A stretch of DNA of 64,000 bases from positions 310,001 through 374,000 of the forward strand of contig NZ_JAMPKY010000001.1 in assembly GCF_039962255.1 (NCBI RefSeq). Reading direction: 5' to 3'. The stretch comes from Leptolyngbya subtilissima AS-A7 (GTDB taxonomy: Bacteria > Cyanobacteriota > Cyanobacteriia > Phormidesmidales > Phormidesmidaceae). Within the stretch, counting starts at the first letter, position 1. Each line of letters starts with the position of its first letter. The notes beneath the pieces are model-generated. The model was not told the origin of the DNA. It was given only the letters and a program-made list of their open reading frames with translations, and did no database searches. Positions 1 through 64,000 of this stretch are shown here, piece after piece. The position numbers and the translations under genes were made by a program.

Positions 1-830
1 TCGGCGTCGAAGCTGACGTAGACTTTCTCAGGCAGGGCCGCCACGATCGCCTCGCACTGCTGCATCCAGGGAATACCCCGATAGGTATTTTCCTTCACCA
101 CCGAGTCGTAGTGGGTGACAACGCGCCCCTCAGACTGTTTGATCAGCGCCACCTCGTCGTGGCACAGGTCGCGAATACCCACCTGCACCAGCTTGCTCAC
201 CTGGGGCAGCTTCAGCAGGTTGTACATAATTGACGCGTGGGAGTAGCGAAAGCCTTGGTAGCCGTGGCGCAGGTCGGCGTGGGCGTCGATATGCAGCACG
301 CCAAAGTCAGGGTGGCGCTCGGCCAGAGCCTGTAGGTAACCCAGGGGCACGCTGTGGTCGCCACCAATCACTCCTACCCGCTTGCCCTGGTCGAGAGCGG
401 CGGCGGTCTGGGCGTAAAGCCAGCCGGTCATCTGTTCGCAGGCGTAGTTGACGTTGTCGAGATCGGTTTGCAGCAGGGGCTGGGTCGCGATCGCCACGCC
501 CTCCTCCGTTGCTTGAATGACGCGATTCGCCGCTTCTCGCACCTGCTGATTGAGCTCATACAAATGCTGGGGAATCGGCGGCATATAAATTCCCTGGCGC
601 CAGCCCTCAGGATTGTCGCGATCGTATAGATCGAGTTGGGGAGAAGCTTCTAGCACCCGCTGGGGCCCCTGGGCGGTGCCCTGGTGGTACGACACCGTCG
701 CTTCCCAGGGCACGCCGAAGATGATAATGCCCGCTGTGTCGTAGTCGCAGGGCAGGCCGTAGAGGTTGCCGTTGTCGAGGCCGACACCACTGGGGTCGAA
801 GGTTTGCAAATTGGCAGTTGAGGTAGTCAT
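1..830 (-). CDS. speB: Agmatinase-family ureohydrolase, C-terminus cut by window edge
   Basis: Manganese-dependent ureohydrolase (arginase/agmatinase fold) that releases urea from a guanidino compound. Reading starts at the ATG at 830 and stays open to base 1, so about 276 N-terminal residues are visible and the C-terminus lies outside. Visible family motifs are GGDHS, DAHADLR and, at the cut edge, SFDAD, the metal-binding signatures. The N-terminal part carries a PWEATVSYHQGTAQGP stretch, typical of one agmatinase-like subgroup. The SpeD-SpeE fusion lies about 0.75 kb upstream on the same strand, separated by a decayed toxin-antitoxin pair. That suggests a polyamine substrate, either agmatine or N1-aminopropylagmatine. 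Some cyanobacterial members of this superfamily act on guanidine or arginine instead, so the substrate is inference while the family is secure. Confidence 0.9.
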   Translation of the reverse strand, partial: MTTSTANLQTFDPSGVGLDNGNLYGLPCDYDTAGIIIFGVPWEATVSYHQGTAQGPQRVLEASPQLDLYDRDNPEGWRQGIYMPPIPQHLYELNQQVREAANRVIQATEEGVAIATQPLLQTDLDNVNYACEQMTGWLYAQTAAALDQGKRVGVIGGDHSVPLGYLQALAERHPDFGVLHIDAHADLRHGYQGFRYSHASIMYNLLKLPQVSKLVQVGIRDLCHDEVALIKQSEGRVVTHYDSVVKENTYRGIPWMQQCEAIVAALPEKVYVSFDA

Positions 831-845
831 CGCAACGTGATCTTC

Positions 846-1184
846 TCACTTTTCGGGAGGGATATGTACCTTTAATTCTTCAATTAAGGGAGGAATTTCT
901 GATTGAACTACTTCCCAAACAATATCGAGGTTAATATCATCGTAACTATGAACTAAGCGATTTCGCATACCGTTGATTTCTTGCCAAGAAATATTGGGCA
1001 AGTTTTGTCGAGTTGTCTCTGAGACACGTCTTGCCGCTTCAGCAATTACTAAAATCTTGCGAATGACCGCATCTTAGAGTTGAATATCCGCCACAAAATC
1101 GGTCTTTGAATATTGACCGATGTAAGCCGCTATCAGCTCCGCTGACTGAAGCATGTCAAGCAGGAATTGAAGATCCCGTTGCAT
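846..1184 (-). pseudogene. hepT-like toxin gene interrupted by a nonsense codon
   Basis: Starting at the ATG at 1184, this frame encodes a HepT/DUF86-type protein: helical, about 112 codons, with the RNase motif RNRLVHSY (R-x4-H-x-Y) in its second half. Codon 37 is TAA (1074-1076), in the stretch DIQL-stop-DAVIRK where relatives usually read a Gln. A single C-to-T change (CAA to TAA) would explain it. The frame is open on both sides of this codon. The catalytic motif lies after the stop, so no active toxin should be made unless the stop is read through or translation restarts. The start overlaps the end of the nucleotidyltransferase gene by 29 bases, the usual arrangement in these modules. 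Confidence 0.85.
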
Positions 1185-1488
1185 AAATTACTTGGGTGGA
1201 GGAGATAATGGCTTGGCGCCGTAGGTAATTGCGACTAGTTTCTATCCCTTGACGCGTAATCAGATCAACTCTTCTAGAGAATAGAACCGTCAGTTCTGCT
1301 TCCATCTGGTCGAGGGTGCGAAAGGTTGGATGAGCCGCTGGGCGAAATTGCACCATCACATCGACATTGCTGCCACCATGAAAGTCATCGCGGAGAACAG
1401 AGCCAAACAAGGAAAACTCACTAACTTGCCAGCGATCGCAAAATTCAGCAATTTGTTCTATTGGTACTTCGATCTGAGCAACAGCCAC
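1156..1488 (-). CDS. MntA-like minimal nucleotidyltransferase (antitoxin), degenerate
   Basis: Minimal nucleotidyltransferase of the MntA type, whose active members AMPylate the HepT toxin. The conserved FGSVLRDDF stretch is followed by GGSNVDVMV. The family signature is GS-x10-D-x-D, and here the first Asp is Asn (AAT codon), so a metal ligand is missing. The C-terminal RRQAIISSTQVIYA segment fits the family. I prefer the GTG at 1488 (VAVAQIEVPIEQ) as start. An ATG at 1551 is in frame but adds 21 residues unlike the family. The neighbouring hepT carries a stop codon, so both halves of the module look damaged. It may still fold and bind. Confidence 0.75.
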   Translation of the reverse strand: MAVAQIEVPIEQIAEFCDRWQVSEFSLFGSVLRDDFHGGSNVDVMVQFRPAAHPTFRTLDQMEAELTVLFSRRVDLITRQGIETSRNYLRRQAIISSTQVIYATGSSIPA

Positions 1489-1584
1489 GCTAGCTTGACC
1501 TGAGAACGGCAACCTACACTGCTCCGTAGAAGGGAGATAGGAGATTAGCAAAGAATGCTTCTCCTAATCTCCTAGTTTATTGCG

Positions 1585-2868
1585 TTAAGCCTTCAGCATG
1601 TTCTGCACGAAGGTGGGTAGTGCAAAAGCAGCTTGGTGCATGCCCACGTTGTAGTATTGCAGGCTGTGCTCGGCGGCAAAGGCTTCAGACTTCGCTGCAT
1701 CCATGCCCTGGATGGGGTGAGCCGCGCCCTTGGTCGCGTAGTTAAAGCTCCACATGCCCGTTGGGTAGGTGGGAATAAACGCCAAATAGCAATACACGTT
1801 ATCGTAGCCAAAAATGCCCTTCAAACAGTGGTGAATGTCCACAAAGGCATGCTGGTTAAACCGAGGTGACTCACTTTGAGCCGTGATCGCCCCACCAGGC
1901 TTAAGAATACGATGCACTTGCTGATAAAACGCCGTGCTAAACAGCCCCTCCGAAGGCCCCACCGGGTCGGAGGAATCGATCACAATGAGGTCGTAGCTGG
2001 CATCGGGGGCGTTGGCCACAAAGGCAATGCCGTCTTCGATGCGCAGGTCGAGCTTAGAGTCTTCTAGCGCCCCCGACAGCGAGGGCAAAAATTCCTTCGA
2101 GGCCCGCACTACCGCTTCATCAATTTCGACCATGGTGACCTTTTCTACCTGGGGATGACGCAAAATTTCGCGCACGCTGCCGCCATCGCCGCCGCCGATC
2201 ACCAGCACATCCTTGAAGGTGGGATTTAGCAGCATGGGCACGTGGATGATCATCTCGTGATAAGCGTTTTCATCCTTTTCGCTGCACATCACCATGTTGT
2301 CGATGGTGAGCATTTTGCCGTAGGCAAAGGTGTCGAAAATCTCGACGGTTTGGTAGGGCGATTTTTCGCGGAAAATGCGATCGCCCTTGTGGCGAATCGA
2401 CAGCGCAATATCGTCGTTCTTGTCGGTAAACCAGACGCTGCGGCTCTGTTTTGGGGTCACCAGCTTGTTGGTGATCTCGTCGCGCAGCTCACCCAGGTCA
2501 ACGTCGATGCGCTCCAGCAGTTCGAGCTGGCCGCGGTTCATCTCTAGAGCCGAGCCGTAGTCGGCCTTGAAAGCGACCTTGAGCTTGTCGAAGGAGATCC
2601 AGGGGTTGACGGTGTCGCCGCAGGTAAACAGATCGACCGCCGCATAGCGGTACTCAGGCCAGGTGTGGATGGCCAAGTGACTTTCTTGAATCACCACTAC
2701 CCCTGACACCCCAAAGGGCGAAAAATGGTGAAACACTGAGCTAATTACCGTGGCTCCGGCGTCGGCAGCAGCCCCCACCATGCTGCTCTCAATCAACGGT
2801 ACGTCGTTGAGAATGTCTGACGAGCAGCCAAAGAACTCAACCAAAATATGTCGTCCGAGCGAATTCAT
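1585..2868 (-). CDS. speD-speE: S-adenosylmethionine decarboxylase / spermidine synthase fusion
   Basis: A 427-residue fusion of two consecutive steps of spermidine synthesis. Residues 1-125 are a class 1b AdoMet decarboxylase proenzyme: the self-cleavage site is Glu62-Ser63 in [12 protein letters not shown], with His68 and Cys83 (TCG) in place, so a pyruvoyl group should form at Ser63. Residues 145-427 are an aminopropyltransferase with YHE (203-205), the nucleotide loop GGGDGG (215-220) and DSSDPVGP (288-295). Decarboxylated AdoMet made by the first domain would supply the aminopropyl donor to the second. In most bacteria these are separate genes. Autocleavage at residue 62 would release a short beta chain and leave the alpha subunit joined to the synthase. 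The aminopropyl acceptor (putrescine or agmatine) cannot be read from sequence. Confidence 0.93.
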
Positions 2869-3176
2869 GCGCCCTTTCCCCCTTAGAGTTGGCCCAAAAC
2901 AAAGATCGACTACTGTATCACTGTTTCAGAGTCTATTTCCCCAGGGCAGTGCGAGGCGCTGCCTTAGGGATCTTGTAATGGTGTAGACCCCCAAGGGCGT
3001 TTTTGCCTGTCGGGCAGATCACAAGTTGTTGGGGAGCAATCGCGCTCCAAAAGATAAGGCCTACCGTCTCAAGGCCTTCCTTCGCGCCACCCGTACTCTC
3101 AGCCCTGTAGACTGCAAAGAATTGTGGGGACTGACTCTAACCCCGGCCCAACCAAGAGGCTAGGCCACCTATTCCC
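2869..3176 (+). ncRNA. Intergenic region with a possible rod-shaped RNA (about 2976-3172)
   Basis: The 308-base gap between the peroxiredoxin and speD-speE has no coding sequence but several nested complementary segments. A hairpin AAGGCC/GGCCTT lies near 3057-3079. GGAGC/GCTCC forms a small stem at about 3037-3053. CACAA near 3022 can pair with TTGTG near 3123. The ends AAT-GGTG-TAG (near 2977) and CTA-GGC-CACC-TATT (near 3160) are complementary with bulges. A TTGTAAT element near 2972 could be a -10 box. A long rod with a central hairpin resembles 6S RNA in outline, but I cannot confirm a family or strand. The promoter of speD-speE must also lie here. Confidence 0.25.
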
Positions 3177-3728
3177 CTACACCTCCTGCTGCAACTCATC
3201 CAGCGTTGCCAGCACCTCTTGGCTGTGAATCACTGGCTGCACCCCTAAAAAGCGAGCCCGCATCGTGCCGTCGGGGCCAATGATGTAGGTGTGCCGCAGC
3301 GACATTGCTCCTAGCCATGAGCCGTAGGCTTTACTCACCGTTCCTTTTGGGTCAGACAGCAGCGGAAACTCTAACCCCTCCGAATCGCAAAACTCGGCGT
3401 GGGACTCAACACTATCGGCACTAACGCCAATCACCTGAGCATTGCGGGCTTTGTATTCAGCAATGTCGCGCTCAAAGCGCTGGGCCTCAATGGTGCAACC
3501 CGAAGTAAAGTCACGGGGGTAAAAATACAGCACTACCCACTGGTCGCGAAAGTCAGCCAACGACATTTCCCCATCGCCAGCATTGGTTGGCAGGGTAAAT
3601 TCTGGAGCGGGCTCCCCCAGGGATATCTGGGTACCCCCCAGGGCTAAAGCCGGGGCGGGAGATATTACCCAGCTCAGCCAGGCCAGACAAAGACACAACA
3701 CGGCCTGAAGTAAGCGACGGCGATTCAT
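3177..3728 (-). CDS. Exported PrxQ/Bcp-like peroxiredoxin
   Basis: Thiol peroxidase of the AhpC/TSA superfamily, 183 residues, reducing peroxides through a peroxidatic Cys. Residues 1-30 form a basic, hydrophobic signal sequence (RRR, then an Ala/Leu/Trp-rich core ending in ALA), so the enzyme probably works in the periplasm or thylakoid lumen. The active-site loop is PRDFTSGCT, with the peroxidatic Cys78 preceded by the conserved Thr75. In PrxQ/Bcp proteins a resolving Cys usually sits five residues later; here that residue is Gln83. The only other Cys in the mature part is Cys114 (AEFCDSEG). The enzyme may therefore be 1-Cys or use an alternative resolving Cys. It is transcribed alone, toward the decarboxylase gene. 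Confidence 0.9.
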   Translation of the reverse strand: MNRRRLLQAVLCLCLAWLSWVISPAPALALGGTQISLGEPAPEFTLPTNAGDGEMSLADFRDQWVVLYFYPRDFTSGCTIEAQRFERDIAEYKARNAQVIGVSADSVESHAEFCDSEGLEFPLLSDPKGTVSKAYGSWLGAMSLRHTYIIGPDGTMRARFLGVQPVIHSQEVLATLDELQQEV

Positions 3729-3891
3729 AAAAATCCAGTCCTGGGGAATAGAAAATTAATGGAAAAAACGGGACCAATCAAGCTCCAAATCATCCGATCG
3801 CTAGAGATTTCCGAAAGCTTTTTAACCAAAGTTTACAATATTGCTGTCTTCATCCTATGCCAGCTACCGCTCCCTTCAAGGAACTTTTACG

Positions 3892-4857
3892 ATGCCTCTA
3901 ACTACTGACCTACAAACCATTACCCTCGGTCCCAATGGCCCCACTGTACCGGCATTGGGGGTAGGTACCTGGGCCTGGGGCGACTCCCTGTTTTGGGATT
4001 ACGGTAAAGCCTATAGCGACAGCGACCTGCACGCCGCCTTTGAGGCTTGTCTCGACGCTGGCCTGACTCTGTTTGACACTGCTGAAATCTACGGTTTTGG
4101 CAAGTCAGAGCGGTTGCTGGGTCAGTTTATGCAGCAGCGTCCTCAGCAGGCTGTGATTGCTACCAAGTACTTCCCGCTGCCCTGGCGATTTTCTCAGCAG
4201 TCGGTGGTAGATGCGCTGGCCGCCAGCCTCGATCGCCTTCAGGTGCCCTCGGTAGCGCTCTACCAAGTGCACTCACCGCTGAGCTTTTTGCTTAGCCAAA
4301 AAGACCTCATGCAAGCCCTAGCAGCAGAGGTGAAGCAGGGCCGCATTGGTGCCGTCGGAGTGAGCAACTACCCGGCCAGTCAGATGCGCCAGGCCCACGG
4401 TTATTTAGCTGAATGGGGCATTCCCCTCGCCGTTAACCAGGTGCAGTACTCGCTGCTCAACCGCAAAATTGAAACCAATGGCGTGATGGAAGCGGCACGG
4501 GAACTGGGCATCACTATTCTGGCCTACAGCCCCCTGGCCCAAGGGTTACTCACCGGCAAATACACTCCTGAAACTGACCTCAAACCCGCTGGTGCCAGAC
4601 GTATCAGTCCTAGCTTTAGCCAGGAGAGCCTAACCAAACTCAAGCCTGTTATTCAGGCACTTCAAACAATCGGCGAAAAGCATGAACGTACCCCTGCCCA
4701 AGTGGCCCTCAACTGGCTAGTGGCCCAGGGCAATGTGCTGCCCATCCCAGGCGCTAAAAATGTTCACCAGGCCGCTCAAAACGCTGGGGCATTGGGTTGG
4801 CAACTGGCTGTAGATGAAGTCGACCAGCTGGCTCAGCTGACTCAGAACAAGCGCTAG
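3892..4857 (+). CDS. Aldo/keto reductase
   Basis: NADPH-dependent oxidoreductase of the aldo/keto reductase TIM-barrel family, 321 residues from the ATG at 3892. A TTG at 3841 is in frame, but the ATG follows a purine-rich AAGGAAC and the family fold begins just after it. The catalytic tetrad is visible: Asp in DTAEIYG, Tyr in the same motif, Lys in VIATKYF and His in YQVHSP. The C-terminal part has the cofactor-binding IPGAKN segment. The substrate is not evident. Plant and cyanobacterial relatives reduce reactive carbonyls or pyridoxal. It stands alone, followed by a non-coding stretch that carries a riboswitch. Confidence 0.9.
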   Translation: MPLTTDLQTITLGPNGPTVPALGVGTWAWGDSLFWDYGKAYSDSDLHAAFEACLDAGLTLFDTAEIYGFGKSERLLGQFMQQRPQQAVIATKYFPLPWRFSQQSVVDALAASLDRLQVPSVALYQVHSPLSFLLSQKDLMQALAAEVKQGRIGAVGVSNYPASQMRQAHGYLAEWGIPLAVNQVQYSLLNRKIETNGVMEAARELGITILAYSPLAQGLLTGKYTPETDLKPAGARRISPSFSQESLTKLKPVIQALQTIGEKHERTPAQVALNWLVAQGNVLPIPGAKNVHQAAQNAGALGWQLAVDEVDQLAQLTQNKR

Positions 4858-5143
4858 GTCCAAAGGAGGCTAGGCTGCGATTGGGCCAGTGGCCCCAGGG
4901 GTATCGCTAGGCCTGACGGGGGGGATAGGCTGCGATCGCGACCTATCCTCTACCACTTCAAAGCCAAAGAATCCTTCTAACGGAAGATGTTCAATCAGAA
5001 ATAAATGGTTTTCTTAAGAATATTTTTTATCTTGATTTGCGCTTTATTTTGTGTCAGTAAATTCACCCAAAAAATAAAAAACTATTGTTTTATTGCCCAG
5101 GTGTATCGCGAGATACAAATAGTCACATAACGCAAGGATTGTG

Positions 5144-5173
5144 TTGACGGTTTTCATTTTTCCCTTCTACAAT
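5144..5173 (+). promoter_or_regulatory. Sigma70-type promoter of the riboswitch-controlled stress gene
   Basis: TTGACG (5144-5149) and TACAAT (5168-5173) are separated by 18 bases, close to the housekeeping consensus. Transcription would start near 5180, just upstream of the c-di-AMP riboswitch. The upstream stretch 4858-5143 is non-coding and AT-rich toward its 3' end; I see nothing else definite in it. Confidence 0.7.
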
Positions 5174-5202
5174 TTAGAAGTCGAACAAGTCAGCCTAATC
5201 TA

Positions 5203-5341
5203 GTCGCCTCCAGGGGGCTAGAGCGGGGGAACCAGTAAAGGGGCGTGTTTCCGAGTTCTCAAACCCCCATGAAGGGTAATCGGAAAAGGGTATCTCTCAA
5301 CCCTAGCCCGTCAGCTAACCTCGTCGGCGTTGAGGGAGACT
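5203..5341 (+). promoter_or_regulatory. ydaO/yuaA-type c-di-AMP riboswitch
   Basis: The leader contains the conserved blocks of the ydaO riboswitch in order: GAGCGGGGGAACC (5221-5233), GGGGCG (5240-5245), a TTCCGA/TCGGAA stem (5249-5254 with 5280-5285), and the highly conserved 3' block GTCAGCTAACCTCGTCGGCG (5310-5329) ending in GGGAG. AGT...CTCC near 5203-5211 can pair with GGAG/ACT near 5335-5341 to form P1. Members of this class usually switch genes off when c-di-AMP is bound. Downstream lies a CGTG-TTAA-CACG palindrome (5392-5403) without a long T-run, so the readout could be translational or through an atypical terminator. Confidence 0.87.
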
Positions 5342-5441
5342 GAACTATCACCATTTACGCTAATGCGTTGATTGTTTCAGTGTCCTAAGTCGTGTTAACA
5401 CGGCTTGTTCGCTGTTCATGACTAGGCTCCAGGAGGGTCTC

Positions 5442-6017
5442 ATGCAGCTCAAATCGCGCACCACTGCCCCATCAAGGCAGCCATTTCTGAATGCACCTCA
5501 GGTCTCTCCCGAGGCGGCAATCAAGCCCATGATTATGCGTTTAGAGGCGGCCCTAGGTCGTCGCGATCTCGCAAAGAATATTGTTTTATTACTGCGGCCG
5601 AAACCGCCTGTTACAGGCCCCAATACAGACGAGCAAACGATCAATTTTGTGGTCGGATACAGTGGCTCAGCCCATAGCCAGGCAGCCCTCGATCTGGCCC
5701 TATGCGTAGCTCATCAAACCCGTTTGGCTAAGCCTAACCCTGTGCTAGTGCATGTCGTCTATGTTGTCGATAAAACTCGCCCTAAAACCATTGCCAATGC
5801 CGATCGCATTCTGTGGCAGGCTCGCTGCTTGGCCAGTGAATGGCGCGGCTCACTCAACGCCCACCTGCGGGTAGGTCAGGTTGCGACCGAGCTTAGCCAG
5901 GTAGCCAAGGAGATCGGGGCTGAAGTGCTACTGGTGGGTTGTCACAACACCAAGCACCGCTTGGTGCAGCAGCTAGATTCTCAGACCCCGTGCTCTGTAC
6001 TGGGGCTACCCAAGTAA
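5442..6017 (+). CDS. Universal stress protein (UspA fold), non-ATP-binding type
   Basis: Single-domain universal stress protein, 191 residues from the ATG at 5442. That ATG follows an exact AGGAGGG at 5431-5437, whereas the in-frame ATG at 5418 has no ribosome site. Residues 1-55 are an N-terminal extension; the Usp fold begins at INFVVGYSGSAHSQAAL. The usual C-terminal nucleotide motif (G-2x-G-9x-G-S/T) is absent; the segment reads LLVGCHNTKHRLVQQL, so ATP binding is not expected. It is preceded by a c-di-AMP riboswitch, so its expression should follow cellular c-di-AMP and, by inference, osmotic or potassium status. Confidence 0.85.
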   Translation: MQLKSRTTAPSRQPFLNAPQVSPEAAIKPMIMRLEAALGRRDLAKNIVLLLRPKPPVTGPNTDEQTINFVVGYSGSAHSQAALDLALCVAHQTRLAKPNPVLVHVVYVVDKTRPKTIANADRILWQARCLASEWRGSLNAHLRVGQVATELSQVAKEIGAEVLLVGCHNTKHRLVQQLDSQTPCSVLGLPK

Positions 6018-6247
6018 ATTGAGCACCTCGTCGACGTAGATCAGCACTAGGCATTGGACCTTCAACCGTGGAGCCGTCCTATTTGGTTAGGGTTCGCTAT
6101 GCCCCTAAAAACCTATGTTGCTGATCTAGGTGTCATAGCCACGATTTGTTCTTGGGTGATGGTGGGGCGATCGTGTCTACCCCCACTTGAGCAGCTCCAT
6201 TAGACGTTCTAAGCAACTTCGCCACCTATATTCTTGAGGAAGAAACT

Positions 6248-6769
6248 GTGAGCTATCAAAAGATTCTGGTGGCCCTCGATCGCACTGCCGCCTCCGATCG
6301 CGTTTTTGACTATGCCCTGGGGTTAGCCCAGTCTTCCCAAGGGCAGCTACAACTGGTTCACAGCCTCAATATCAGCTCCCACGACAACCTGGGGAAGCTG
6401 ATTGATGCTGGAGTAGGCCTGCAAAGCCCTACTAATATGCAGCACGAAGAGGAGGCTGCCCGGCTACAGCGAGCTCAAGAGACTAAACAATGGCTAGAAC
6501 AGTTGCGCGCTGAGGCTCTAAAACGAGATGTCTCAGCAGATTTTATTTGTGAAATGTCCGAGCCTGGCTCGTTTATCTGTCAGCTCGCTAAAACCTGGGG
6601 CGCCGACGTAATTGTGATGGGCAGCAGCGGCAAAAAGGGCTTGAAAAAACTCGTAATGGGCAGCACGAGTGACTATGTGTCAAAGCATGCTTCTTGTCCA
6701 ACCCTATTGGTGCCCAACGATAGCAGTCAAGAGGTTGAACTTTTCTCTAAAGCCTCTGAACCTGCCTGA
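6248..6769 (+). CDS. Universal stress protein, ATP-binding type
   Basis: Universal stress protein of 173 residues with a GTG start at 6248, preceded by GAGGAAG. The first strand is YQKILVALDRT. The C-terminal ATP motif is intact: VMGSSGKKGLKKLVMGST fits G-2x-G-9x-G-S. This separates it from the upstream paralogue, which lacks the motif. The 230-base gap between the two genes has no clear terminator, and this gene may have its own promoter, so co-regulation by the riboswitch is uncertain. The role is probably stress adaptation; the exact target is unknown. Confidence 0.9.
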   Translation: MSYQKILVALDRTAASDRVFDYALGLAQSSQGQLQLVHSLNISSHDNLGKLIDAGVGLQSPTNMQHEEEAARLQRAQETKQWLEQLRAEALKRDVSADFICEMSEPGSFICQLAKTWGADVIVMGSSGKKGLKKLVMGSTSDYVSKHASCPTLLVPNDSSQEVELFSKASEPA

Positions 6770-6959
6770 GCCGGAGTTTTTTAGCTGCCAATACAACACC
6801 TCCAAACAATTAGTATTGGGGAAATAAGACGGATACCTAAATTGGTATAGGTGTTGGGAAGTTGAAACTTTGTAGCTAATAAAAGCTTCAGCTCAAGTTA
6901 AGGCTACTTGCCCTACGCGGATCTGCTGGACGGACGTGCTGTTGTTTAAAGCTGGAGAT

Positions 6960-7553
6960 TTACAGCACTAGGGGGTTGCCCCGGTTAGTAAACGTCACAG
7001 CCTCAATTCGCCAATCGGGCTGATTGATCAGGGTTTCTCGTAGGCTGCCCAGCAGGGCCTTTTGCTCACATACCGACAGCGATTGCAGCACTCGGCGCGA
7101 GTCGCGGGCCACTCGCAGGTCGATGGTAACGGTGTTGGTTTCTGGGTTAAAGCTGGTGCGGTAGCCCGAGAGGGTCAGCTCTGGAGTTACCTGCTCGGCC
7201 ATGATTAGGGCAACGGTGTTCTCCATGCTCTGCTGGCGGGGTACCTGAATGGGCTCAGTTTGGTAGCCTTCGCAGCGATCGTCGAGGGTGTAGAGGTCCA
7301 CGGCGACTGGGTCGGCAGGCACGACTAGCCGTCGGGCCTTGGCCTGCATCAGGCGATTGGCAGCGACAAGCTCATTGGTGGGGTCAGGCAAGGTTACCAT
7401 GGGGCCTGAGCTTTCCTTGCCCAGTGGTTCGCTGGGGCTAGGGCTGGCAGTCGATTGGGTAGGGGTTGACGCGGCTATTCCTGACTCGGCCTCATTCTCC
7501 ACGCACCCCCCCAGCAGAGCCAGCAGCGCTAGAGAAATCATCCCGAAGATCAT
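6960..7553 (-). CDS. GerMN-domain lipoprotein
   Basis: Putative secreted lipoprotein of 197 residues. I choose the ATG at 7553 because it gives a signal peptide with lipobox (MIFGMISLALLALLGGC). A longer frame to 7907 exists but runs through pyrB on the other strand. A Ser/Pro/Thr-rich linker follows the lipid-attachment Cys. The C-terminal half (DLYTLDDRCEG... through NQPDWRIEAVTF) resembles the GerMN (sporulation/germination) domain common in bacterial envelope proteins. Cyanobacteria do not sporulate, so the role is envelope-related and otherwise unknown. It is divergent from pyrB, with 61 bases between the two starts. Confidence 0.7.
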   Translation of the reverse strand: MIFGMISLALLALLGGCVENEAESGIAASTPTQSTASPSPSEPLGKESSGPMVTLPDPTNELVAANRLMQAKARRLVVPADPVAVDLYTLDDRCEGYQTEPIQVPRQQSMENTVALIMAEQVTPELTLSGYRTSFNPETNTVTIDLRVARDSRRVLQSLSVCEQKALLGSLRETLINQPDWRIEAVTFTNRGNPLVL

Positions 7554-7614
7554 CCTTGAGGCCCCGGGCCGGGTATGGTGGGGACGGTATTGAACGGGGT
7601 TGGGACAACGGACC

Positions 7615-8631
7615 ATGGCAAGTGCTTCCTGGAATCGACGACACGTGCTGTCGCTGGCTGATTTTACGGCGGCGGAGTTTGAAACGGTGATGGAAACGGC
7701 GGTGAGCTTTTGGCAGGTGCTGTCGCGTCGCACCCGTAAGGTGCCCGCCCTGCAGGGGTTGGTGGTTACCAACATGTTTTTTGAACCCTCCACTCGCACC
7801 CGCAGCAGCTTTGAGCTAGCCGCCAAGCGCCTGTCGGCAGATGTGCTCAACTTTGCCCCCGGTACCTCGTCGCTCACCAAGGGTGAAACCATTCTAGATA
7901 CCGCCAAGACCTACCTGGCTATGGGCACCAACTTAATGGTGATTCGTCACCAGGAGGCGGGGGTGCCAGGGGCGATCGCCGCCGAAATGGACCGGCTAAA
8001 CACTGGTGTCGGCGTGCTCAACGGCGGCGACGGGCTCCACGCCCATCCCTCCCAGGCCCTGCTCGATCTATTCACACTGGGTCTGACCCTTGATCCGGAA
8101 CAACCCACAGCATCGCTGCTGGCAGGCAAGAAAATTGCCTTGGTCGGCGATATTCTCCACTCCCGTGTCGCCCGTTCCAACCTGTGGTGCTTGACGGCCT
8201 GCGGCGCTGAGGTCCACTTGGCGGCCCCACCCACCCTGCTGCCCCCCGGTTTCGCCGACGCCTTTATTACCCAATCGCCCATTGATATTCCCCGCGCCAT
8301 CGTGCAGCACAGCACCCTGGCCCCAGCCCTAGAAGGGGCCGACTTTGTCATGACCCTGCGCCTGCAAAAGGAGCGCATGGCCCAGCACCTGCTGCCCAGC
8401 CTGCGGGAATATCATCAAGGGTTTGGGGTAACGCGCGATCGCATCCAAGCCTGCCAACCTACCGTCAAAGTGCTGCACCCCGGCCCCGTCAACCGCGGCG
8501 TTGAAATCAGCTCTGACTTGATGGATGACCCCGCCCTAAGCCTAATTAGCGACCAGGTAACCAGCGGCGTCGCCGTGCGCATGGCGCTGCTGTACCTGAT
8601 GGGAGTGGGGAAGAAAGGGAGTGAGGAGTGA
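7615..8631 (+). CDS. pyrB: Aspartate carbamoyltransferase catalytic subunit
   Basis: Second step of pyrimidine synthesis: carbamoyl phosphate plus aspartate gives carbamoyl aspartate. The 338-residue protein from the ATG at 7615 has the carbamoyl-phosphate motif [17 protein letters not shown], the flexible loop SSLTKGET, the [16 protein letters not shown] region and HPGPVNRG near the C-terminus. A TTG at 7600 would add five residues, but the ATG fits the family start ([13 protein letters not shown]). It is divergent from the lipoprotein gene. No pyrI is seen, as expected for cyanobacterial enzymes. Confidence 0.96.
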
Positions 8632-8709
8632 GGGAGTAGAGAGTAGTTTTGCGTTAAGACATTTAATTCAAAACCCCATCACCCCGTAACCCCATCACTC
8701 CATCATCCC

Positions 8710-9462
8710 CTACGCCCCAAACCCCGGTTCCCCTGTTTCTCGCGCAAAATATCGGCCCATCATGCCATAGCCGATTAGTCCAGCCCATTCTCGCAGTACC
8801 AAAAATTGGCGTTTGCGATTGTCTAGACTTCGTGGGATGGGGCTGGGGTGGGGCGTGACCTCGAACCCCAAACTGCGGAATGTGAGGAGCGATCGCGCCA
8901 TGTGGGGCGGGTCGGTGACTAAAATCAGCCGTCGAATTCCCCGAGGTTGCAGCAGTGCCGCTGTAAATAGGGCGTTTTCGTTAGTGGTGGCCGAGCAGGG
9001 TTCGCCGTCGATCGCCTCTGCTGGCAGCCCGGTGGCCTTTAGCATTTGGCCAATTTCTTTGGCATCGCTGCGCCCGCTGGCAAAGACGAGGGGGGCTCGC
9101 TGCTGCTGCCACAACTCGGCGGCCACCTGCACCCGGCTGGGTCGAAAGTCTCCCCCGCGGCCTAGTACCACAATGGCATCGGCAGGCTGGCCGCCATCGC
9201 GAGGAATCAGCAGCGCCAGTCCTTTTCCACCCATTTGGATCCTTAGGGGAGATAGGCCCAGACTGTAGAGCAGCACCAGCAGCACTCCAGCCAAACTAAT
9301 CCGGCGCTTCCACCGGCGGGGGCGCACAATCCAGGGCGCAGCAATCATCACGGCCAGTACCGGCAGGATGGAGGTTGGCTGTAGGAGCAGATTGAGCAGT
9401 CGCCAGAGCGATCGCGTCAGGTCGCCCGCCGCTGTAATTTGACAGGCTGATAGATCAACCAC
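8710..9462 (-). CDS. DUF218 (YdcF/ElyC/SanA-like) membrane protein
   Basis: 250-residue inner-membrane protein. Two hydrophobic segments near residues 28-45 and 55-72 are followed by a soluble DUF218 domain: ADAIVVLGRGGDFRPSRV, then FASGRSDAKEIGQML, a TNENALFTA motif and ILVTDPPHMARSLLTF. Relatives ElyC and SanA in enterobacteria affect envelope and peptidoglycan-precursor integrity. The biochemical activity is not established. It is single-copy and convergent with pyrB. The 78-base gap between them is a low-complexity tract, purine-rich on one side and C-rich on the other. Confidence 0.85.
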   Translation of the reverse strand: MVDLSACQITAAGDLTRSLWRLLNLLLQPTSILPVLAVMIAAPWIVRPRRWKRRISLAGVLLVLLYSLGLSPLRIQMGGKGLALLIPRDGGQPADAIVVLGRGGDFRPSRVQVAAELWQQQRAPLVFASGRSDAKEIGQMLKATGLPAEAIDGEPCSATTNENALFTAALLQPRGIRRLILVTDPPHMARSLLTFRSLGFEVTPHPSPIPRSLDNRKRQFLVLREWAGLIGYGMMGRYFARETGEPGFGA

Positions 9463-9669
9463 GGTATACCTCCGGCTTAGACTTTAGATGCAAGGATGCC
9501 CACCCTATAATGCAAGGCATTGGCCACGGGGGCTGTCGGCCCCAATACGGGATGCCCCCGCCCTGATCGGTTGCCTTGCTAAGGGATGGCTGCATGACGT
9601 AACCGCCAGTTACGATAGACGAATTTTTGTGAAGCCGGTGCCGCTTCTGTCGTTATTTATGAGTTCTTT

Positions 9670-10137
9670 ATGTCGCTTGCTACGCCAAAATCTGTTGCAG
9701 CACCTGCTGACAGTCTGCGGGTGACTTTTGCCCCTCTATCCCTCAACGAGGTTTATGGCCTGGCCGATGACCCCGCCAACGGCGCCGTGGTGGTGATGAG
9801 CGGCATGGTGCGCAACAACAGCGAGGGCAAAACTGTAGTGGCGCTGGAGTACCAGTCCTACGAACCTATGGCTTTAGAGGTGTTTAAGCAGATCGCCGCC
9901 CAGATCCGCGACACCTGGGCGGAGGCCACCCGTGTTGTCATTCACCACCGCACCGGCAAGCTGTCTGTGGGCGACATCAGCGTGTTGGTGGCCGTGGGCT
10001 GCCCTCACCGGGCTGAGGCGTTTGCCGCCTGTCAGTATGCGATCGACACCCTCAAGCACAATGCCCCGATCTGGAAAAAAGAGCACTGGGAAGATGGCTC
10101 GACCAGCTGGGTGAGTATCGGTGCCTGTGAGGAGTAG
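9670..10137 (+). CDS. moaE: Molybdopterin synthase catalytic subunit
   Basis: 155-residue MoaE: it transfers sulfur from MoaD thiocarboxylate to precursor Z (cyclic pyranopterin monophosphate) to make molybdopterin. Visible family segments are GAVVVMSGMVRNNSEGKTV, LEYQSYEPMA, VVIHHRTGKLSVGD and the active-site APIWKKEHWEDG with its Lys pair. The N-terminus is a little longer than the E. coli enzyme. No other moa gene is adjacent. The 180 bases upstream hold no gene. Confidence 0.95.
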   Translation: MSLATPKSVAAPADSLRVTFAPLSLNEVYGLADDPANGAVVVMSGMVRNNSEGKTVVALEYQSYEPMALEVFKQIAAQIRDTWAEATRVVIHHRTGKLSVGDISVLVAVGCPHRAEAFAACQYAIDTLKHNAPIWKKEHWEDGSTSWVSIGACEE

Positions 10138-10398
10138 AAGATCGTCGATACAGCGCCCATTGTGTTTCGGCCCAGACAGGCGTTTTGAAGCGGAATGTGT
10201 AGGTTGCTTTCCTTATCTGTGGCTCCTTCTGTTCCGGTGATACCATGATCGCCAAGCGCTTCTGTCAAAGGAGCGGGCCGGGAGCAGTGTCCGTCCTTGT
10301 TTGGGGAGAATGTATAAAATTGCGGTGCTGAGTTTGTAACTATTTGCACCCATCGGCAGCGGCATTTTTGAGCGATCGCTAGGGATTCTTCAACGGTT

Positions 10399-13300
10399 TT
10401 GCAGGACATCACAGGCTATACCCTCCAACGAGCCGTTTATGAGGGAGCGCACACCCGAGTCTATGCTGGGGTGACTCAGCCAGGTGAGCAGCCTGTCGTG
10501 GTCAAGCTGCTGAGAGCGGAATATCCCTCCCTAGAAGAGATCACGCGTCTTAAGCACGAATTTAGCATTCTGGATGGCTTGGACAGCCCAGAAATTATCA
10601 AGGCGCTGGCACTAGAGCCATACCAAAATGGGCTAGCGCTGGTGCTAGAAGATTTTGGCGGCATTGCTTTAAGTGACTATCTGGGGCAACGTTCGCTAAG
10701 CAGCGATGAATTTCTTGCCATTGCCCTTCAGCTCACTGCTGCGCTAGCCGCACTACACCAGAGCCAGATTGTTCACAAAGACATCAACCCCCGCAACATT
10801 CTGATCCATCCAACCAGCGGACAGGTCAAACTGATCGATTTTGGCATTGCCTCGCGACTGTCTCGAGAAAACCTAACCGCAAGTCATCCCACGCTGCTGG
10901 AAGGCACCCTGGCCTACCTCTCGCCGGAACAAACCGGGCGCATGAATCGGACGATCGACTATCGCGCCGATTTTTACTCCTTGGGCGTGACCTTCTACGA
11001 AATGCTGACCGGTCAGCTGCCTTTTCAAGCCACTGACCCGCTGGAGCTGGTGCACTGCCACATCGCCAAAACCCCTGCGGCCCCCGATCAGCTCCGCCCC
11101 GACCTGCCCGCCGCCCTGGCTGGCCTGGTGATGAAACTGCTGGAGAAAACAGCGGAAGATCGCTACCAGAGTGCGCTGGGGCTGAAGGCCGATCTGGTGC
11201 GCTGTCAGCAGCAACTGCAAGAGACGGGCACTATCGCCCCCTTTGCGATTGGTCAACTCGACTGCTTCAGCCAGTTTCTCATTCCCCAGACTCTCTACGG
11301 TCGGGAAAACGAAGTCGCCACTCTGCTGGCCGCGTTTGAGCAGGTCAGCGCTGGAGCGGCGGAGCTGATGCTGGTGAGCGGATATTCGGGCATTGGCAAA
11401 ACCTCTCTGGTGCAGGAAGTTCACAAGCCCATTGCTCGGCAGCGGGGGTATTTTATTGCCGGTAAGTTTGACCAGTTCAAGCGCAACAGCCCCTACGCGT
11501 CGCTGACTCAGGCCTTTCAAGAGCTGATGCGGCAGCTGCTAACCGAAAGTGACGACCGGGTCGCCCAGTGGAGAGCCAAGCTGCTGGTGGCCTTAGGTGC
11601 CAACGGTCAGATTGTGGTGGAGATGATTCCGGAGGTTGAGCGGATCATCGGGCCTCAGCCAGCGGTTCCCCAACTGGGGGCCTCGGAAGCGCAAAATCGG
11701 TTTAATCGGGTTTTTCAGCAGTTCATTGGGGTGTTCAGCCAGCCAGAGCATCCCCTGGTGATTTTTTTGGATGACTTGCAGTGGGCCGATCTGCCTTCCC
11801 TAAAGCTGATCGAGCTACTGGTGACGAATCCCGAGAGCCAGTATTTGCTGCTGCTGGGGGCCTACCGCGACAACGAGGTCAGCCTGGCCCATCCCCTCAT
11901 GCATACCCTAGAGCAGATCCAAGCCGCTGGGGCAACGGTTCGAAATCTGGTGCTGCAACCGCTGGGGCTGCCCCAGGTCGCTCAGCTAGTGGCCGACACG
12001 CTACACAATGACGCCGCCCCAGCCCAATCTCTAGCCCAGCTGATCTTCAAGAAAACCCAGGGCAACCCCTTCTTTGTCACCCAGATTTTGAAATCGCTGC
12101 ACCAGGACGGGCTGCTCTGGTTTGACTTTGACCAGGGCCAGTGGTGCTGGGATGGGGCGGTGTTGCAGGGTATTGAAATAACCGAGAACGTGGTGGAACT
12201 GATGGTGAATCAGATCCAGAAACTCTCTGCCAAGACCCAGCAGGTGTTAAAGCTAGCAGCCTGTATTGGGGATAAATTTTCCCTAGACGTGCTGGCGATC
12301 GTGAACGAAGCGTCTCAAACAGCAACGGCCAATGATCTGTGGGAAGCTCTGCAAGCCGAATTTGTGGTGCCCCTCACCCAGGCCTACAAAATTCCCCTGG
12401 TGATGGATTTAGACGATACTCCCGACGAAAGGTCGGTTGAGTCAGCGGCAGAAAAAACCACCGCTCAGATTGTCTACCGGTTTTTGCACGACCGGGTACA
12501 GCAGGCCGCTTACTCGTTAATTCCAGAGTCGCAACGGCGGTCAACCCATCTCAAAATTGGTCAACTACTGCTGCAAAATATTCCGGCGGCAGAGCGCAAT
12601 GACAACATTTTTGCGATCGCCAACCAGCTCAACTACGGCGTCGGTTTGCTGACCTCAGAGGCTGAAGCCTACCAGATGGCCGAGATCAACTGGGTGGCAG
12701 GCCAAAAGGCCAAAGCCGCTGCCGCCTACGACTCGGCCCTGCGCTACCTGTCGGTGGGCCTGGAACTGTTGCCAGAAACCAGTTGGCAGCAGCAGTACGA
12801 CCTGACCCTGGCCCTGCACAATGCCGCTGTTGAAACAGCCTACCTGAACGGTGATTTTGACCAGATGGAGGCCTGGGCCGCAACTGTTTTGCGTCAGGGG
12901 CGATCGCCCCTAGACACCATGACTGTGTACGAGGTCAAAATTCAGGCCTGCATGGCCCAGGTCAAACAGCTAGAAGCGGTGCACTTGGGGTTGCAGGCGC
13001 TGGAACGGCTGGGGGTGAGCCTGCCGCCGTCGCCCACCTTGGCCGACATTCAGCAGGTGCTGACCCAAACCGCTGGCTATCTAGAGGGCAAAAGTTCCGC
13101 CGACCTGCTCAACCTCCCTCCTATTCGCGACGCCGAGAAACTCGCCACCATTCGCATGCTGACCAGTCTCGGATCGCCCTGCTATCAGGCCGCACCGATG
13201 CTGTTTCCTTTAGTGATCTGCGAACAGATCGGTCTCTCCCTGCGCTATGGCAATTCTCCCTTCGCCGCCTACAGCTACGTGTGTTACGGGGTGATTCTTA

Positions 13301-16300
13301 ACGGCATTTTGCAAGATAGTGAAGCGGCCTATCGGTTCGGCCAGCTCGCCCTCCAGGTGGTCGAAAAGTTTAACGCGGTGGATCTAAAAGCCAGCGTTAG
13401 CTTTATTGCCGGAGCCTGCACGCTGCACGGCAAAATTCACGTTCGCGAAACTCTGCCCTTGCTGTGGGAGGGCTACCAAAGTGGTCTGGAAAACGGCCAG
13501 CTTGAATACGGCGGCTACGCGGCGATTCAGCGCTGTCACCATGCATACATGATGGGGCAAGAACTGCCCAAACTTGCCACTGAAATGGCGACGATTAGCA
13601 CTACTCTGGCCCAGCTCAAGCAGGACAACGCTCTGGGCTGGAACCAGATTGTGCAGCAATCGGTGCTGAATTTGATGGACTCGCCGGAGCACCCGAGCCG
13701 CCTCCAGGGAGCTATCTACCGAGAAGCAGAGGCCTTGCCCTTGCTCAAGGCCGGCAACGATCGCACTGGTCTGCACTACTTCTACCTCAACAAACTAATC
13801 CTCAGCTATCTGTTTGGCCAGTACGACCAAGCCCTAGAGGATGCGGAGCTAGCTGAACAGTACCTGGACGGGGTGAAGGGATTTTTAGTGGTGCCGGTGT
13901 TCCAGTTCTACGCTGTGCTGACCCGCCTGGCCCTGGGCGTGGCGGGAGCCCTGCCCCTCGACTCGGTGCTCAGCCAAGTCGAGCAGAACCAGGCGGCCCT
14001 ACGGCGATCGGCCCAGTTTGCGCCAATGAACTTGCAGCACAAGCTGGATCTGGTGGAGGCGGAGACAGCCCGCCTGCTGGGGCAACCCTGGTTGGCCATG
14101 GAGCACTACGATCGCGCCATTGCCGGAGCCCGAGAGCATGGCTACAGTCAGGAAGAAGCGATCGCCAACGAGCGAGCTGCCGAGTTTTACCAGGCCCAGG
14201 GCCACGACAAAGTGGCTCAGGTGTATCGGGCTGAGGCCTACTACGGCTACCTACGCTGGGGCGCGATCGCCAAGGCCCAGGCGCTAGAGGCCCAATATCC
14301 CTCCCTGGGCACCCAGGCACCTAGGCAAGAGCCTGGCCCGTCGACAGCCTCGCTCACCAGCAGCTCGGTATCGACGGGCGGGCTCAAAGGCTTTGATCTC
14401 GCCACTGTCATCAAGGCCTCCCAAGCCCTGTCTGGGGAAATCGTGCTGAGCGATCTGCTCACCAAGCTGATGCAGATCGTGCTGGAAAATGCCGGGGCGG
14501 AGCAGGGGGCTTTGCTGCTGGACACCAATGGGCAGCTAGCGATCGCAGTCTCGGGCGCAGTTTCGGAAACGGTAGGTGATGATCGGGTTGCCGTGCAGCA
14601 GGGTGATCTTAAGCTCGGGAGCGATCGAGACGAGGTTGCTCCGCCGCCCCTACCCCTGTCGGTGGTCAACTATGTGGCTAGAACCCGGACCGCCCTAGTA
14701 CTCAGCGATGCCACGGCCGAAGACCTATTTGCGACGGATCCCTACATCCTCGCTCAGCAACCCAAATCCGTTTTGTGTGCTCCCCTCCTGCACCAGGGAA
14801 AGCTGACCGGGCTGCTGTACCTAGAGAACAACCTCACCCCCGGTGCCTTTACCCCAGATCGTTTGGAGGTCTTGCAGCTGCTGGCAGCACAAGCCGCCAT
14901 TTCGATTGAAAATGCTCGCCTCTATGCTGATCTGGAGGAGGCCAACCGCACTCTGGAAGCCAAAGTGGGCGATCGCACCCTAGAACTGCGCGATAAGAAC
15001 GTCCTGTTGCAGCAGGAGATTCAGGAACGGCAGCGGGCCGAAGCGGCAGCCATGGTCGCCAACCGTGCCAAGAGTGAGTTTCTCGCCAACATGAGCCATG
15101 AGCTGCGCACGCCCCTGAACGGAATTTTGGGCTATAGCCAGGTGCTGAAAAAGCACCAGACCCTCACCGAACCGCAGCGGCAGGGCATCGATGTCATTCA
15201 TCGGTGCGGTGAGTACCTGCTGACGCTGATCAACGACGTGCTCGATTTGTCGAAAATCGAAGCGCGCAGAATGGAGCTCCACCCAGAGGTCTTTCACTTG
15301 CCCCGTTTCCTCGAAAATGTGGTGGAAATCTGCCGCATCCGGGCCAGCCAGAAGCAGATTTCGCTGACCTACGAAATGATCTCGCCCTTGCCTGAGTACG
15401 TCTATGCCGATGAAAAGCGGCTCCAGCAGGTGCTGCTGAACTTACTGGGCAACGCCGTCAAATTTACCGAGGCGGGTCAGGTCTCACTCAAGGTCGGCCC
15501 TGCCCAAGCCTGGCTCCCGAGACGCGATCCGGAAGCTGATCGGGAGGGAGCGGCCGATTCTGCCAACCTGATTCGCTTTGAAATTATCGATACGGGGGTA
15601 GGCATTGCCCCCGAGCAATTGGCGCAGATCTTTGACCCGTTTCACCGCACCCCAGAGGCGGGGCAGCACACCGAGGGCACAGGGTTGGGGCTAGCAATTA
15701 GTCGCCAGCTGGTGCAGCTAATGGACAGCGACATTTGCGTCAGCAGCAATCTGGGCCAGGGCAGCCGATTTTGGTTTGACCTCGATCTGTCGACAACCCA
15801 GCCGGGCGAGACAAGTAGCCTGACCACCGGGCAGGTGATCGTCGGCTATGGGGGCGATCGCCGCACCGTTCTAGTCGTAGACGACAAGGAATATAACCGA
15901 GCCGTAATCGTCGACTTTTTAGCTCCCCTCGGCTTTCAGCTGTTGGAGGCGACCAATGGCCAAGAGGGGCTGGCCCTAGCGGTGCAGCATCAGCCCGATG
16001 TCGTGCTGGTAGACCTGGTGATGCCGCTGATGGATGGCTTTGAAATGACCCGTCGGTTAAAACAAATCCCGGCTTTGCAAACCACTGTTGTGATTGCCAT
16101 TTCCGCCAGCGTGATGGAATTTGACTATCACCAGAGTCAGGCTGCCTGCTGCGACGATTTTCTGCCCAAGCCCATCCACGAACCGGCTCTGCTGGAAAAG
16201 CTTCAGCTCCACCTGGGGTTGGAATGGCTGTACGAGCCCATCTCTCCCACCCCCCTGCCATCTGCCCCAACCCAGCTCTCCACTTTCCCCCTCTTCTCCA

Positions 16301-16506
16301 CCGCTATTCCTCCTGGGTCTGAACTCGACACCCTGCTCAACCTCGCTCTAATGGGAGATCTCAAAGGCGTCGTGGCCCATGCTGAGCGGCTCGAACAGCA
16401 TGGGCCGCAGTGGGCCCCTTTTACCACCCAGCTCAGGCAGTTAGCCCTAAGCTATAAGGGAAGACAGGCCATCGACCTGATTAAACGCTATCAACCACCG
16501 GTATGA
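10399..16506 (+). CDS. Giant Ser/Thr kinase - AAA ATPase - GAF - hybrid histidine kinase
   Basis: A 2035-residue sensor. Domains in order: Ser/Thr kinase (about 7-270; [10 protein letters not shown] with catalytic Asp128, DFGIAS, SPEQTGR); predicted MalT/STAND-like ATPase (about 295-650; GYSGIGKTS with Lys334, Walker [10 protein letters not shown]); a long helical repeat region (about 680-1310); GAF (about 1340-1500); coiled coil; HisKA with His1567 in NMSHELRTP; HATPase ([26 protein letters not shown]); and a receiver with phospho-acceptor Asp1872 ([12 protein letters not shown]). This is the multi-domain kinase type frequent in filamentous cyanobacteria. The start is TTG at 10399; the kinase fold begins a few residues later and no ATG fits. 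It overlaps the next gene by 4 bases (ATGA) and heads a signalling operon. The input signal is unknown. Confidence 0.92.
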
Positions 16507-18194
16507 GCGAGGACGCCGCGAAGACTGCAAGCATTCTGGTAGTAGATGACACCCCGACCAACCTAGATGTGCTGTTCGATTTTTTGAACAATGCCGGGTT
16601 CAGAGTTCTATTTGCCGAGGATGGCGAAAGCGCCTTGGAAAAGGCGCGATACGCCAACCCAGATTTGATTTTGCTCGACATTCTCATGCCGGGTATGGAT
16701 GGCTTTGAAACCTGTCGTCGCCTGAAACAGCAGGAAACCACCGCTGCTATTCCGGTAATTTTTCTAACCGCCCTCACGGAAACCACGGACAAAGTAAAAG
16801 GCCTGGCGCTGGGGGCGGTGGATTTCATCACCAAACCATTGCAGTACGAAGAGGTGCTGGCCCGGGTGAAAACCCACCTGCGCCTCCAAAGCCTAGCTCA
16901 ACAGCTGCAAGCTCAAAACCTGTTGCTAGAGCGCGAAGTGCAGGAACGCACCGAGGCCGAAGCCGCTCTACAGCGCCAAAATCAGCGATCGCACCTGTTT
17001 GCTGACGTCACCCTCAAAATCCGCCAGTCCTTGCAGATCGACGACATTCTGCAAACGGCGGTCACTGAGGTTAAAACTATTCTCCAAGCCGACCGGGTGT
17101 TGATCTATCGCCTCTGGCCCGATGGCACCGGCAGCGGGGTAGCCGAGGCGGTGCAGCCCGGCTTTCCCCAGGTTCTAGGCATGGTGTTTCCCCAGGAGGT
17201 GTTCCCGACCGAATCTAAGGAACTGTACCGCCGGGGGCGGGTCCGCAGCTTAGTCAATGTGGCTCAAGATCACGTCGCGCCCTGTCTAGTCGAGTTCTTG
17301 CAGCAGTTGGAGGTGCAGGCCAAGCTGGTGGTGCCCATTCTCACCCAAGACGACCTGTGGGGCCTGCTGATTGCCCACCAATGTGCTGGCCCCCGGCATT
17401 GGACAGTGTTTGAAACTGAGTTGCTTCAGCAGCTCGCCGACCAAATTGCGATCGCCCTCACCCAGGCCCAGCTCCTAGAACAGGAGACCCTGCAGCGCCA
17501 GGAGCTCGCCCGCTCCAATGCTGAACTCCAGCAGTTTGCCTACATTGCCTCCCACGATCTGCAAGAGCCGCTGCGCATGGTCACCAGCTACCTTCAACTC
17601 CTAGAGCGCCGCTACAAAGGCCAACTCGACGCCGACGCCGATGACTTTATTCAGTTTGCCGTCGACGGGGCCCTACGCATGCGCACCCTGATTAACGACC
17701 TGCTGACCTATTCGCGCATTGGCACCCGGGGCCATGCCTTTGAGCTTACTAGCTGTACCGCCGCTGTTGAGCAGGCGATCGCCAATCTCCAGCTCGCGAT
17801 CGAAGAAAGTGGGGCCGTCGTCACCTACCCAGACTTACCCCTTGTCCAAGCTGACCCCACCCAGCTAGTCCAGCTGTTCCAGAATCTGATCGGCAATGCC
17901 ATTAAATTTCACGGTGAGGCTCCGGTTCGCATTGCGATTGCTGTCAGCCAAACGGAAGATGACTGGCTGTTTTCCGTCCAGGATAATGGCATTGGCCTTG
18001 ACCCCCAGTACGCTGACCAAATTTTTGTCATTTTTCAACGGCTCAATAACCGCACTCACTATCCGGGCACGGGCATTGGGCTAGCGGTATGCAAAAAAAT
18101 TGTGGAGCGGCACGGCGGCAGAATTTGGGTGGAGGCTGACCTAGACCAAGGATCAACCTTCTACTTCACCATTCCCCAGGGAGGCATGACATGA
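16503..18194 (+). CDS. Receiver-GAF-histidine kinase
   Basis: 563 residues. The receiver (1-125) has Asp59 in [14 protein letters not shown]; a coiled coil follows; then a GAF domain (about 160-325) and a histidine kinase with His351 in [26 protein letters not shown] and [10 protein letters not shown]. The GAF domain resembles bilin-binding GAFs: Cys261 in [14 protein letters not shown] sits where cyanobacteriochromes carry the chromophore Cys, but the usual following His is Leu, so photoreception is only possible. The REC-first layout suggests it can be phosphorylated by the giant kinase encoded just upstream, with which it overlaps by 4 bases. It also overlaps the next regulator gene by 4 bases. 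Confidence 0.9.
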
Positions 18195-18643
18195 TGGTGC
18201 CGTCCAGAAGCGTGGTACATCCCATCGAAATTTTGCTCGTGGAAGATAACCCTGGCGACATCCGGCTGACTCAAGAAGTGCTGAAGGAAGGCTCAATGCG
18301 CAATCATCTGAGCGTGGTGGATGACGGCGAGAAGGCGATCGCCTTTTTGAACCGCATTGCTCCCTACCGCCACGCGCCCAATCCCAACTTGGTGCTGCTC
18401 GATCTAAACTTACCCCGCCGCAGCGGCCTAGACGTGCTGAAAATGATTAAAACCAGCGCTGTGCTCAGGCACATTCCGGTGATTGTCTTTACCAGCTCCC
18501 AGGCCGAGGACGATATCAATCGCGCCTACGACCTCCACGCCAACTGCTACATCACCAAACCCCTTGATCTCGAGCAGTTTAGTCGCAGCATCAAATCCAT
18601 CGAAGATTTCTGGCTGTCTGCCGTAGAACTGCCGTCGGAGTAA
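18191..18643 (+). CDS. Rcp1-like single-domain response regulator
   Basis: 150-residue stand-alone receiver of the type that pairs with phytochrome-like kinases. Phospho-acceptor Asp71 lies in NLVLLDLNLPRRSGLD, with the acidic pair in LLVEDNPGD and Lys in ITKPLDLEQF. The C-terminal extension after the receiver is short, so it is a phospho-carrier without an output domain. It overlaps the REC-GAF-kinase gene by 4 bases (ATGA) and lies 3 bases from the following hybrid kinase, so it is very likely co-translated with its partners. Confidence 0.93.
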   Translation: MMVPSRSVVHPIEILLVEDNPGDIRLTQEVLKEGSMRNHLSVVDDGEKAIAFLNRIAPYRHAPNPNLVLLDLNLPRRSGLDVLKMIKTSAVLRHIPVIVFTSSQAEDDINRAYDLHANCYITKPLDLEQFSRSIKSIEDFWLSAVELPSE

Positions 18644-18646
18644 CCT

Positions 18647-20608
18647 ATGGTTCCCCAAGCCCCCATCCACGTTTTGCTGATTGAGGATAACCCCGGCGAT
18701 CGACGGTTGATGCAGGAGCTGCTGCGGGAGGTGACCTCGGTTGCCATCCAGCTCGACTATGCCGACAGCCTGGATCAGGGCATGCAGTACCTCAAGCAGA
18801 GTCCCTTCGACGTCGTGCTGCTAGACCTTTTTCTGCCCGACAGTCAGGGGTTTGCCACCTTCACCCAGCTGCACCAGCAGGAGCGCAAAACCCCGATCGT
18901 CGTCACCACCGGCCTAAACGATGAAACCCTGGCGCTCAACGCCGTGCAGGCCGGAGCCCAAGATTATCTCGTCAAAGGCCAGATCACTGGCGAGCTGCTG
19001 GTGCGCTCAATTCGCTATGCCATTGAACGCAAGCGGGCGGAGCAAAAGATCCGCGAGCAAGCGGCGCTGCTCGATATCGCCACCGATGCCATTCTCGTTC
19101 GCGACGGGCAAAACCAAATTCTATTTTGGAATCGGGGCGCGGAGCGGCTGTACGGGTGGACAGCGGCAGAGGCCCTGGGGCAAAAAGCCACCGAGCTGCT
19201 CTATGCCGACGACAATTCAGTGCAAATGCAGCAGATTCAGCAGCAGTTAATGCTCGACAATGAATGGCACGGGGAACTCAATCAAATCACTAAAACCGGT
19301 CAAGCTATTACCGTTGAAAGTCGGTGGACTCTGGTGCGCGACGACGATGGTCAACCCCAATTCATTCTGGTGGTGAACACCGATATCACTAGCAAAAAAC
19401 AGCTAGAGGCACAGTTTTTTCGCGCTCAGCGCTTGGAGAGCATCGGCACCTTGGCCAGCGGTATTGCCCACGATCTCAACAACATTTTGACCCCTGTCTT
19501 AGCCACCTCTCAGCTTTTACAGATGGAGTCATTCCATCAAGATGAACGCAGCCTAGAACTGCTCCAGCTTCTAGAGATAAATGCTCGACGCGGCGGCGAT
19601 ATTATCAAGCAAGTGTTGTCCTTTGCCCGCGGGGGTGAAGGCAAAAATGTAATTTTGCAAGCTGGACATGTGATTCGTGAAATTCAACAGATTATTCGCG
19701 GTACTTTTCCTAAATCTATTGAGCTGCGGGTAGATACCTCTATGGACCTGTGGCCCGTTGTGGGCAACGCCACCCAGCTCCACCAAGTGCTGATGAATTT
19801 GTGCGTTAACGCCCGCGATGCCATGCCCCAGGGGGGAACCCTAAAAATTTCGACAGAAAATCTCACCCTAGACGAAGCTTATACCCGCACAAATCTCGAT
19901 GCTAAAGCCGGAAGCTATATTGCAATCACCGTTGCCGATAGCGGTAGCGGCATTGCGCCTGAGCTTCTCGATCGCATTTTTGAACCGTTCTTTACATCTA
20001 AAGAAATTGGCAAAGGCACCGGGCTGGGGCTGTCAACGGTGTTAGGAATTGTGAGGAGTCATCACGGCTTTATTACCGTCTCCAGCCTGCCCAATCAAGG
20101 TACTGAGTTCAAAGTTTTTCTACCTGCGGTTAAGGTTGCTGACCCCCCAGCGCGGAGTTCTACTGAGGTCTGGCTCGGCAATCAAGAGCTGATTTTGGTC
20201 GTCGATGACGAAGCCCCCATTCGGGAAGTGACTCAAGCCACCCTAGAGGCTTACAACTATCGCGTAATAACGGCCTGTGATGGTCTTGATGCGGTCGCCC
20301 TCTACGTTCAACATCAACATGACATTCGCCTGGTGATCATGGACTTAATGATGCCCGCTTTGGATGGGGCTACCACCTGCCGAATTCTACACAAGCTCAA
20401 CCCCCAAGTGCATATAATTGCTGTCAGTGGGCTGCCGCAGCAAAATGCTGAGCCGACCTCCATTGCTGTCGAAATTGAAAGTTTTTTACCCAAGCCCTAC
20501 ACCATTGACGAACTACTTCAAGTCGTAGGTGAAGCGCTGAAACCTAAGGGATATCGGCAAGCAGGTTTTGCCCAACAGGTTAGTATTGGCCGCGGTGAAA
20601 GTGAGTGA
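18647..20608 (+). CDS. REC-PAS-histidine kinase-REC hybrid sensor
   Basis: 653-residue hybrid kinase. Receiver 1 (Asp60 in DVVLLDLFLPDSQGF); coiled coil; PAS (about 140-260, with NQILFWNRGAERLYGW and a VVNTDIT end); HisKA with His275 in SGIAHDLNNILTP; HATPase (NLCVNARDAMP, GSGIAPE, GTGLGLSTVLG); and a terminal receiver with Asp566 (LVIMDLMMPALDGA). The LNN-type H-box places it in the NtrB-like group. As the last gene of the four-gene operon it could receive phosphate on REC1 and pass it to its own terminal receiver. It is convergent with the SDR gene; the 88-base gap contains a purine tract complementary to a pyrimidine tract. Confidence 0.93.
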   Translation: MVPQAPIHVLLIEDNPGDRRLMQELLREVTSVAIQLDYADSLDQGMQYLKQSPFDVVLLDLFLPDSQGFATFTQLHQQERKTPIVVTTGLNDETLALNAVQAGAQDYLVKGQITGELLVRSIRYAIERKRAEQKIREQAALLDIATDAILVRDGQNQILFWNRGAERLYGWTAAEALGQKATELLYADDNSVQMQQIQQQLMLDNEWHGELNQITKTGQAITVESRWTLVRDDDGQPQFILVVNTDITSKKQLEAQFFRAQRLESIGTLASGIAHDLNNILTPVLATSQLLQMESFHQDERSLELLQLLEINARRGGDIIKQVLSFARGGEGKNVILQAGHVIREIQQIIRGTFPKSIELRVDTSMDLWPVVGNATQLHQVLMNLCVNARDAMPQGGTLKISTENLTLDEAYTRTNLDAKAGSYIAITVADSGSGIAPELLDRIFEPFFTSKEIGKGTGLGLSTVLGIVRSHHGFITVSSLPNQGTEFKVFLPAVKVADPPARSSTEVWLGNQELILVVDDEAPIREVTQATLEAYNYRVITACDGLDAVALYVQHQHDIRLVIMDLMMPALDGATTCRILHKLNPQVHIIAVSGLPQQNAEPTSIAVEIESFLPKPYTIDELLQVVGEALKPKGYRQAGFAQQVSIGRGESE

Positions 20609-20696
20609 GCTGGGAGGGCAAGCGAGGCAGGGAGGAAGGGCACGATTAAAAACTGCCGCTCTCCCCGGATCCTTTCCTTCCCTCATCCCCTATTCC

Positions 20697-21380
20697 CTAC
20701 CCCGGTACTGTCAACGCGCGCCCATTATTCGAGGGCTGAAGGTTGAGGATATAGGGTACCGCTGCCTTTGCCCAGCTAGCGATAGGCGTATAGGCTGCAG
20801 CATCGTCGCCATAGCAGGTTTCGAGCATGGCGGTGTGAATAATGCCGGGGTTGAGGGCTACTGCCGCCATACCCGCCGGTAGCTCCTGCGAGAAGGCCTG
20901 GGTCAGCCCTTCTATTCCCCACTTGGTGGCACAGTAGGGGGCAAACTCTGGTGAGGTCGATCGCCCCCAGCCGGAGCTAAAGTTGACGAAAATGCCCGAT
21001 CGCTGCTCGACCATGGGCGGCGCAAAGTGGCGAATAACGTTGACGGTGCCGTTGAGGTTGACTGCAACCACCGCGTCAAACTCTGCGGCGGGCACGCTCC
21101 ACAGGGGGGCTGGATGATTGACCAAGCCCGCATTGTTGATCACCAAATCGGGCAGGCCATTGGCGGCGATCGCCTCCCTAGCCCAAGCTGCCACCGCTGC
21201 GTCGTCGCGAACGTCGACCGCCGTGAATTGGTGGGGGGCAGGGTACTGCGTCGTTAAGTCGGCGATGGTCTCGGCCCCGCGAGCACAGCCTGATACCCGA
21301 TGGCCTGCCGCCACAAAGCCATCGACCATGGCTCGGCCCAGCCCCTGGCTTACTCCAGTGATGACGATGTGTTTACCCAT
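20697..21380 (-). CDS. Short-chain dehydrogenase/reductase
   Basis: Classical SDR of 227 residues. The nucleotide-binding motif is TGVSQGLG near residue 8, with NNAG at 82-85 and the active site Ser135/Ser136, Tyr149 and Lys153 (PYCATK). NAD(P)H-dependent oxidoreductase; the substrate is unknown. It appears monocistronic, with its ATG at 21380 and no neighbour of related function. Confidence 0.9.
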   Translation of the reverse strand: MGKHIVITGVSQGLGRAMVDGFVAAGHRVSGCARGAETIADLTTQYPAPHQFTAVDVRDDAAVAAWAREAIAANGLPDLVINNAGLVNHPAPLWSVPAAEFDAVVAVNLNGTVNVIRHFAPPMVEQRSGIFVNFSSGWGRSTSPEFAPYCATKWGIEGLTQAFSQELPAGMAAVALNPGIIHTAMLETCYGDDAAAYTPIASWAKAAVPYILNLQPSNNGRALTVPG

Positions 21381-21539
21381 GGTGTAGGTGCGCTCAAGGA
21401 TAGTGCGATCGGACGATTCCGCTCCAGACTATGGCTGAGCATGCCTTAATCTGACCGTGGGCGCAAGGGGCGGGCTATGTCAGGATGAAATGAAATGGGG
21501 CATAGACAAGTCCTGGAACGTGGATACGGAAGCATCGTA

Positions 21540-22094
21540 ATGGGCAACTGGAGATTGGGACTACGGCAAATACCGGTGGTAGTGGTGCTCTGCCTGGTGA
21601 TGCTAGGGCTATGGGGCGTGAGTCAGCCCGCCCCTAGCGCCGTGGTGTGCGATCGCGCCGCCCCTGGTCAAGTCTACTGCCGGGCCACCCTACCGCTTCC
21701 CTGGGCCTGGCTGCCGAGTCAGAGCTTTTTGCTCAATGATGTGGCCATGACCTCAGAGCTGTGCGACAACAATCCCCACGGCGGCGTGCGCTTTTGCCAC
21801 CGGCTGACGCTGCTGGGAACAGCTCATCAAATCACTCTGCCAGAGGTGCGCACGCCGCTGTCGACGGCGGCCTTAAGAGAGCAACTGCGCCAGTTTGTTG
21901 CCGGTGAGGGCAGCCCCCGCCTGAGCTGGTCTAGCCCTGGCAGCGGCGTGCCCTGGCGCACCCTGGTGATTGTGCTACTGCTGGTGGCGGCTAACTGGGC
22001 TCTGTGGGATGTGCGGTGGCCACCCGTGGCTCCCTCTCCCTTAGCCCTCGATGGCGCAGTGCCCGCCCGCCGTGCAATTGATACAAAGGATTAA
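21540..22094 (+). CDS. Hypothetical protein with two membrane segments
   Basis: 184 residues from the ATG at 21540; a start at 21495 would add 15 unlikely residues. One N-terminal membrane anchor lies near residues 10-28 (IPVVVVLCLVMLGLWGV), followed by a roughly 100-residue external part with four Cys (VVCDR, VYCRA, ELCDN, RFCHR) that could form two disulfides. A second membrane segment near residues 140-158 (LVIVLLLVAANWALW) is followed by a short tail. I do not recognise a family. The paired Cys suggest an exported domain. Confidence 0.6.
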   Translation: MGNWRLGLRQIPVVVVLCLVMLGLWGVSQPAPSAVVCDRAAPGQVYCRATLPLPWAWLPSQSFLLNDVAMTSELCDNNPHGGVRFCHRLTLLGTAHQITLPEVRTPLSTAALREQLRQFVAGEGSPRLSWSSPGSGVPWRTLVIVLLLVAANWALWDVRWPPVAPSPLALDGAVPARRAIDTKD

Positions 22095-22741
22095 TATCGC
22101 CCAAAGGGCCTGACCATCAGCTAGAGCAATGCTCTTGACTATTGTCAAGAGATACACCGGCAAAACGTTACAAAACAAAATATCTAAAAGGGCTTTTCCC
22201 CAGGTTTTCCCCAGGTTCAACCGACTTTTCCCCAAGTTTTCCCCAGGAGTTCACGTTGGAGCACGGGCTTGGGCAGCCCTGTGGAAAACGGTATTTTCTT
22301 CAGCAGCGATCGCCTAGTCGGCTGCCTGCCCGCCTGTCTGCTGTTGGGAACCGCTAGAACCCCTACTCCGTCGTGGGAACCCTGGGCTGCTAGCTCAAAC
22401 AGGCCTGTAAGGCAAGATTGACAGTATCCGAGGAGTTCGGCAAAATGATGCGACTGGCAGAGCCGAGTACCGCGCTCCCCCAGTCCGAAAGGCCCGTCTC
22501 TGGGTTCTTACAGGCTGGCTTATAGCACTCCGGTTTCGCCCTGGGCAAAGTTAGCCCAGATAAATCCCCATGTTCTTTTAGTAGACAGAGTGTTGCATCG
22601 GCAGGCGTTGAATCTTTCACGCCTGGTTGCTGTGGGCGGCTTTATGCTGCCCATCCCAATGGCTGGCTTCAACGCCGGTCCGCTGGATTTCGTCCCGCCG
22701 CGATCGCTACAGTTCATCTCCCCCTACCAAGGCAGCGCCCT
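22095..22741 (+). promoter_or_regulatory. Intergenic region with DnaA-box-like array, palindrome and promoter
   Basis: No confident gene. It contains a perfect 8-bp palindrome CTCTTGAC-TATT-GTCAAGAG (22132-22151), an AT-rich patch (22160-22190), four direct TTTTCCCCA repeats and one inverted TTTTCCACA (see separate entry), and a promoter-like TTGACA (22418-22423) with CAAAAT (22441-22446), spacer 17, pointing at the DUF2811 gene. A short open frame upstream of DUF2811 ends in ...SPYQGSAL and its TGA overlaps the DUF2811 ATG (ATGA). It contains an in-frame ATG (GGFMLPIPMAGF), so a tiny leader peptide is possible but unproven. Confidence 0.45.
22194..22288 (+). repeat. Phased TTTTCCCCA repeats plus a DnaA box
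   Basis: TTTTCCCCA occurs at 22194-22202, 22205-22213, 22226-22234 and 22237-22245. The start-to-start spacings are 11, 21 and 11 bases, so all copies face the same side of the helix. TGTGGAAAA at 22280-22288 is the reverse complement of TTTTCCACA, the DnaA-box form reported for cyanobacteria. The array looks like a protein-binding platform: replication initiation, DnaA titration, or binding of another regulator. Confidence 0.6.
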
Positions 22742-22984
22742 ATGACCCTCAACGTGAGCACTCCCAAAGTTAGCCTCATGGCAGAAGTGCCGGAAGACCT
22801 TTATAACGCGCTTCAGGTCTACCTAGATGCCAACCCCGCCTGGAGCCAGCACCGCGTATTCTGCGCCGCCCTATCGCTGTTTTTGATGCAGAGTAACCAG
22901 GGCGATAGTCAAAGAGCGGCCGCTAAAGGTCGTCGCGATGTCAACCGCATCTACCTCGATGCCCTGTTTGACTACACTATCTAG
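22742..22984 (+). CDS. DUF2811 small protein
   Basis: 80-residue protein that looks like the cyanobacterial DUF2811 family: VSLMAEVPEDLYNALQVYLD, then PAWSQHRVFCAALSLFLMQ and a C-terminal RIYLDALF. The family has no known function; the pattern of a short strand followed by helices is compatible with a ribbon-helix-helix-like fold, which is inference. The ATG overlaps the TGA of a short upstream frame by 4 bases, and a promoter-like pair lies 300 bases upstream. Confidence 0.65.
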   Translation: MTLNVSTPKVSLMAEVPEDLYNALQVYLDANPAWSQHRVFCAALSLFLMQSNQGDSQRAAAKGRRDVNRIYLDALFDYTI

Positions 22985-23307
22985 TGGCAAGTAGGCTAGC
23001 CGACCATGGGCTAGTACTTGACCAGGCTGATTGTGACAAGCTCTGACGGTCAGGGTTTAGGGTTTAAGGTCTCCCGTTCAGGGTGGGTCGTGAACCTTAA
23101 ACCCTGAATTCCTAAACCTTGAACCCTCAATAATCAGTCACTTTTGGCTGGAGAGATTACTGGATTGCGATCGCTCGTAATCCGGGTTTGAGATGCAACT
23201 ATCGCGCAAAATATCAGCGATAGTTTTTTCAACGGATTGCGATGCCCGTGACCTGGGTTTGAGGCGCAACTCTAAACGTCATACCTCAAACCCCGAGTTT
23301 TCTGCCC
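22985..23307 (+). repeat. Intergenic repeats: hairpin element and 39-base direct repeat
   Basis: Two structures fill this gap. First, AGGGTTTAAGGT (23059-23070) and ACCTTAAACCCT (23094-23105) form a perfect 12-bp inverted repeat within a TAAACCCT-rich tract; related hairpins occur at 38052-38102 and 62623-62699. Second, 23162-23200 and 23234-23271 are imperfect direct copies, both beginning GGATTGCGAT and containing GGGTTTGAG followed by GCAACT, separated by a segment with an ATCGCG/CGAT dyad. There is no coding potential. Confidence 0.6.
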
Positions 23308-24051
23308 CTAATCAACCCAGCCAATATCGGAATCGGTCAACATCGGGTTGGGCTGCCCTTTTTGGATGGTGTACTCCGGCACCCCTCGATGGTAGGTAGG
23401 TCTATCCTTAGCTTCCATGGGGCGGCGGGGCGTGATGTCTACCCCAGAGGTACGGCGCGTTGCCGGAGACGGAGCCGCAGGGGGGGCCGGGGTCTCAGCT
23501 AGCTTCAGAATGGTTTTCTTAGCCTCATCCAGCTCGGCCTGAGTTTTGGTCAATGCCTCGGCCTTAGTCTTGGTTCCTGCCTCTGCCTGATCGAGGCTGT
23601 CCTTGAGCTCAAATAGACGGCCCTGTTGGGTTTCGAGATCTTTTTGCAGCCCGGCAATGATTTTCTCGAGCTGAGCCTTGTCTTTCTCAGCGGTGGCCAG
23701 GTCTTTTTCTAAAGCACTCACCCGCTGGGCTAGGTCAACATCGGGGGCGATCGGAGCCTCTGCTTTGTCCTCAGGCTCCGCCGTTGTGGCCTCTGCTTCA
23801 GCCTGGGGCTTAGCCGCAACAACCTCCGCCTTAGCCTTAGGGGCAGGCGCCGCTTTATCCTCGAGCTTAGCCGCCTGGCGGCTGGTAGCGGTGCGGCGAG
23901 AAGACCCAGACCGGGAAGCGCGGCGGCTGGCCGTAGCCTTAGGGGCTACAGGCGCTTCATCAGCCTCAGGTTGAGGGGCGATCGCAGGGTCTGGGGCGTC
24001 AGCCTTATTCACTTCTTCTTTAAGTAGATCGGAGAGGCTTTTTTTCGTCAT
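23308..24051 (-). CDS. mcdB: McdB-like carboxysome-positioning adaptor
   Basis: 247-residue, low-complexity protein. An acidic/Ala-Pro-rich disordered N-terminal half contains a basic patch ([12 protein letters not shown] near residue 40). A central coiled coil follows (about 105-190; [19 protein letters not shown]...), then a conserved-looking tail ending TDSDIGWVD, with Trp245 third from the C-terminus. McdB proteins have this plan: disordered N-terminus, coiled coil and an invariant Trp at the extreme C-terminus. The gene starts inside the stop codon of the ParA-type gene (ATGA overlap), the usual mcdA-mcdB order. The expected role is to link carboxysomes to McdA on the nucleoid. Low sequence conservation makes this a strong inference rather than proof; another ParA cargo adaptor is the alternative. 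Confidence 0.62.
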
Positions 24052-24689
24052 GGCTGGGTCCAGTCTCGCTGTAGTTCTTCGGCAACTCGGCAGTAGTCAG
24101 AACGGGCCTCCTGGCTGTTTTTGCCGCGCCACTTGAGCACCGGCAGCCCCTCTAATGCGGCCCGCTCGTGAGCTTTGTAGGCACGAATAAACGCATTACA
24201 GGCGGGAATTTTTAGCTCCAGTAGGGTGTTCTGGGCTTCAATGGCTTCGCCGACGCTGCGGGAATCCACCTTCGTCAACAATACTCGATGGGATACCCCG
24301 CTGGGCGATACCGCTTCATTCACTGTAGTAATCAGCACGGCCAAATCCATGGGGGCCGGTGGTGTGGGCAACAGCAAATAATCCGCCGCTGGAATCACCG
24401 CCGCCAGGGTCGCTGACCCCAGCGCCGGCGGAGTATCCACTACGATCAGGTCATGGGTATGCTCCTGCCTGAGTCGTTTCAGCCGAGCTGGGTTAAATTC
24501 TGCTTTTACCTCAAAGCCCAGCTCAACCGGGCTGCGCCCCGTCCACCACAGGGCCGACCCTTGGGGGTCAGCATCGACTAGCAGCACCGATCGCGTCTCC
24601 GCAAACACCGCTGCTAAATTAACGGCGGTGGTGGTTTTGCCCACCCCTCCTTTACCGTTAAACACCGCTAACACAATTGGGCTAGCCAA
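24048..24689 (-). CDS. mcdA: ParA-type ATPase, McdA-like
   Basis: 213-residue deviant-Walker ATPase: [17 protein letters not shown] (signature Lys and P-loop Lys), [11 protein letters not shown] and [10 protein letters not shown]. Small ParA ATPases bind DNA nonspecifically as ATP dimers and form gradients that position plasmids or cell cargo. The classical KGGVGKTT motif is that of the common (type 2) McdA. A McdB-like gene follows with a 4-base overlap, which supports carboxysome positioning. The ribosome site AGGAGGAAC lies just upstream of the ATG at 24689. A plasmid-style ParA is the alternative, but no parB or parS is seen. Confidence 0.7.
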
Positions 24690-25082
24690 TTAAAGTTCCT
24701 CCTCAGGAGATGCGGCCAAAGCCTCTAGCAAGCTGACTACCAAGGTTTTTCGAGGATAGATCAGCTAGAGCAAGCGCTGCATTGCTCGGTTTCCAGAACC
24801 ACGCCAACGCCTCAACCTACGGAATAGTACTGCAAGCTTGCTCGAACAGCATATCCAGATTTGCCCCATTCTCTAAAAACCTCGTCGCCTACCCCCACCC
24901 ATCCCCCTGCCCCCTTGATAAAATACAGCCACCCTAGTCGAGATCAGCCCCAGGGCGCAGCATTATGCCATAACTGGCTGTGGCTGCCTCCTGGGGCTAT
25001 TTGAGGCGATCGCTTTTGGAGATCCAAAAGCGCCCTATCGATATCGAAAGCTTATTACTCCTAACCGCTTACCCAATCTCCC
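24690..25082. other. 393-base divergent intergenic region with perfect palindrome
   Basis: This region separates the divergent mcdA-like and DUF1003 genes and must contain both promoters. The clearest element is a perfect inverted repeat: CGCTTTTGGA (25011-25020), spacer GA, TCCAAAAGCG (25023-25032), 50 bases before the DUF1003 start. It lacks a following T-run, so an operator or cruciform is more likely than a terminator. The tract 24880-24920 is C-rich, low-complexity sequence. I see no gene. Confidence 0.55.
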
Positions 25083-25715
25083 ATGGCTAATTCCACCGAG
25101 TCACCTGCCACTACGTCGTCAAGGACCTGGTTTAGCCGTCGTCCTAAGCAGCGCATTTTGACGGCTCCGCTGCCTGCCCCCATTGCCGAAAACATTGAAG
25201 CAATCATTGCCATTCACCGCCAGGAGGCCGAGAAGGCCTCGACCACCGAGCAAATTTTGGAGGTGGTGGCCTCGTGGTTTAGTCGACCTGGGTTCTTGTA
25301 CCTGCTGCTGCTGAGTCTAGGCCTGTGGCTGGGTGGCGATGCGCTTAACCACGCCGGTCTGCTGCCCTTCGAACTACCCACCTTCGGCTGGGCGGACCAG
25401 GGACTAGATGCAGCGTCGCTGCTGATCTCGACCGGGGTGCTGATTCGCCAAAACCGCCAGGAAAGCTTTGCCGAACAACGCACCCAGCTGATGCTTCAGC
25501 TCAACCTGCTATCAGAGAAGAAAATTGCCAAAATCATTGCGCTGATAGAAGAGCTGCGGGAAGACCTGCCCGATATCGTGCAGCGCTACGACCACGAGGC
25601 CGCTCTCATGCAAATCTCCACCGATCCCCTGGCGGTGCTGGAGGCGCTAAAAGAAAACCTGGAAGAAGAAGTATCGGTGGAAAAAGAATCTAGAGAATCT
25701 GTAGAGGATGTTTAA
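25083..25715 (+). CDS. DUF1003 membrane protein
   Basis: 210-residue protein of the DUF1003 family. It has a basic N-terminus, a helix with QILEVVASWFSRPGF, two membrane segments (about 72-90 and 110-125) and the family signature RQNRQESFAEQRTQLMLQLNLLSEKKIAKI, followed by an acidic tail. The function is unknown; relatives are predicted inner-membrane proteins. It is convergent with the response regulator gene, with 7 bases between the stops, and has a perfect 22-base palindrome in its leader. Confidence 0.8.
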   Translation: MANSTESPATTSSRTWFSRRPKQRILTAPLPAPIAENIEAIIAIHRQEAEKASTTEQILEVVASWFSRPGFLYLLLLSLGLWLGGDALNHAGLLPFELPTFGWADQGLDAASLLISTGVLIRQNRQESFAEQRTQLMLQLNLLSEKKIAKIIALIEELREDLPDIVQRYDHEAALMQISTDPLAVLEALKENLEEEVSVEKESRESVEDV

Positions 25716-25722
25716 CCGAGAG

Positions 25723-26085
25723 CTAGCGCAGCAGCTGCTTGACGGTGCTGATCATATCGGCAGGGCGAAAGGGCTTGGTGATGTAGGCATCGGCCCCCTG
25801 CTTCATGCCCCAGTAGCGGTCAAACTCTTCGGCCTTGCTAGAGCAGATAATGACCGGAATATTTTGGGTGGCGGCGGTGTTTTTGATCCATCGACAGAGC
25901 TCATAGCCATTCATGTTGGGCATAACAATGTCGAGCACTACCAGATCGGGAGGCGTTGCCTGAATCATCTCCTGAGCTTCTACGCCATCTTTGGCTTCCA
26001 CTACGGTCAGACCCGCCTTAATCAGCAGCCCGGCGATCATTTCTCGCAGGGTTGAACTGTCATCCACAATTAGCACTGTACTCAT
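25723..26085 (-). CDS. CheY/PilH-like response regulator
   Basis: 120-residue single-domain receiver: VLIVDDSS at the N-terminus, phospho-acceptor Asp52 in LVVLDIVMPNMNGYE, and Lys in ITKPFRPADM. The sequence is closest in style to PilH/TaxY-type regulators of cyanobacterial pilus motility and phototaxis (inference from the VMPNMNGYELCRWIK segment). There is no kinase or methyl-accepting protein nearby. It is transcribed in the same direction as ftsX but is separated from it. Confidence 0.9.
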   Translation of the reverse strand: MSTVLIVDDSSTLREMIAGLLIKAGLTVVEAKDGVEAQEMIQATPPDLVVLDIVMPNMNGYELCRWIKNTAATQNIPVIICSSKAEEFDRYWGMKQGADAYITKPFRPADMISTVKQLLR

Positions 26086-26203
26086 ACCGATGCCTCGCTG
26101 ACGGTATGCAGACCGCCCATTGCTCCGTAGCTATTATGGCCAATTTGGGCAGACTCTAACACTTTATTTGAGGACGGCATTGTAGAGGGTTATAGGGAAA
26201 TAG

Positions 26204-27106
26204 CTAGCGCAGCGAAAACTTGCGAACTGCCAGCAAGCTGCCAATTAACCCCACTAGGGTACCTAGTCCCAGTAGTGCCGCAGGCAGCAAAATCAGCTGT
26301 TGGGGCGTTAGTCTCAGCCCCTGCACCACAAACTGAATAAAGTCGGCCTGCTGGGTGGCTAGCTCGGTTAAAAAACGCTGAATGGCAAACAACAATCCCC
26401 AGGCGACGGTGGCCCCAGCCAGGCCAAAGGTCGCCCCCTGCAAAATGAAAGGGAGGTAGATCCAAATGCGGGTGGCCCCGACTAGCTGCATGACCTCGAT
26501 CTCGCGCTTGCGGGCCAGCACAATCAGGCGAATGGTGGTGGTGATGACGGCGGTGGCGGTGAGGGTGAGAATGGTGATGACAAATAGGCTGGTCCACTTG
26601 AGGCCGTCGTTGAGCTGGGCCAGGCGGGTGACAGCTTCGTCGACGTAGCGTACCTCATCGATGCCGTCGAGGCTTTGGAGCTGACTGGCGATCGCTGGCA
26701 CCGACTCAGAATCCTTCGCTTTGACCTTGAGCTCGTCGACTAAGGGGTTGCCCTTGAGCTGATCGGTGGCTCCGGCAATGTCAGACAGGCCCAGATCGGC
26801 CACCAGAGACGCCCAAGCCGCTTCCTTAGTCACCGGGGTCACCGCCACTACGTTGGGAAAGCCCTCGACTACCGGCTGTAAATCGCTGGCCTGAAAGCCG
26901 CTTTCCAAATAAGCCGATACCTCCAGCTGGCTACCAAACTGGTTGAGCAGTCGCTCTAGCTGCCAGGTCGATTGCAGGCTAATGCCAAATAAGAATAGCA
27001 GCACGGTGATGGTGCTGATGGCCGCCCAGTTCATCCAGCCGCCGCGTCGCAGCCCTAAAAAGGTTTCGCGCAGCAGGTAGTCGAACTTGGTAAAAAGCTT
27101 AAACAT
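26204..27106 (-). CDS. ftsX: Cell division ABC-transporter permease FtsX
   Basis: 300-residue FtsX. An N-terminal cytoplasmic part and TM1 (about 20-42; WAAISTITVLLFLFGISL) are followed by the large periplasmic loop (EVSAYLESGF... through DEVRYVDEAV) and three C-terminal membrane segments. FtsX pairs with FtsE and activates peptidoglycan hydrolysis at division; ftsE is not adjacent, as is common in cyanobacteria. The ATG at 27106 (MFKLFTKFDYLLRETF) is chosen because the family starts there; the frame extends 43 codons further without similarity. Confidence 0.92.
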   Translation of the reverse strand: MFKLFTKFDYLLRETFLGLRRGGWMNWAAISTITVLLFLFGISLQSTWQLERLLNQFGSQLEVSAYLESGFQASDLQPVVEGFPNVVAVTPVTKEAAWASLVADLGLSDIAGATDQLKGNPLVDELKVKAKDSESVPAIASQLQSLDGIDEVRYVDEAVTRLAQLNDGLKWTSLFVITILTLTATAVITTTIRLIVLARKREIEVMQLVGATRIWIYLPFILQGATFGLAGATVAWGLLFAIQRFLTELATQQADFIQFVVQGLRLTPQQLILLPAALLGLGTLVGLIGSLLAVRKFSLR

Positions 27107-27365
27107 AAGTGCCCTTGCCTGGGTGAGTTGGGCTGACGGTAATTGAACCGACAATAACAGATATGGGGGGCAGCACCCGATGCCAACGCTAACTACAGCA
27201 TGGTACAAACTATGCTCTGTTCCTAACCTTGTCAAGGGGCATTCGTGATTCGCAACTGAGGTGGCTTGGGTCGGCTACTCTGAACCGAGCTTCAGGCCGC
27301 CCTGAGTAGGACTAGGCAGTAGCTAATATTAGAAGAGATCTAGGATTTTGAGGATAGACCTGTAA

Positions 27366-28346
27366 ATGGCTGAAGCGGCTGGTTTGCCCGATCGCCAGGC
27401 GGTGATTGACCAGGCTCTAGCCCTGGGGTTTCACCTGGTGGGCATTGTGGCGGTGGGCCCTGAGCCGAGCCCCGCTGAAACCGCCGCCGTGGGTCACCTG
27501 CAAACCTGGCTCAACCAGGGCCACCAAGCCGATATGGACTGGATGGCAAACCCCCGACGGCAGGACATTCGTCAGGTACTGCCGGGGGCGCGATCGCTGA
27601 TTTGCTTAGCCCTCAACTACTACACTCCCCATCGCCATTCCCAAAATCCGAGCCACGGCAAAATCTCGCGCTACGCCTGGGGTCGCGATTATCACCGGGT
27701 GCTGCACAAGCGCCTCAAAGCTCTGGCCGACTGGCTGACGACCGCTGGGGAGGGGACGGTTCAGGTGCGCTACTACGCCGACACTGGCCCGGTGCAAGAC
27801 AAGGCTTGGACGCAGCAGGCGGGCCTGGGTTGGGTGGCCAAAAACGGTAACCTGATCACCCGCCAGTACGGTTCTTGGGTGTTTTTGGGGGAGCTGGTGA
27901 CGACCCTACCCCTGGCTCCAGACCAGCCCCACACTGCCCACTGCGGCACCTGCACCCGATGCTTAGAGGCCTGCCCCACCGGAGCGATTACCCAGCCCTA
28001 TGTGGTTGACGCCAACCGCTGCATTGCTTACCACACCATTGAGAATCGGGACGAAGCGCTGCCGGAGGCGATCGCACCTCACCTGCAAAACTGGGTGGCG
28101 GGCTGCGACATTTGCCAAGATGTCTGCCCCTGGAACCAGCGCTTTGCCCAGCCCACCACTGTCGACGAATTTCAGCCTCGGCCCGAGAACCTGGCCCCAA
28201 ATTTAGATGACTTAGCTAATCTATCAGAAGCGGATTGGGACAGCCGATTTCGGGCTTCGGCCCTGCGGCGCATTAAACCGGCCATGTGGCGACGCAATGC
28301 CCAAACCGCTCAGAAGTGGTCGAGTGACCCTAACGCTGACCCGTAA
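27366..28346 (+). CDS. queG: Epoxyqueuosine reductase
   Basis: 326-residue cobalamin-dependent enzyme making queuosine, the modified base at tRNA position 34, from epoxyqueuosine. Visible features are the substrate/cobalamin segment [21 protein letters not shown], containing the catalytic Asp, and two 4Fe-4S clusters: [16 protein letters not shown] (about 193-208) and [11 protein letters not shown] (about 247-257). The enzyme needs cobalamin, and cobalamin genes (cobD, cobH, cobL) occur elsewhere in the window. The ATG at 27366 lacks a strong ribosome site but fits the family N-terminus. Confidence 0.96.
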
Positions 28347-28392
28347 CCAAAGTACACTCTTATATAATTCTGCTGTCTAACCTGCGAACGCC

Positions 28393-29274
28393 GTGCTAAA
28401 ACGCTCTCTCCTGCCCCTGCTCACCCTTTGTGGATTGCTTGGCGCTACCCTGCCGGCCCACTCCCAGGCTTTGACCCCCTATGTGCTGCCCCTCGACTAC
28501 GACCTGATGACTGAGCAGGGGCAGTTTCTCGCTAACGAGGCCCAGCAGCTGGCAGAGTTTCAGCAGTTTGGGCGAGCGCTCGCCCTGGCACAGCTGGCGG
28601 CGCAACTGGCTCCCAACGATGGTCAGGTCTTGGCCCTGCTGGGCGGTCTCTATCTGCAAAACAGCGAGGTCGATAAGGCGCTACCGCTGCTAGAAGAGGC
28701 CCGCACTCTACTGCCCGAGAACGCCCGGGTGCTGTTTGCCCTAGGCTCGGCCTACCTGCAGCAAGACAACCCTCAGTTGGCCTCCAGCTATCTAGAGCAG
28801 GGTTTGCAGATTGAGCCCAACAACCCCAGCGCTCTGTTTGACCTGGGCAACACTTACTTTAAGCTGGGTCAGTATCCCCAGGCGATCGCCCAGTTTGAGC
28901 AGTCGGTGGCGGCAGAACCCGACTTTTGGCCCTCAGTGAACAACATTGGTCTGGTGCTCTACGAGCAGGGCGAGGCGCAACGGGCCGTGGAGTACTGGCG
29001 CTCCAGCCTGGAGCTAGCGGGCAATGAGCCCGAGCCCAAGCTGGCGATCGCAGCGGCCCTGCACGCCCAGGAAAACTGCGGGGTAGCAGTCCTTAGAGCT
29101 AGCAGCGCCGCCTGCCAAGAGGCGCTACGCCTGGGCACCGAAGCCCTGGAGCAAGACAGCCGCTACGCCGACATCGAATTTTTGAAGACCAACCTCTGGG
29201 GCGATCGCTTGCTAACCTCTACCAGCGCGTTCTTTGAGGTGCCTGACATCAAAGCCCTGATTGCCGAACTGTAG
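28393..29274 (+). CDS. Exported TPR-repeat protein
   Basis: 293 residues from a GTG at 28393, 46 bases after queG. A signal peptide (residues 1-25; LLPLLTLCGLLGATLPAHSQA) is followed by four to five tetratricopeptide repeats (about 55-225), with consensus-like segments such as ALFDLGNTYFKLGQYPQAIAQFEQ. TPR arrays mediate protein-protein contacts; this one is probably periplasmic or lumenal. No catalytic domain is present. It ends at a perfect 9-bp inverted repeat shared with the convergent ppk2 gene. Confidence 0.85.
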   Translation: MLKRSLLPLLTLCGLLGATLPAHSQALTPYVLPLDYDLMTEQGQFLANEAQQLAEFQQFGRALALAQLAAQLAPNDGQVLALLGGLYLQNSEVDKALPLLEEARTLLPENARVLFALGSAYLQQDNPQLASSYLEQGLQIEPNNPSALFDLGNTYFKLGQYPQAIAQFEQSVAAEPDFWPSVNNIGLVLYEQGEAQRAVEYWRSSLELAGNEPEPKLAIAAALHAQENCGVAVLRASSAACQEALRLGTEALEQDSRYADIEFLKTNLWGDRLLTSTSAFFEVPDIKALIAEL

Positions 29275-29307
29275 CTACTGATGGCAGGTTGCCGACCGAT
29301 CAGTAGC
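29274..29307. terminator. Shared hairpin between convergent TPR gene and ppk2
   Basis: GCTACTGAT (29274-29282) and ATCAGTAGC (29299-29307) form a perfect 9-bp stem covering both stop codons. There is no long T-run on either side, so it may act as a weak bidirectional terminator or an mRNA 3'-end stabiliser. Confidence 0.45.
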
Positions 29308-30244
29308 GCTGGGGCACAAAAAACTGCTCGTTGATCGGGGGGCGCTCGTAGTCATCCGGCGCGCTGCGGCGTGGGGTTAGCTTGGGGGGCTCGGGGGTCA
29401 TATCGACGTAGTCGATCTTGCTGAGAATGTGGCTAATGCAGTTAAGCCGAGCCCGCTTTTTGTCGTCCGCTTCGACCGTAAACCAGGGCGCTTCGGGAAT
29501 GTTAGTGTGGGCAAACATGGCGTCTTTGGCCTGGGAATACTCGACCCAGCGATCGCGCGACTCCAGATCCATTGGGCTAAGCTTCCAGCGGCGGGCCGGG
29601 TCAGTAATGCGCGACTGAAATCGCCGCTCTTGCTCGTCATCGCTGACCGAAAACCAATACTTCAGCAGAATGATGCCCGATCGCACTAGCATGCGCTCGA
29701 ACTCAGGGCAGGTGTGCAGAAACTCGTCGTACTGGGCGGCGGTGCAGAAGCCCATCACATGCTCAACCCCGGCCCGGTTGTACCAGCTGCGGTCAAAGCA
29801 GACAATTTCGCCGGCGGCGGGCAGGTGAGCCACGTAGCGCTGAAAGTACCACTCGGTTTTTTCGCGATCGCTCGGTGTTCCCAGGGCCACCACCCGGCAG
29901 CCGCGTGGGTTGAGCGGCTCGGTGAGACGCTTAATGGTGCCACCCTTGCCCGCCGCATCGCGCCCCTCAAACAAAATGACGATGCGGGTGCCGGTGTGCT
30001 TGACCCAGTACTGCATTTTCACCAGCTCCACTTGAAGGTGAGCCAGCTCTTTCTCATAGAATTTGCTGGTTAGCTTCGAGCTGCCTTCCGACTCAGAGAT
30101 GAAGTGAAAGACAGGTGGCTCCAAGCCTTTGGCACGATCTTTTTTGCGCTGCTGCTTGGCCTTCTTTTTGGCTTTTTTCGTCTTTTTGGAGGAGTTAGAG
30201 TCCTCGGTGGTTCCGAGGTCGGCTGAGGCTTTGCGATCGCCCAT
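29300..30244 (-). CDS. ppk2: Polyphosphate kinase 2, one-domain type
   Basis: 314-residue PPK2 that transfers phosphate between polyphosphate and nucleotides. The Walker A motif is EGRDAAGKGGTIKR, Walker B is CFDRSWYNRAGVE, and the lid Arg/Lys region is YWFSVSDDEQERRFQSR. One PPK2 domain is present (about 65-280). The N-terminal 40 residues are unusually Lys-rich (SKKTKKAKKKAKQQRKK), possibly a polyphosphate- or nucleic-acid-binding extension (inference). Direction of catalysis and NDP/NMP preference cannot be read safely. It lies 38 bases downstream of alaS and may be read through from it. Confidence 0.94.
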   Translation of the reverse strand: MGDRKASADLGTTEDSNSSKKTKKAKKKAKQQRKKDRAKGLEPPVFHFISESEGSSKLTSKFYEKELAHLQVELVKMQYWVKHTGTRIVILFEGRDAAGKGGTIKRLTEPLNPRGCRVVALGTPSDREKTEWYFQRYVAHLPAAGEIVCFDRSWYNRAGVEHVMGFCTAAQYDEFLHTCPEFERMLVRSGIILLKYWFSVSDDEQERRFQSRITDPARRWKLSPMDLESRDRWVEYSQAKDAMFAHTNIPEAPWFTVEADDKKRARLNCISHILSKIDYVDMTPEPPKLTPRRSAPDDYERPPINEQFFVPQRY

Positions 30245-30282
30245 GGGTGTTGCCCTAATAGACTGTCGCTATGAGCTTAACG

Positions 30283-32934
30283 TTAGACCAACGTCTCTAG
30301 CAGCTGTGCCTTAGCACTTGCCAACGCCTCCGGCAGCTTGCTGGCATCGCGCCCGCCCGCTTGGGCCAGATTGGGCCGCCCGCCACCGCCGCCGCCAGTG
30401 AGCTTGGCGATGCCGCCGATGAACTTGCCCGCTTGGAGCTTTTGCTCAATCACTTCTGAGCTGAAAGCGGCAACCAGGCTAACTTTCTCGGGTTCGGGCA
30501 CGGAGCCCAGCACCACAGCCCCAGCTCCCAGCTTTTGCAGCAGGCGCTCGGCGGCGGTTTTGAGGGCTTCGGCGCTGACCCCTTCAAGCTCAGCCACGAT
30601 GACTTTGAGAGAGCCCACGGCTTCGGCACTATCGAGCAGCTGGTCAGACTTCAGCACCGCCAGTTCAGACTTCAGTGCCTCTAGCTCTTTTTGGGCGGTC
30701 TTGAGGTCGGTTTGCAGGGTGGTGACGCGATCGCTCAGCTCCTCGGGCTTGGCTTTAAAGCGATCGCTCAGATCCCGCACCACGGCATCGCGCACGTTCA
30801 GATACTCCAGCACAGCGGGGCCAGCGACGGCCTCAATGCGGCGGGTGCCAGAGGCCACCCCGGTCTCAGAGATAATTTTGAACAGGCCAATTTCAGCGGT
30901 GTTGCTGACGTGGGTGCCGCCGCACAGCTCCATCGACACGCCTGGGAAGTCGATCACCCGCACCTCAGCGCTGTACTTTTCGCCAAACATGGCGATCGCG
31001 CCCTTGGCCTTGGCCTCTTCCAGCGCCATCACGGTGATCTCACCCTGGTGGCCTTCGGCGATCCAGCTATTCACCTGTTCTTCGACCTGCTGCATCTCGT
31101 CAGCCGTCAGGGCGCGGGGGCAGTTGAAGTCAAACCGCAGGCGATCGAAGGCGACCAGGGAACCGGCCTGGGAAATATCGGGGTCGACCAGCTTTTTCAG
31201 CGCCGCTTGTAGCAGGTGGGTAGCGGTGTGGTTGGCCTGGGCACGACGACGGCAGGCGCGATCGATTTGGGCCGTGACCTGATCGCCCACGGCCAGCGCA
31301 CCCCGCTCGACTCGGCCAAAGTGAACGAAGAAGTCGCCGTCTTTTTTGACGTCGTGGACGCGAATCAGCAGGTCATCGCCCGACAGGTAGCCGCGATCGC
31401 CCACCTGACCGCCCGACTCCGCGTAGAACGGCGTCTGGTTCAGCACCACCTGCCCTTCCTGCCCCGCCTCAATGCGATCCACCGACTTCCCGCCGACCAG
31501 TAGTGCTTCTACTTTGCTGGCGCTGGTGGTGTCTTTGTAGCCCAAAAACTCCGTTGAGTGAATGTGTTCAGCTAGGCTGTCGAGGCTGCCCTGCACCGTC
31601 AGGTCAATGGTTTCGTGGGCATCCTTCGAGCGCTGGCGCTGCTCTTCCATTGCCGTTTCGAACCCGGCGGCGTCTACCGTCAGGCCCTGCTCTTCGGCAA
31701 TTTCTTGAGTCAGCTCTAGGGGGAAGCCGTAGGTGTCGTAGAGCACAAAGGCATCGGTGCCCGAAATTTGCTGGGTCTGCGACTGGCTCTCGCGCTTGAG
31801 AATGTCGGTCAGCAGCTTTTCGCCCCGCTCCAGGGTTTCGAGAAAGCGGGATTCTTCGCGGTCGAGTTCGGCTTTGATCTGGACGTCGCGCTGCCGGGTG
31901 TTGGGGAAGGGCGTTTCTGCTAGGACGATCGCCGCCTCGGCCACCTTGCTAATGAACGCGCCCTCAATGCCAATCAGCCGTCCGTGGCGCACCACCCGAC
32001 GAATCAGCCGTCGCAGAATGTAGCCTCGACCCACATTAGAGGCGGTAATGCCGTCGGCGATCATGTGGACGACAGCCCGCACGTGGTCGCCGATTACCTT
32101 GAGGGAGACCTTGGTTTTCTCGTCAGATTTTCCGTAGTCCAAACCGGCCAGCCCCGCCGCCGCGTCGATGATTGGCAAGATCAGGTCGGTTTCGTAGTTG
32201 TTGGGCACCTGTTGCAAAATCTGGGCCATGCGCTCTAGGCCCAGGCCGGTGTCAATGTTTTGGTTTTGCAGCGGCGTCAGGTTGCCCTCGGCATCCCGGT
32301 TGTACTGCATAAACACCAGGTTGTAGAACTCGATGAAGCGCGAGTCGTCCTCCAGGTCGATGTGGTCGTCGCCCAGCTCGGGGTGGAAGTCGTAGTAAAT
32401 TTCCGAGCAGGGACCGCAGGGACCGGTGGGGCCAGAGGTCCAGAAGTTGTCGGCCTCATCCATGCGCTGGATGCGGTGGGCGGGGATGCCGATCTGGTTA
32501 CGCCAGATGGCAAAGGCGTCGTCGTCTTCGCGAAAGACGCTCACTATCAGGCGCTCGGCAGGCAGTTTGAAAACTTCTGTAGATAGTTCCCAAGCCCAGG
32601 CGATCGCCTGCTCCTTGAAGTAGTCGCCAAAGCTAAAGTTGCCCAGCATCTCAAAGAAGGTGTGATGGCGCGCCGTGCGGCCCACGTTCTCAATGTCGTT
32701 GGTGCGAATGCACTTTTGTGAGGTGGTGGCGCGATCGACATCCGCCGGGCGCTGACCGAGGAAGATCGGCTTGAAGGGCAGCATGCCGGCAATGGTGAGC
32801 AGCACCGTGGGGTCTTCGGGCACCAGGGATGCGCTCGGTTTAATGGCGTGCCCCCGCGCCGCATAAAACTCCAGAAACGTCTGGCGAATCTCTGCGCCGG
32901 TCATCGTAGTGGAAGAGGTGGGGGACTTTGCCAT
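30283..32934 (-). CDS. alaS: Alanyl-tRNA synthetase
   Basis: 883-residue class II synthetase charging tRNA-Ala. The order is aminoacylation core (1-245; [17 protein letters not shown], and [18 protein letters not shown]), tRNA-recognition domain, editing domain with HTATHLL and CGGTHVSNT zinc ligands, and C-Ala domain with the Gly-rich [17 protein letters not shown] near the C-terminus. The length is normal for a bacterial enzyme. A purine-rich GGGTGGATGGGTA tract lies just upstream of the start (32940-32980). Confidence 0.98.
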
Positions 32935-33273
32935 GGAACGGGGGAAGGGGTGGATGGGTAAGGGGGTGGATGGGTAGGCGAGTCAGGGAAGCAACCGTAG
33001 GGTGCATCCGCAACGCGATGCACGGCCCTGGGAGCTTATAAATATCCCAAACTTCTATTTTGACCGATGATTGCAGATTGCGAAGCTAACTGGGTCAGAT
33101 ATTTGTGCAGAAGGGCGCGATCGCATCAATCTCGGTATCGGTGGGCCTCAGTCGAGTGGGCTGAGGGCGCATTTCGAGACAGCGGTTGCGATCGGCAGGG
33201 CGTGAGGGGTACAGGGTTAGAGCAAACGCCCTATGCGAAAATCTTGGCGTGATCAACCTACAGACCAGGGACT
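32935..33273. other. Divergent intergenic region, alaS / acylphosphatase
   Basis: 339 bases without a supported gene. The alaS side has a short tandem GGGTGGATGGGTA(A/G)GG repeat (about 32947-32980). The rest holds the divergent promoters. The last 40 bases before the acylphosphatase ATG include AGACCAGGGAC, a weak ribosome site. Confidence 0.5.
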
Positions 33274-33546
33274 ATGGAACAAATTCGAGCGGTGATTCAT
33301 GGGACTGTGCAGGGCGTTGGGTTTCGCTATCACACCTGCCAGACAGCCCAAGAGCTGAAGGTTAAGGGCTTTGTACGCAACCAGCCAGATGGCACCGTTG
33401 AAATTGTGGCAATGGGTACTAGCGACCAGCTAAAGGCCCTATTGCACTGGGCACATCAAGGACCAGTGGGTGCCCGAGTTACCGGGGTAGAGATTGAACC
33501 TTATACAGGATCAGCTCATTTCGATGGGTTCACCATTGAGCGCTAG
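33274..33546 (+). CDS. acyP: Acylphosphatase
   Basis: 90-residue acylphosphatase that hydrolyses carboxyl-phosphate bonds such as acetyl phosphate or 1,3-bisphosphoglycerate. The catalytic loop GTVQGVGFRYHT contains the conserved Arg, and the catalytic Asn lies in GFVRNQPDGTVEI. The length is exactly that of the family. A rodA-like gene fragment follows 28 bases after the stop. Confidence 0.96.
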   Translation: MEQIRAVIHGTVQGVGFRYHTCQTAQELKVKGFVRNQPDGTVEIVAMGTSDQLKALLHWAHQGPVGARVTGVEIEPYTGSAHFDGFTIER

Positions 33547-33573
33547 CCGCTGTGTCTAATGTAATGAATCAAA

Positions 33574-33670
33574 AGCAGCGCCGATCGCCCGTAGCTCCAG
33601 CCACAGCAGCGGAATGCCTGTAATGTAAGCCAGGCCAATAGTTATAACAATGTTGAGCATCACCTGAAAC
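33574..33670 (-). pseudogene. rodA-like gene fragment
   Basis: This 97-base segment aligns with 36812-36907, inside the intact rodA, with about 16 mismatches and one inserted base (roughly 83 percent identity by eye). On the minus strand it reads QVMLNIVITIGLAYITGIPL, matching the RodA segment QVVVNIGMTIGLAPITGIPL. The inserted base then shifts the frame before the WLSYG motif. No further similarity is visible on either side. It is a remnant of a second FtsW/RodA-family gene or a local duplication. Confidence 0.75.
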
Positions 33671-34005
33671 TGTGTAGCTGATGGCAGTAGTTGACGGTCT
33701 GTCAGCTACGGGTCGCTCTCTAAACCTGCGTCAAAGCGATCGCCGCCTCTCCACCCGCGCGATTTACCCCTGAAGATTTTTTTATCTACCTCCATAGTTT
33801 CATCAAGGTCGCTATCCATCTTGGTAGGGTGACAGTGAATTCAAACGGTAGCAAAGAGCAGTTAGAAACCCCTTACTTAGACCTTTGTATCGTTTCGCTC
33901 TTGAGGTGGGAAAAAGTTAGTTTTGTTTCGAATTCATAACAATTACTGACACCATCATCAATCAAAAGCATCACTCAAAAATCATCAATAAAATCAGGAG
34001 TCTTT
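33671..34005 (+). promoter_or_regulatory. Leader region of the glycine-zipper operon
   Basis: About 335 bases. It begins with an 8-bp inverted repeat, GTAGCTGA (about 33674-33681) with TCAGCTAC (about 33702-33709). The last 100 bases are AT-rich with repeated ATCA-type words and end in AGGAGTCTTT before the ATG, a good ribosome site. I cannot fix a promoter with confidence. The length suggests a regulated or long 5' leader. Confidence 0.4.
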
Positions 34006-35088
34006 ATGAATAGCGATCGACAAGTCATAATCCAAAATCAGACTGATGCTGAGTCCGTCAGCCCTGCGACAAGTTTTTCACCCACCGTCAAGGTTCACGG
34101 TGAAGTGCCCCCAACCAACGTCTATGAGGTAGAGGCTAAGCCCGCGATCGACACCGAAGTCAAAACCGAAGTGAAACCAGAGCAGAGCCCACCCCAACCA
34201 ACCCAGGAGAGTCAGTCTAACCCAACGCTGACCCGGTTATTGGTTGGTGGCCTAGTAGGCGGAACCCTAGGCACACTGGCTGCTGCTTTGGCCAATCGCA
34301 AAACCTCTAAGGGCTTTGACCACAGTGCCCAAGGGGTAAGCCGCGCCTTTAAAACCATTGGTCAGGGCCTGAGTCAGGCCGCCCAAGGAGTCGGTGATGC
34401 CGCCAGGAGCGTGGGTGAGGGTGCGACCTATGCCGTAGTGGGCTCGGCCCAAGACGCTGCCCAGAGCATCACGACAGGCACCCAACAGGTGAAATCGACC
34501 ACTGCCGACGTAGTCCATACCACGACGGAGAAGGTGAACCAAACGGTTAAAGGCGCAACAGCGGGCATCACTGAAGCGGCTCAACAAGTAAAGACCACCG
34601 CGGCTGAAGCTGTTCACTCTACGACTGAGCAGCTCAACCACACTGTGAAGGACACTGCTGAGGGCATCACTGAAGGGGCTCAACAAGCAAAGACCACTGC
34701 GGCTGAAGCCGTTCAACCTACGACCGAGCAGATTAACCAAACTGTTAAGGACATTGCTGAGGGCACTCAACGCTCGGCGTCTGACGATTCAACAGTTGAA
34801 CAACCCGTTTTAGTGGGTAATCAAGCCGTCATGGGTTCCACCTCAGAGATGGCTGATATTTTAGCGGTTGATGAACCTGCTTCAGAAATGAGTGATGTAT
34901 TAGATGTCATTGATGCAGAGACTGTCAATCTTGACGACTGGAAATCAGAGGCTGAAATTCAAAGCGGTGTAGACGATTCCACCTCAGCCAACAAATTTGT
35001 TCAAGAAGAAATTACGATTTCTCCCCAGCCCTCTGCCTCTCTAGGGTTTGAGGCTACCCGCCCCAATGAGAAGCCAAGGAGAAAATAA
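34006..35088 (+). CDS. Glycine-zipper, LEA-like repeat protein
   Basis: 360 residues, family not recognised. Residues 1-75 are polar and disordered. Residues 77-97 (RLLVGGLVGGTLGTLAAAL) are a glycine-zipper hydrophobic segment. Residues 100-260 are a long Ala/Thr/Gln/Val-rich amphipathic helix region; its last part is a tandem 33-residue repeat (about 173-257; TTEQ(L/I)NxTVKDxAEGIT...QQxKTTAAEAV). The C-terminal 100 residues are acidic and disordered. The 11-residue periodicity (3 x 11) recalls LEA group 3 and apolipoprotein-like helices that fold on membranes. Its TAA overlaps the next ATG (TAATG), so the next protein is co-translated. A membrane- or stress-protective role is inference only. 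Confidence 0.75.
   Translation: MNSDRQVIIQNQTDAESVSPATSFSPTVKVHGEVPPTNVYEVEAKPAIDTEVKTEVKPEQSPPQPTQESQSNPTLTRLLVGGLVGGTLGTLAAALANRKTSKGFDHSAQGVSRAFKTIGQGLSQAAQGVGDAARSVGEGATYAVVGSAQDAAQSITTGTQQVKSTTADVVHTTTEKVNQTVKGATAGITEAAQQVKTTAAEAVHSTTEQLNHTVKDTAEGITEGAQQAKTTAAEAVQPTTEQINQTVKDIAEGTQRSASDDSTVEQPVLVGNQAVMGSTSEMADILAVDEPASEMSDVLDVIDAETVNLDDWKSEAEIQSGVDDSTSANKFVQEEITISPQPSASLGFEATRPNEKPRRK
34522..34776 (+). repeat. 99-base tandem repeat inside the LEA-like gene
   Basis: Units begin at 34522, 34621 and 34720, each starting ACGAC(G/T/C)GAG, exactly 99 bases apart. The third unit is partial. A degenerate half-unit (ITTGTQQVKSTTADVV at protein level) precedes the first. The copies differ mainly at third positions and a few coding sites, so the array grew by duplication under protein-level selection. 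Confidence 0.85.
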
Positions 35089-35648
35089 TGTCTACACCTA
35101 ACGACGAAACCGTCACCACTAGGAATAGGAATCAGATTTCCCCAACGGTCGAGGATGAGTCTTATTCCTCTGAGCGAAACGTCGGTCCTAACAGTCAGGC
35201 GTTTACTAAGGTGGCCATTGGGGCTTTGATAGGGGCCACCCTAGGAGGTATTGCCGGCGCCTTGACCAACAGAGGCATTGTCGATCGCATCAACACCTCT
35301 GTGCGGGGAGTTGGCAATACCGTCAGAAAAACGACTGCTGGAATTGACGAAACTGTTAAAGGCGTGGGCGATGCGGTCCAAAGCGTTGCGGTTGGGGTCA
35401 ATACGACCGCCAAGGAGATCAACGAAGCGGTGCGAGAAACGGCTGAGGGTATTAGCGGAACTGTAAAAAGTACCGTTCATACTGTGCAAAACACCGCTGA
35501 TGAGGTTCAGGAGACGGTTGGCAGTACGGTGAACACCGTTAAGAGCGTAGTGGAGGAAACCACTGCGTCTGCCAACCCAGCACTGGATACAGAGCAAGCA
35601 ACGCTCTATAAGCTAGTTCCTGTTACTGGCAACAAACCCAATGCCTAA
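35088..35648 (+). CDS. Second glycine-zipper amphipathic-helix protein
   Basis: 186 residues, a shorter relative of the preceding protein. It has a disordered N-terminus (1-38), a glycine zipper (41-62; KVAIGALIGATLGGIAGAL), then 100 residues of V/T/A-rich heptad- or 11-mer-like helix (RINTSVRGVGNTVRKTTAG...). The 33-residue repeat is not obvious here, but the TVK and AEGI words recur. It is translated from TAATG, overlapping the previous stop by one base, with AAGGAGAAA as ribosome site. Shared architecture and overlap suggest two subunits of one complex. The YtxH-like and gas-vesicle accessory proteins have a comparable layout, but no gvp gene is present. Confidence 0.72.
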   Translation: MSTPNDETVTTRNRNQISPTVEDESYSSERNVGPNSQAFTKVAIGALIGATLGGIAGALTNRGIVDRINTSVRGVGNTVRKTTAGIDETVKGVGDAVQSVAVGVNTTAKEINEAVRETAEGISGTVKSTVHTVQNTADEVQETVGSTVNTVKSVVEETTASANPALDTEQATLYKLVPVTGNKPNA

Positions 35649-35704
35649 CTTCGAGCAACAAAGGGCACCCCAATGAACCCTATCGGCACGGCAGGACGTC
35701 GATT

Positions 35705-36583
35705 ATGAGCTGGCTATCTCGACTGTTGATCAGAAAAAAAGTGCCAATCTGTCAGCCGACGGCAGCCTCGCCGGTTTCCCCAAGCCCACCACCGGAGTCG
35801 ATGGCTCAGGTGGTGGTTGAGGAAACCATTATGGCGGTGGCGAAATGGTTGATCAGCCTGGCAAATCGCACCTTCGAAACGCAAGCAACCTCGCCAAAAC
35901 CAGAGCCTCCCCCGCCGGCCGACCCAGCTGAGGAGCAGGTGGCCAGTGCCGAGGCTCCACCACTGGAAGAGACCAACCAAGCGAGTGTGGTAGACCAGCT
36001 GCTGGCAAAGTTTAGCGTTTTGATTGAGGAAGCTTGCGATCGCACCCAGTCAATTGCCCTGCTTGAAAGCCGCCTTCAGGAGCTTGAATCTGCTCGGCAA
36101 GGCACTCCAGATTGGCAAGACTCTATTCAACTTCTCAATCAGGCGGTGGTCAAACTTGATGGCCGCCTCAGCCAAGTAGAAAAGATATTGCAACAGGTTG
36201 ACCTGGGCACGATCTCGGAGACCTTAGCGATCTCTTTGGAAAACGAATCCCACCTTCAGCAGTGGGCACAAACCTCGACCCAGCAAATTGCTGAGTTTAG
36301 CGTTCGCTTAAACACTGTCGAAACCGCTGCTGAAACAACCGAGGAGCAGCACCGCGCCAATCTGCATAAAATCTTTCAGGTAATTCAACCTACCATCCAA
36401 CAAACAACGGCTCTTGAAGGGCGTGTTTCCTATTTGGAGAAAGTAGTCACTCAATTGAGACTGGTGCCTAAGTTCGTAGAGAGCAACCACCGCTCCATTA
36501 CTACCCTGCAAAATCACCTTAAGCAGGTTGAGAGCAACTCAGTTTCAATCGGAAACGGGAACGGTGGCCAAAAAGGACTGTAG
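35705..36583 (+). CDS. Coiled-coil protein of the glycine-zipper operon
   Basis: 292 residues, family not recognised. The N-terminus starts with a short amphipathic basic segment (MSWLSRLLIRKK), then a Pro-rich linker, a helix around residues 33-55 (VVVEETIMAVAKWLISLANR), an acidic Pro/Ala linker, and a long coiled coil from about residue 95 to 280 (several heptad blocks, for example QLLNQAVVKLDGRLSQVEKI). The C-terminal tail is Gly/Asn-rich (SIGNGNGGQKGL). It lies 56 bases after the second glycine-zipper gene on the same strand, so it is probably in the same transcript. It could act as a scaffold or tether for the two helical proteins (inference). Confidence 0.7.
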   Translation: MSWLSRLLIRKKVPICQPTAASPVSPSPPPESMAQVVVEETIMAVAKWLISLANRTFETQATSPKPEPPPPADPAEEQVASAEAPPLEETNQASVVDQLLAKFSVLIEEACDRTQSIALLESRLQELESARQGTPDWQDSIQLLNQAVVKLDGRLSQVEKILQQVDLGTISETLAISLENESHLQQWAQTSTQQIAEFSVRLNTVETAAETTEEQHRANLHKIFQVIQPTIQQTTALEGRVSYLEKVVTQLRLVPKFVESNHRSITTLQNHLKQVESNSVSIGNGNGGQKGL

Positions 36584-36738
36584 GTAAACCAGCTAGACCA
36601 ACTCATGCTTGAGAGCCCCATAGAGACGGTTCCACAATCTGCCGCTTCTTACAGGACTGAGCGGTCCCTCGGTCGCTAGGTTCAGCGCTGATAGGGTTCG
36701 TCTGGCAAGGGTGAAGGTGGAGAATTTAGGCGCTCGCC

Positions 36739-37998
36739 CTAATCTGTAAACTTCAGGCGATGGCGAAAGTTTGCCACTGACTCAACCATGCCTAGGGCAA
36801 TAAAGTTTGTCAGCAGCGCCGATCGCCCGTAGCTCAGCCAGGGCAGCGGAATGCCGGTAATCGGTGCCAGACCAATGGTCATGCCAATATTGACCACCAC
36901 CTGGAACACAATCATTGATAACACCCCAATCGCCAGGAGTGAACCAAAGTCATCCTTGGCATTTTGGGCAATAATCACTAAGCGATAGCAAACTAGCCAG
37001 TAGGTGAGAATTACCACCATCGACCCCACAAAACCCCACTCTTCGCCCACCGCCGAAAAGATAAAGTCGGTGTGCTGCTCAGGAATAAAGTTGAGCTGAG
37101 TTTGGGTGCCGTTGCCCAAACCCTGGCCCCAGAGCTTACCCGCCCCAATGGCAATGCGCGACTGAATCAGGTGGTAGCCACCCCCCAGCGGATCTTTGTG
37201 CGGGTCGAGAAATAACACCAGACGATCTTTCTGGTAGTCCTGCAACAGGCCCCACAGCACGTCGCCCAGTTTGCCTGCAATCAGGTTCACCGCCGTGGCG
37301 ACCACGGTGCTAAACCAGCGCCAGGGCAGCGTAAACCAAGCAGTCAGCCCCATAGCCAAACTCCACACCAGCCAGCCAGGTAGCACCAGGTGAAACATAA
37401 TCGCCGCCACTAAGGGCGACACAAATAGCACCAACCAGCCGGGGTTGCAGTTGGCCCAGTAGAGCATGCCTAGGGTAATCGCCCCAAACACCAGCGAAGT
37501 CCCTAGGTCAGGTTGAACGAAGACAAGTACCCACGGCAGCACAATGACGGCGATCGCACTGCCAACTCCCCAAAGCGTGGAGGCGTCGCGGCGGCTGAGC
37601 ATTGCCGCCAGGGTAATAATGATGCTCAGCTTGGCAAACTCTGAAGGCTGCACGTAGAAGCCGCCCAGGGCAATCCAGCTCTGGGCACCGCCGCCCACGG
37701 TGCCGATAAACATCACCGCCACCAGCAGCAGATTGACGATGCCGTAGATAATCCACTGCCAGTTGAGCAGGTGCTCGTAGCGACTGCGGGACACCCACAG
37801 GGCAATGCTCAAGCCGATCAGGCCCAGCACGCCATGGTTTAAGCCATAGTTGCCGTCAACTGTGTTGCGCTGAATGCTATGAATGACAACCGCCCCAAAA
37901 GCCGTGAGCGCCACGGGCAGCGCCACCAGCACCCAATCGATGCCCTGCCAGCCTACCGCCAGCGATCGCCACTGCTTTTGCGCATCGGTTAAAAACAT
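36739..37998 (-). CDS. rodA: Rod-shape peptidoglycan glycosyltransferase RodA
   Basis: 419-residue SEDS-family protein with about ten membrane segments. RodA polymerises lipid II into glycan strands for elongation with a class B PBP. Family motifs are visible: the loop GGAQSWIALGGFYVQPSEFAKL, LVFVQPDLGTSLVFGAI, FIPEQHTDFIFSAVGEEWG, and near the C-terminus GMTIGLAPITGIPLPWLSYG. Length and motifs favour RodA over FtsW. Bases 36812-36907 of this gene have a diverged copy at 33574-33670. Confidence 0.95.
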   Translation of the reverse strand: MFLTDAQKQWRSLAVGWQGIDWVLVALPVALTAFGAVVIHSIQRNTVDGNYGLNHGVLGLIGLSIALWVSRSRYEHLLNWQWIIYGIVNLLLVAVMFIGTVGGGAQSWIALGGFYVQPSEFAKLSIIITLAAMLSRRDASTLWGVGSAIAVIVLPWVLVFVQPDLGTSLVFGAITLGMLYWANCNPGWLVLFVSPLVAAIMFHLVLPGWLVWSLAMGLTAWFTLPWRWFSTVVATAVNLIAGKLGDVLWGLLQDYQKDRLVLFLDPHKDPLGGGYHLIQSRIAIGAGKLWGQGLGNGTQTQLNFIPEQHTDFIFSAVGEEWGFVGSMVVILTYWLVCYRLVIIAQNAKDDFGSLLAIGVLSMIVFQVVVNIGMTIGLAPITGIPLPWLSYGRSALLTNFIALGMVESVANFRHRLKFTD

Positions 37999-38051
37999 TG
38001 CCGTTGCCTACCAGTTCGCCCAATTGATTATGCCAAGAACAAGCGGCAGAA

Positions 38052-38102
38052 GGTGCAAGGCGTAGGGTTCAAGGGACGACCTTAAACCCTATACCTTGCA
38101 CC
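38052..38102. repeat. Intergenic TAAACCCT-type hairpin element, copy 2
   Basis: GGTGCAAGG (38052-38060) pairs with CCTTGCACC (38094-38102). Inside, TAGGGTT-CAAGG pairs with CCTT-AAACCCTA around a GACGA loop. This is a 51-base imperfect palindrome just downstream of mrp. Its sequence words (ACCTTGCACCCTAAACCC) match the elements at 23059-23105 and 62623-62699. Confidence 0.7.
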
Positions 38103-38114
38103 CTAAACCCCAAC

Positions 38115-39179
38115 CTAAGACGCCAACGCCGCCACAGACACCCGAGCCGCCACCTGCTGGGCCATAGCTCGCAGCGCCTTAGCGCTCTCGGACTCAGGGT
38201 GCTGCACCACAATGGGTATGCCCTGGTCGCCGCCCTCGCGCACCGCCATCTCCAGCGGAATGCAGCCCAGCACCGGCAGGTCTAGCTCTTTAGACAGCAG
38301 CTCGCCGCCGCCAGAGCCAAAGATGTCGTAGCGCTTGTCGGGCGCGTCGGGGGGAATAAACACGCTCATGTTTTCGACAATGCCCAGCACCGGCACCTGG
38401 AGCTGCTGGAACATCTTCAGCCCTCGACGAGCGTCAGAAATAGCCACCGACTGAGGGGTAGAGACGATCACCGCTCCGGCCATGGGCACTGCCTGGGCCA
38501 GGGTGAGCTGGGCGTCGCCCGTGCCGGGGGGCAAATCCACAATTAAATAGTCCAACTCGCCCCACTCCACCTGGTAGAGAAACTGGCGAATAATGCCGTT
38601 GAGCATGGGGCCGCGCCAGATCACCGGCTGGTCGCGATCGATTAAGAAGCCCATCGACACCATTTTGACGCCGTGGTTGAAGGCGGGCTCTAGCACTTCT
38701 CCCTGCTTGACCACCACCTGAGCCTCGGTCAGACCCATCATGATCGGCGCGTTGGGGCCATAGATATCGGCGTCGATCAGGCCGACCTTTGAGCCCATTT
38801 GCGCCAGGGAAACGGCCAAGTTCACAGCTACGGTACTCTTGCCCACGCCGCCCTTGCCGCTAGAAACCGCAATGATATTTTTGACGCCGCCAATGCCGGT
38901 GCGATCGGGCAGGGCCTTTTGCTGGGGCGTCTCGGCGGTGACGTCTACCTTGACTGTTTCCACCCCCGGCAGCGATCGCACGGCTTTCTGACAGTCTTCA
39001 ACGATGAACTCGCGCAGGGGGCAGGCGGGGGTAGTCAGCACCAGGGTGAAGCTGACAGTGCCGTCTGCAATCGCCACATTGCGGATCATATTGAGATCTA
39101 CCAGGCTTTTTTGCAGCTCCGGGTCTTGCACCGGGCGCAGCACGTCTAAAACAGAAGCTTCGGAGAGGGTTGGGCTCAT
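38115..39179 (-). CDS. mrp: Mrp/ApbC iron-sulfur cluster carrier ATPase
   Basis: 354 residues. An N-terminal MIP18/DUF59 domain (about 5-80; VLDVLRPVQDPELQKSLVDL) is followed by a ParA/MinD-type ATPase with SSGKGGVGKSTVAVNLA, DADIYGPN and DYLIVDLPPGTGDAQLT. Mrp proteins assemble or carry Fe-S clusters for apo-protein targets. The usual CPxC cluster motif of some family members is not obvious in the C-terminal part. It lies upstream of rodA on the same strand, with a hairpin element between them. Confidence 0.94.
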   Translation of the reverse strand: MSPTLSEASVLDVLRPVQDPELQKSLVDLNMIRNVAIADGTVSFTLVLTTPACPLREFIVEDCQKAVRSLPGVETVKVDVTAETPQQKALPDRTGIGGVKNIIAVSSGKGGVGKSTVAVNLAVSLAQMGSKVGLIDADIYGPNAPIMMGLTEAQVVVKQGEVLEPAFNHGVKMVSMGFLIDRDQPVIWRGPMLNGIIRQFLYQVEWGELDYLIVDLPPGTGDAQLTLAQAVPMAGAVIVSTPQSVAISDARRGLKMFQQLQVPVLGIVENMSVFIPPDAPDKRYDIFGSGGGELLSKELDLPVLGCIPLEMAVREGGDQGIPIVVQHPESESAKALRAMAQQVAARVSVAALAS

Positions 39180-39390
39180 GGAGTTGAGGGAGTGGCCAGC
39201 AAGTTAAAGAATGGACGACATCGACAGTAGACGGCTTTGAATCACCAACCCTTGTAAACAATTGTTGACGATCGGTAGAGTGGGCATTGCCCAACGCTGC
39301 TCCTCTCGCACGTCACGAGATTGAGCAAACCATCCCCTATCTTAAGCTGCCCGGTCGCCCCTTGAGCACAAGTGCTTAGGGCAAGCGGTG

Positions 39391-39921
39391 CTACCAAACT
39401 TGAAAGCGAGAGTTGGGGCCGTTGAGCAGATTGGGGTGCTCAGCGGCTTCGGCCAAGGCCGAGGCCACCTTGGCGGCGTAGGGGCGCAGCAGCGACCAGG
39501 CCAGGGGCGACAGCCACCCCCGTAGGGTGACTGAATAAGAAATTTGAGTGCCCCGCACGGTGGATTTGAGGTGGTAGGTGACCCGCTCTTCCAGACCAGG
39601 AATGGGAAGTACCCGTACGCTCATCAACTCATGGGGCTGCACCCGTTCTACAAAAATCTTGACGGGAATGGGATAAATTCTGGTGAATGCTCGGTAGATT
39701 AGCCCCGGCTTAGGTTTTAGCCCCTGGGGCGCGTTGGTGCTGGTCAACAACGGATGCCAGGAGACATCAGCCAGGTTCATGATCGTCTGCCAGAGGGTTT
39801 CGACCGAGGCGGTGCTCACGATTAGATAAGACTTTTCAAGCTGCTGCTGCACCTGCACCCAGCGGTGAATCAGGTGCAAGAGGGTCAAAAACGGGCGGGG
39901 AAAACGCCCGACGCTAAACAT
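39391..39921 (-). CDS. SRPBCC-fold protein
   Basis: 176 residues from the ATG at 39921, which has GGAGGGC as ribosome site; an ATG five codons upstream is less likely. The core (about 30-160) looks like a START/polyketide-cyclase ligand-binding fold: YLIVSTASVETLWQTIMNLADVSWH, KIFVERVQPHELMSVRVLP, then a C-terminal helix SLLRPYAAKVASALAEAAEH. It probably binds a hydrophobic ligand or lipid; no ligand can be named. It is divergent from hemF. Confidence 0.7.
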   Translation of the reverse strand: MFSVGRFPRPFLTLLHLIHRWVQVQQQLEKSYLIVSTASVETLWQTIMNLADVSWHPLLTSTNAPQGLKPKPGLIYRAFTRIYPIPVKIFVERVQPHELMSVRVLPIPGLEERVTYHLKSTVRGTQISYSVTLRGWLSPLAWSLLRPYAAKVASALAEAAEHPNLLNGPNSRFQVW

Positions 39922-40296
39922 AGCGATGCCCTCCATCGCTGGGCCGCCAGGCTTGAGCCTGAAGGCTATAACAAATTGAGGGGGCTGGCAAGACGATCAT
40001 GGCGGGCGTTACGGGGGCAAACAAAGCTGGGCTAGGCCGAATTGTCGTTACAGAACGTTGCGTTTCTAAACATTTTTCTCAACCTGGCGGATGAGGTTGG
40101 TGTTGGGTCGGGTTTCACGGTAGCGTGTGAAAACTGGGTACCGTGACATGGTGTTGCCTAAGGCCAAACTGCCTAGACGGCCATCGGGCAAATACAGGCG
40201 GCGGGAAAAATTGGATCCGCAAACCCTGTTTAGGCCATTCCACAGTGTGACATATTCGACCCGGTGCCGACATAACATATTGTTTTCTCCACGCCC
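39922..40296. other. Divergent intergenic region, SRPBCC gene / hemF
   Basis: 375 bases with no credible gene. The hemF-proximal end is AT-rich (GACATATTCG, CATAACATATTG near 40248-40282) and probably holds its promoter. No inverted repeat of a recognised redox regulator is clear. A weak frame on the minus strand (40066-40407) has no supporting features. Confidence 0.4.
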
Positions 40297-41337
40297 ATGA
40301 CCACCACCCCTGTATCTAAGCCCGCTGCTGCCAATACCGCACCTCCAACGGATTCTCGCGATCGCGTCAGCGCCATGCTGAAGCAGCTGCAAGACAGCAT
40401 TTGTCAAAAGCTAGAGGCCCTCGATGGCGGTGCCCAATTTCAGCAAGACGCCTGGGAGCGGCCCGAGGGCGGCGGCGGGCGATCGCGCGTGATCAAGCAG
40501 GGCAATATCTTTGAGCAGGGTGGCGTTAACTTTTCTGAAGTGTGGGGCGACCACCTGCCGCCGTCGATTTTGGTGCAGCGCCCCGAGGCGGCAGGCCACC
40601 GTTTCTATGCCACTGGCACCTCCATGGTGCTGCACCCCCGCAACCCGCTCATTCCGACGGTGCACCTCAACTATCGCTACTTTGAGGCCGGCCCAGTGTG
40701 GTGGTTCGGCGGCGGCATCGACCTCACCCCCTACTACCCCTTCGACGAAGACGTGGTGCACTTTCACCAAACGCTGAAGGATACCTGCGATCGCCACAAT
40801 CCCAATTACTACAAGGTCTTCAAACCCTGGTGCGACGAGTACTTCTACCTCAAGCACCGCGGCGAGACCCGGGGCGTGGGCGGCATCTTCTTTGACTACC
40901 AGGATGGTCAGGGGATGCTCTACCGAGGTCCCGATGCGGACAAAGCCGCCGACCAAACCAGCCAGGGCATTGGCGAGCTTCCCCCCCGCAGCTGGGACGA
41001 CCTGTTTACCTTTGCCCGCGACTGCGGTAATGCCTTCCTGCCGGCCTACGTACCCATTGTGGAGCGTCGCCATACTACGGAGTACAGCGAGCACCAGCGG
41101 CAGTTTCAGCTCTACCGCCGGGGCCGATACGTCGAGTTCAACCTGGTGTATGACCGGGGCACGATCTTTGGTCTGCAAACCAATGGGCGCACCGAGTCGA
41201 TTCTGATGTCGCTGCCCCCGCTGGTGCGCTGGGAATACGGCTATACCCCCGAGCCTGAGAGCCCTGAAGCTCGGCTATACGACGTATTTCTTAAGCCCCA
41301 GGATTGGGTTAACTGGTCGGGTAGCCCTGCTAGCTAG
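40297..41337 (+). CDS. hemF: Coproporphyrinogen III oxidase, oxygen-dependent
   Basis: 346-residue aerobic HemF that converts coproporphyrinogen III to protoporphyrinogen IX using O2, in haem and chlorophyll synthesis. Signature regions: [70 protein letters not shown] and [20 protein letters not shown] short polar N-terminal extension precedes the fold. A strong terminator follows 50 bases after the stop. Confidence 0.97.
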
Positions 41338-41386
41338 ACTGACATCAAACCTCTGTATCCCTTAATAGGCAAGGGCTTGGAACATT

Positions 41387-41430
41387 GCCCTAGACCGCTT
41401 AGCAGCAGTGGTCTAGGGCTTTTAGTTGTT
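41387..41430 (+). terminator. Rho-independent terminator after hemF
   Basis: GCCCTAGACC (41387-41396) and GGTCTAGGGC (41410-41419) form a perfect 10-bp stem with a 13-base loop, followed by TTTTAGTTGTTT. This is a clean intrinsic terminator for hemF. Confidence 0.9.
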
Positions 41431-41635
41431 TAGATTTCTTAAAAAACCCCGGAATCCACATAAATTAAAGGTTTTGGCGATCCACTTTTCTAGGGATGCC
41501 CTTAGAATGGGGCAGTGAAATTCTGAATTGACAGGGGTTTCAGCCGTTTTGGCTACCGGGGCCGTTGTACGTGCTCTGGGTCTATCGTCAAATTGCGGCT
41601 GCTATCCCAGTGTTCTTTGCCCATAGGAGACAGTT

Positions 41636-41926
41636 ATGAACAAAGCTGAACTCGTTGATAAGGTGGCTGAGAAAGCCTCTGCCGGCGATAAGTCTATGAC
41701 CAAAAAAGACGTTGACTCGGTGATTACGGCCACCATTGACGCCATTATGGAAGCTGTTGCTACAGGCGAAAAAGTCACCCTGGTAGGGTTTGGCTCCTTT
41801 GAGCGCCGCGAACGCAAAGAGCGGGAAGGGCGCAACCCCAAAACCGGCGACACCATGGTCATTCCGGCAACTAAGGTACCTGCATTTTCCGCTGGCAAAC
41901 TGTTCAAAGAAAAAGTGGCCAAGTAA
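41636..41926 (+). CDS. hup: HU-family nucleoid protein
   Basis: 96-residue DNA-bending histone-like protein. Visible: the dimerisation helices (MNKAELVDKVAEKA...VITATIDAIMEAV), the VTLVGFGSFERRERKEREGRNPKTG arm region and the C-terminal PAFSAGKLFKEKV. A ribosome site TAGGAGAC precedes the ATG. It has its own leader of about 200 bases after the hemF terminator. It is a single-copy-type HU and not an IHF subunit. Confidence 0.97.
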   Translation: MNKAELVDKVAEKASAGDKSMTKKDVDSVITATIDAIMEAVATGEKVTLVGFGSFERRERKEREGRNPKTGDTMVIPATKVPAFSAGKLFKEKVAK

Positions 41927-41934
41927 CCACCCCC

Positions 41935-43050
41935 TTGACTTTCATCCCGTCTGCTCCCACAGCTTCAATTCGACCCGTTCACGGGGGAAACCTGGTCTGG
42001 GCGGCTGCGATCGCCAACTGTTCCCCCGATTCTCTTATAGATTTTTCGGCCAGCATCAACCCCCTAGGGCCGCCCGAGTCGGTAGTTCTAGCTATGGCCG
42101 AGGCCCTGGGGCAGCTGCGCCACTATCCCGACCCTGACTATGTTGACCTACGCCGCGCCCTGGCCAACTACCACCAGGTGCCTGTCGACTGGGTGCTGCC
42201 GGGTAACGGTGCGGCTGAACTGCTCACCTGGGCCGCTCGAGATCTGGCTGAGGGGCCTGCCCCTGTGGGCTGCTACTTGTTGACTCCGGCCTTTGGCGAC
42301 TATGGACGTGCCTTAGCCGCCTTTCGGGTTCCTATTCAGCCCTGGCCGCTTTCTCTAGAAGAGATTGCGGAGGACGGTACCTCTCAAAATGCTATCTCCT
42401 GGCCCGATGCCGAGGTAGCCGGCATCTTAATCAACAATCCCCACAACCCCACTAGCCGTTTATTTAGCATAGATAGCCTCAAGCCTCTGCTCGATCGCGC
42501 TGGCACCGTGATTGTGGATGAAGCCTTTATGGATTTTGTGCCGCCACAGCAGCAGCAGTCGTTGGTCGGTGAACTTGATCGCTACCCGAATCTGGTGGTG
42601 CTGCGATCGCTGACCAAGTTTTATACCCTGCCGGGTCTGCGCATTGGCTACGCCCTGGGCCACCCCGACCGCCTGCGCCGCTGGCAGCGCTGGCGCGACC
42701 CCTGGCCGGTGAATGCCCTGGCGGCGGCGGCGGCGATCGCAGCGGTGCAGGATAAGTCCTTTCAAACCCGCACTTGGGATTGGTTGCCCCCCGTTCGTAC
42801 CGCACTGTTCAAAGAATTGCAGGCTATTCCTAAGCTGCGGCCTTTGTCAGGAGCGGCCAACTTCCTATTGGTTAGAACCACGATTCCTGCCCCGATACTG
42901 CAAGAAAAACTTCTGCGCAGCCATCACGTGCTGATTCGCGACTGTTTGAGTTTCCCTGAGCTGGGGGCAGACTACTTTCGGGTGGCGGTGCGCACCGCTG
43001 ATGAAAATGAGCGCTTGCTAACAGCCCTGGGCCAGGCTGTGGCTGTATGA
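41935..43050 (+). CDS. cobD: L-threonine-O-3-phosphate decarboxylase
   Basis: 371-residue PLP enzyme of the aspartate-aminotransferase fold. CobD makes (R)-1-amino-2-propanol phosphate for the cobalamin lower-loop linker. The N-terminal HGGNLVWAA and IDFSASINPLGPPESV are the CobD signatures; NNPHNPTSRLF, VDEAFMDFV and the Schiff-base Lys in RSLTKFYTLPGLRIGY are also present. HisC-like aminotransferases are close relatives, but the HGGN start favours CobD. The start is TTG at 41935, 8 bases after HU; no better in-frame start precedes the HGGN motif. Confidence 0.85.
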   Translation: MTFIPSAPTASIRPVHGGNLVWAAAIANCSPDSLIDFSASINPLGPPESVVLAMAEALGQLRHYPDPDYVDLRRALANYHQVPVDWVLPGNGAAELLTWAARDLAEGPAPVGCYLLTPAFGDYGRALAAFRVPIQPWPLSLEEIAEDGTSQNAISWPDAEVAGILINNPHNPTSRLFSIDSLKPLLDRAGTVIVDEAFMDFVPPQQQQSLVGELDRYPNLVVLRSLTKFYTLPGLRIGYALGHPDRLRRWQRWRDPWPVNALAAAAAIAAVQDKSFQTRTWDWLPPVRTALFKELQAIPKLRPLSGAANFLLVRTTIPAPILQEKLLRSHHVLIRDCLSFPELGADYFRVAVRTADENERLLTALGQAVAV

Positions 43051-43144
43051 TGCCCTCAATTTTGGCATCGGGCCTGGGCCAATTAGCCTGGGAGTCCTGG
43101 ATAGTTGCCCTGTAGCGATTCCCGTCGAGATTCTTGAGCTACCT

Positions 43145-44689
43145 ATGACCACCGTTGCTCCGCCTCTGCTGCACCTTAGTTCACCCCCCGAACTCAAGGT
43201 GGTGAACATGACCAAGCGGTTTGGTAGCCTAGTAGCCCTCAACGACGTCACCCTCACCCTCAAACCCGGCACCTTTCACGGGCTACTGGGGGAAAACGGG
43301 GCCGGTAAAAGCACCCTGGTGAAGTGCATTATGGGCTTTTACTCACCTACCGCCGGACAAATTCTGGTCAACGATCAGGTTTACCCGATCAAAAGTCCTA
43401 AGGATGCCCACAGCTGCGGCATTGGCATGGTGTATCAGCACTTTACCTCGGTGCCCGCCATGACCGTGGCCGAAAACCTGGTGCTCAGCCGCTACGATCG
43501 CACCCAAGTAATCAACTGGAATCGTGAGTACGCTGCCCTGCGCACCTTCATGGAGCGATCGCCTTTCCAGGTCGACCTTGACACGCCCGTAGGCCAGCTA
43601 GCGGCGGGGCAAAAGCAAAAGCTCGAAATTCTCAAGCAGCTCTACTTGCAAAGCCGCATTCTCATTCTGGACGAGCCCACCTCGGTGCTCACCCCTGACG
43701 AGGCCGACGAGGTGCTGGGGCTGCTGCGCCAGGAGGTGCAATCGGGCCACCTCAGCGTGCTGCTGATCACCCACAAGTTCCGCGAAGTGCTGGCCTTTAC
43801 CGATGAGGTAACGGTGTTGCGCAAAGGCCATTTGGCGGGCCACGGGGCTGTGGCTGACCTGACCGTGGCCGATATGGCCCGGATGATGCTGGGAACCGAG
43901 CGGGCTACCAAGTCGGTCGATAAAGCTCCAATCGCAGAGCGCCATCCTGTGCTGATGGTGCATGGCTTGGGGGCGCTCAAAGACAATGGCCTATCCGCCT
44001 TTGGCCCCCTCGACCTGACGGTGCACAGCGGCGAAATTGTCGGCATTGCCGGGGTTTCGGGCAACGGCCAGCGGGAGCTGGTGGAGGTGCTGGCAGGGCA
44101 GCGATCGCCCACCCATGGCCACATCGAGGTCAACGGTGACCCCTACCGCGCCACCCGGAGCGAAATGTTTAGCCACGGCGTCTGCACTCTGCCCGAGGAG
44201 CCCCTGCGCAACGCCTGCGTGCCCGGTATGTCCGTAGCCGAAAACATGGCCCTGCGCACCTTCGATCGCCCTCCCCAAGCCCGCGCTCGCCTGTGGCTAA
44301 TGCTCGGGGCTATCCGCAAGGCGGCTGAGGGATTAATTGCGGCATTCTCTGTCAAGACCCCCTCCCCCGATACCCCGATTCAAAATCTGTCGGGGGGGAA
44401 CGTGCAGCGGGCGGTGCTGGCGCGGGAGCTGTCGTCCCCCGACGTCAATCTGCTGATTGCCGCCAACCCCTGCGTCGGCCTCGACTTTCAGGCTGTAGAC
44501 CAGATCCACAACGCCCTGGTAGAGGCCTGCAACCGTGGGGTAGCGGTGCTGCTGGTGAGCGAGGATCTCGACGAACTGCTGGCCTTAGGCGATCGCATTC
44601 TGGTGATTAGCGAAGGGCAGTTTGTCTACGAGAGCCCTGTTGAGCAGGCCAACGTTGCCGACATTGGCCACAAAATGGCTGGTCACTAA
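43145..44689 (+). CDS. Double-domain ABC ATPase, BmpA/nucleoside or sugar importer type
   Basis: 514 residues with two ATP-binding cassettes. Domain 1: GLLGENGAGKSTLVK, signature AAGQKQKLEIL, LILDEPTSVLTPDE. Domain 2: degenerate Walker A GVSGNGQRE, signature LSGGNVQRAVLAREL, then LLIAANPCVGLDF. This is the layout of the YufO-type and CUT2 (RbsA-like) importers for nucleosides or sugars. In such systems two permeases and a BmpA-type lipoprotein are normally adjacent, but none is here, so partners must be elsewhere. A GGGGG-TTTT-CCCCC hairpin follows 10 bases after the stop. Confidence 0.9.
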   Translation: MTTVAPPLLHLSSPPELKVVNMTKRFGSLVALNDVTLTLKPGTFHGLLGENGAGKSTLVKCIMGFYSPTAGQILVNDQVYPIKSPKDAHSCGIGMVYQHFTSVPAMTVAENLVLSRYDRTQVINWNREYAALRTFMERSPFQVDLDTPVGQLAAGQKQKLEILKQLYLQSRILILDEPTSVLTPDEADEVLGLLRQEVQSGHLSVLLITHKFREVLAFTDEVTVLRKGHLAGHGAVADLTVADMARMMLGTERATKSVDKAPIAERHPVLMVHGLGALKDNGLSAFGPLDLTVHSGEIVGIAGVSGNGQRELVEVLAGQRSPTHGHIEVNGDPYRATRSEMFSHGVCTLPEEPLRNACVPGMSVAENMALRTFDRPPQARARLWLMLGAIRKAAEGLIAAFSVKTPSPDTPIQNLSGGNVQRAVLARELSSPDVNLLIAANPCVGLDFQAVDQIHNALVEACNRGVAVLLVSEDLDELLALGDRILVISEGQFVYESPVEQANVADIGHKMAGH

Positions 44690-44799
44690 TGCCTTTGGGG
44701 GTTTTCCCCCTCGTGGAGCCGGTCTAGCAGCGGGTAAACTACATATCTAGCTTTGTTGCATGCTTTGTTGATACCGTACCAACACAGGCGAGTCAGACT

Positions 44800-45282
44800 A
44801 TGGGTGAATCGTTAACGCAGCAAATTCCGGGCATTGCCGACGCCGAGTGTTTGGCTCTGGTGCAAGAATACTGTCGATTGGCGGTTCGCCCCAGCCTTAG
44901 CGATGCTGAAGGCCAGCGCCTTGATGAGCTGCTTGCCCTAGCTGAAGACGATGGCCGCCTCGACTTTTGGATCAATGAAGCCGACCACTTCATCGACCAC
45001 GCTATTGGTCTGGGCAGCGCCACGCGGGTCTACGCCTCGGTGAACGAAAATCTCAAGGCGCGGCTGCGCGAACTGCTCGACCTCACCCAGACGGCTAACC
45101 CCGGCGATAAAGCCCTAGAGCTGCTTGAAGAGCTAGATGAAAGTCTGGCCGAGGGCGCTCGCCAGGTGCAGCAGCAGCTGGCCAAGCGCGGCTATGACCC
45201 TGGCCCGGTAGATGGGGTGGCGGGGCCTAAAACCCAGCGCGCTCTGCGAGACTTCCAGCGGTCTAAAGACTCTAGCCGCTGA
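44800..45282 (+). CDS. Peptidoglycan-binding domain protein
   Basis: 160 residues. The N-terminal part (1-110) is helical and acidic with no known family. The C-terminal 45 residues are a PG_binding_1 domain (RQVQQQLAKRGYDPGPVDGV, then GPKTQRALRDFQ). There is no signal peptide, so how it would reach the wall is unclear; it may bind another ligand. It follows the ABC gene and precedes the N-acetyltransferase gene on the same strand, with gaps over 100 bases. Confidence 0.8.
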   Translation: MGESLTQQIPGIADAECLALVQEYCRLAVRPSLSDAEGQRLDELLALAEDDGRLDFWINEADHFIDHAIGLGSATRVYASVNENLKARLRELLDLTQTANPGDKALELLEELDESLAEGARQVQQQLAKRGYDPGPVDGVAGPKTQRALRDFQRSKDSSR

Positions 45283-45409
45283 GGTTAGCCCAGTCATCCG
45301 TTGACCTGATGCTTTTTCGGAGCCACTAGGCGATCGCCTGACGCTGACACTGCCAAGTCGTGGGTTGTCGGGGCAACAGGATTTTTGAGCTAGTTTGGGA
45401 GCGACAGCT

Positions 45410-46279
45410 ATGGCACAAGATTCCCTCAACAACGCAGAGTCGGCGACTCTCGATCTAAAGGCTTATTTTGATCGCATTGACTGTGGTGCTTTGGGCCAAG
45501 CCTTCCAGAATGGAACGCTTGCGCCTACCTTAGATACCCTTAAAACCATTCACCAAGGCCATACCAGCACCATTGCCTTTGAGAATCTCAGCTCATTTTT
45601 CCACCAGCCCGTGTCCCTCGACCTGGATGCCCTGCAGCAGAAACTCATCCATGACCAGCGAGGCGGCTACTGTTTTGAGCAAAATCTGCTGCTGCGATCG
45701 GTGCTTGTGGCTCTAGGCTTTCAAGTTACAAACTTGGCCGCCCGCGTGCGGTGGAATCTGCCAGAGGACATCATCACGCCCCGCAGCCACATGCTGCTGA
45801 AAGTAGATATTGATGAAACTTCGTACATTGTCGACGTAGGTTTTGGCGGTTTAACGATGACAAAACCGCTGATGCTAGTGCCAGATCGGCCGCAATCTAC
45901 CTCCCATGAACCCTACCGCCTGACGGTAGCTGGACAGACCTACTGCTTAGAAGCACAGCTCAACCAGGAGTGGAAACGGCTGTACTGCTTTGACTTGCAA
46001 GCGCAGCAGCGCTGCGACTACGAAGTGAGCAATTGGTACGTATCCACCTATCCTCAATCGCTGTTTGTCAATGCGCTGATTGCGGCTCGACCTGGGGATG
46101 GCTGCCGCTATGCCCTGCTCAACAACCAGTTGACCACGCGCTATCTCGACGGCCGCTCTGAGCAGCGTCTGTTGACCACCGCCACCGAATTGCACGACGT
46201 GTTGAGCGATCAGTTTGGGCTGCGGGTGCCCGAGACCCTAGATCTACAGCAAGCCCTAGAACGCTTCGCGGCATCCTAG
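45410..46279 (+). CDS. nat: Arylamine N-acetyltransferase
   Basis: 289-residue NAT that transfers acetyl from acetyl-CoA to arylamines or hydrazines, or a related acyl transfer in secondary metabolism. The catalytic triad is complete: Cys88 in RGGYCFEQN, His127 in PRSHMLL and Asp142 in YIVDVGFGG, counting from the ATG at 45410. A TTG at 45395 is in frame but unlikely. NATs are common in actinobacteria and proteobacteria and sporadic in cyanobacteria. No biosynthetic cluster is nearby to give the substrate. Confidence 0.92.
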   Translation: MAQDSLNNAESATLDLKAYFDRIDCGALGQAFQNGTLAPTLDTLKTIHQGHTSTIAFENLSSFFHQPVSLDLDALQQKLIHDQRGGYCFEQNLLLRSVLVALGFQVTNLAARVRWNLPEDIITPRSHMLLKVDIDETSYIVDVGFGGLTMTKPLMLVPDRPQSTSHEPYRLTVAGQTYCLEAQLNQEWKRLYCFDLQAQQRCDYEVSNWYVSTYPQSLFVNALIAARPGDGCRYALLNNQLTTRYLDGRSEQRLLTTATELHDVLSDQFGLRVPETLDLQQALERFAAS

Positions 46280-46309
46280 GGCTTGCTTAGGGGAATTTGT
46301 GCTGGAAGG

Positions 46310-46870
46310 TTAACCGATACGCAGCAGTTCCACATCAAAGAGCAGGGTGGCGTTGGGGGGAATCACACCCCCAGCGCCACGGCTGCCATAACCCAGTTCC
46401 GAGGGAATTACCAGCTTACGCTGACCACCTACCCGCATGGTGCCAACTCCTTCATCCCAGCCTTTGATCACCTGGCCCACCCCAATTTGAAAGGTGAAGG
46501 GGCGACCGCGATCGCGGGAACTGTCAAATTTAGTTCCGTTTTCAAGGGTGCCGGTGTAGTGCACCGTAACCCGCTGCCCCGGCTGAGGCATGGCCCCTGT
46601 ACCTTCAACAACGTCAACGTACTGTAGGCCAGAGTCGGTGGTCACCAAATTCTCTTCGGGCATCATGGTCGAGGCATCCTCATCGGCGGGAACTAGGTCA
46701 GCAGCAGCCTGGGCAAGTTGAGCAACGGGCGCAGCTATGACCTCTTCGGCAACCTGGAGATTGTCTAAACTTGCGGCCATGGCCTCGGGTTGGGGGCTGG
46801 TAAATTGAGCTACCAGCAGCACTACGCAGCAGGCTGCCAAAACTCCCAGGCTAATCAAAATTTCTCGCAC
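46310..46870 (-). CDS. Membrane-anchored FKBP peptidyl-prolyl isomerase
   Basis: 186 residues. An N-terminal hydrophobic anchor or signal (1-24; [20 protein letters not shown]) is followed by an Ala/Glu-rich linker and one FKBP domain (about 78-186; [60 protein letters not shown]). It speeds up cis-trans isomerisation of Xaa-Pro bonds, probably in the periplasm or thylakoid lumen. It is convergent with the NAT gene, with a 30-base gap. Confidence 0.94.
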
Positions 46871-46954
46871 GGCGTATCTCCCATTGCAGCTTGAGTTTTA
46901 CCGATCATATCGCCTCTAGCGGCCCTAAGGGAAACCATCTACCTCCTTGCTCCC

Positions 46955-47704
46955 TTACCCAAACCGATACCCAAATCCTCGCAGCGTCGTCACGTACTGC
47001 GGGTGGGCTGGGTCGTGCTCAATCTTTTCGCGCAGCCAGCGAATGTGCACGTCTACGGTTTTGCGATCGCCCACAAAATCGGCTCCCCACACCGTCTGAA
47101 TCAGCTCTTCCCGCGACCAAACCCGGTTAGGGCTCTGCATAAACAGTTCCAGAATGCGAAACTCCTTAGGCGATAGATTCACCTCTTGCCCCGCCACCAG
47201 CACCCTAAACTCTGTGGCGTGGAGCACGATGTCGCGGTAGGTCAGAATGGCTTTATCGGGCTGCGTCGCTGACCACTGGTATCGCCGCAGTAGGGCACGA
47301 CAGCGAGCAATCAGTTCGCGCATGCCAAAGGGCTTGGGCAAGTAGTCGTCGGCGCCCACCTCCAAACCCACTACCCGATCCATCTCAGTTCCCTTAGCGC
47401 TCAAAATCAGAATCGGCATGTCCAGATTGTGGTGGCGCATCATCCGACAGATGTCGAGCCCGTTAACGCCGGGCAGCATGAGGTCAACAATGGCTAAATC
47501 AATGTCCAAGCCGGCAAAATTATCCCCAGCCGCTGGAAACATCAGCTCCAGGGCGCGATGGCCTGACTCGGCAGTGACCACTTGATAGCCCTGCTCCGTC
47601 AGCGCCAGAGCTACGGTTTCGCGAATTAGGTCTTCGTCGTCAATGATTAAAATACGCTCTTGCACTGTCGACAACGACGATCGACCGGGAGAAATTTTTT
47701 GCAC
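46955..47704 (-). CDS. OmpR/PhoB-type response regulator
   Basis: 249 residues: receiver (about 16-135; ILIIDDEDLIRE, phospho-acceptor Asp74 in LAIVDLMLPGVNGLD, KPFGMRELI) and a winged-helix output domain (about 150-249; LSPKEFRILELFMQ, VGDRKTVDVHIRWLREKI, TTLRGFGYRF). It binds DNA as a phosphorylated dimer; targets are unknown. A gene for a degenerate histidine kinase lies 220 bases upstream on the same strand, so the pair looks like a two-component system whose kinase has lost its phospho-acceptor. The ATG at 47704 gives a short extension; starts inside it are possible. Confidence 0.93.
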   Translation of the reverse strand: MQKISPGRSSLSTVQERILIIDDEDLIRETVALALTEQGYQVVTAESGHRALELMFPAAGDNFAGLDIDLAIVDLMLPGVNGLDICRMMRHHNLDMPILILSAKGTEMDRVVGLEVGADDYLPKPFGMRELIARCRALLRRYQWSATQPDKAILTYRDIVLHATEFRVLVAGQEVNLSPKEFRILELFMQSPNRVWSREELIQTVWGADFVGDRKTVDVHIRWLREKIEHDPAHPQYVTTLRGFGYRFG

Positions 47705-47927
47705 AGCACAGCCAGCCTAACGGAGCGTGAACAGACGCAGGCAGACTGCGCACCACGGTCGATCGCTTCCCGTAGAGACTAGCTTGTAACCCAGGGAGTG
47801 CTCGTCAACCGTGGCGTTTGCCCGCCGCCCAGTTGGCGGCTCGGCGTCTGCACCACTCCGCTATCGTGTCGGACTTAGCTTAAGGAAACATCGGGTTCTG
47901 GTTAAGCTTACGTAAACTCGCCCCTAC

Positions 47928-49319
47928 CTACCGTTGACAAGCGCTCTCGGCCGCGGCCGGGTAACCTAGCTCTGACTGCGCTTTGGTGGTCTCTAACCCC
48001 GGCAGCAGCACCATCAGCCGACAGTCGCTATCCCCACTTCCTTGGATGAGCAGCTGTCCGCCGTGACGCTGCACCAGGTGCTGGCCCAGCAAGATACCGA
48101 GCAGAGAGCGAGGGGGTTGACGAGGTACTGGAGAAGCCTGCAGTACGGTCACTACCTCCTGGGGTAGCCCTTCCCCTAGCCAAGGGTTAGACAGCCACAG
48201 GGCCAGAGCCAAGGTTTTGCCCCGCCGACAGGCATGGATGCGTAGAGCACCGTTTTCCCCGGCCACTTGCATGATGCTGAAGACCAGGTGATATAGGATT
48301 TGCTTGACCACGCGCTGGTCTAAGATCCAGTGGTTTTCGCCGGGTTCTACAGAGAGGTAGAGGGTCTGGGCGCTGGCTTCGGCCAGGGGAGTCAGGGTGG
48401 CTAGCACCTGCTGACCTATGGCTTCAATATCGACAGCGGTAGCCACCAGGCCAAAGCGTTCGGTCTCCAGGGGGTTGAGGTCGATAAGTTCTTCTACTAG
48501 AGCCATCAAAATCTGGCTGCTGCGATGCACAATGTCGGTGTATTCGCGCTGTTTGGGGGTGAGGGGGCCGTAGATCTCCCGGCTGAGCATGGTGGTCATG
48601 CCAAGCACCGTGGTCAGGGGGCTACGCAGATCCTGGGTGAGCTGACTAATTAGGTTAAGGCGCACTTGATCTACTAGAGACTCTAAGGGAGCTTGAGGGG
48701 TGGGAATTAGGCAGGTGGCCCGATGGCATTCGTACTCGCTCATGCCCCAACGAGCCGCCATGGCCAGAAACCCTAGCTCTTGGGCGGTGAACACTCTCGG
48801 CTGCACATCCATTACGGCCAGGGTGCCAATGCAGGTGCCCTGACCAGTCATAAGCGGCACTCCGCCATAGGCTCTAATGCCATAGGCCACGACTAAATTG
48901 TTTTGGGCCAAGACTGGATTCTCAAGCGTGTCGGTCACCAGCAGGGGCTGCTCGCTGTCGAGAATGTAGACCCCAAACCCCTCCAAGAGAGGAAGCTGGC
49001 GCTGCTGCGATAGGGGGTTGCCTACCCCCAGGGATGACAATCCGTGGGCCGCTCGCACGTACTCGGTCTGGTTGTCGGCCAAGGTAACCACGGCGATGGG
49101 GACGCCGAGGAAGCGAGCCGCCATTTGGACGGCCTCTTCCCAGGCGGGGACGCTGCTAGGTGAGCTGAGCTCAAGGGTAGCGATCGCCTGGCTGCGCCGC
49201 TGCTGACGCTCAGCCCAGGACAGACCTTGGAGGGAACAACAGGGCCAGATTTGCGGGGGAATTGCCGCTTCGTTCGCCGCTTTACCCTCGGGCACCACTG
49301 GAAACACAGAAACGCTCAT
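47928..49319 (-). CDS. GAF-domain histidine kinase homologue lacking the phospho-acceptor His
   Basis: 463 residues from the ATG at 49319; a longer frame to 49529 would overlap obgE. An N-terminal GAF domain (about 70-210; VPIAVVTLADNQTEYVRAAHG, TCIGTLAVMDVQPRVF) is followed by a HisKA-like region whose H-box reads LTQDLRSPLTTVLG: the phospho-accepting His is Gln (CAG). The ATPase region is also eroded: the N-box reads QILYHLVFSIMQ without the Asn, no DxGxG is visible, and the G2 box is LLGILLGQHLVQRHGG. It is a pseudokinase that may still sense through GAF and bind the neighbouring regulator. The reading frame is intact, which argues for a retained function. Confidence 0.8.
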   Translation of the reverse strand: MSVSVFPVVPEGKAANEAAIPPQIWPCCSLQGLSWAERQQRRSQAIATLELSSPSSVPAWEEAVQMAARFLGVPIAVVTLADNQTEYVRAAHGLSSLGVGNPLSQQRQLPLLEGFGVYILDSEQPLLVTDTLENPVLAQNNLVVAYGIRAYGGVPLMTGQGTCIGTLAVMDVQPRVFTAQELGFLAMAARWGMSEYECHRATCLIPTPQAPLESLVDQVRLNLISQLTQDLRSPLTTVLGMTTMLSREIYGPLTPKQREYTDIVHRSSQILMALVEELIDLNPLETERFGLVATAVDIEAIGQQVLATLTPLAEASAQTLYLSVEPGENHWILDQRVVKQILYHLVFSIMQVAGENGALRIHACRRGKTLALALWLSNPWLGEGLPQEVVTVLQASPVPRQPPRSLLGILLGQHLVQRHGGQLLIQGSGDSDCRLMVLLPGLETTKAQSELGYPAAAESACQR

Positions 49320-49464
49320 GGCCAAAGCCCAATCCCTGATGAAACACAGGCTTAGCATGCCCGACGGGGATGGCTGAAGTAACGGTAGATAGGGGCAGAC
49401 GGTATCTTTACGTACCGTCTGTGGGTTCTGGGTATAGGCGCTGGTGCTGAGGTTGCGATCGCGC

Positions 49465-50508
49465 TCAGTCTTGGGGTATGGCAAAGACCGTCGCTTCTGC
49501 CGCTGCCGCTGCTGCTTTGGCCTGGTCAAGCAGATCCCAAATCTGCTGAAGCATGGGGCCTAAGCCCGTACCGGCCACGGCTGAAATGCCATACACTGGC
49601 CCCGGCACCAGCGTTTCGAACTGGTGGATAAGCTCGGCTAGGGCTTCAGGGGTGAGGGCATCGACTTTGTTAAGGGCCAAAACCTGGGGGCGATCGCTTA
49701 AGTCGCGTCCGTAAGCTGCCAACTCCTGCTGGATGGTTTGGAAGTTCTCCACTGGTTGCTCGGCAGTGGCATCGACCACGTGCAGCAGCAGTCGAGTGCG
49801 CTCAATGTGGCGCAAAAACTCGTGGCCTAGCCCTAACCCCTGGTGTGCCCCTTCAATTAGGCCAGGAATGTCGGCGAACACGGTGCCGTCGCCCGAAGGA
49901 CGGCGCACCACCCCCAAATTGGGAATTAGAGTCGTAAACGGGTAGTCGGCAATTTTGGGCCGTGCCGCTGACAGGGCTGAAATTAGGGTTGACTTGCCCG
50001 CATTGGGCAGGCCGACAATGCCGACCTCGGCCAGCAGCTTAAGCTCTAGGCGCAACCGCCGCTCTTCGCCAGGCAGCCCAGGCAGGGCGTGCTCTGGGGC
50101 GCGGTTACGGTTGCTGAGAAAATGGCGGTTTCCCAGTCCTCCCTTGCCCCCCTGGGCCACACAGAGCAACTGGCCAGGTTCGACTAAATCGCCCATCAAC
50201 TGATCGGTGGCGACATCGTAGATGGCGGTGCCGCAGGGAACATCGAGGTATAGATCGACTCCGGCGGCACCAGTCATGTTTTTGGTGCCGCCCCGCTGAC
50301 CGTTGTCGGCCTTAAATCGGTGGGCGTAGCGAAAATCAAGCAGGGTTTGGAGCTGCTGGGTAGCCCGCAGATAGATTGAACCACCGGGGCCACCGTTGCC
50401 CCCCGCTGGCCCGCCAGCGGGAACGTACTTTTCACGCCGAAAGGCAACAGCGCCATCACCGCCGTCGCCGGCAACGACCTCAACTTCAGCTTGGTCGATA
50501 AACTGCAT
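49465..50508 (-). CDS. obgE: Obg-family ribosome-assembly GTPase
   Basis: 347-residue Obg/CgtA. The Gly-rich N-terminal Obg domain (1-160; [30 protein letters not shown]) precedes a GTPase domain with [21 protein letters not shown] and NKVD. It acts in 50S ribosome maturation and stress control. The C-terminal OCT domain of some relatives is absent, as in other cyanobacteria. Its ATG overlaps the stop codon of the DUF4168 gene (TAATG). Confidence 0.96.
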
Positions 50509-51035
50509 TATTCAGCGCCGTTGACAGATTGTTGCTGAAGCTGGATCATTGCTGCTCGAATTTGCTCAGCCAAAGCCTGATCTTGGGGATAGGTGGCCGT
50601 GATCCGGTTGAACAGTCGTCCTGGCAACCCATGGGACTGCACAATTTCGCTGGCTCGGTTGCAGTAGTTGACGATGATCGTGCGGATGTCGCCACGCAGG
50701 TTGCGGGGCAGCTGGTTGAGGTTGGCGGTGCCAGTGCAGGACATATCAATGCTGCTAATGTCATGACTGGTGCCGGTTAGCAGGGTCTTGATTTGGCTTA
50801 AGGCCTCGTTGCGCGGGGCCTCCATCTCAAGAATTGAGGCGGCGTAGGCCGTTACTTCCTCAGAGGAGACCGAACTGTTTTGGGCTTGGGCAGCGGCTCC
50901 CAAGGTGACGTTGCCCGTGGCTGTGGGAATAGAAACGCCCGCGCCACCGGCTAGCACGGTCAAGCTGGCGATCGCAGTGGCCAAGACCAGGGTGCGACGG
51001 TGAGCAGATAAAGGGTAAGTCAATAAGTGAATCAT
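50508..51035 (-). CDS. Exported DUF4168 protein
   Basis: 175 residues from the ATG at 51035, which is preceded by AGGAGATATAAAC. A cleavable signal peptide (about 1-45, ending in AAAQAQ) precedes a helical DUF4168-like domain ([20 protein letters not shown], then [18 protein letters not shown]). Two internal Cys (SCTG and NYCN) could pair. The function is unknown; such proteins are frequent in cyanobacteria. It overlaps obgE by one base, so the two are co-transcribed. Confidence 0.75.
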
Positions 51036-51201
51036 TATGTTTATATCTCCTGTGCTGGTATCAACCAGAATGGCCCTGTGCTCCAACAAAAAAGAAGGCT
51101 CTCAAAGCAAAACTCTTTTTGGGTAAACGCCACCCTCGGCGCGATCGCTCGAATCTCACAGCCCAGACGGGACAGCACCCCTGTGAGTTCCAGCGGTGAG
51201 G

Positions 51202-52188
51202 CTAGGTACTACCGGGCCTAAACAACTGACAAATTTCTATCACTTTTGTGTGTAGAGTAGCGCGTTCATCCCTGCCCTGCTTTAGATCAGACTCTAATTC
51301 TAGTAGCAAAGGCAAACTCCGTTGCAATTGGGTGAGACTCAGCGATCGCACCTCTTGTTTTAAGAAGTAAATTCGCTTGGGATTAGCGATCTCTGCTGCC
51401 GCCGCCACCTCGGCGTCGCTGGCTACCCCAACTAGGGCTTTAAGCCACAGCCACAGCCGAAACTGGCTGACTAGAGTGGCCACAATGCGCAGGGCGGGCT
51501 CGTTGCGATCGAGCAGGTCGTTGACCAACCCCAGGGCGGTGGGGGTATCGCCCTGCTTGAGGACCTGGGCTAGCTTGAGGCTGGTCTGGGTCGATACCGT
51601 CACCAGCTCTGCGGCCACGGCAGGGGGAATAGGCTGTGGGTTTGCCCCCCAGTAAAGGGCTAACTTTTCCAACTCTAAGTGGAGCTGGCGGGTGTCGTTG
51701 CCCACCGCTTCCGTTAGCAGATCGAGGGTGCCAGACTCCAGGTTCATGCCCCGTTCCTTGGCTACGGCGGCGACCTGCTGGTGAATCTGATCAGTTTTCC
51801 AGGGGGGAATGGTGGCAAACTCGCGCACCTCACCCCAGGTTTTAAAGAATTTCGTGAACTTAGCCCGGCCATCGGGCTTAGCGGTGCTGGTAAGCAACAG
51901 TACTGAGGTGTCGGGCAGCTGGGGTAGGGTGCGCTCAAACTCGGCCAGAACGGGGTCTGGGCAGCGTTGCCCCAAGCTGGTATTCATTAGCCACACTAGC
52001 CGCTGGCCCTCGCCAAAGGGAGGCGTCATGGCCTGGTTGAGAGCCTGGGCTGGACCGTTGGCAGCCTCTGCTGGCACCACATCGTAATTAAAGCTGGCCC
52101 AGGCCTCGTTTAAGGTGCGCTGGCGTAGGGTTTGGACGGCCTTTTGGAGGGCAAAGTCGTCGTCGCCCCAGAAGTAGTAGGCGGGCAT
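51202..52188 (-). CDS. holA: DNA polymerase III delta subunit
   Basis: 328 residues from the ATG at 52188 (MPAYYFWGDDDFALQKAV). The delta subunit opens the beta clamp in the clamp-loader complex. The N-terminal AAA-like domain, the segment VLLLTSTAKPDGRAKFTKFFKTWGEV, the NDTRQLHLELEKLALY region and the C-terminal collar helix (KEEVRSLSLTQL-like) all fit HolA. The frame extends upstream for 86 codons over a low-complexity tract, which I reject. It is divergent from cobH. Confidence 0.93.
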   Translation of the reverse strand: MPAYYFWGDDDFALQKAVQTLRQRTLNEAWASFNYDVVPAEAANGPAQALNQAMTPPFGEGQRLVWLMNTSLGQRCPDPVLAEFERTLPQLPDTSVLLLTSTAKPDGRAKFTKFFKTWGEVREFATIPPWKTDQIHQQVAAVAKERGMNLESGTLDLLTEAVGNDTRQLHLELEKLALYWGANPQPIPPAVAAELVTVSTQTSLKLAQVLKQGDTPTALGLVNDLLDRNEPALRIVATLVSQFRLWLWLKALVGVASDAEVAAAAEIANPKRIYFLKQEVRSLSLTQLQRSLPLLLELESDLKQGRDERATLHTKVIEICQLFRPGST

Positions 52189-52333
52189 GGGAGGTGGGAA
52201 GTGGATGAGTGGATGGGGAGGGGAGTAGATGAGTAAGTGAAGGGAGATGGGGACGGTGGGGGAGTGGGGTGTGTGGGATGATGGCGTCTGAGATTGGGAT
52301 GGTTTGTTGGGGCTAAGGGTATCTAGGGATTTT

Positions 52334-52951
52334 ATGGCGCAGCTGTGGCAGAGCCCTATTTTAGAAGAAAGTTTTGCGCTGATTGACCGGGAAGTGGGCG
52401 AGCATGGGTTTACTCCGGCGGAGTATGCGGTGGTGCGGCGCGTCATTCACAGTACTGCCGATTTTGACTTTAAGGAGTTGGTGAGGTTTAGCGAGGGGGC
52501 GATCGCCACGGCGACCCATCATCTCTCAAATGGCGGCCCCATCATTGTAGATGTGACGATGGTGCGCCAAGGGGTGGCGGGCATGGTTGAGCGCACGTTT
52601 CAAAATCCTCTGCTGACAGCTGTGACATTGGGCGATTCGCCAGAGGATGGGCGCACCCGTACGGAGGCCGGACTGCTGCGGTGTTTGGAGGAGCATCCCA
52701 ACGCGCTGGTGGCAATTGGCAATGCGCCGACGGCGCTAATGGCGCTGTGCGATCGCATCGCCTCAGGTCAGGCCCACCCTGCCTTAGTTATCGGTGCTCC
52801 GGTTGGCTTTGTGGCGGTCGAAGCCTCAAAACAGCGCCTGGCCCAGACCCCGGTGCCGCAAATTCGAGTAGAGGGCCGCAAAGGGGGCTCGCCGGTGGCG
52901 GCGGCCATCCTCAACGCCTTGCTGGTGCTGGCTTGGGAGCAGCAGGTATGA
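52334..52951 (+). CDS. cobH: Precorrin-8X methylmutase
   Basis: 205 residues from the ATG at 52334. CobH/CbiC moves the C-11 methyl to C-12, giving hydrogenobyrinate or cobyrinate. Family segments: SFALIDREVG, ADFDFKELVRFSEGAI, GGPIIVDVTMVRQGVA, GNAPTALMAL, GAPVGFVAVEASKQ and the C-terminal GGSPVAAAILNALLVLA. It overlaps the next gene by 4 bases (ATGA). Upstream of it lies a purine-rich low-complexity tract (52190-52300). Confidence 0.95.
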   Translation: MAQLWQSPILEESFALIDREVGEHGFTPAEYAVVRRVIHSTADFDFKELVRFSEGAIATATHHLSNGGPIIVDVTMVRQGVAGMVERTFQNPLLTAVTLGDSPEDGRTRTEAGLLRCLEEHPNALVAIGNAPTALMALCDRIASGQAHPALVIGAPVGFVAVEASKQRLAQTPVPQIRVEGRKGGSPVAAAILNALLVLAWEQQV

Positions 52952-54204
52952 CCCCAATTCAAGTGGTGGGAATTGGGTTGGATGGGCGAGAGGGGCTATC
53001 GCCCAAACTGCTGCAAATCATAGACCAAGCGGTAGTGCTGGTGGGCAGTCCCCGACATCTCAGTTACTTTCCTGACGCGACGGCAGAAACTTGGGTCTTA
53101 GGAGATCTAAAAGCAACCCTCGATCGCCTCCGTCAGTGGTTAGACACTACTAAACCCGGTATTGCCGTGGTTTTGGCCTCTGGCGACCCACTCTTTTTTG
53201 GCCTAGGGCGGTTGCTGCTCGACCACCTGCCCGCTGAGAGCCTAACCTTTCATCCCCACCTGAGTGCGGTGCAGTTGGCCTTTAGTCGGCTAAAGCTCCC
53301 CTGGCAGGGGGCGACGCTGATCAGCGCCCACGGCCGATCTACCGAAGAACTTACTACTGCCCTGCGGCGCGGGGATGCACTGATTGCGGTACTCACCGAC
53401 CCGACTCACAATCCGGCTGCCCTAGGAAAGCTGATTCTCACGCTGGGGTTGCCCTATAGCTATCGGCTAACGATCTGTGAAAATTTGGGTGATGACGCCG
53501 AAACCATTCACCATTTGACGCCTGAAACTACGGCGAGTAAAACCTTTGCGGCCCTCAACGTGGTGGTGCTCCAGCGGCAGCATGAGGCAGGGCTCGATGC
53601 CGAAAATCTGCCGCTGATTGGCCTGCCCGATCGCGCCTTTGCTACCTTTAGTGATCGCCCCGGCCTAATTACCAAGCGCGACATTCGCATTCAAATTCTG
53701 GCCGACCTAGACCCGAGGCCAGGGCAGACTATTTGGGATGTTGGGGCCGGTACCGGCTCCGTCAGCGTTGAAATTAATCGCCTCTGCCCCACCGCCCAGG
53801 TTTACGCCATTGAGAAAACCGCCGCTGGCTACGGCTTAATTCAGCAAAACCAGCGCCGTCTAGGTAATACTAACCTACACCCGATCTATGGGGCTGCCCC
53901 TGAAGCCTTAGAAGCCCTGCCCGACCCCGATCGCATCTTTATTGGCGGCAGCGGCGGCCACCTGGCTGAAATTCTCGATCGATGCGCTCAACGCCTCCGA
54001 CCCCAGGGCCGAATTGTCTTAGCCTTAGCGACCCTAGAGCACACCAGCACGGCGCTGTCCTGGGCCAGCGGAACCGCAGACGGTCGCTCTGCTTGGCCGG
54101 TAGATCTGCGTCAAATTCAGGTACAGCAAGGGGTTCGAGTCGGAGCACTGACCCGCTGGCAACCCCTCACCCCCATTACCATCATCACCCTGAACTATCC
54201 CTAA
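52948..54204 (+). CDS. cobL: Precorrin-6Y C5,15-methyltransferase (decarboxylating), CbiET fusion
   Basis: 418 residues from the ATG at 52948, overlapping cobH by 4 bases. The N-terminal CbiE domain (about 1-205; VVGIGLDGREGLSPK, VLASGDPLFFGLGR) methylates C5, and the C-terminal CbiT domain (about 215-400; RDIRIQILADLDPRPG, DVGAGTGSVSVEI, FIGGSGGHL) methylates C15 and decarboxylates. It is the fused form typical of cyanobacteria. It works one step before CobH in cobalamin synthesis, so the operon holds consecutive enzymes. Confidence 0.96.
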   Translation: MTPIQVVGIGLDGREGLSPKLLQIIDQAVVLVGSPRHLSYFPDATAETWVLGDLKATLDRLRQWLDTTKPGIAVVLASGDPLFFGLGRLLLDHLPAESLTFHPHLSAVQLAFSRLKLPWQGATLISAHGRSTEELTTALRRGDALIAVLTDPTHNPAALGKLILTLGLPYSYRLTICENLGDDAETIHHLTPETTASKTFAALNVVVLQRQHEAGLDAENLPLIGLPDRAFATFSDRPGLITKRDIRIQILADLDPRPGQTIWDVGAGTGSVSVEINRLCPTAQVYAIEKTAAGYGLIQQNQRRLGNTNLHPIYGAAPEALEALPDPDRIFIGGSGGHLAEILDRCAQRLRPQGRIVLALATLEHTSTALSWASGTADGRSAWPVDLRQIQVQQGVRVGALTRWQPLTPITIITLNYP

Positions 54205-54233
54205 TTCTCTTAGGTAATATAGCCATCGTCTGT

Positions 54234-54998
54234 TTATCCTAAAGCCCACACCCCTACCCCTGTAAGCACCAGCAACCCTAGGGGCAGCAAACCCGTGAGC
54301 GGCTGATCGGGCAGCCCTACTAGCCAAACTGGGCCATCTTTGCCGGGCTTTAGCAGGGCCAGGGCATCAATGGCGGCGATCGCAAACACCCAGCCGGCAT
54401 GGAGCCCCCAGGCCAAGCCCAGGCTACCACCCCCGACCCAGCGAGCTAGCAGCAGCACCGCCCCCATCACCGCCAGCCCTGGCACCTGGCGCATTCCAGC
54501 GGGGCCATCCCACAGTAGGTGAGAGAAGGCAAAAATGAGGCAGACGGCGATCGCCATTAGCCCCACCGGCAGCGCCTGCCCCAGCCCGTTCACTAAGACG
54601 CCGCGAAATACCAGCTCTTCAATCCAGCCCACAAACAGCGCCAGGGGCAGTACCGCAAGCAGCACTACCCCTGGCGAAGGACTAGATATGGTTTGAGCAT
54701 TAGTATGGCCCGTAGGGGAAAGCTCAGCCCCTTCCAAGGCAACGGGTTGATCAATCGACTGCCACCGTCGCCAGCCCAGCCCCACCTGCAATGCCACTAG
54801 CAGGACTACACCTCCGGCGGCTACCCCAAACCCGGCAGCGGTAGCTTTGGCAAAGGGCCAATCCCAAGCGATGCCGTAGGCTGACCAAGTGCTATTGGCG
54901 AGGCGACGATGCACCTCCACCGCTACGGGAGCCAGCAAATATAAAGGCAGCAGCAGGGGCAGCTTATGCTGTGGGGCAACGGGGTAGGTGAGCGGCAC
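54234..54998 (-). CDS. CPBP-family intramembrane metalloprotease
   Basis: 254 residues with about seven membrane segments. The Abi/CPBP signatures are present: EELVFRGVLVNGLG (E-E-x3-R) and FAFSHLLWDG, with a later Trp-Gly-Leu-His (LAWGLHAGWVF) supplying the second His. Related to the Rce1 CAAX protease; bacterial members have roles from self-immunity to stress, and none can be assigned here. It is convergent with cobL. Confidence 0.9.
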   Translation of the reverse strand: MPLTYPVAPQHKLPLLLPLYLLAPVAVEVHRRLANSTWSAYGIAWDWPFAKATAAGFGVAAGGVVLLVALQVGLGWRRWQSIDQPVALEGAELSPTGHTNAQTISSPSPGVVLLAVLPLALFVGWIEELVFRGVLVNGLGQALPVGLMAIAVCLIFAFSHLLWDGPAGMRQVPGLAVMGAVLLLARWVGGGSLGLAWGLHAGWVFAIAAIDALALLKPGKDGPVWLVGLPDQPLTGLLPLGLLVLTGVGVWALG

Positions 54999-55120
54999 GC
55001 GAGCGATCCGCGCAACTAATAAGCAAACTGGAACCCCTAGGGTAATCCAGCTTAAAAAAAAACAATTAGATGCGCGATCGCTGACATATTCACAGACAGG
55101 ATTGCCATAGTAAGCCAGTA

Positions 55121-55501
55121 CTATTCTTCGTCAGAGTCGGCGTCGAGCTGCTTCAGATGAATGTGCTTGTAGCCCAGCTTAATCTCAAACTCGTCGCCAG
55201 ACTTAAGGCCCATTTCTTGGGTGTAAGTGGCACCAATAACAATCTGGCCATTTTTGTGGACGCTAACTCGATACGTGGGTTCGCGGCCGCGGCCATCTTT
55301 ACTGCTTTCAGGATCGAGGTTGATGCCTTTAGCCTCTAGTAGCGCATCGTAAAAGCCAGACAAATTGACCCGTACCTGATTGTCTTTGGTTAGGGTGTAG
55401 TAGCCGCATTCTTTAGCGGTTTCGCGCTTGGTTAGGTTAGATAGGTCTTTAACCTTTTGAAGCAATGCTTTGCCGGTCAGGGGATTGGGTTTTTCTGCCA
55501 T
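55121..55501 (-). CDS. cyAbrB transcription regulator
   Basis: 126-residue cyanobacterial AbrB-like regulator. The N-terminal PLTGKALLQKVKDLSNLTKRE and GYYTLTKDNQVRVNLSGFYDAL, then SSKDGRGREPTYRVSVHKNG and a C-terminal GDEFEIKLGYKHIHLKQ, form the cyAbrB fold, in which the AbrB DNA-binding domain is at the C-terminus. These proteins coat many promoters and influence carbon/nitrogen balance, hydrogenase and cell-division genes. I cannot decide between the cyAbrB1 and cyAbrB2 groups. The long non-coding stretch upstream is its likely regulatory region. Confidence 0.93.
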   Translation of the reverse strand: MAEKPNPLTGKALLQKVKDLSNLTKRETAKECGYYTLTKDNQVRVNLSGFYDALLEAKGINLDPESSKDGRGREPTYRVSVHKNGQIVIGATYTQEMGLKSGDEFEIKLGYKHIHLKQLDADSDEE

Positions 55502-56776
55502 TGTCAGGGAAAATCCTTGTGTAAGACGTGAAGCTGAATGCTAAAAAACGGCAGGTCGATCCTGGGAATAAGGGTGGCGACCATTGCGGAATAGCAGAAG
55601 AATAATAGCAAATAAATCTGCCCATTCGCACAACTAATTATAATCAAAGTATTAGAGGCTGTCACCCAAACAACAAACGATTTAGATCAGCTTTGACTGA
55701 TTTTATTTCTCCGCTCATTTCTACTATAGGAGCAGGGTAGCTTCAGAAAAGCCAGGCTCTACGACTCTGCCATGGTCCAGGGTCACAATATTAGACTTTG
55801 CAAGCGCTTATTCAGACTGTCTGAGTTGCTTTTAATTACTCGCCCGATGACATTCCCTACTTCTCCTTGCTACCCAGCTTCCCCGTTTTTATCAAAATTT
55901 GGTGTGCTTAACGCCCGGTCCAAGACTCTCAGTCCGCGGCTTTGCTGATTGGAAAAAGGCATGAATGGCGATAGGGATAGTCAACTATTGCAAAGGCGCA
56001 GAGCATTGAGAGGCTGTTGAGAAAAGGATTGGCCGTAATGCTGTCCCCTGCTAGTTTCCCCTGACCTTCTTAAAAGGGGTTTTTTAGTCTCTACGTGCCC
56101 ACTGGAAGGAAAAAATTGGGGGGATCTCAACCTTTGCTAGCCAGGGTAAGACTTTTAAAACACCCCCCTAAAACCCTGCTCAACCCGCTCGACCCACATT
56201 ATCACTAGAATCATTTAGCCCCGTAAATTCTCCAATTCTGAGGGATTTACAAGCGCCAGCTCCCGCAGGGCTAGGGGCTGGGAACGATGCAAGCACCATA
56301 TTAAGGGAAGGCGATCGCCCTAACCAAACTTTTACTCACTACAGGTTTTCCTTCAGCGGTTACAGATATGTTGGACGGGCAAGAAACCTGATTGGGCTTG
56401 CCACTCTAACTTGCAAGCGGTTGCTACGAGTGATGCCCGTAAAGTTACGGTGTCGCGATCGCTCAAAACTATCTCTCCCTGCTTTTAAACCTGTTTGAAG
56501 AACAAAATTTCCTCAAGAACGGCTCAAAATTAGCATAGTTTTTTTACAAATCTATCTCAAGATAGAGGTCATTGCGCCCCAGTTTAGAGTTGTTTGAGTG
56601 GAGTAAACACTGCACTTCTTTCCCAGGGAGGGTGTCTTGGTCAAGCACTAGTTATTCAGTCAGTTGTATAAACAAATCGGCGCGAGAAAGGCGCACTATG
56701 CTGGCAGAAGCCATGGCAGTAGTGCGCCTTTACTCAAGGAAATGCTGGATTTGCTAAAAGGAACCGAGGCTAAACG
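55502..56776. other. 1.28-kb gene-poor region
   Basis: No open frame with recognisable features on either strand. The 5' part (55502-55680) is the AT-rich leader and promoter side of cyAbrB. Around 56058-56085 a short CCCCT/AGGGG stem is followed by six T, a weak terminator-like element. Near 56115-56170 GGGGGG and CCCCCC tracts flank a decayed dyad that resembles cyanobacterial miniature repeats. A perfect 12-bp hairpin lies at 56687-56731. The remainder may be remnants of lost genes; I cannot identify them. Confidence 0.45.
56687..56731 (-). terminator. Perfect 12-bp hairpin downstream of acs
   Basis: AAAGGCGCACTA (56687-56698) and TAGTGCGCCTTT (56720-56731) form a perfect 12-bp stem with a 21-base loop. 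On the minus strand it follows the acs stop by about 45 bases and ends in CTTTCTC. It may terminate acs or stabilise its 3' end. The T-run is short. Confidence 0.6.
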
Positions 56777-58744
56777 TTAGCCCTGGCGAAGTTGATCGAG
56801 CACACTTTGATCTTCCATTGTGGAAGCATCACCTGCGATCGCCTCGCCGCTGGCTAAATTGCGCAAAAAGCGACGGATGATTTTGCCCGATCGCGTCTTG
56901 GGCAGCGCATCGGCAAACCTAATTTCGCCGGGTCGGGCGATCGCGCCAATTTCATTCACCACGTGCTGTTTGAGTTCCTGCTTTAGCTCGTCGCTGGCGC
57001 TATAGTGACCCTCCAAAATCACAAAGGCAAAGATATCTTCGCCCTTGAGGTCATCTTTGCGACCCACCACGGCAGCCTCGGCTACCGCCGGATGGGAAAC
57101 TAGCGCCGACTCGACCTCCATGGTGCCCAGGCGATGGCCCGACACGTTGATCACGTCATCCACCCGACCCATCACCCAAAAGTAGCTGTCGGCATCTTTG
57201 CGGGCACCGTCGCCCGCAAAGTATAGATATTGGCCGTTGACTGGGGCAATGTGTTCCCAGTAGGTGCGGCGGTAGCGGTCGTCGTCGCCGTAGACCGTGC
57301 GCATCATGCTGGGCCAGGGATGTTTGATCACTAGGTAGCCGCCCTCACCCGGGGGCACCGGGTTGCCGTCAAGATCGACCACATCGGCCAAAATACCGGG
57401 GAAAGGAAGGGTCGCGGAACCGGGTTTGGTGGCGATCGCCCCTGGCAGGGGCGTAATCATAAAGCCGCCGGTTTCCGTCTGCCACCAGGTATCGACGATG
57501 GGGCAGCGCTCGCCACCAATCACCTGGTGGTACCACATCCAGGCTTCTGGGTTGATCGGTTCGCCAACGGTGCCTAGCAGCCGTAGCGACGACAGATCTC
57601 GCGCCTTGGGCAACTCGTCGCCCATTTTGATAAAGGCGCGAATGGCGGTGGGAGCGGTGTAGAAAATGGTGACGCCGTACTTTTCAATTACATCCCAAAA
57701 GCAGCCGGGGTTGGAGGGCCGGGGCACCCCCTCATACATCACCGTAGTCGCTCCGTTCGACAGCGGGCCGTAGACGATGTAGCTGTGTCCCGTAATCCAA
57801 CCCACGTCAGCCGTGCACCAATAAACATCGGTGTCTTTGATGTCAAAAGTCCACTTAAAGGTGGTGTGGGTGTATAGGTTGTAGCCCCCGGTAGTGTGCA
57901 CCACCCCCTTGGGTTTGCCCGTGGTCCCGCTGGTGTAAAGAATGAACAGCAGGTCTTCGGCGTCCATTTCCTCAGCGGGACAGTGGGCTGAGGCAGTGGC
58001 TTGGAGCTCGTGCCACCAATGGTCGCGTCCTTCAACCATCGTCATCTCGGCCTTGGTGCGCTGCACCACCAGTACGCTAGACACACTGGGCACACCGCCG
58101 TCGGCCAGAGCCTGATCTACCGCGGCTTTGAGCGGCACAATCTTGTCTTTGCGAAAGCCACCGTCGGCTGTAATTACTACTTTGGCCTCAGCATCGTTGA
58201 GGCGATCTTTCAGTGCTTCGGCGCTAAAGCCGCCAAAGATGACGGTGTGGGGGGCACCAATGCGGGCGCAGGCGAGCATGGCGATCGCCGCCTCAGGCAC
58301 CATGGGCATATAGATGCCGACGCGATCACCCTTCTGTACCCCCAACCCCTTGAGCACGTTGGCTACCTGGCACACCTCACGGTGCAGCTGGGCGTAGGTC
58401 AGGGTGCGGCTATCGCCCGGCTCCCCTTCCCAAATCAGGGCGGCTTTGTTGCGTCGCCAGGTAGTAAGGTGGCGATCTAAACAGTTGTAGGAAATGTTGA
58501 TTTTGCCCCCCACAAACCACTTCGCAAAGGGCGGCTGCCAGTCGAGCACTGTATCCCAAGACTTAAACCAGTGCAGCTCCTGACTGGCGAGTTCTGCCCA
58601 AAACTGAGCTGGGTCTGCCGCTGCCCGTTCGGCCAGGGCACGATACTCCTCTAGGCTCTTGATGGATGCGTTTTGAACAAACTCATCAGCCGGCGAAAAC
58701 AGGCGGTTTTCGTGGAGAATTGATTCGATGGTGGGGGAAGCCAT
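56777..58744 (-). CDS. acs: Acetyl-CoA synthetase
   Basis: 655 residues from the ATG at 58744 ([16 protein letters not shown]); an ATG nine codons upstream is possible. It activates acetate to acetyl-CoA through acetyl-AMP. ANL-superfamily motifs: [47 protein letters not shown] and the C-terminal catalytic Lys in [15 protein letters not shown], the usual site of regulatory acetylation. Full length with no defects. It stands alone between long non-coding stretches. Confidence 0.97.
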
Positions 58745-59068
58745 AGACAATGCTAAGTCTCTTGCAAACACAAATAATATTAGAAGGCCGCTGTAGAAGA
58801 ACGGCGTCCCTTAAAAACCATACGATTTTTAGTAGCCCTTTAAACAGCGTCTATGGTTTCCGTAATGTTTTCTAAAAAGTATGCTCAGCTTTCAAGATAG
58901 CTGTTTCTGAGGTACGGGAGGCCAGACCAGTTCAAAAAGCCCTGCCCTTAACTGTCTAAAACTAGACAAAAGCCGCTGCTCACGATAGAGCAACGGCTTT
59001 TGCTGAGTTAAAGCAGAGGTTTGTAAACGGCTCTGGTTAGCTCCGTAACGGTTGTCACCAAAGTGGGT
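58745..59068. other. Intergenic region, acs / ferritin-like gene
   Basis: 324 bases without a gene. It holds the acs promoter side (AT-rich, 58760-58900) and a strong hairpin at 58968-59001 (separate entry). Nothing else was recognised. Confidence 0.5.
58968..59001 (-). terminator. Terminator after the ferritin-like pair
   Basis: AAAAGCCG-C-TGCTC (58968-58981) pairs with GAGCA-A-CGGCTTTT (58988-59001), a 13-bp stem with one mismatch and a 6-base loop. A-tract and T-tract edges make it functional in both directions; it lies about 70 bases after the stop of the minus-strand ferritin-like gene. Confidence 0.8.
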
Positions 59069-60025
59069 TTACCACAATGCCCGAGGAGCGTTATTTTGTG
59101 TAGACCCGCCCTGGTTATTTGGCGTTGGGCTCGGGTTGTTTGGCGTTTGAGACCTGGGTTGGTTAGTTTGAGGAGCTTCAGTCAAAATCGGGCCGACGAG
59201 TGCCAAGACTTCACTCTGAGTTGCATAACCGTCGAATGCGTCAGAGCTAAAGGGAATAGGCGAACCCGGCCGATTTTCGTTGTAAATAACCTCAACACTG
59301 TTGGCGTTCTGTTTGGTCCTGGCATTCTCTGAAATCCAGGGATTAACATCAGCGCCTAGCAGGGTCTGCCGCAGGAACCTGACCCCGGCGGCATGGCGAG
59401 CTTCTACACTGTGGATTTCTAGCGCGGCCGCCAATACGGTTTTACCGGCTTCACCTGCGGCCAACAGGTTTTGTACTTGCCCTTTGTAAGCGGCAACACC
59501 TAGATCTTCGACGTACTGACCCACTAGCAGAAAGTCAGCCGGGTTAGCAAACGGGTCGCGGCCTAGAATAGCCGCGTAATTGGGGTTAGCTGGAATCACT
59601 ACCGCATTTGGATTACCACCTAGCGAAGGCAGGACGGCTGAAAGATCGGCTACGTGCCGGGCTTCGTCTTGACCGTAGGAAACAATGATATCTTTCGCTG
59701 CCTGGGGAATGCCAGATAGACCACCGCTTTGAGCAGCCGTGACCGCACGGCGATAAAAGTCAGCTTCTAGTTTTTCCAAGGTGAGGGCATATTCAGTCAC
59801 CTGTCGAGGGGACAAGACCGTTCCCTGGGCTTGGGCAGCAGCGGTCGGGCCAACACAGAAGAACAACAGCATTGCCAGCGGCAGAGCAAGGCCTATGGTG
59901 CGCCCTAGGTGCTGCATCTGCTCAATCTGCTGACCACAGCGATCGCGTAAAGCTGTCAGCTTGTCGAACAAGGGCAGCAGGGCCTGGTTTATCGGTTGAG
60001 AAATTGAATTAAAACGTGTTTTCAC
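59069..60025 (-). CDS. Exported ferritin-like domain protein (desiccation-related type)
   Basis: 318 residues. The N-terminal hydrophobic segment (about 44-66; IGLALPLAMLLFFCVG, then AAAQAQ) looks like a signal or anchor preceded by a long basic/polar stretch. The four-helix domain (about 70-250) carries the di-metal pattern E...E-x-x-H twice: LEKLEADFYRR, DEARHVADL, YVEDLGVAAYKG and SVEARHAAGV. The C-terminal 50 residues are Pro/Asn/Gln-rich (PNNPSPTPNNQGGSTQNN) and disordered. The family (PF13668-like) includes desiccation-related proteins; metal and reaction are unknown. It lies 11 bases after the next ferritin-like gene in one transcript. Confidence 0.85.
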   Translation of the reverse strand: MKTRFNSISQPINQALLPLFDKLTALRDRCGQQIEQMQHLGRTIGLALPLAMLLFFCVGPTAAAQAQGTVLSPRQVTEYALTLEKLEADFYRRAVTAAQSGGLSGIPQAAKDIIVSYGQDEARHVADLSAVLPSLGGNPNAVVIPANPNYAAILGRDPFANPADFLLVGQYVEDLGVAAYKGQVQNLLAAGEAGKTVLAAALEIHSVEARHAAGVRFLRQTLLGADVNPWISENARTKQNANSVEVIYNENRPGSPIPFSSDAFDGYATQSEVLALVGPILTEAPQTNQPRSQTPNNPSPTPNNQGGSTQNNAPRALW

Positions 60026-60036
60026 TGATGGTCTCC

Positions 60037-60756
60037 TTATGCAACGAGCGCGCCATTGATGGGATTGTTGAGAATGTCGAGGGAGCCGACGATGTCCACG
60101 ATTTGTCTGGGACTGTAAAGCTCATCGTAAGCTCGGCCCTTGAATGGGTTGAGGCTAGCGACTAAGTCGTCATCACTCACCAAGCGATCGCTGTCTGGCT
60201 CAGTGGTGGGTCTCCCCAGCAGCGCTCGTACACCACCAGCATGGCGGGCTTCGACCGAAACAATTGAGCCTGCGGCCAGCAGGTAGGTGGGGTTGGTGAG
60301 GCTAGGGCCAGCCCCGTTGTAGGCATGGACGCCTACGTCTTCTAAGGTGACCGCTGTGTTGAGAATGGTGCTGCGATCGCTTAAAACAGCATTTAAGCCA
60401 GAGGAATTGAAGCTGAGATCAGTTGTTTCAAACAGTACCTGGTCGCCTAAAACACTCCGCAAAAATGTGACGTGAGCCGCTTCTTGAGCACCTAAAACTT
60501 GCATGTAATCCAGTTCTGTGCTGTCGGAAATTTGGCCAGAGTCAACGACAGCGGCGTAAAAAGCAGCCTCAAGTTCTTCTAGCAGCAGGGCAAAATTAAG
60601 AATACCCTCGTCGTTGGCAGCAAAGGTGAGGGTACTGCCGCCAGACTGGGCGCTGACCGCCTTAGGAAGAGCCGCAATCATCAACCCTCCAAAGCCTAAA
60701 GCCCCCCACTTCATCAAACTTCGGCGCGAGGCAAACAGTGATCTCTGTTGCTTCAT
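60037..60756 (-). CDS. Tat-exported ferritin-like domain protein
   Basis: 239 residues from the ATG at 60756, which follows AGGAGATGCCGAT; an upstream ATG at 60798 is less likely. A twin-arginine signal (SRRSLMKWGALGF, then a hydrophobic core ending in AVSAQ) indicates export of a folded, metal-loaded protein. The ferritin-like domain has LEELEAAFYAAV, GAQEAAHVTFL, LEDVGVHAYNG and SVEARHAGGVRAL, giving both E-x-x-H motifs. It is a paralogue of the following gene, 11 bases apart, so they are probably co-expressed and may form a mixed complex. A role in metal or peroxide handling outside the cytoplasm is inference. Confidence 0.87.
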   Translation of the reverse strand: MKQQRSLFASRRSLMKWGALGFGGLMIAALPKAVSAQSGGSTLTFAANDEGILNFALLLEELEAAFYAAVVDSGQISDSTELDYMQVLGAQEAAHVTFLRSVLGDQVLFETTDLSFNSSGLNAVLSDRSTILNTAVTLEDVGVHAYNGAGPSLTNPTYLLAAGSIVSVEARHAGGVRALLGRPTTEPDSDRLVSDDDLVASLNPFKGRAYDELYSPRQIVDIVGSLDILNNPINGALVA

Positions 60757-60989
60757 ATCGGCATCTCCTGAGAATCGTTCGTAGTTATCAATAGTCATGT
60801 GGATGCCATCGCAAAATTTTTTACGACAGACTCTACATACATAACGAACAGAGTGTGTTCTTGGATGTATGCCGTTTGGTATAAAAGAGCCCTTAGCTCC
60901 TCCTTCGAAGGAGAGAGGACTTTTTTAGAGCCGTAATTTAAGTAAGATGTTTGGCTCGGCCCAGCAGGATAACGTACGAGCAAAAAACG

Positions 60990-61667
60990 CTATGGCTCAA
61001 CAATGACTGGGGTTCCCAACTTCACCATATCGAACAGCTGGCGAATATCTTCGTTGTACATACGAACGCAGCCGTGGGAAGCCGCCTGCCCTACAGAGTC
61101 CCGGTTGGGGGTGCCGTGAAATCCGATAACGTTGTTGCCATCACTCCAAAAACCGATCCAGCGATCGCCCAGCGGATTTTCTGAACCAGGCGGCATCACT
61201 TCATCGGTGAAAGGATTTGTCCATCCTGGCTGACTAATTTGTGAAAATACCTCAAACTCTCCGGTAGGCGTTTCCCACCCTGGCTTGCCAATGGCAACCG
61301 GAAAACTCGCCTCTACAGCATTGCCTCTGTGTACGTATACTCGGCGATCGCTCAAGCTCAGCCGCAGGTGCACCGGTTGCTCTACAACCTCGGGCAAGAG
61401 ATCTGCCCCTAGCGGAGCAGCCACGGCAAATGAATCAGTTGAGGGCAAAGCCATCGTTGGACGAATCAGTATAGGCTCTGGCGTGCGTAAGCTAGGCTCT
61501 ACCTGCTCAATTGGCTGCAACTGAGGCGTTTTTGATAGTGGATCAGTTTCCTGCTTATTAGAAGCCTTTGCTGCCCCCAAATCACTCAGCAGTAAGCTAC
61601 TCAAACAAACAATTATTGACTTGTAGACCAGTGTTTTGGATCGTAGCAGAGCAGAGTTCATGGGCAA
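60990..61667 (-). CDS. L,D-transpeptidase (YkuD family)
   Basis: 225 residues: signal peptide (about 1-35), a Pro/Thr-rich linker, then a YkuD catalytic domain (about 100-225) with GKPGWETPTGEF, IGFHGTPNRDSVGQAASHGCVRM containing the catalytic His and Cys, and a C-terminal GTPVIVEP. It forms 3-3 peptidoglycan cross-links or attaches proteins to the wall. It precedes the Tat-exported ferritin-like gene on the same strand, separated by 233 bases including a probable promoter region. Confidence 0.95.
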   Translation of the reverse strand: MPMNSALLRSKTLVYKSIIVCLSSLLLSDLGAAKASNKQETDPLSKTPQLQPIEQVEPSLRTPEPILIRPTMALPSTDSFAVAAPLGADLLPEVVEQPVHLRLSLSDRRVYVHRGNAVEASFPVAIGKPGWETPTGEFEVFSQISQPGWTNPFTDEVMPPGSENPLGDRWIGFWSDGNNVIGFHGTPNRDSVGQAASHGCVRMYNEDIRQLFDMVKLGTPVIVEP

Positions 61668-62208
61668 CGGTGGATTTAGAGAAAAATCTCAGCAGGGTTA
61701 CGACAACTTTAGCCTAAGCTAGTGAGCACGGTTATCTGCCTCAATTGCGATCTCTAGACAGCTACCTAAGCCCTTTCGACATTTCAATGTAAAGCGGCTG
61801 GGATTTTCGCTTGTTTTATTGTCGGTTAAACGTCTGGGACGGCAGTAGCTTGATCTTTTAGCCGTGGCCATTGACGACATTGTCGTAGCCAAGCTCAGTT
61901 TTCATATCGTGGGAAGCTGGATGGTTATATCGCCGATCTGGCTTTCAGCCACCGATCATTACGCGAGGCCACGGTGCTGTTTGGGGTGGAGGCGAAGTCG
62001 AGGGTAAGGAGCGTATGCGCACCTACTTTCTGGGGCAAAAAGGCCTGGCGATCGCGGCTAGGCCACTCTAAGCACTGGCTAACTCAACAATGATTTGTAG
62101 TGGCCGGCCGGGTATGCTAAGCCAAGGGAGTTCTTCTAGGTAGCCGGCGATACGTCTCGTGTCTATGGCTTGCTTCTTCAGTATCCTGTGCCACCACGTG
62201 ATGGGTCT
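61668..62208. other. 541-base intergenic region, possible gene remnant
   Basis: Divergent promoters of the L,D-transpeptidase and roadblock-like genes are expected here. Between about 61893 and 62090 one plus-strand frame reads FSYRGKLDGYIADLAFSHRS and continues open to a stop near 62090, without a clear start or a family I recognise. It may be a remnant or chance. Confidence 0.3.
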
Positions 62209-62622
62209 ATGACTACGGTTAAGGCATCTGTACCGGCGCAGCCCGCGCCTCCGCTCTCTGCCCAAGACGCAATGCTGGAGAATATTATCGGAGTTGCCAT
62301 CTTCGACTTCAGCGGTCTGCCCCGTGAGTATTTCGTCACCGCCGACAATGAAAGTACGAGCTGGGTGCAGGTCGTCTTTCAGGCCCTGGGGCTCAAATCC
62401 CTGCTGATGTCCTCGCTGAAGCTAGAGGGGTTCTCCCACATCTGCATTGAGCTAGACCAGCAAACCGCCTTTGTGGTGCGCACCAAAGAGGAGTACGTGG
62501 CTCTGCTAACGCGTAAACCGCTGGTGTTTGCTACGGCTCAGGAGAGCGATCGCTTTAGCCATTGGGTACGCCAGTTTGAACGCCTTCTTCTGCGCGAGCA
62601 CAGTCGGTTTATCCCAGCCTAG
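62209..62622 (+). CDS. Roadblock/LC7-like small protein
   Basis: 137 residues from the ATG at 62209; a TTG at 62170 is in frame but lies in non-coding-looking sequence. The core (about 25-105) resembles roadblock/LC7 domains: LENIIGVAIFDFSGLPREYF, SLLMSSLKLEGFSHICIELD, TAFVVRTKEEYVALLT. Roadblock proteins such as MglB act as dimeric partners of small GTPases. No GTPase gene is adjacent here. A TAAACCCT-type hairpin follows the stop. Confidence 0.6.
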   Translation: MTTVKASVPAQPAPPLSAQDAMLENIIGVAIFDFSGLPREYFVTADNESTSWVQVVFQALGLKSLLMSSLKLEGFSHICIELDQQTAFVVRTKEEYVALLTRKPLVFATAQESDRFSHWVRQFERLLLREHSRFIPA

Positions 62623-62699
62623 AGGGTGCAGGGTATTAAAGGTGAAAGGATTGGCTAAACGCCTGCAATTTTGAGCCTAAACCCTAAACCTTGTACCCT
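62623..62699. repeat. Intergenic TAAACCCT-type hairpin element, copy 3
   Basis: AGGGTGCAGGGT (62623-62634) pairs with ACCTTGTACCCT (62688-62699) over 12 positions including two G-T pairs. The 3' arm is preceded by CCTAAACCCTAA. It sits between convergent genes and may also terminate both. It shares words with the elements at 23059-23105 and 38052-38102. Confidence 0.65.
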
Positions 62700-62710
62700 T
62701 TGTCCCAAAG

Positions 62711-63058
62711 CTAAGGCAAAAACCGATCTAGTGCGGCCTTGAGCTCGGCGATTTCTTCTTCAATGTTGCCGTCTTCGGCAGCACGACCAATGCACTCAGT
62801 CAGGTGCTCATCGAGAATGATACGGGCGACGCGATCGAGCGCACCGCGCACCGCCGCCACCTGTACCAGCACATCCGGGCAGGGCCGGCTCTCCTGCACC
62901 ATAGTCTTAATGCCGCGAATGTGACCCTCAATGCGGGCCAGCCGATTGACAATCCGCCGCAGCGATTCCGGATCATGGACGTGGGGATGTGCCCGGGTGT
63001 CGCCGGTAGGCTCGACCTCGTGCAGGTGAGAATGGGGGGTGGGGCTAGGGTTATGCAA
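62711..63058 (-). CDS. inrS: InrS-like nickel-sensing CsoR-family repressor
   Basis: 115 residues, CsoR/RcnR family all-helical repressor. Cys60, His85 and Cys89 have exactly the spacing of the metal site of InrS (Cys53, His78, Cys82), and His28 corresponds to its His21. The N-terminus is His-rich (HSHLHEV, AHPHVH). InrS represses a nickel exporter (nrsD) and lets go when it binds Ni. No exporter gene is next to it here. Cu(I) sensing (CsoR) or formaldehyde sensing (FrmR) are alternatives, but the ligand set favours nickel. Confidence 0.85.
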   Translation of the reverse strand: MHNPSPTPHSHLHEVEPTGDTRAHPHVHDPESLRRIVNRLARIEGHIRGIKTMVQESRPCPDVLVQVAAVRGALDRVARIILDEHLTECIGRAAEDGNIEEEIAELKAALDRFLP

Positions 63059-63128
63059 TGGAATTTGAGAATGAATAACAGACGGACAGAGGCGGCTGGC
63101 TCAACAGTAGAGCTTGCTCAACGCCACC

Positions 63129-63548
63129 CTATTGGGGCGGTAAAAACCCTGACAGATCGGCCAAATCGTCTAAAGACTTAACCCCTGGGGAGAGCTGACC
63201 ATCGATTTCCCAGGTGGGATATCCTTGAATGCCCTTTTGCTCACACAGCTCTGGCTGGGGGTTATCGCCATCGGCGGCACACTCCACGTAGGGCACCCGA
63301 TCCACAGCCTCACCAAACATCGCCTTTTGATCAGCGCAGTGGGGGCACCAGTAAGTCCCGTACATCACGCTGCCGGTATCGGCTAGGTGCTGGGCCAGCT
63401 GGGCCTCGTAGCTGGTCGCATCGGTAACTATTTGGGCCTGATCTGGCCCACACCCCGTTAGCAGCAGGGCACCCAGCACCAACCCTCCCAACCAGGAAAA
63501 GTTCAGCGGGGGCTGAGGCCAAGAACGAACGCGGTGCAGTGAAACCAT
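63129..63548 (-). CDS. Thioredoxin-fold lipoprotein with CPHC motif
   Basis: 139 residues from the ATG at 63548. A lipoprotein signal ending LLLTGC puts it on the outer face of a membrane. The thioredoxin-like domain contains MYGTYWCPHCADQKAMFGEA with a CPHC redox pair, two more Cys (VECAAD, ELCEQK) and GIQGYPTWEI with the cis-Pro. It closely resembles the thioredoxin domain fused to cyanobacterial VKOR proteins, so a role in oxidative folding outside the cytoplasm is likely (inference). No VKOR gene is adjacent. Confidence 0.82.
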   Translation of the reverse strand: MVSLHRVRSWPQPPLNFSWLGGLVLGALLLTGCGPDQAQIVTDATSYEAQLAQHLADTGSVMYGTYWCPHCADQKAMFGEAVDRVPYVECAADGDNPQPELCEQKGIQGYPTWEIDGQLSPGVKSLDDLADLSGFLPPQ

Positions 63549-63625
63549 AGCGCTTAACCAACACAACCCTTAAGCGGTGGATGGGCGATCGCCCACCTAA
63601 CCCGCCGCTGAAACCCAGTGTAGCG

Positions 63626-64000
63626 TCAAGCCACGGCGATAGGCGCGTAAAGCTCCATGACCCGTGCCAGGTCGAGACGTGACTGGGCTCCCAGGGCGAA
63701 GCCTGAGCAATGCCCCTGATTTAGGTGGTCAGCGGCAGCGCAGCCAATCATCGCAGCATTATCGGTACAGAGGCTGAGAGGCGGAAACAGCATCCGCAGG
63801 CCGTGATCAGCGGCTGCCTGCTGGAGATGCTGTCGCAGACCGCTGTTGGCAGCGACCCCGCCCCCTACAGCCACTGTAGTAAGGCCGTAGGCCTGGGCAC
63901 AGGCCACCACCCGGCGGGTCAAACTGCGGGCTACCGTGGCCTGAAAGCTGGCGGCTAAGTCGGCCACCGGTAGGGGATCGACCCCATCCGCCCTTAATTT
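63626..64000 (-). CDS. tsaD: tRNA threonylcarbamoyladenosine synthase TsaD, C-terminal part
   Basis: The frame is open through the right window edge, so only the C-terminal 124 residues are present. TsaD transfers the threonylcarbamoyl group to A37 of ANN-decoding tRNAs. Diagnostic segments are TVAVGGGVAANSGLRQHL, MLFPPLSLCTDNAAMIG (metal-binding DN) and the C-terminal SRLDLARVMELYAP. The ASKHA fold's start lies beyond base 64000. Confidence 0.95.
   Translation of the reverse strand, partial: KLRADGVDPLPVADLAASFQATVARSLTRRVVACAQAYGLTTVAVGGGVAANSGLRQHLQQAAADHGLRMLFPPLSLCTDNAAMIGCAAADHLNQGHCSGFALGAQSRLDLARVMELYAPIAVA

Follow-up and report, generated by a model that had tools for sequence, protein, structure and literature searches.

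A conserved cyanobacterial gene unit encoding two glycine-zipper, amphipathic-helix proteins and an optional coiled-coil-like partner, with a possible role as a lipid-surface coat

The stretch of DNA analysed here (the window), 64,000 nucleotides from Leptolyngbya subtilissima AS-A7, holds a compact unit of three genes, p1, p2, and p3. The first two are diverged paralogues, and each encodes an invariant glycine zipper followed by a long amphipathic helix. Among 388 cyanobacterial genomes, 20 have a confirmed p1-p2 pair and 13 a confirmed p3. Judging from sequence features, the operon may encode a membrane-anchored coat of helices on lipid surfaces, with p3 as an optional scaffold, a reading to which we give just short of an even chance. 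The three genes are:

34006-35088, forward strand: p1, 360 aa, with a low-complexity N-terminus, glycine zipper, amphipathic helix, and acidic C-terminus
35088-35648, forward strand: p2, 186 aa, with a zipper at residues 42-60, a predicted single helix at 62-162, and a C-terminal tail
35705-36583, forward strand: p3, 292 aa, with a basic amphipathic start, conserved segments, and a coiled-coil-like region

The gene unit and its distribution

As the sequence-only reading of this DNA had noted, p1 and p2 overlap by a single base, shared within TAATG, and a gap of 56 bases separates p2 from p3. Third codon positions were the most variable in every comparison of p1, p2, and p3 with relatives; for p2 of the window's genome (G000) against that of G019, there were 14, 8, and 36 differences at codon positions 1, 2, and 3, respectively. 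Compared with four relatives, dN/dS was 0.17-0.48 for p1, 0.13-0.22 for p2, and 0.23-0.26 for p3. Given the third-position excess and the low dN/dS, all three behave as genes.

Profile searches bore out the suggestion that the trio is conserved as a unit. The p2 gene is directly preceded by p1 in WJT8 and in each of the 20 genomes whose p2 match was strong (21/21), and p3 lay just after p2 in 14 of these 21. Linkage, the loss of which had been set beforehand as the counter-evidence, was thus kept in related genomes. The trio ranges over 10 genera and 4 families and the p1-p2 pair over 13 genera and 5 families. A profile search (E 0.001) detected no p3 anywhere in seven of the 21 carriers, i.e., in any of the seven pair-only genomes. 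Altogether, 42 genomes matched the p2 profile, 22 of them weakly. With five of these 22 inspected (G052, G069, G198, G236, and G294), each showing one p1-like gene and no pair, the number of pairs stands at 20 or more. Two p3 matches were set aside: the one in G092 (1.7e-4) was missing with a broader profile, and the one in G052 (5.6e-5) covered the middle stretch only, on a contig other than that of the p1-like gene. The window's p2 and p3 gave no tblastn match in 72,556 plasmid records, and no p3 relative was found in IMG/VR.

Two features lie directly upstream of the genes:

33574-33670, reverse strand: remnant of the rodA 3' end, 97 bp, just upstream of the trio
33671-34005, forward strand: 335-bp stretch before p1, with strong conservation in five genomes that carry the trio

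When the five genomes were aligned upstream of p1, mean column identity was 92% over 364 columns (first bases of p1 included). These 335 bp likely hold the promoter and 5' leader; no consensus promoter was found in the region. The rodA remnant, which is 82% identical to positions 36812-36907 in the same orientation, is outside the operon.

Zippers, helices, and conserved motifs

The plan previously ascribed to p1 and p2, a zipper and then a long amphipathic helix, was confirmed, with exact zippers and a helix periodicity above that of shuffled sequences. It was too general, however, as the two proteins differ in helix period and p3 is optional. GxxxGxxxG was invariant in 19/19 aligned members of p1 (G81, G85, and G89, within a zipper spanning approximately residues 78-96) and in 19/19 of p2 (G45, G49, and G53). 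Zipper hydropathy (KD19) was only moderate, at 1.50-2.03 for p1 and 1.75-2.41 for p2, and stable membrane insertion is therefore not assured. A net positive charge was found just past the hydrophobic stretch in 21/21 p1 and 21/21 p2 proteins. For p1, the N-side was net positive too in 12 of 21, exceeding the C-side in 2 of these, and sidedness would therefore be weak for this protein.

Following the zipper, p1 has an amphipathic helix of approximately 155 residues with an 11/3 period. Measured on one 95-residue stretch per protein, the helical period was 3.66-3.68 (11/3) in 21/21 p1 and 3.58-3.63 (18/5) in 21/21 p2, and the periodicity exceeded the maximum of 100 shuffles in all 21 proteins of each kind. 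Both helices are of low hydrophobicity, with few bulky residues and many V, A, and T; their mean hydrophobic moments are 0.30-0.34 for p1 (two window sizes) and 0.41-0.42 for p2, and aromatic residues occupy 3 of 165 helix positions in p1 and 0 of 101 in p2. An AlphaFold2 model of p2, made as a monomer from an alignment of only 4 rows, predicted a helix at residues 62-162 (block-mean pLDDT 80-94 for residues 71-160 and 67 for 61-70), a low-confidence zipper helix at 34-59 (pLDDT 49-56), and disordered-like residues 1-30 (pLDDT 41-42).

Within the helix-coding part of the unit and at the end of p2, the following features were recorded:

34563-34765, forward strand: tandem repeat in p1, 99-bp (33-residue) unit, 2.1 copies
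35604-35624, forward strand: codons of the p2 tail, LYKLVPV, residues 173-179

The p1 orthologue in G017 is shorter by 33 residues (327 versus 360 aa), and helix-phased tandem repeats were detectable in p1 of only 8 of the 21 genomes. All p2 proteins end in a conserved Y-x-L-V/I-P tail, the pattern [LT]Y[KRI]L[VI]P[VIL] being found in 21/21. As a genome-wide tag, LYKLVP was rejected: a degenerate pattern occurred at 6 places in 3 genomes, compared to 5 for the reversed control, and 3 of the 6 were p2 itself. Of the others, L175 was inside no frame of ≥60 codons, and L177 fell midway along a short, overlapping frame. L176, in the window's genome, was taken for chance; it falls close to the end of a frame of 60 codons, which overlaps another gene's end.

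The third protein begins with the basic amphipathic sequence MSWLSRLLIRKK, carries the conserved segment VVVEETIMAVAKWL, and has a conserved LVPKFVESN near its C-terminus. In line with its earlier description as a coiled coil, it has a coiled-coil-like period (3.35-3.51), and in 10 of the 14 members the periodicity exceeded that of every one of 60 shuffles. The AlphaFold2 model of p3 (mean pLDDT 48.7) was too poor and was discarded.

Resemblances to known families and alternative readings

No named family had been recognised from the letters, and none reached its Pfam or NCBIfam cut-off with p1, p2, or p3 of the window. Likewise, homology to any described system, which had been named as a ground for abandoning the idea, was not seen, with nothing over cut-off or convincing in Pfam, NCBIfam, PADLOC, or PHROGs. 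A keyword search of the open-access literature found no paper on this operon. Below the cut-offs, ApoLp-III (PF07464) was matched by 19/19 p2 at E ≤0.01 (best 34.6 bits for L122 and 23.9 bits for the window's p2, cut-off 36.3), and Apolipoprotein (PF01442) was weakly matched by 5/19 p1. Apolipophorin III is a five-helix bundle, whereas p2 is predicted as a single straight helix (monomer model, 4-row alignment), and the N-terminal zipper distinguishes p1 and p2 from apolipophorin III and the exchangeable apolipoproteins. The window's p2 scored 19.2 bits against Perilipin (PF03036, cut-off 33), and Synuclein (PF01387) was matched at E 0.001 by 1/19 p1, other than the window's. Searching the PDB with the p1 profile gave 17 sequences at E ≤1, of which 9 were alpha-synuclein (E 0.046-0.35) and 2 apolipophorin III. 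With a single p1 helix the top match was apolipoprotein A-IV (E 0.14), and one shuffle of the p1 helix matched nothing. In the three PDB searches, designed helical repeat proteins ranked first twice and third once. Because the matches are below cut-off and designed repeat proteins rank this high, general helix composition is part of the resemblance. Alpha-synuclein is unproven as a homologue, with E ≥0.046 and two designed helical proteins above it.

The features of synuclein/perilipin-type helices, i.e., an 11/3 period, a low moment, and few aromatics, were all found in p1, while p2 shares the scarcity of aromatics but has a period of 3.6 and a moment of 0.42. Like alpha-synuclein, Plin3, and Plin4, p1 also combines low hydrophobicity with a V/A/T face, and the 33-residue repeat unit of the window's p1 has the size of the Plin4 unit. 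Moments and aromatics of both proteins are near the values in Table 1 of PMC5889406 (moments of 0.30 for alpha-synuclein, 0.35 for Plin3, and 0.257 for Plin4; aromatic fraction ≤0.02). In contrast to alpha-synuclein and the perilipins, a zipper precedes the helix in p1 and p2, and p2 has an 18/5 period; the likeness looks convergent. The actinobacterial lipid-body proteins MLDS, TadA, and HBHA share apolipoprotein-like helices with p1 and p2 but are described in PMC5504291 and PMC6176652 without such a zipper or operon; MLDS, presented as a major lipid-droplet protein with an apolipoprotein motif (PMC5504291), is a bacterial precedent for a lipid-surface coat. By its description in PMC7771541, glzT of Synechococcus is a salinity-regulated glycine-zipper gene encoding a two-TM protein.

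It is unlikely, in our estimate, that p1 and p2 are LEA-like protectants, which would be unfolded when wet and fold on drying or salt to shield membranes and proteins, with the zipper as a tether. An 11-residue periodicity is a trait of LEA group 3 too, and the low-hydrophobicity, T/A/V/Q-rich 11-mer-type repeats and low-complexity N-termini speak for such a role. The earlier term "LEA-like" holds for composition but not for family models: no LEA model was among the Pfam families listed for the window's proteins (for p2, the best 25 of 26), for the full set of 19 p1 members, or for ten p2 proteins scanned one by one, or among the best 25 of 47 families matched over all p2. The invariant zipper and conserved tail also point to a specific assembly instead.

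We regard as quite unlikely a septal or thylakoid structural or curvature scaffold, in which p1 and p2 anchors would recruit p3 into a cytoskeleton-like filament. The location of p3 directly behind the p1-p2 pair, and only alongside it, in 13/13 p3 genomes is in line with this, as are the coiled-coil periodicity and rodA, which adjoins the unit in the window. However, of the loci compared, those from other genera had no rodA in this place, no neighbour was consistently common to trio or pair loci between genera, and the 7 of 21 carriers without p3 argue that p3 is not core.

The YtxH family is defined by a glycine-zipper-like hydrophobic segment and an amphipathic helix, and in p1 and p2, as in YtxH and YtxG, a hydrophobic zipper-like segment is followed by an amphipathic helix. 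That p1 and p2 are distant YtxH/DUF948 members, i.e., general stress envelope proteins with a membrane stress role, nevertheless seems improbable. At E ≤0.01, YtxH (PF12732) was matched by 12/19 p2 (best E 8.9e-7) and DUF948/YtxG (PF06103) by 15/19, but none of ten p2 scanned singly reached the cut-offs of 37.5 and 37.2 bits (best 29.3 and 25.5, respectively), and p2 differs from both families in its conserved C-terminal tail. In favour of this reading, ytxG, ytxH, and ytxJ are named in the gene list of a SigB-regulon paper (PMC7824861).

An accessory anti-phage or conflict module is very improbable. The trio is patchy (only 4 of 26 same-genus genomes) and shares a variable spot with defence-like genes, i.e., an AAA + FtsK/PD-(D/E)XK pair in WJT8 (SspH/Mad8-like in PADLOC), the same pair, recognised by eye, in G004, and a NACHT-pentapeptide protein in G020. 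In other genera, however, the neighbours are not shared, and in PADLOC the trio gave only weak matches, to coiled coils and the tails of ZorA, likely a composition effect; p2 scored 18.3 bits against Zorya ZorA (cut-off 190), with the match confined to the later, helical section of the profile and not on a MotA-like channel domain. A Zorya or defence identity was rejected on these grounds.

A GvpT/GvpP-like gas-vesicle or phasin-like PHA-granule accessory, the former given earlier as an example of a known system, has hardly any credibility left and is largely refuted: the matches to GvpT (3/19 p2, best 1.8e-5; 11.5 bits for p1 and 12.0 for p2 against NF041669, cut-off 80) and phasin_2 (4/19 p2; phasin score 16.7 bits, cut-off 99.7) are weak, PF00741 gas-vesicle genes are on contig C3 of this genome and the window on C1, PF00741 is in 17/20 pair-bearing genomes, missing from 3/20, and present in 10/11 genomes without the pair, and class III PHA synthase is over cut-off in 3/20 carriers, not including this genome, and under it in 17/20.

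A possible lipid-surface coat

The membrane-associated assembly proposed by the sequence-only reading is compatible with the zipper and helices. If the operon encodes a membrane-anchored lipid-surface coat, the zippers of p1 and p2 would be embedded in a bilayer or in the monolayer of a lipid body, and their invariant GxxxGxxxG faces could let the proteins pack there as homo- or hetero-oligomers. The amphipathic helices would lie on the lipid surface over ~100-155 residues, probably on the cytoplasmic side, and bind through numerous weak contacts, in the manner of the 11-mer helices found in alpha-synuclein and perilipin 4. The LYKLVPV tail of p2 may dock to a partner common to all carriers, which would not be p3 alone, because the tail is kept where p3 is absent. 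Going by its sequence motifs, the basic amphipathic N-terminus and the coiled coil, p3 would serve as a peripheral scaffold, clustering or spacing the coat in those species that carry it.

Such a coat would likely serve, under stress, to stabilise or shape the thylakoid or plasma membrane or the lipid bodies known as cyanoglobules. For Anabaena cyanoglobules, 13 core proteins of 97 quantified have been reported, and no p1- or p2-like protein is among the cyanoglobule proteins shown in PMC12923008; that strain may lack the pair. In a more specific version, which we hold to be rather doubtful, the coat would be a bacterial invention, made of two subunits and independent in origin from perilipins and synucleins. 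The zipper-anchored pair, with its complementary 11/3 and 18/5 pitches, would cover thylakoids or lipid bodies with a mixed carpet of helices; p1 would act as a ruler whose length varies as helix-phased repeats are added, p2 as the fixed subunit that carries the docking tail, and p3 as a coiled-coil cross-linker present in some species only.

Should the coat reading be true, cyanobacteria would own a portable, self-contained operon for a lipid-surface coat of synuclein/perilipin-type helices, the kind of design known chiefly from eukaryotes. This would offer a simple genetic system for how such helices choose between membranes and lipid bodies, let one ask why two helix pitches stay side by side, and give access to what shapes and protects thylakoids and cyanoglobules under stress. 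Even with another mechanism, a unit found in 13 genera and belonging to no curated family marks a gap in cyanobacterial annotation.

Conservation of the p1-p2 pair and its optional third gene

The sequence-only reading had proposed a three-gene operon, and this layout was indeed found at 34006-36583: three consecutive plus-strand genes, with p1 and p2 overlapping by one base and p3 beginning after a gap of 56 bases. The next gene after the trio, rodA (named by eye), lies on the opposite strand and faces it.

Genes of the trio in the window
34006-35088, plus strand: p1, 360 aa
35088-35648, plus strand: p2, 186 aa
35705-36583, plus strand: p3, 292 aa

The locus has named close relatives in Nodosilinea sp. 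FACHB-131, Leptolyngbya sp. FACHB-60 and the metagenome-assembled Nodosilinea sp. WJT8-NPBG4 (WJT8). Since most orthologue differences in all three genes fall at third codon positions and dN/dS values against four relatives were 0.17-0.48 for p1, 0.13-0.22 for p2 and 0.23-0.26 for p3 (rodA, for comparison, 0.04-0.09 against three relatives), we conclude that p1, p2 and p3 are real genes. Residues 34-163 of p2 are almost invariant across four genomes of the same genus.

In a class-wide sample of 388 genomes, the broader p2 profile matched 20 genomes at E 1e-50 or better and 42 at 1e-4, and p1 adjoined p2 in every one of the 20 strong-p2 genomes (each fetched or within the window). The narrow p3 profile matched 14 of the 388; one match (G092) was dropped because the broader profile did not confirm it. 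In all 13 remaining genomes p3 lay directly downstream of the pair on the same strand, so that the linkage suspected from the window holds in related genomes. Together with the separately fetched WJT8 locus, the totals were 14 trios (10 genera, 4 families) and 21 pairs (13 genera, 5 families). The p1-p2 gap ranged from -14 to +570 nt (18 of 21 genomes measured) and the p2-p3 gap from 52 to 557 nt (13 of 14); given the width of the latter range, some species may transcribe p3 from a separate promoter. No p3 match at E 0.001 was found in any of the seven pair-only genomes searched, and the pair is therefore the core of the unit, with p3 an optional partner never seen without it. Within the window's genus, the trio was present in only 4 of 26 genomes. 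The gene trees were only partly resolved, and those of p1, p2 and p3 alike placed G152, from the same family, beside the Nodosilinea group.

Anatomy of the three proteins

Both p1 and p2 consist of a low-complexity N-terminus, a GxxxGxxxG glycine zipper and a long amphipathic helix. They are paralogues: an alignment of 113 residues (E 6.6e-9) shows 31% identity, and they have a GVGDAxxSV-type core in common in addition to the zipper. The zipper glycines are invariant in 19/19 sequences (G81/G85/G89 in p1, G45/G49/G53 in p2). Past the hydrophobic stretch, the next 15 residues carry a net positive charge in all 21 p1 and all 21 p2 proteins; in 12 of the 21 p1 proteins those before it do so as well, which leaves the sidedness uncertain.

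The helix period was 3.66-3.68 in p1 and 3.58-3.63 in p2 (21/21 each, every one exceeding the best of 100 shuffles), so that the paralogues consistently differ in pitch (11/3 in p1, 18/5 in p2). V, A, T and I make up the hydrophobic face, and L, M, F, W and Y are all absent from the window's p2 helix. AlphaFold2, using an alignment of four rows, modeled p2 residues 62-162 as a single straight helix (block-mean pLDDT 80-94 for 71-160), with low confidence for the zipper helix. The p1 gene carries a 99-bp, 33-residue tandem repeat, and p1 of G017 is shorter by exactly 33 residues. Tandem units within the helix occur in 8 of 21 p1 genes, with sizes of 33 (G000, the window's genome, G010, G019 and WJT8), 22 (G284, G197) or 40 residues (G343, G377), all close to whole helical turns. 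At its C-terminus, p2 has the motif [LT]Y[KRI]L[VI]P[VIL] in 21/21 proteins (Y, L and P invariant in a 19-row alignment); as this tail is kept in seven genomes without p3, its partner cannot be p3 alone.

Six of the invariant post-zipper glycines of p1 (G103/G110/G121/G128/G139/G146) are spaced by 7 and 11 residues in turn; this 18-residue pattern may form a second helix-packing face. Single p1-like zipper/amphipathic-helix proteins without a p2 partner were also seen in other cyanobacterial families (L136:7862-9121, L138:8164-9174, L137:7646-8773, L139:2467-3576 and L045:9750-10958), and their plan would place them in a wider family.

The p3 protein starts with a short, basic, amphipathic segment. 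It has a conserved helix-like segment, VVVEETIMAVAKWL, with E39, M43, A46, W48 and L49 invariant in 12/12, a period of 3.35-3.51 resembling that of a coiled coil, which in 10 of 14 members exceeds 60 shuffles, and, near the C-terminal end, a VPKxVExN-like stretch in which N is the sole invariant residue. Its structure model was too poor to use.

Cargo and rodA-end copies around the trio

When flanking genes of 20 loci were clustered, no consistent neighbor common to different genera was found; the few cross-genus clusters comprised two to four loci each, at varied distances. In genus g80 an mfd-like gene (identified by eye) is found close to the pairs, and in the Nodosilinea group the trios adjoin rodA. 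In this group, the interval from acylphosphatase to rodA holds cargo blocks with copies of the rodA 3' end next to them.

Copies of the rodA 3' end
33574-33670 (window): 97 bp, 82% identity to 36812-36907, just upstream of the trio
L066:11273-11357: beside a cargo block
L076:4412-4581: beside a cargo block
L042:11489-11586: beside a cargo block

In the other genomes the copies measure 25-172 bp and lie either just past acylphosphatase (G010, G017 and G004, with a short one in G019) or between cargo block and trio (WJT8 and, as a 98-bp stretch, G019). The pattern suggests that blocks were inserted one after another at the rodA end and that each left a copy of that end behind. In the window, the trio provides the only sizeable genes between the copy and rodA.

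The cargo varies. G017 and G019 have other cargo genes upstream of the trio; those of G019 (L042:2993-11327) include one for a cyclase/AAA/TPR protein of 1303 aa, along with two for large adjacent proteins (753 and 695 aa), carotenoid oxygenase-like by eye. Between acylphosphatase and rodA, G004 has other genes including an AAA + FtsK/nuclease pair. This two-gene module, an AAA ATPase and a PD-(D/E)XK-FtsK fusion (WJT8, L076:300-4357; G004, L066:3954-7993), is SspH/Mad8-like in PADLOC for WJT8 and the same pair by eye in G004, making it a candidate defense system. In G020, whose contig stops there, a NACHT protein with an NNH3 N-terminus and pentapeptide repeats (L067:5150-8005) lies beside rodA and is a possible conflict or defense gene. 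Two genomes have, next to the variable spot, a nearly identical 96-codon open frame (MLCLPYLVSSARRGEATNP...; L041:7092-7382 and L067:4219-4509), possibly a mobile or non-coding repeat.

Likeness to lipid-binding helices and a proposed mechanism

Among the matches listed, none of the window's proteins reached a curated family cut-off. Weak matches were obtained to apolipophorin III (19/19 p2; best 34.6 bits against a cut-off of 36.3), DUF948 (15/19 p2), YtxH (12/19 p2), apolipoprotein (5/19 p1) and synuclein (1/19 p1), and are consistent with one another in kind; comparably widespread p2 matches were seen to further coiled or helical families, for example Baculo_PEP_C (14/19) and ZorA (15/19). 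In the PDB, 17 sequences matched the p1 profile with E-values of up to 1; nine of these are alpha-synuclein (0.046-0.35), below two designed helical proteins at the top, and the best p2 match was a designed helical repeat. A single p1 helix had apolipoprotein A-IV as its top match (E 0.14), while one shuffle of it gave none. E-values this weak do not establish homology, but they suggest a physical design in common. The p1 moments of 0.30-0.34, which we computed over sliding windows on a single hydrophobicity scale and which are thus only approximately comparable with printed values, are close to the 0.30 of alpha-synuclein (PMC5889406, Table 1), whose aromatic content is equally low. The same source describes 33-mer repeats in Plin4 and a requirement of >66 residues for lipid-droplet targeting, a length that the helices of p1 (~155 residues) and p2 (~100) both exceed.

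From the observed gene unit, zipper, helix periods, tandem repeats and tail, we infer each functional step of what we consider the most likely mechanism: the zippers of p1 and p2 would sit in a membrane, their helices would rest on a lipid surface as a coat, and p3 would gather this coat into clusters in some species. LEA-type protection, the main rival, would look the same as a coat at the sequence level, and we judge it the less likely of the two. Gas vesicles and PHA granules as constant partners of the unit are effectively excluded, by a co-occurrence test and the distribution of class III PHA synthase, respectively.

No paper on the p1-p2-p3 unit appeared in the literature searched. Glycine zippers, lipid-type amphipathic helices and coiled coils are each already known; the sources searched describe neither this combination of them nor the pairing of pitches nor the conserved operon. 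For the membrane-anchored coat proposed here, a role in stress is a guess drawn from analogy alone: bacterial MLDS and HBHA occur on lipid bodies (PMC5504291, PMC6176652), and ytxG, ytxH and ytxJ appear in a gene list of a SigB paper (PMC7824861).
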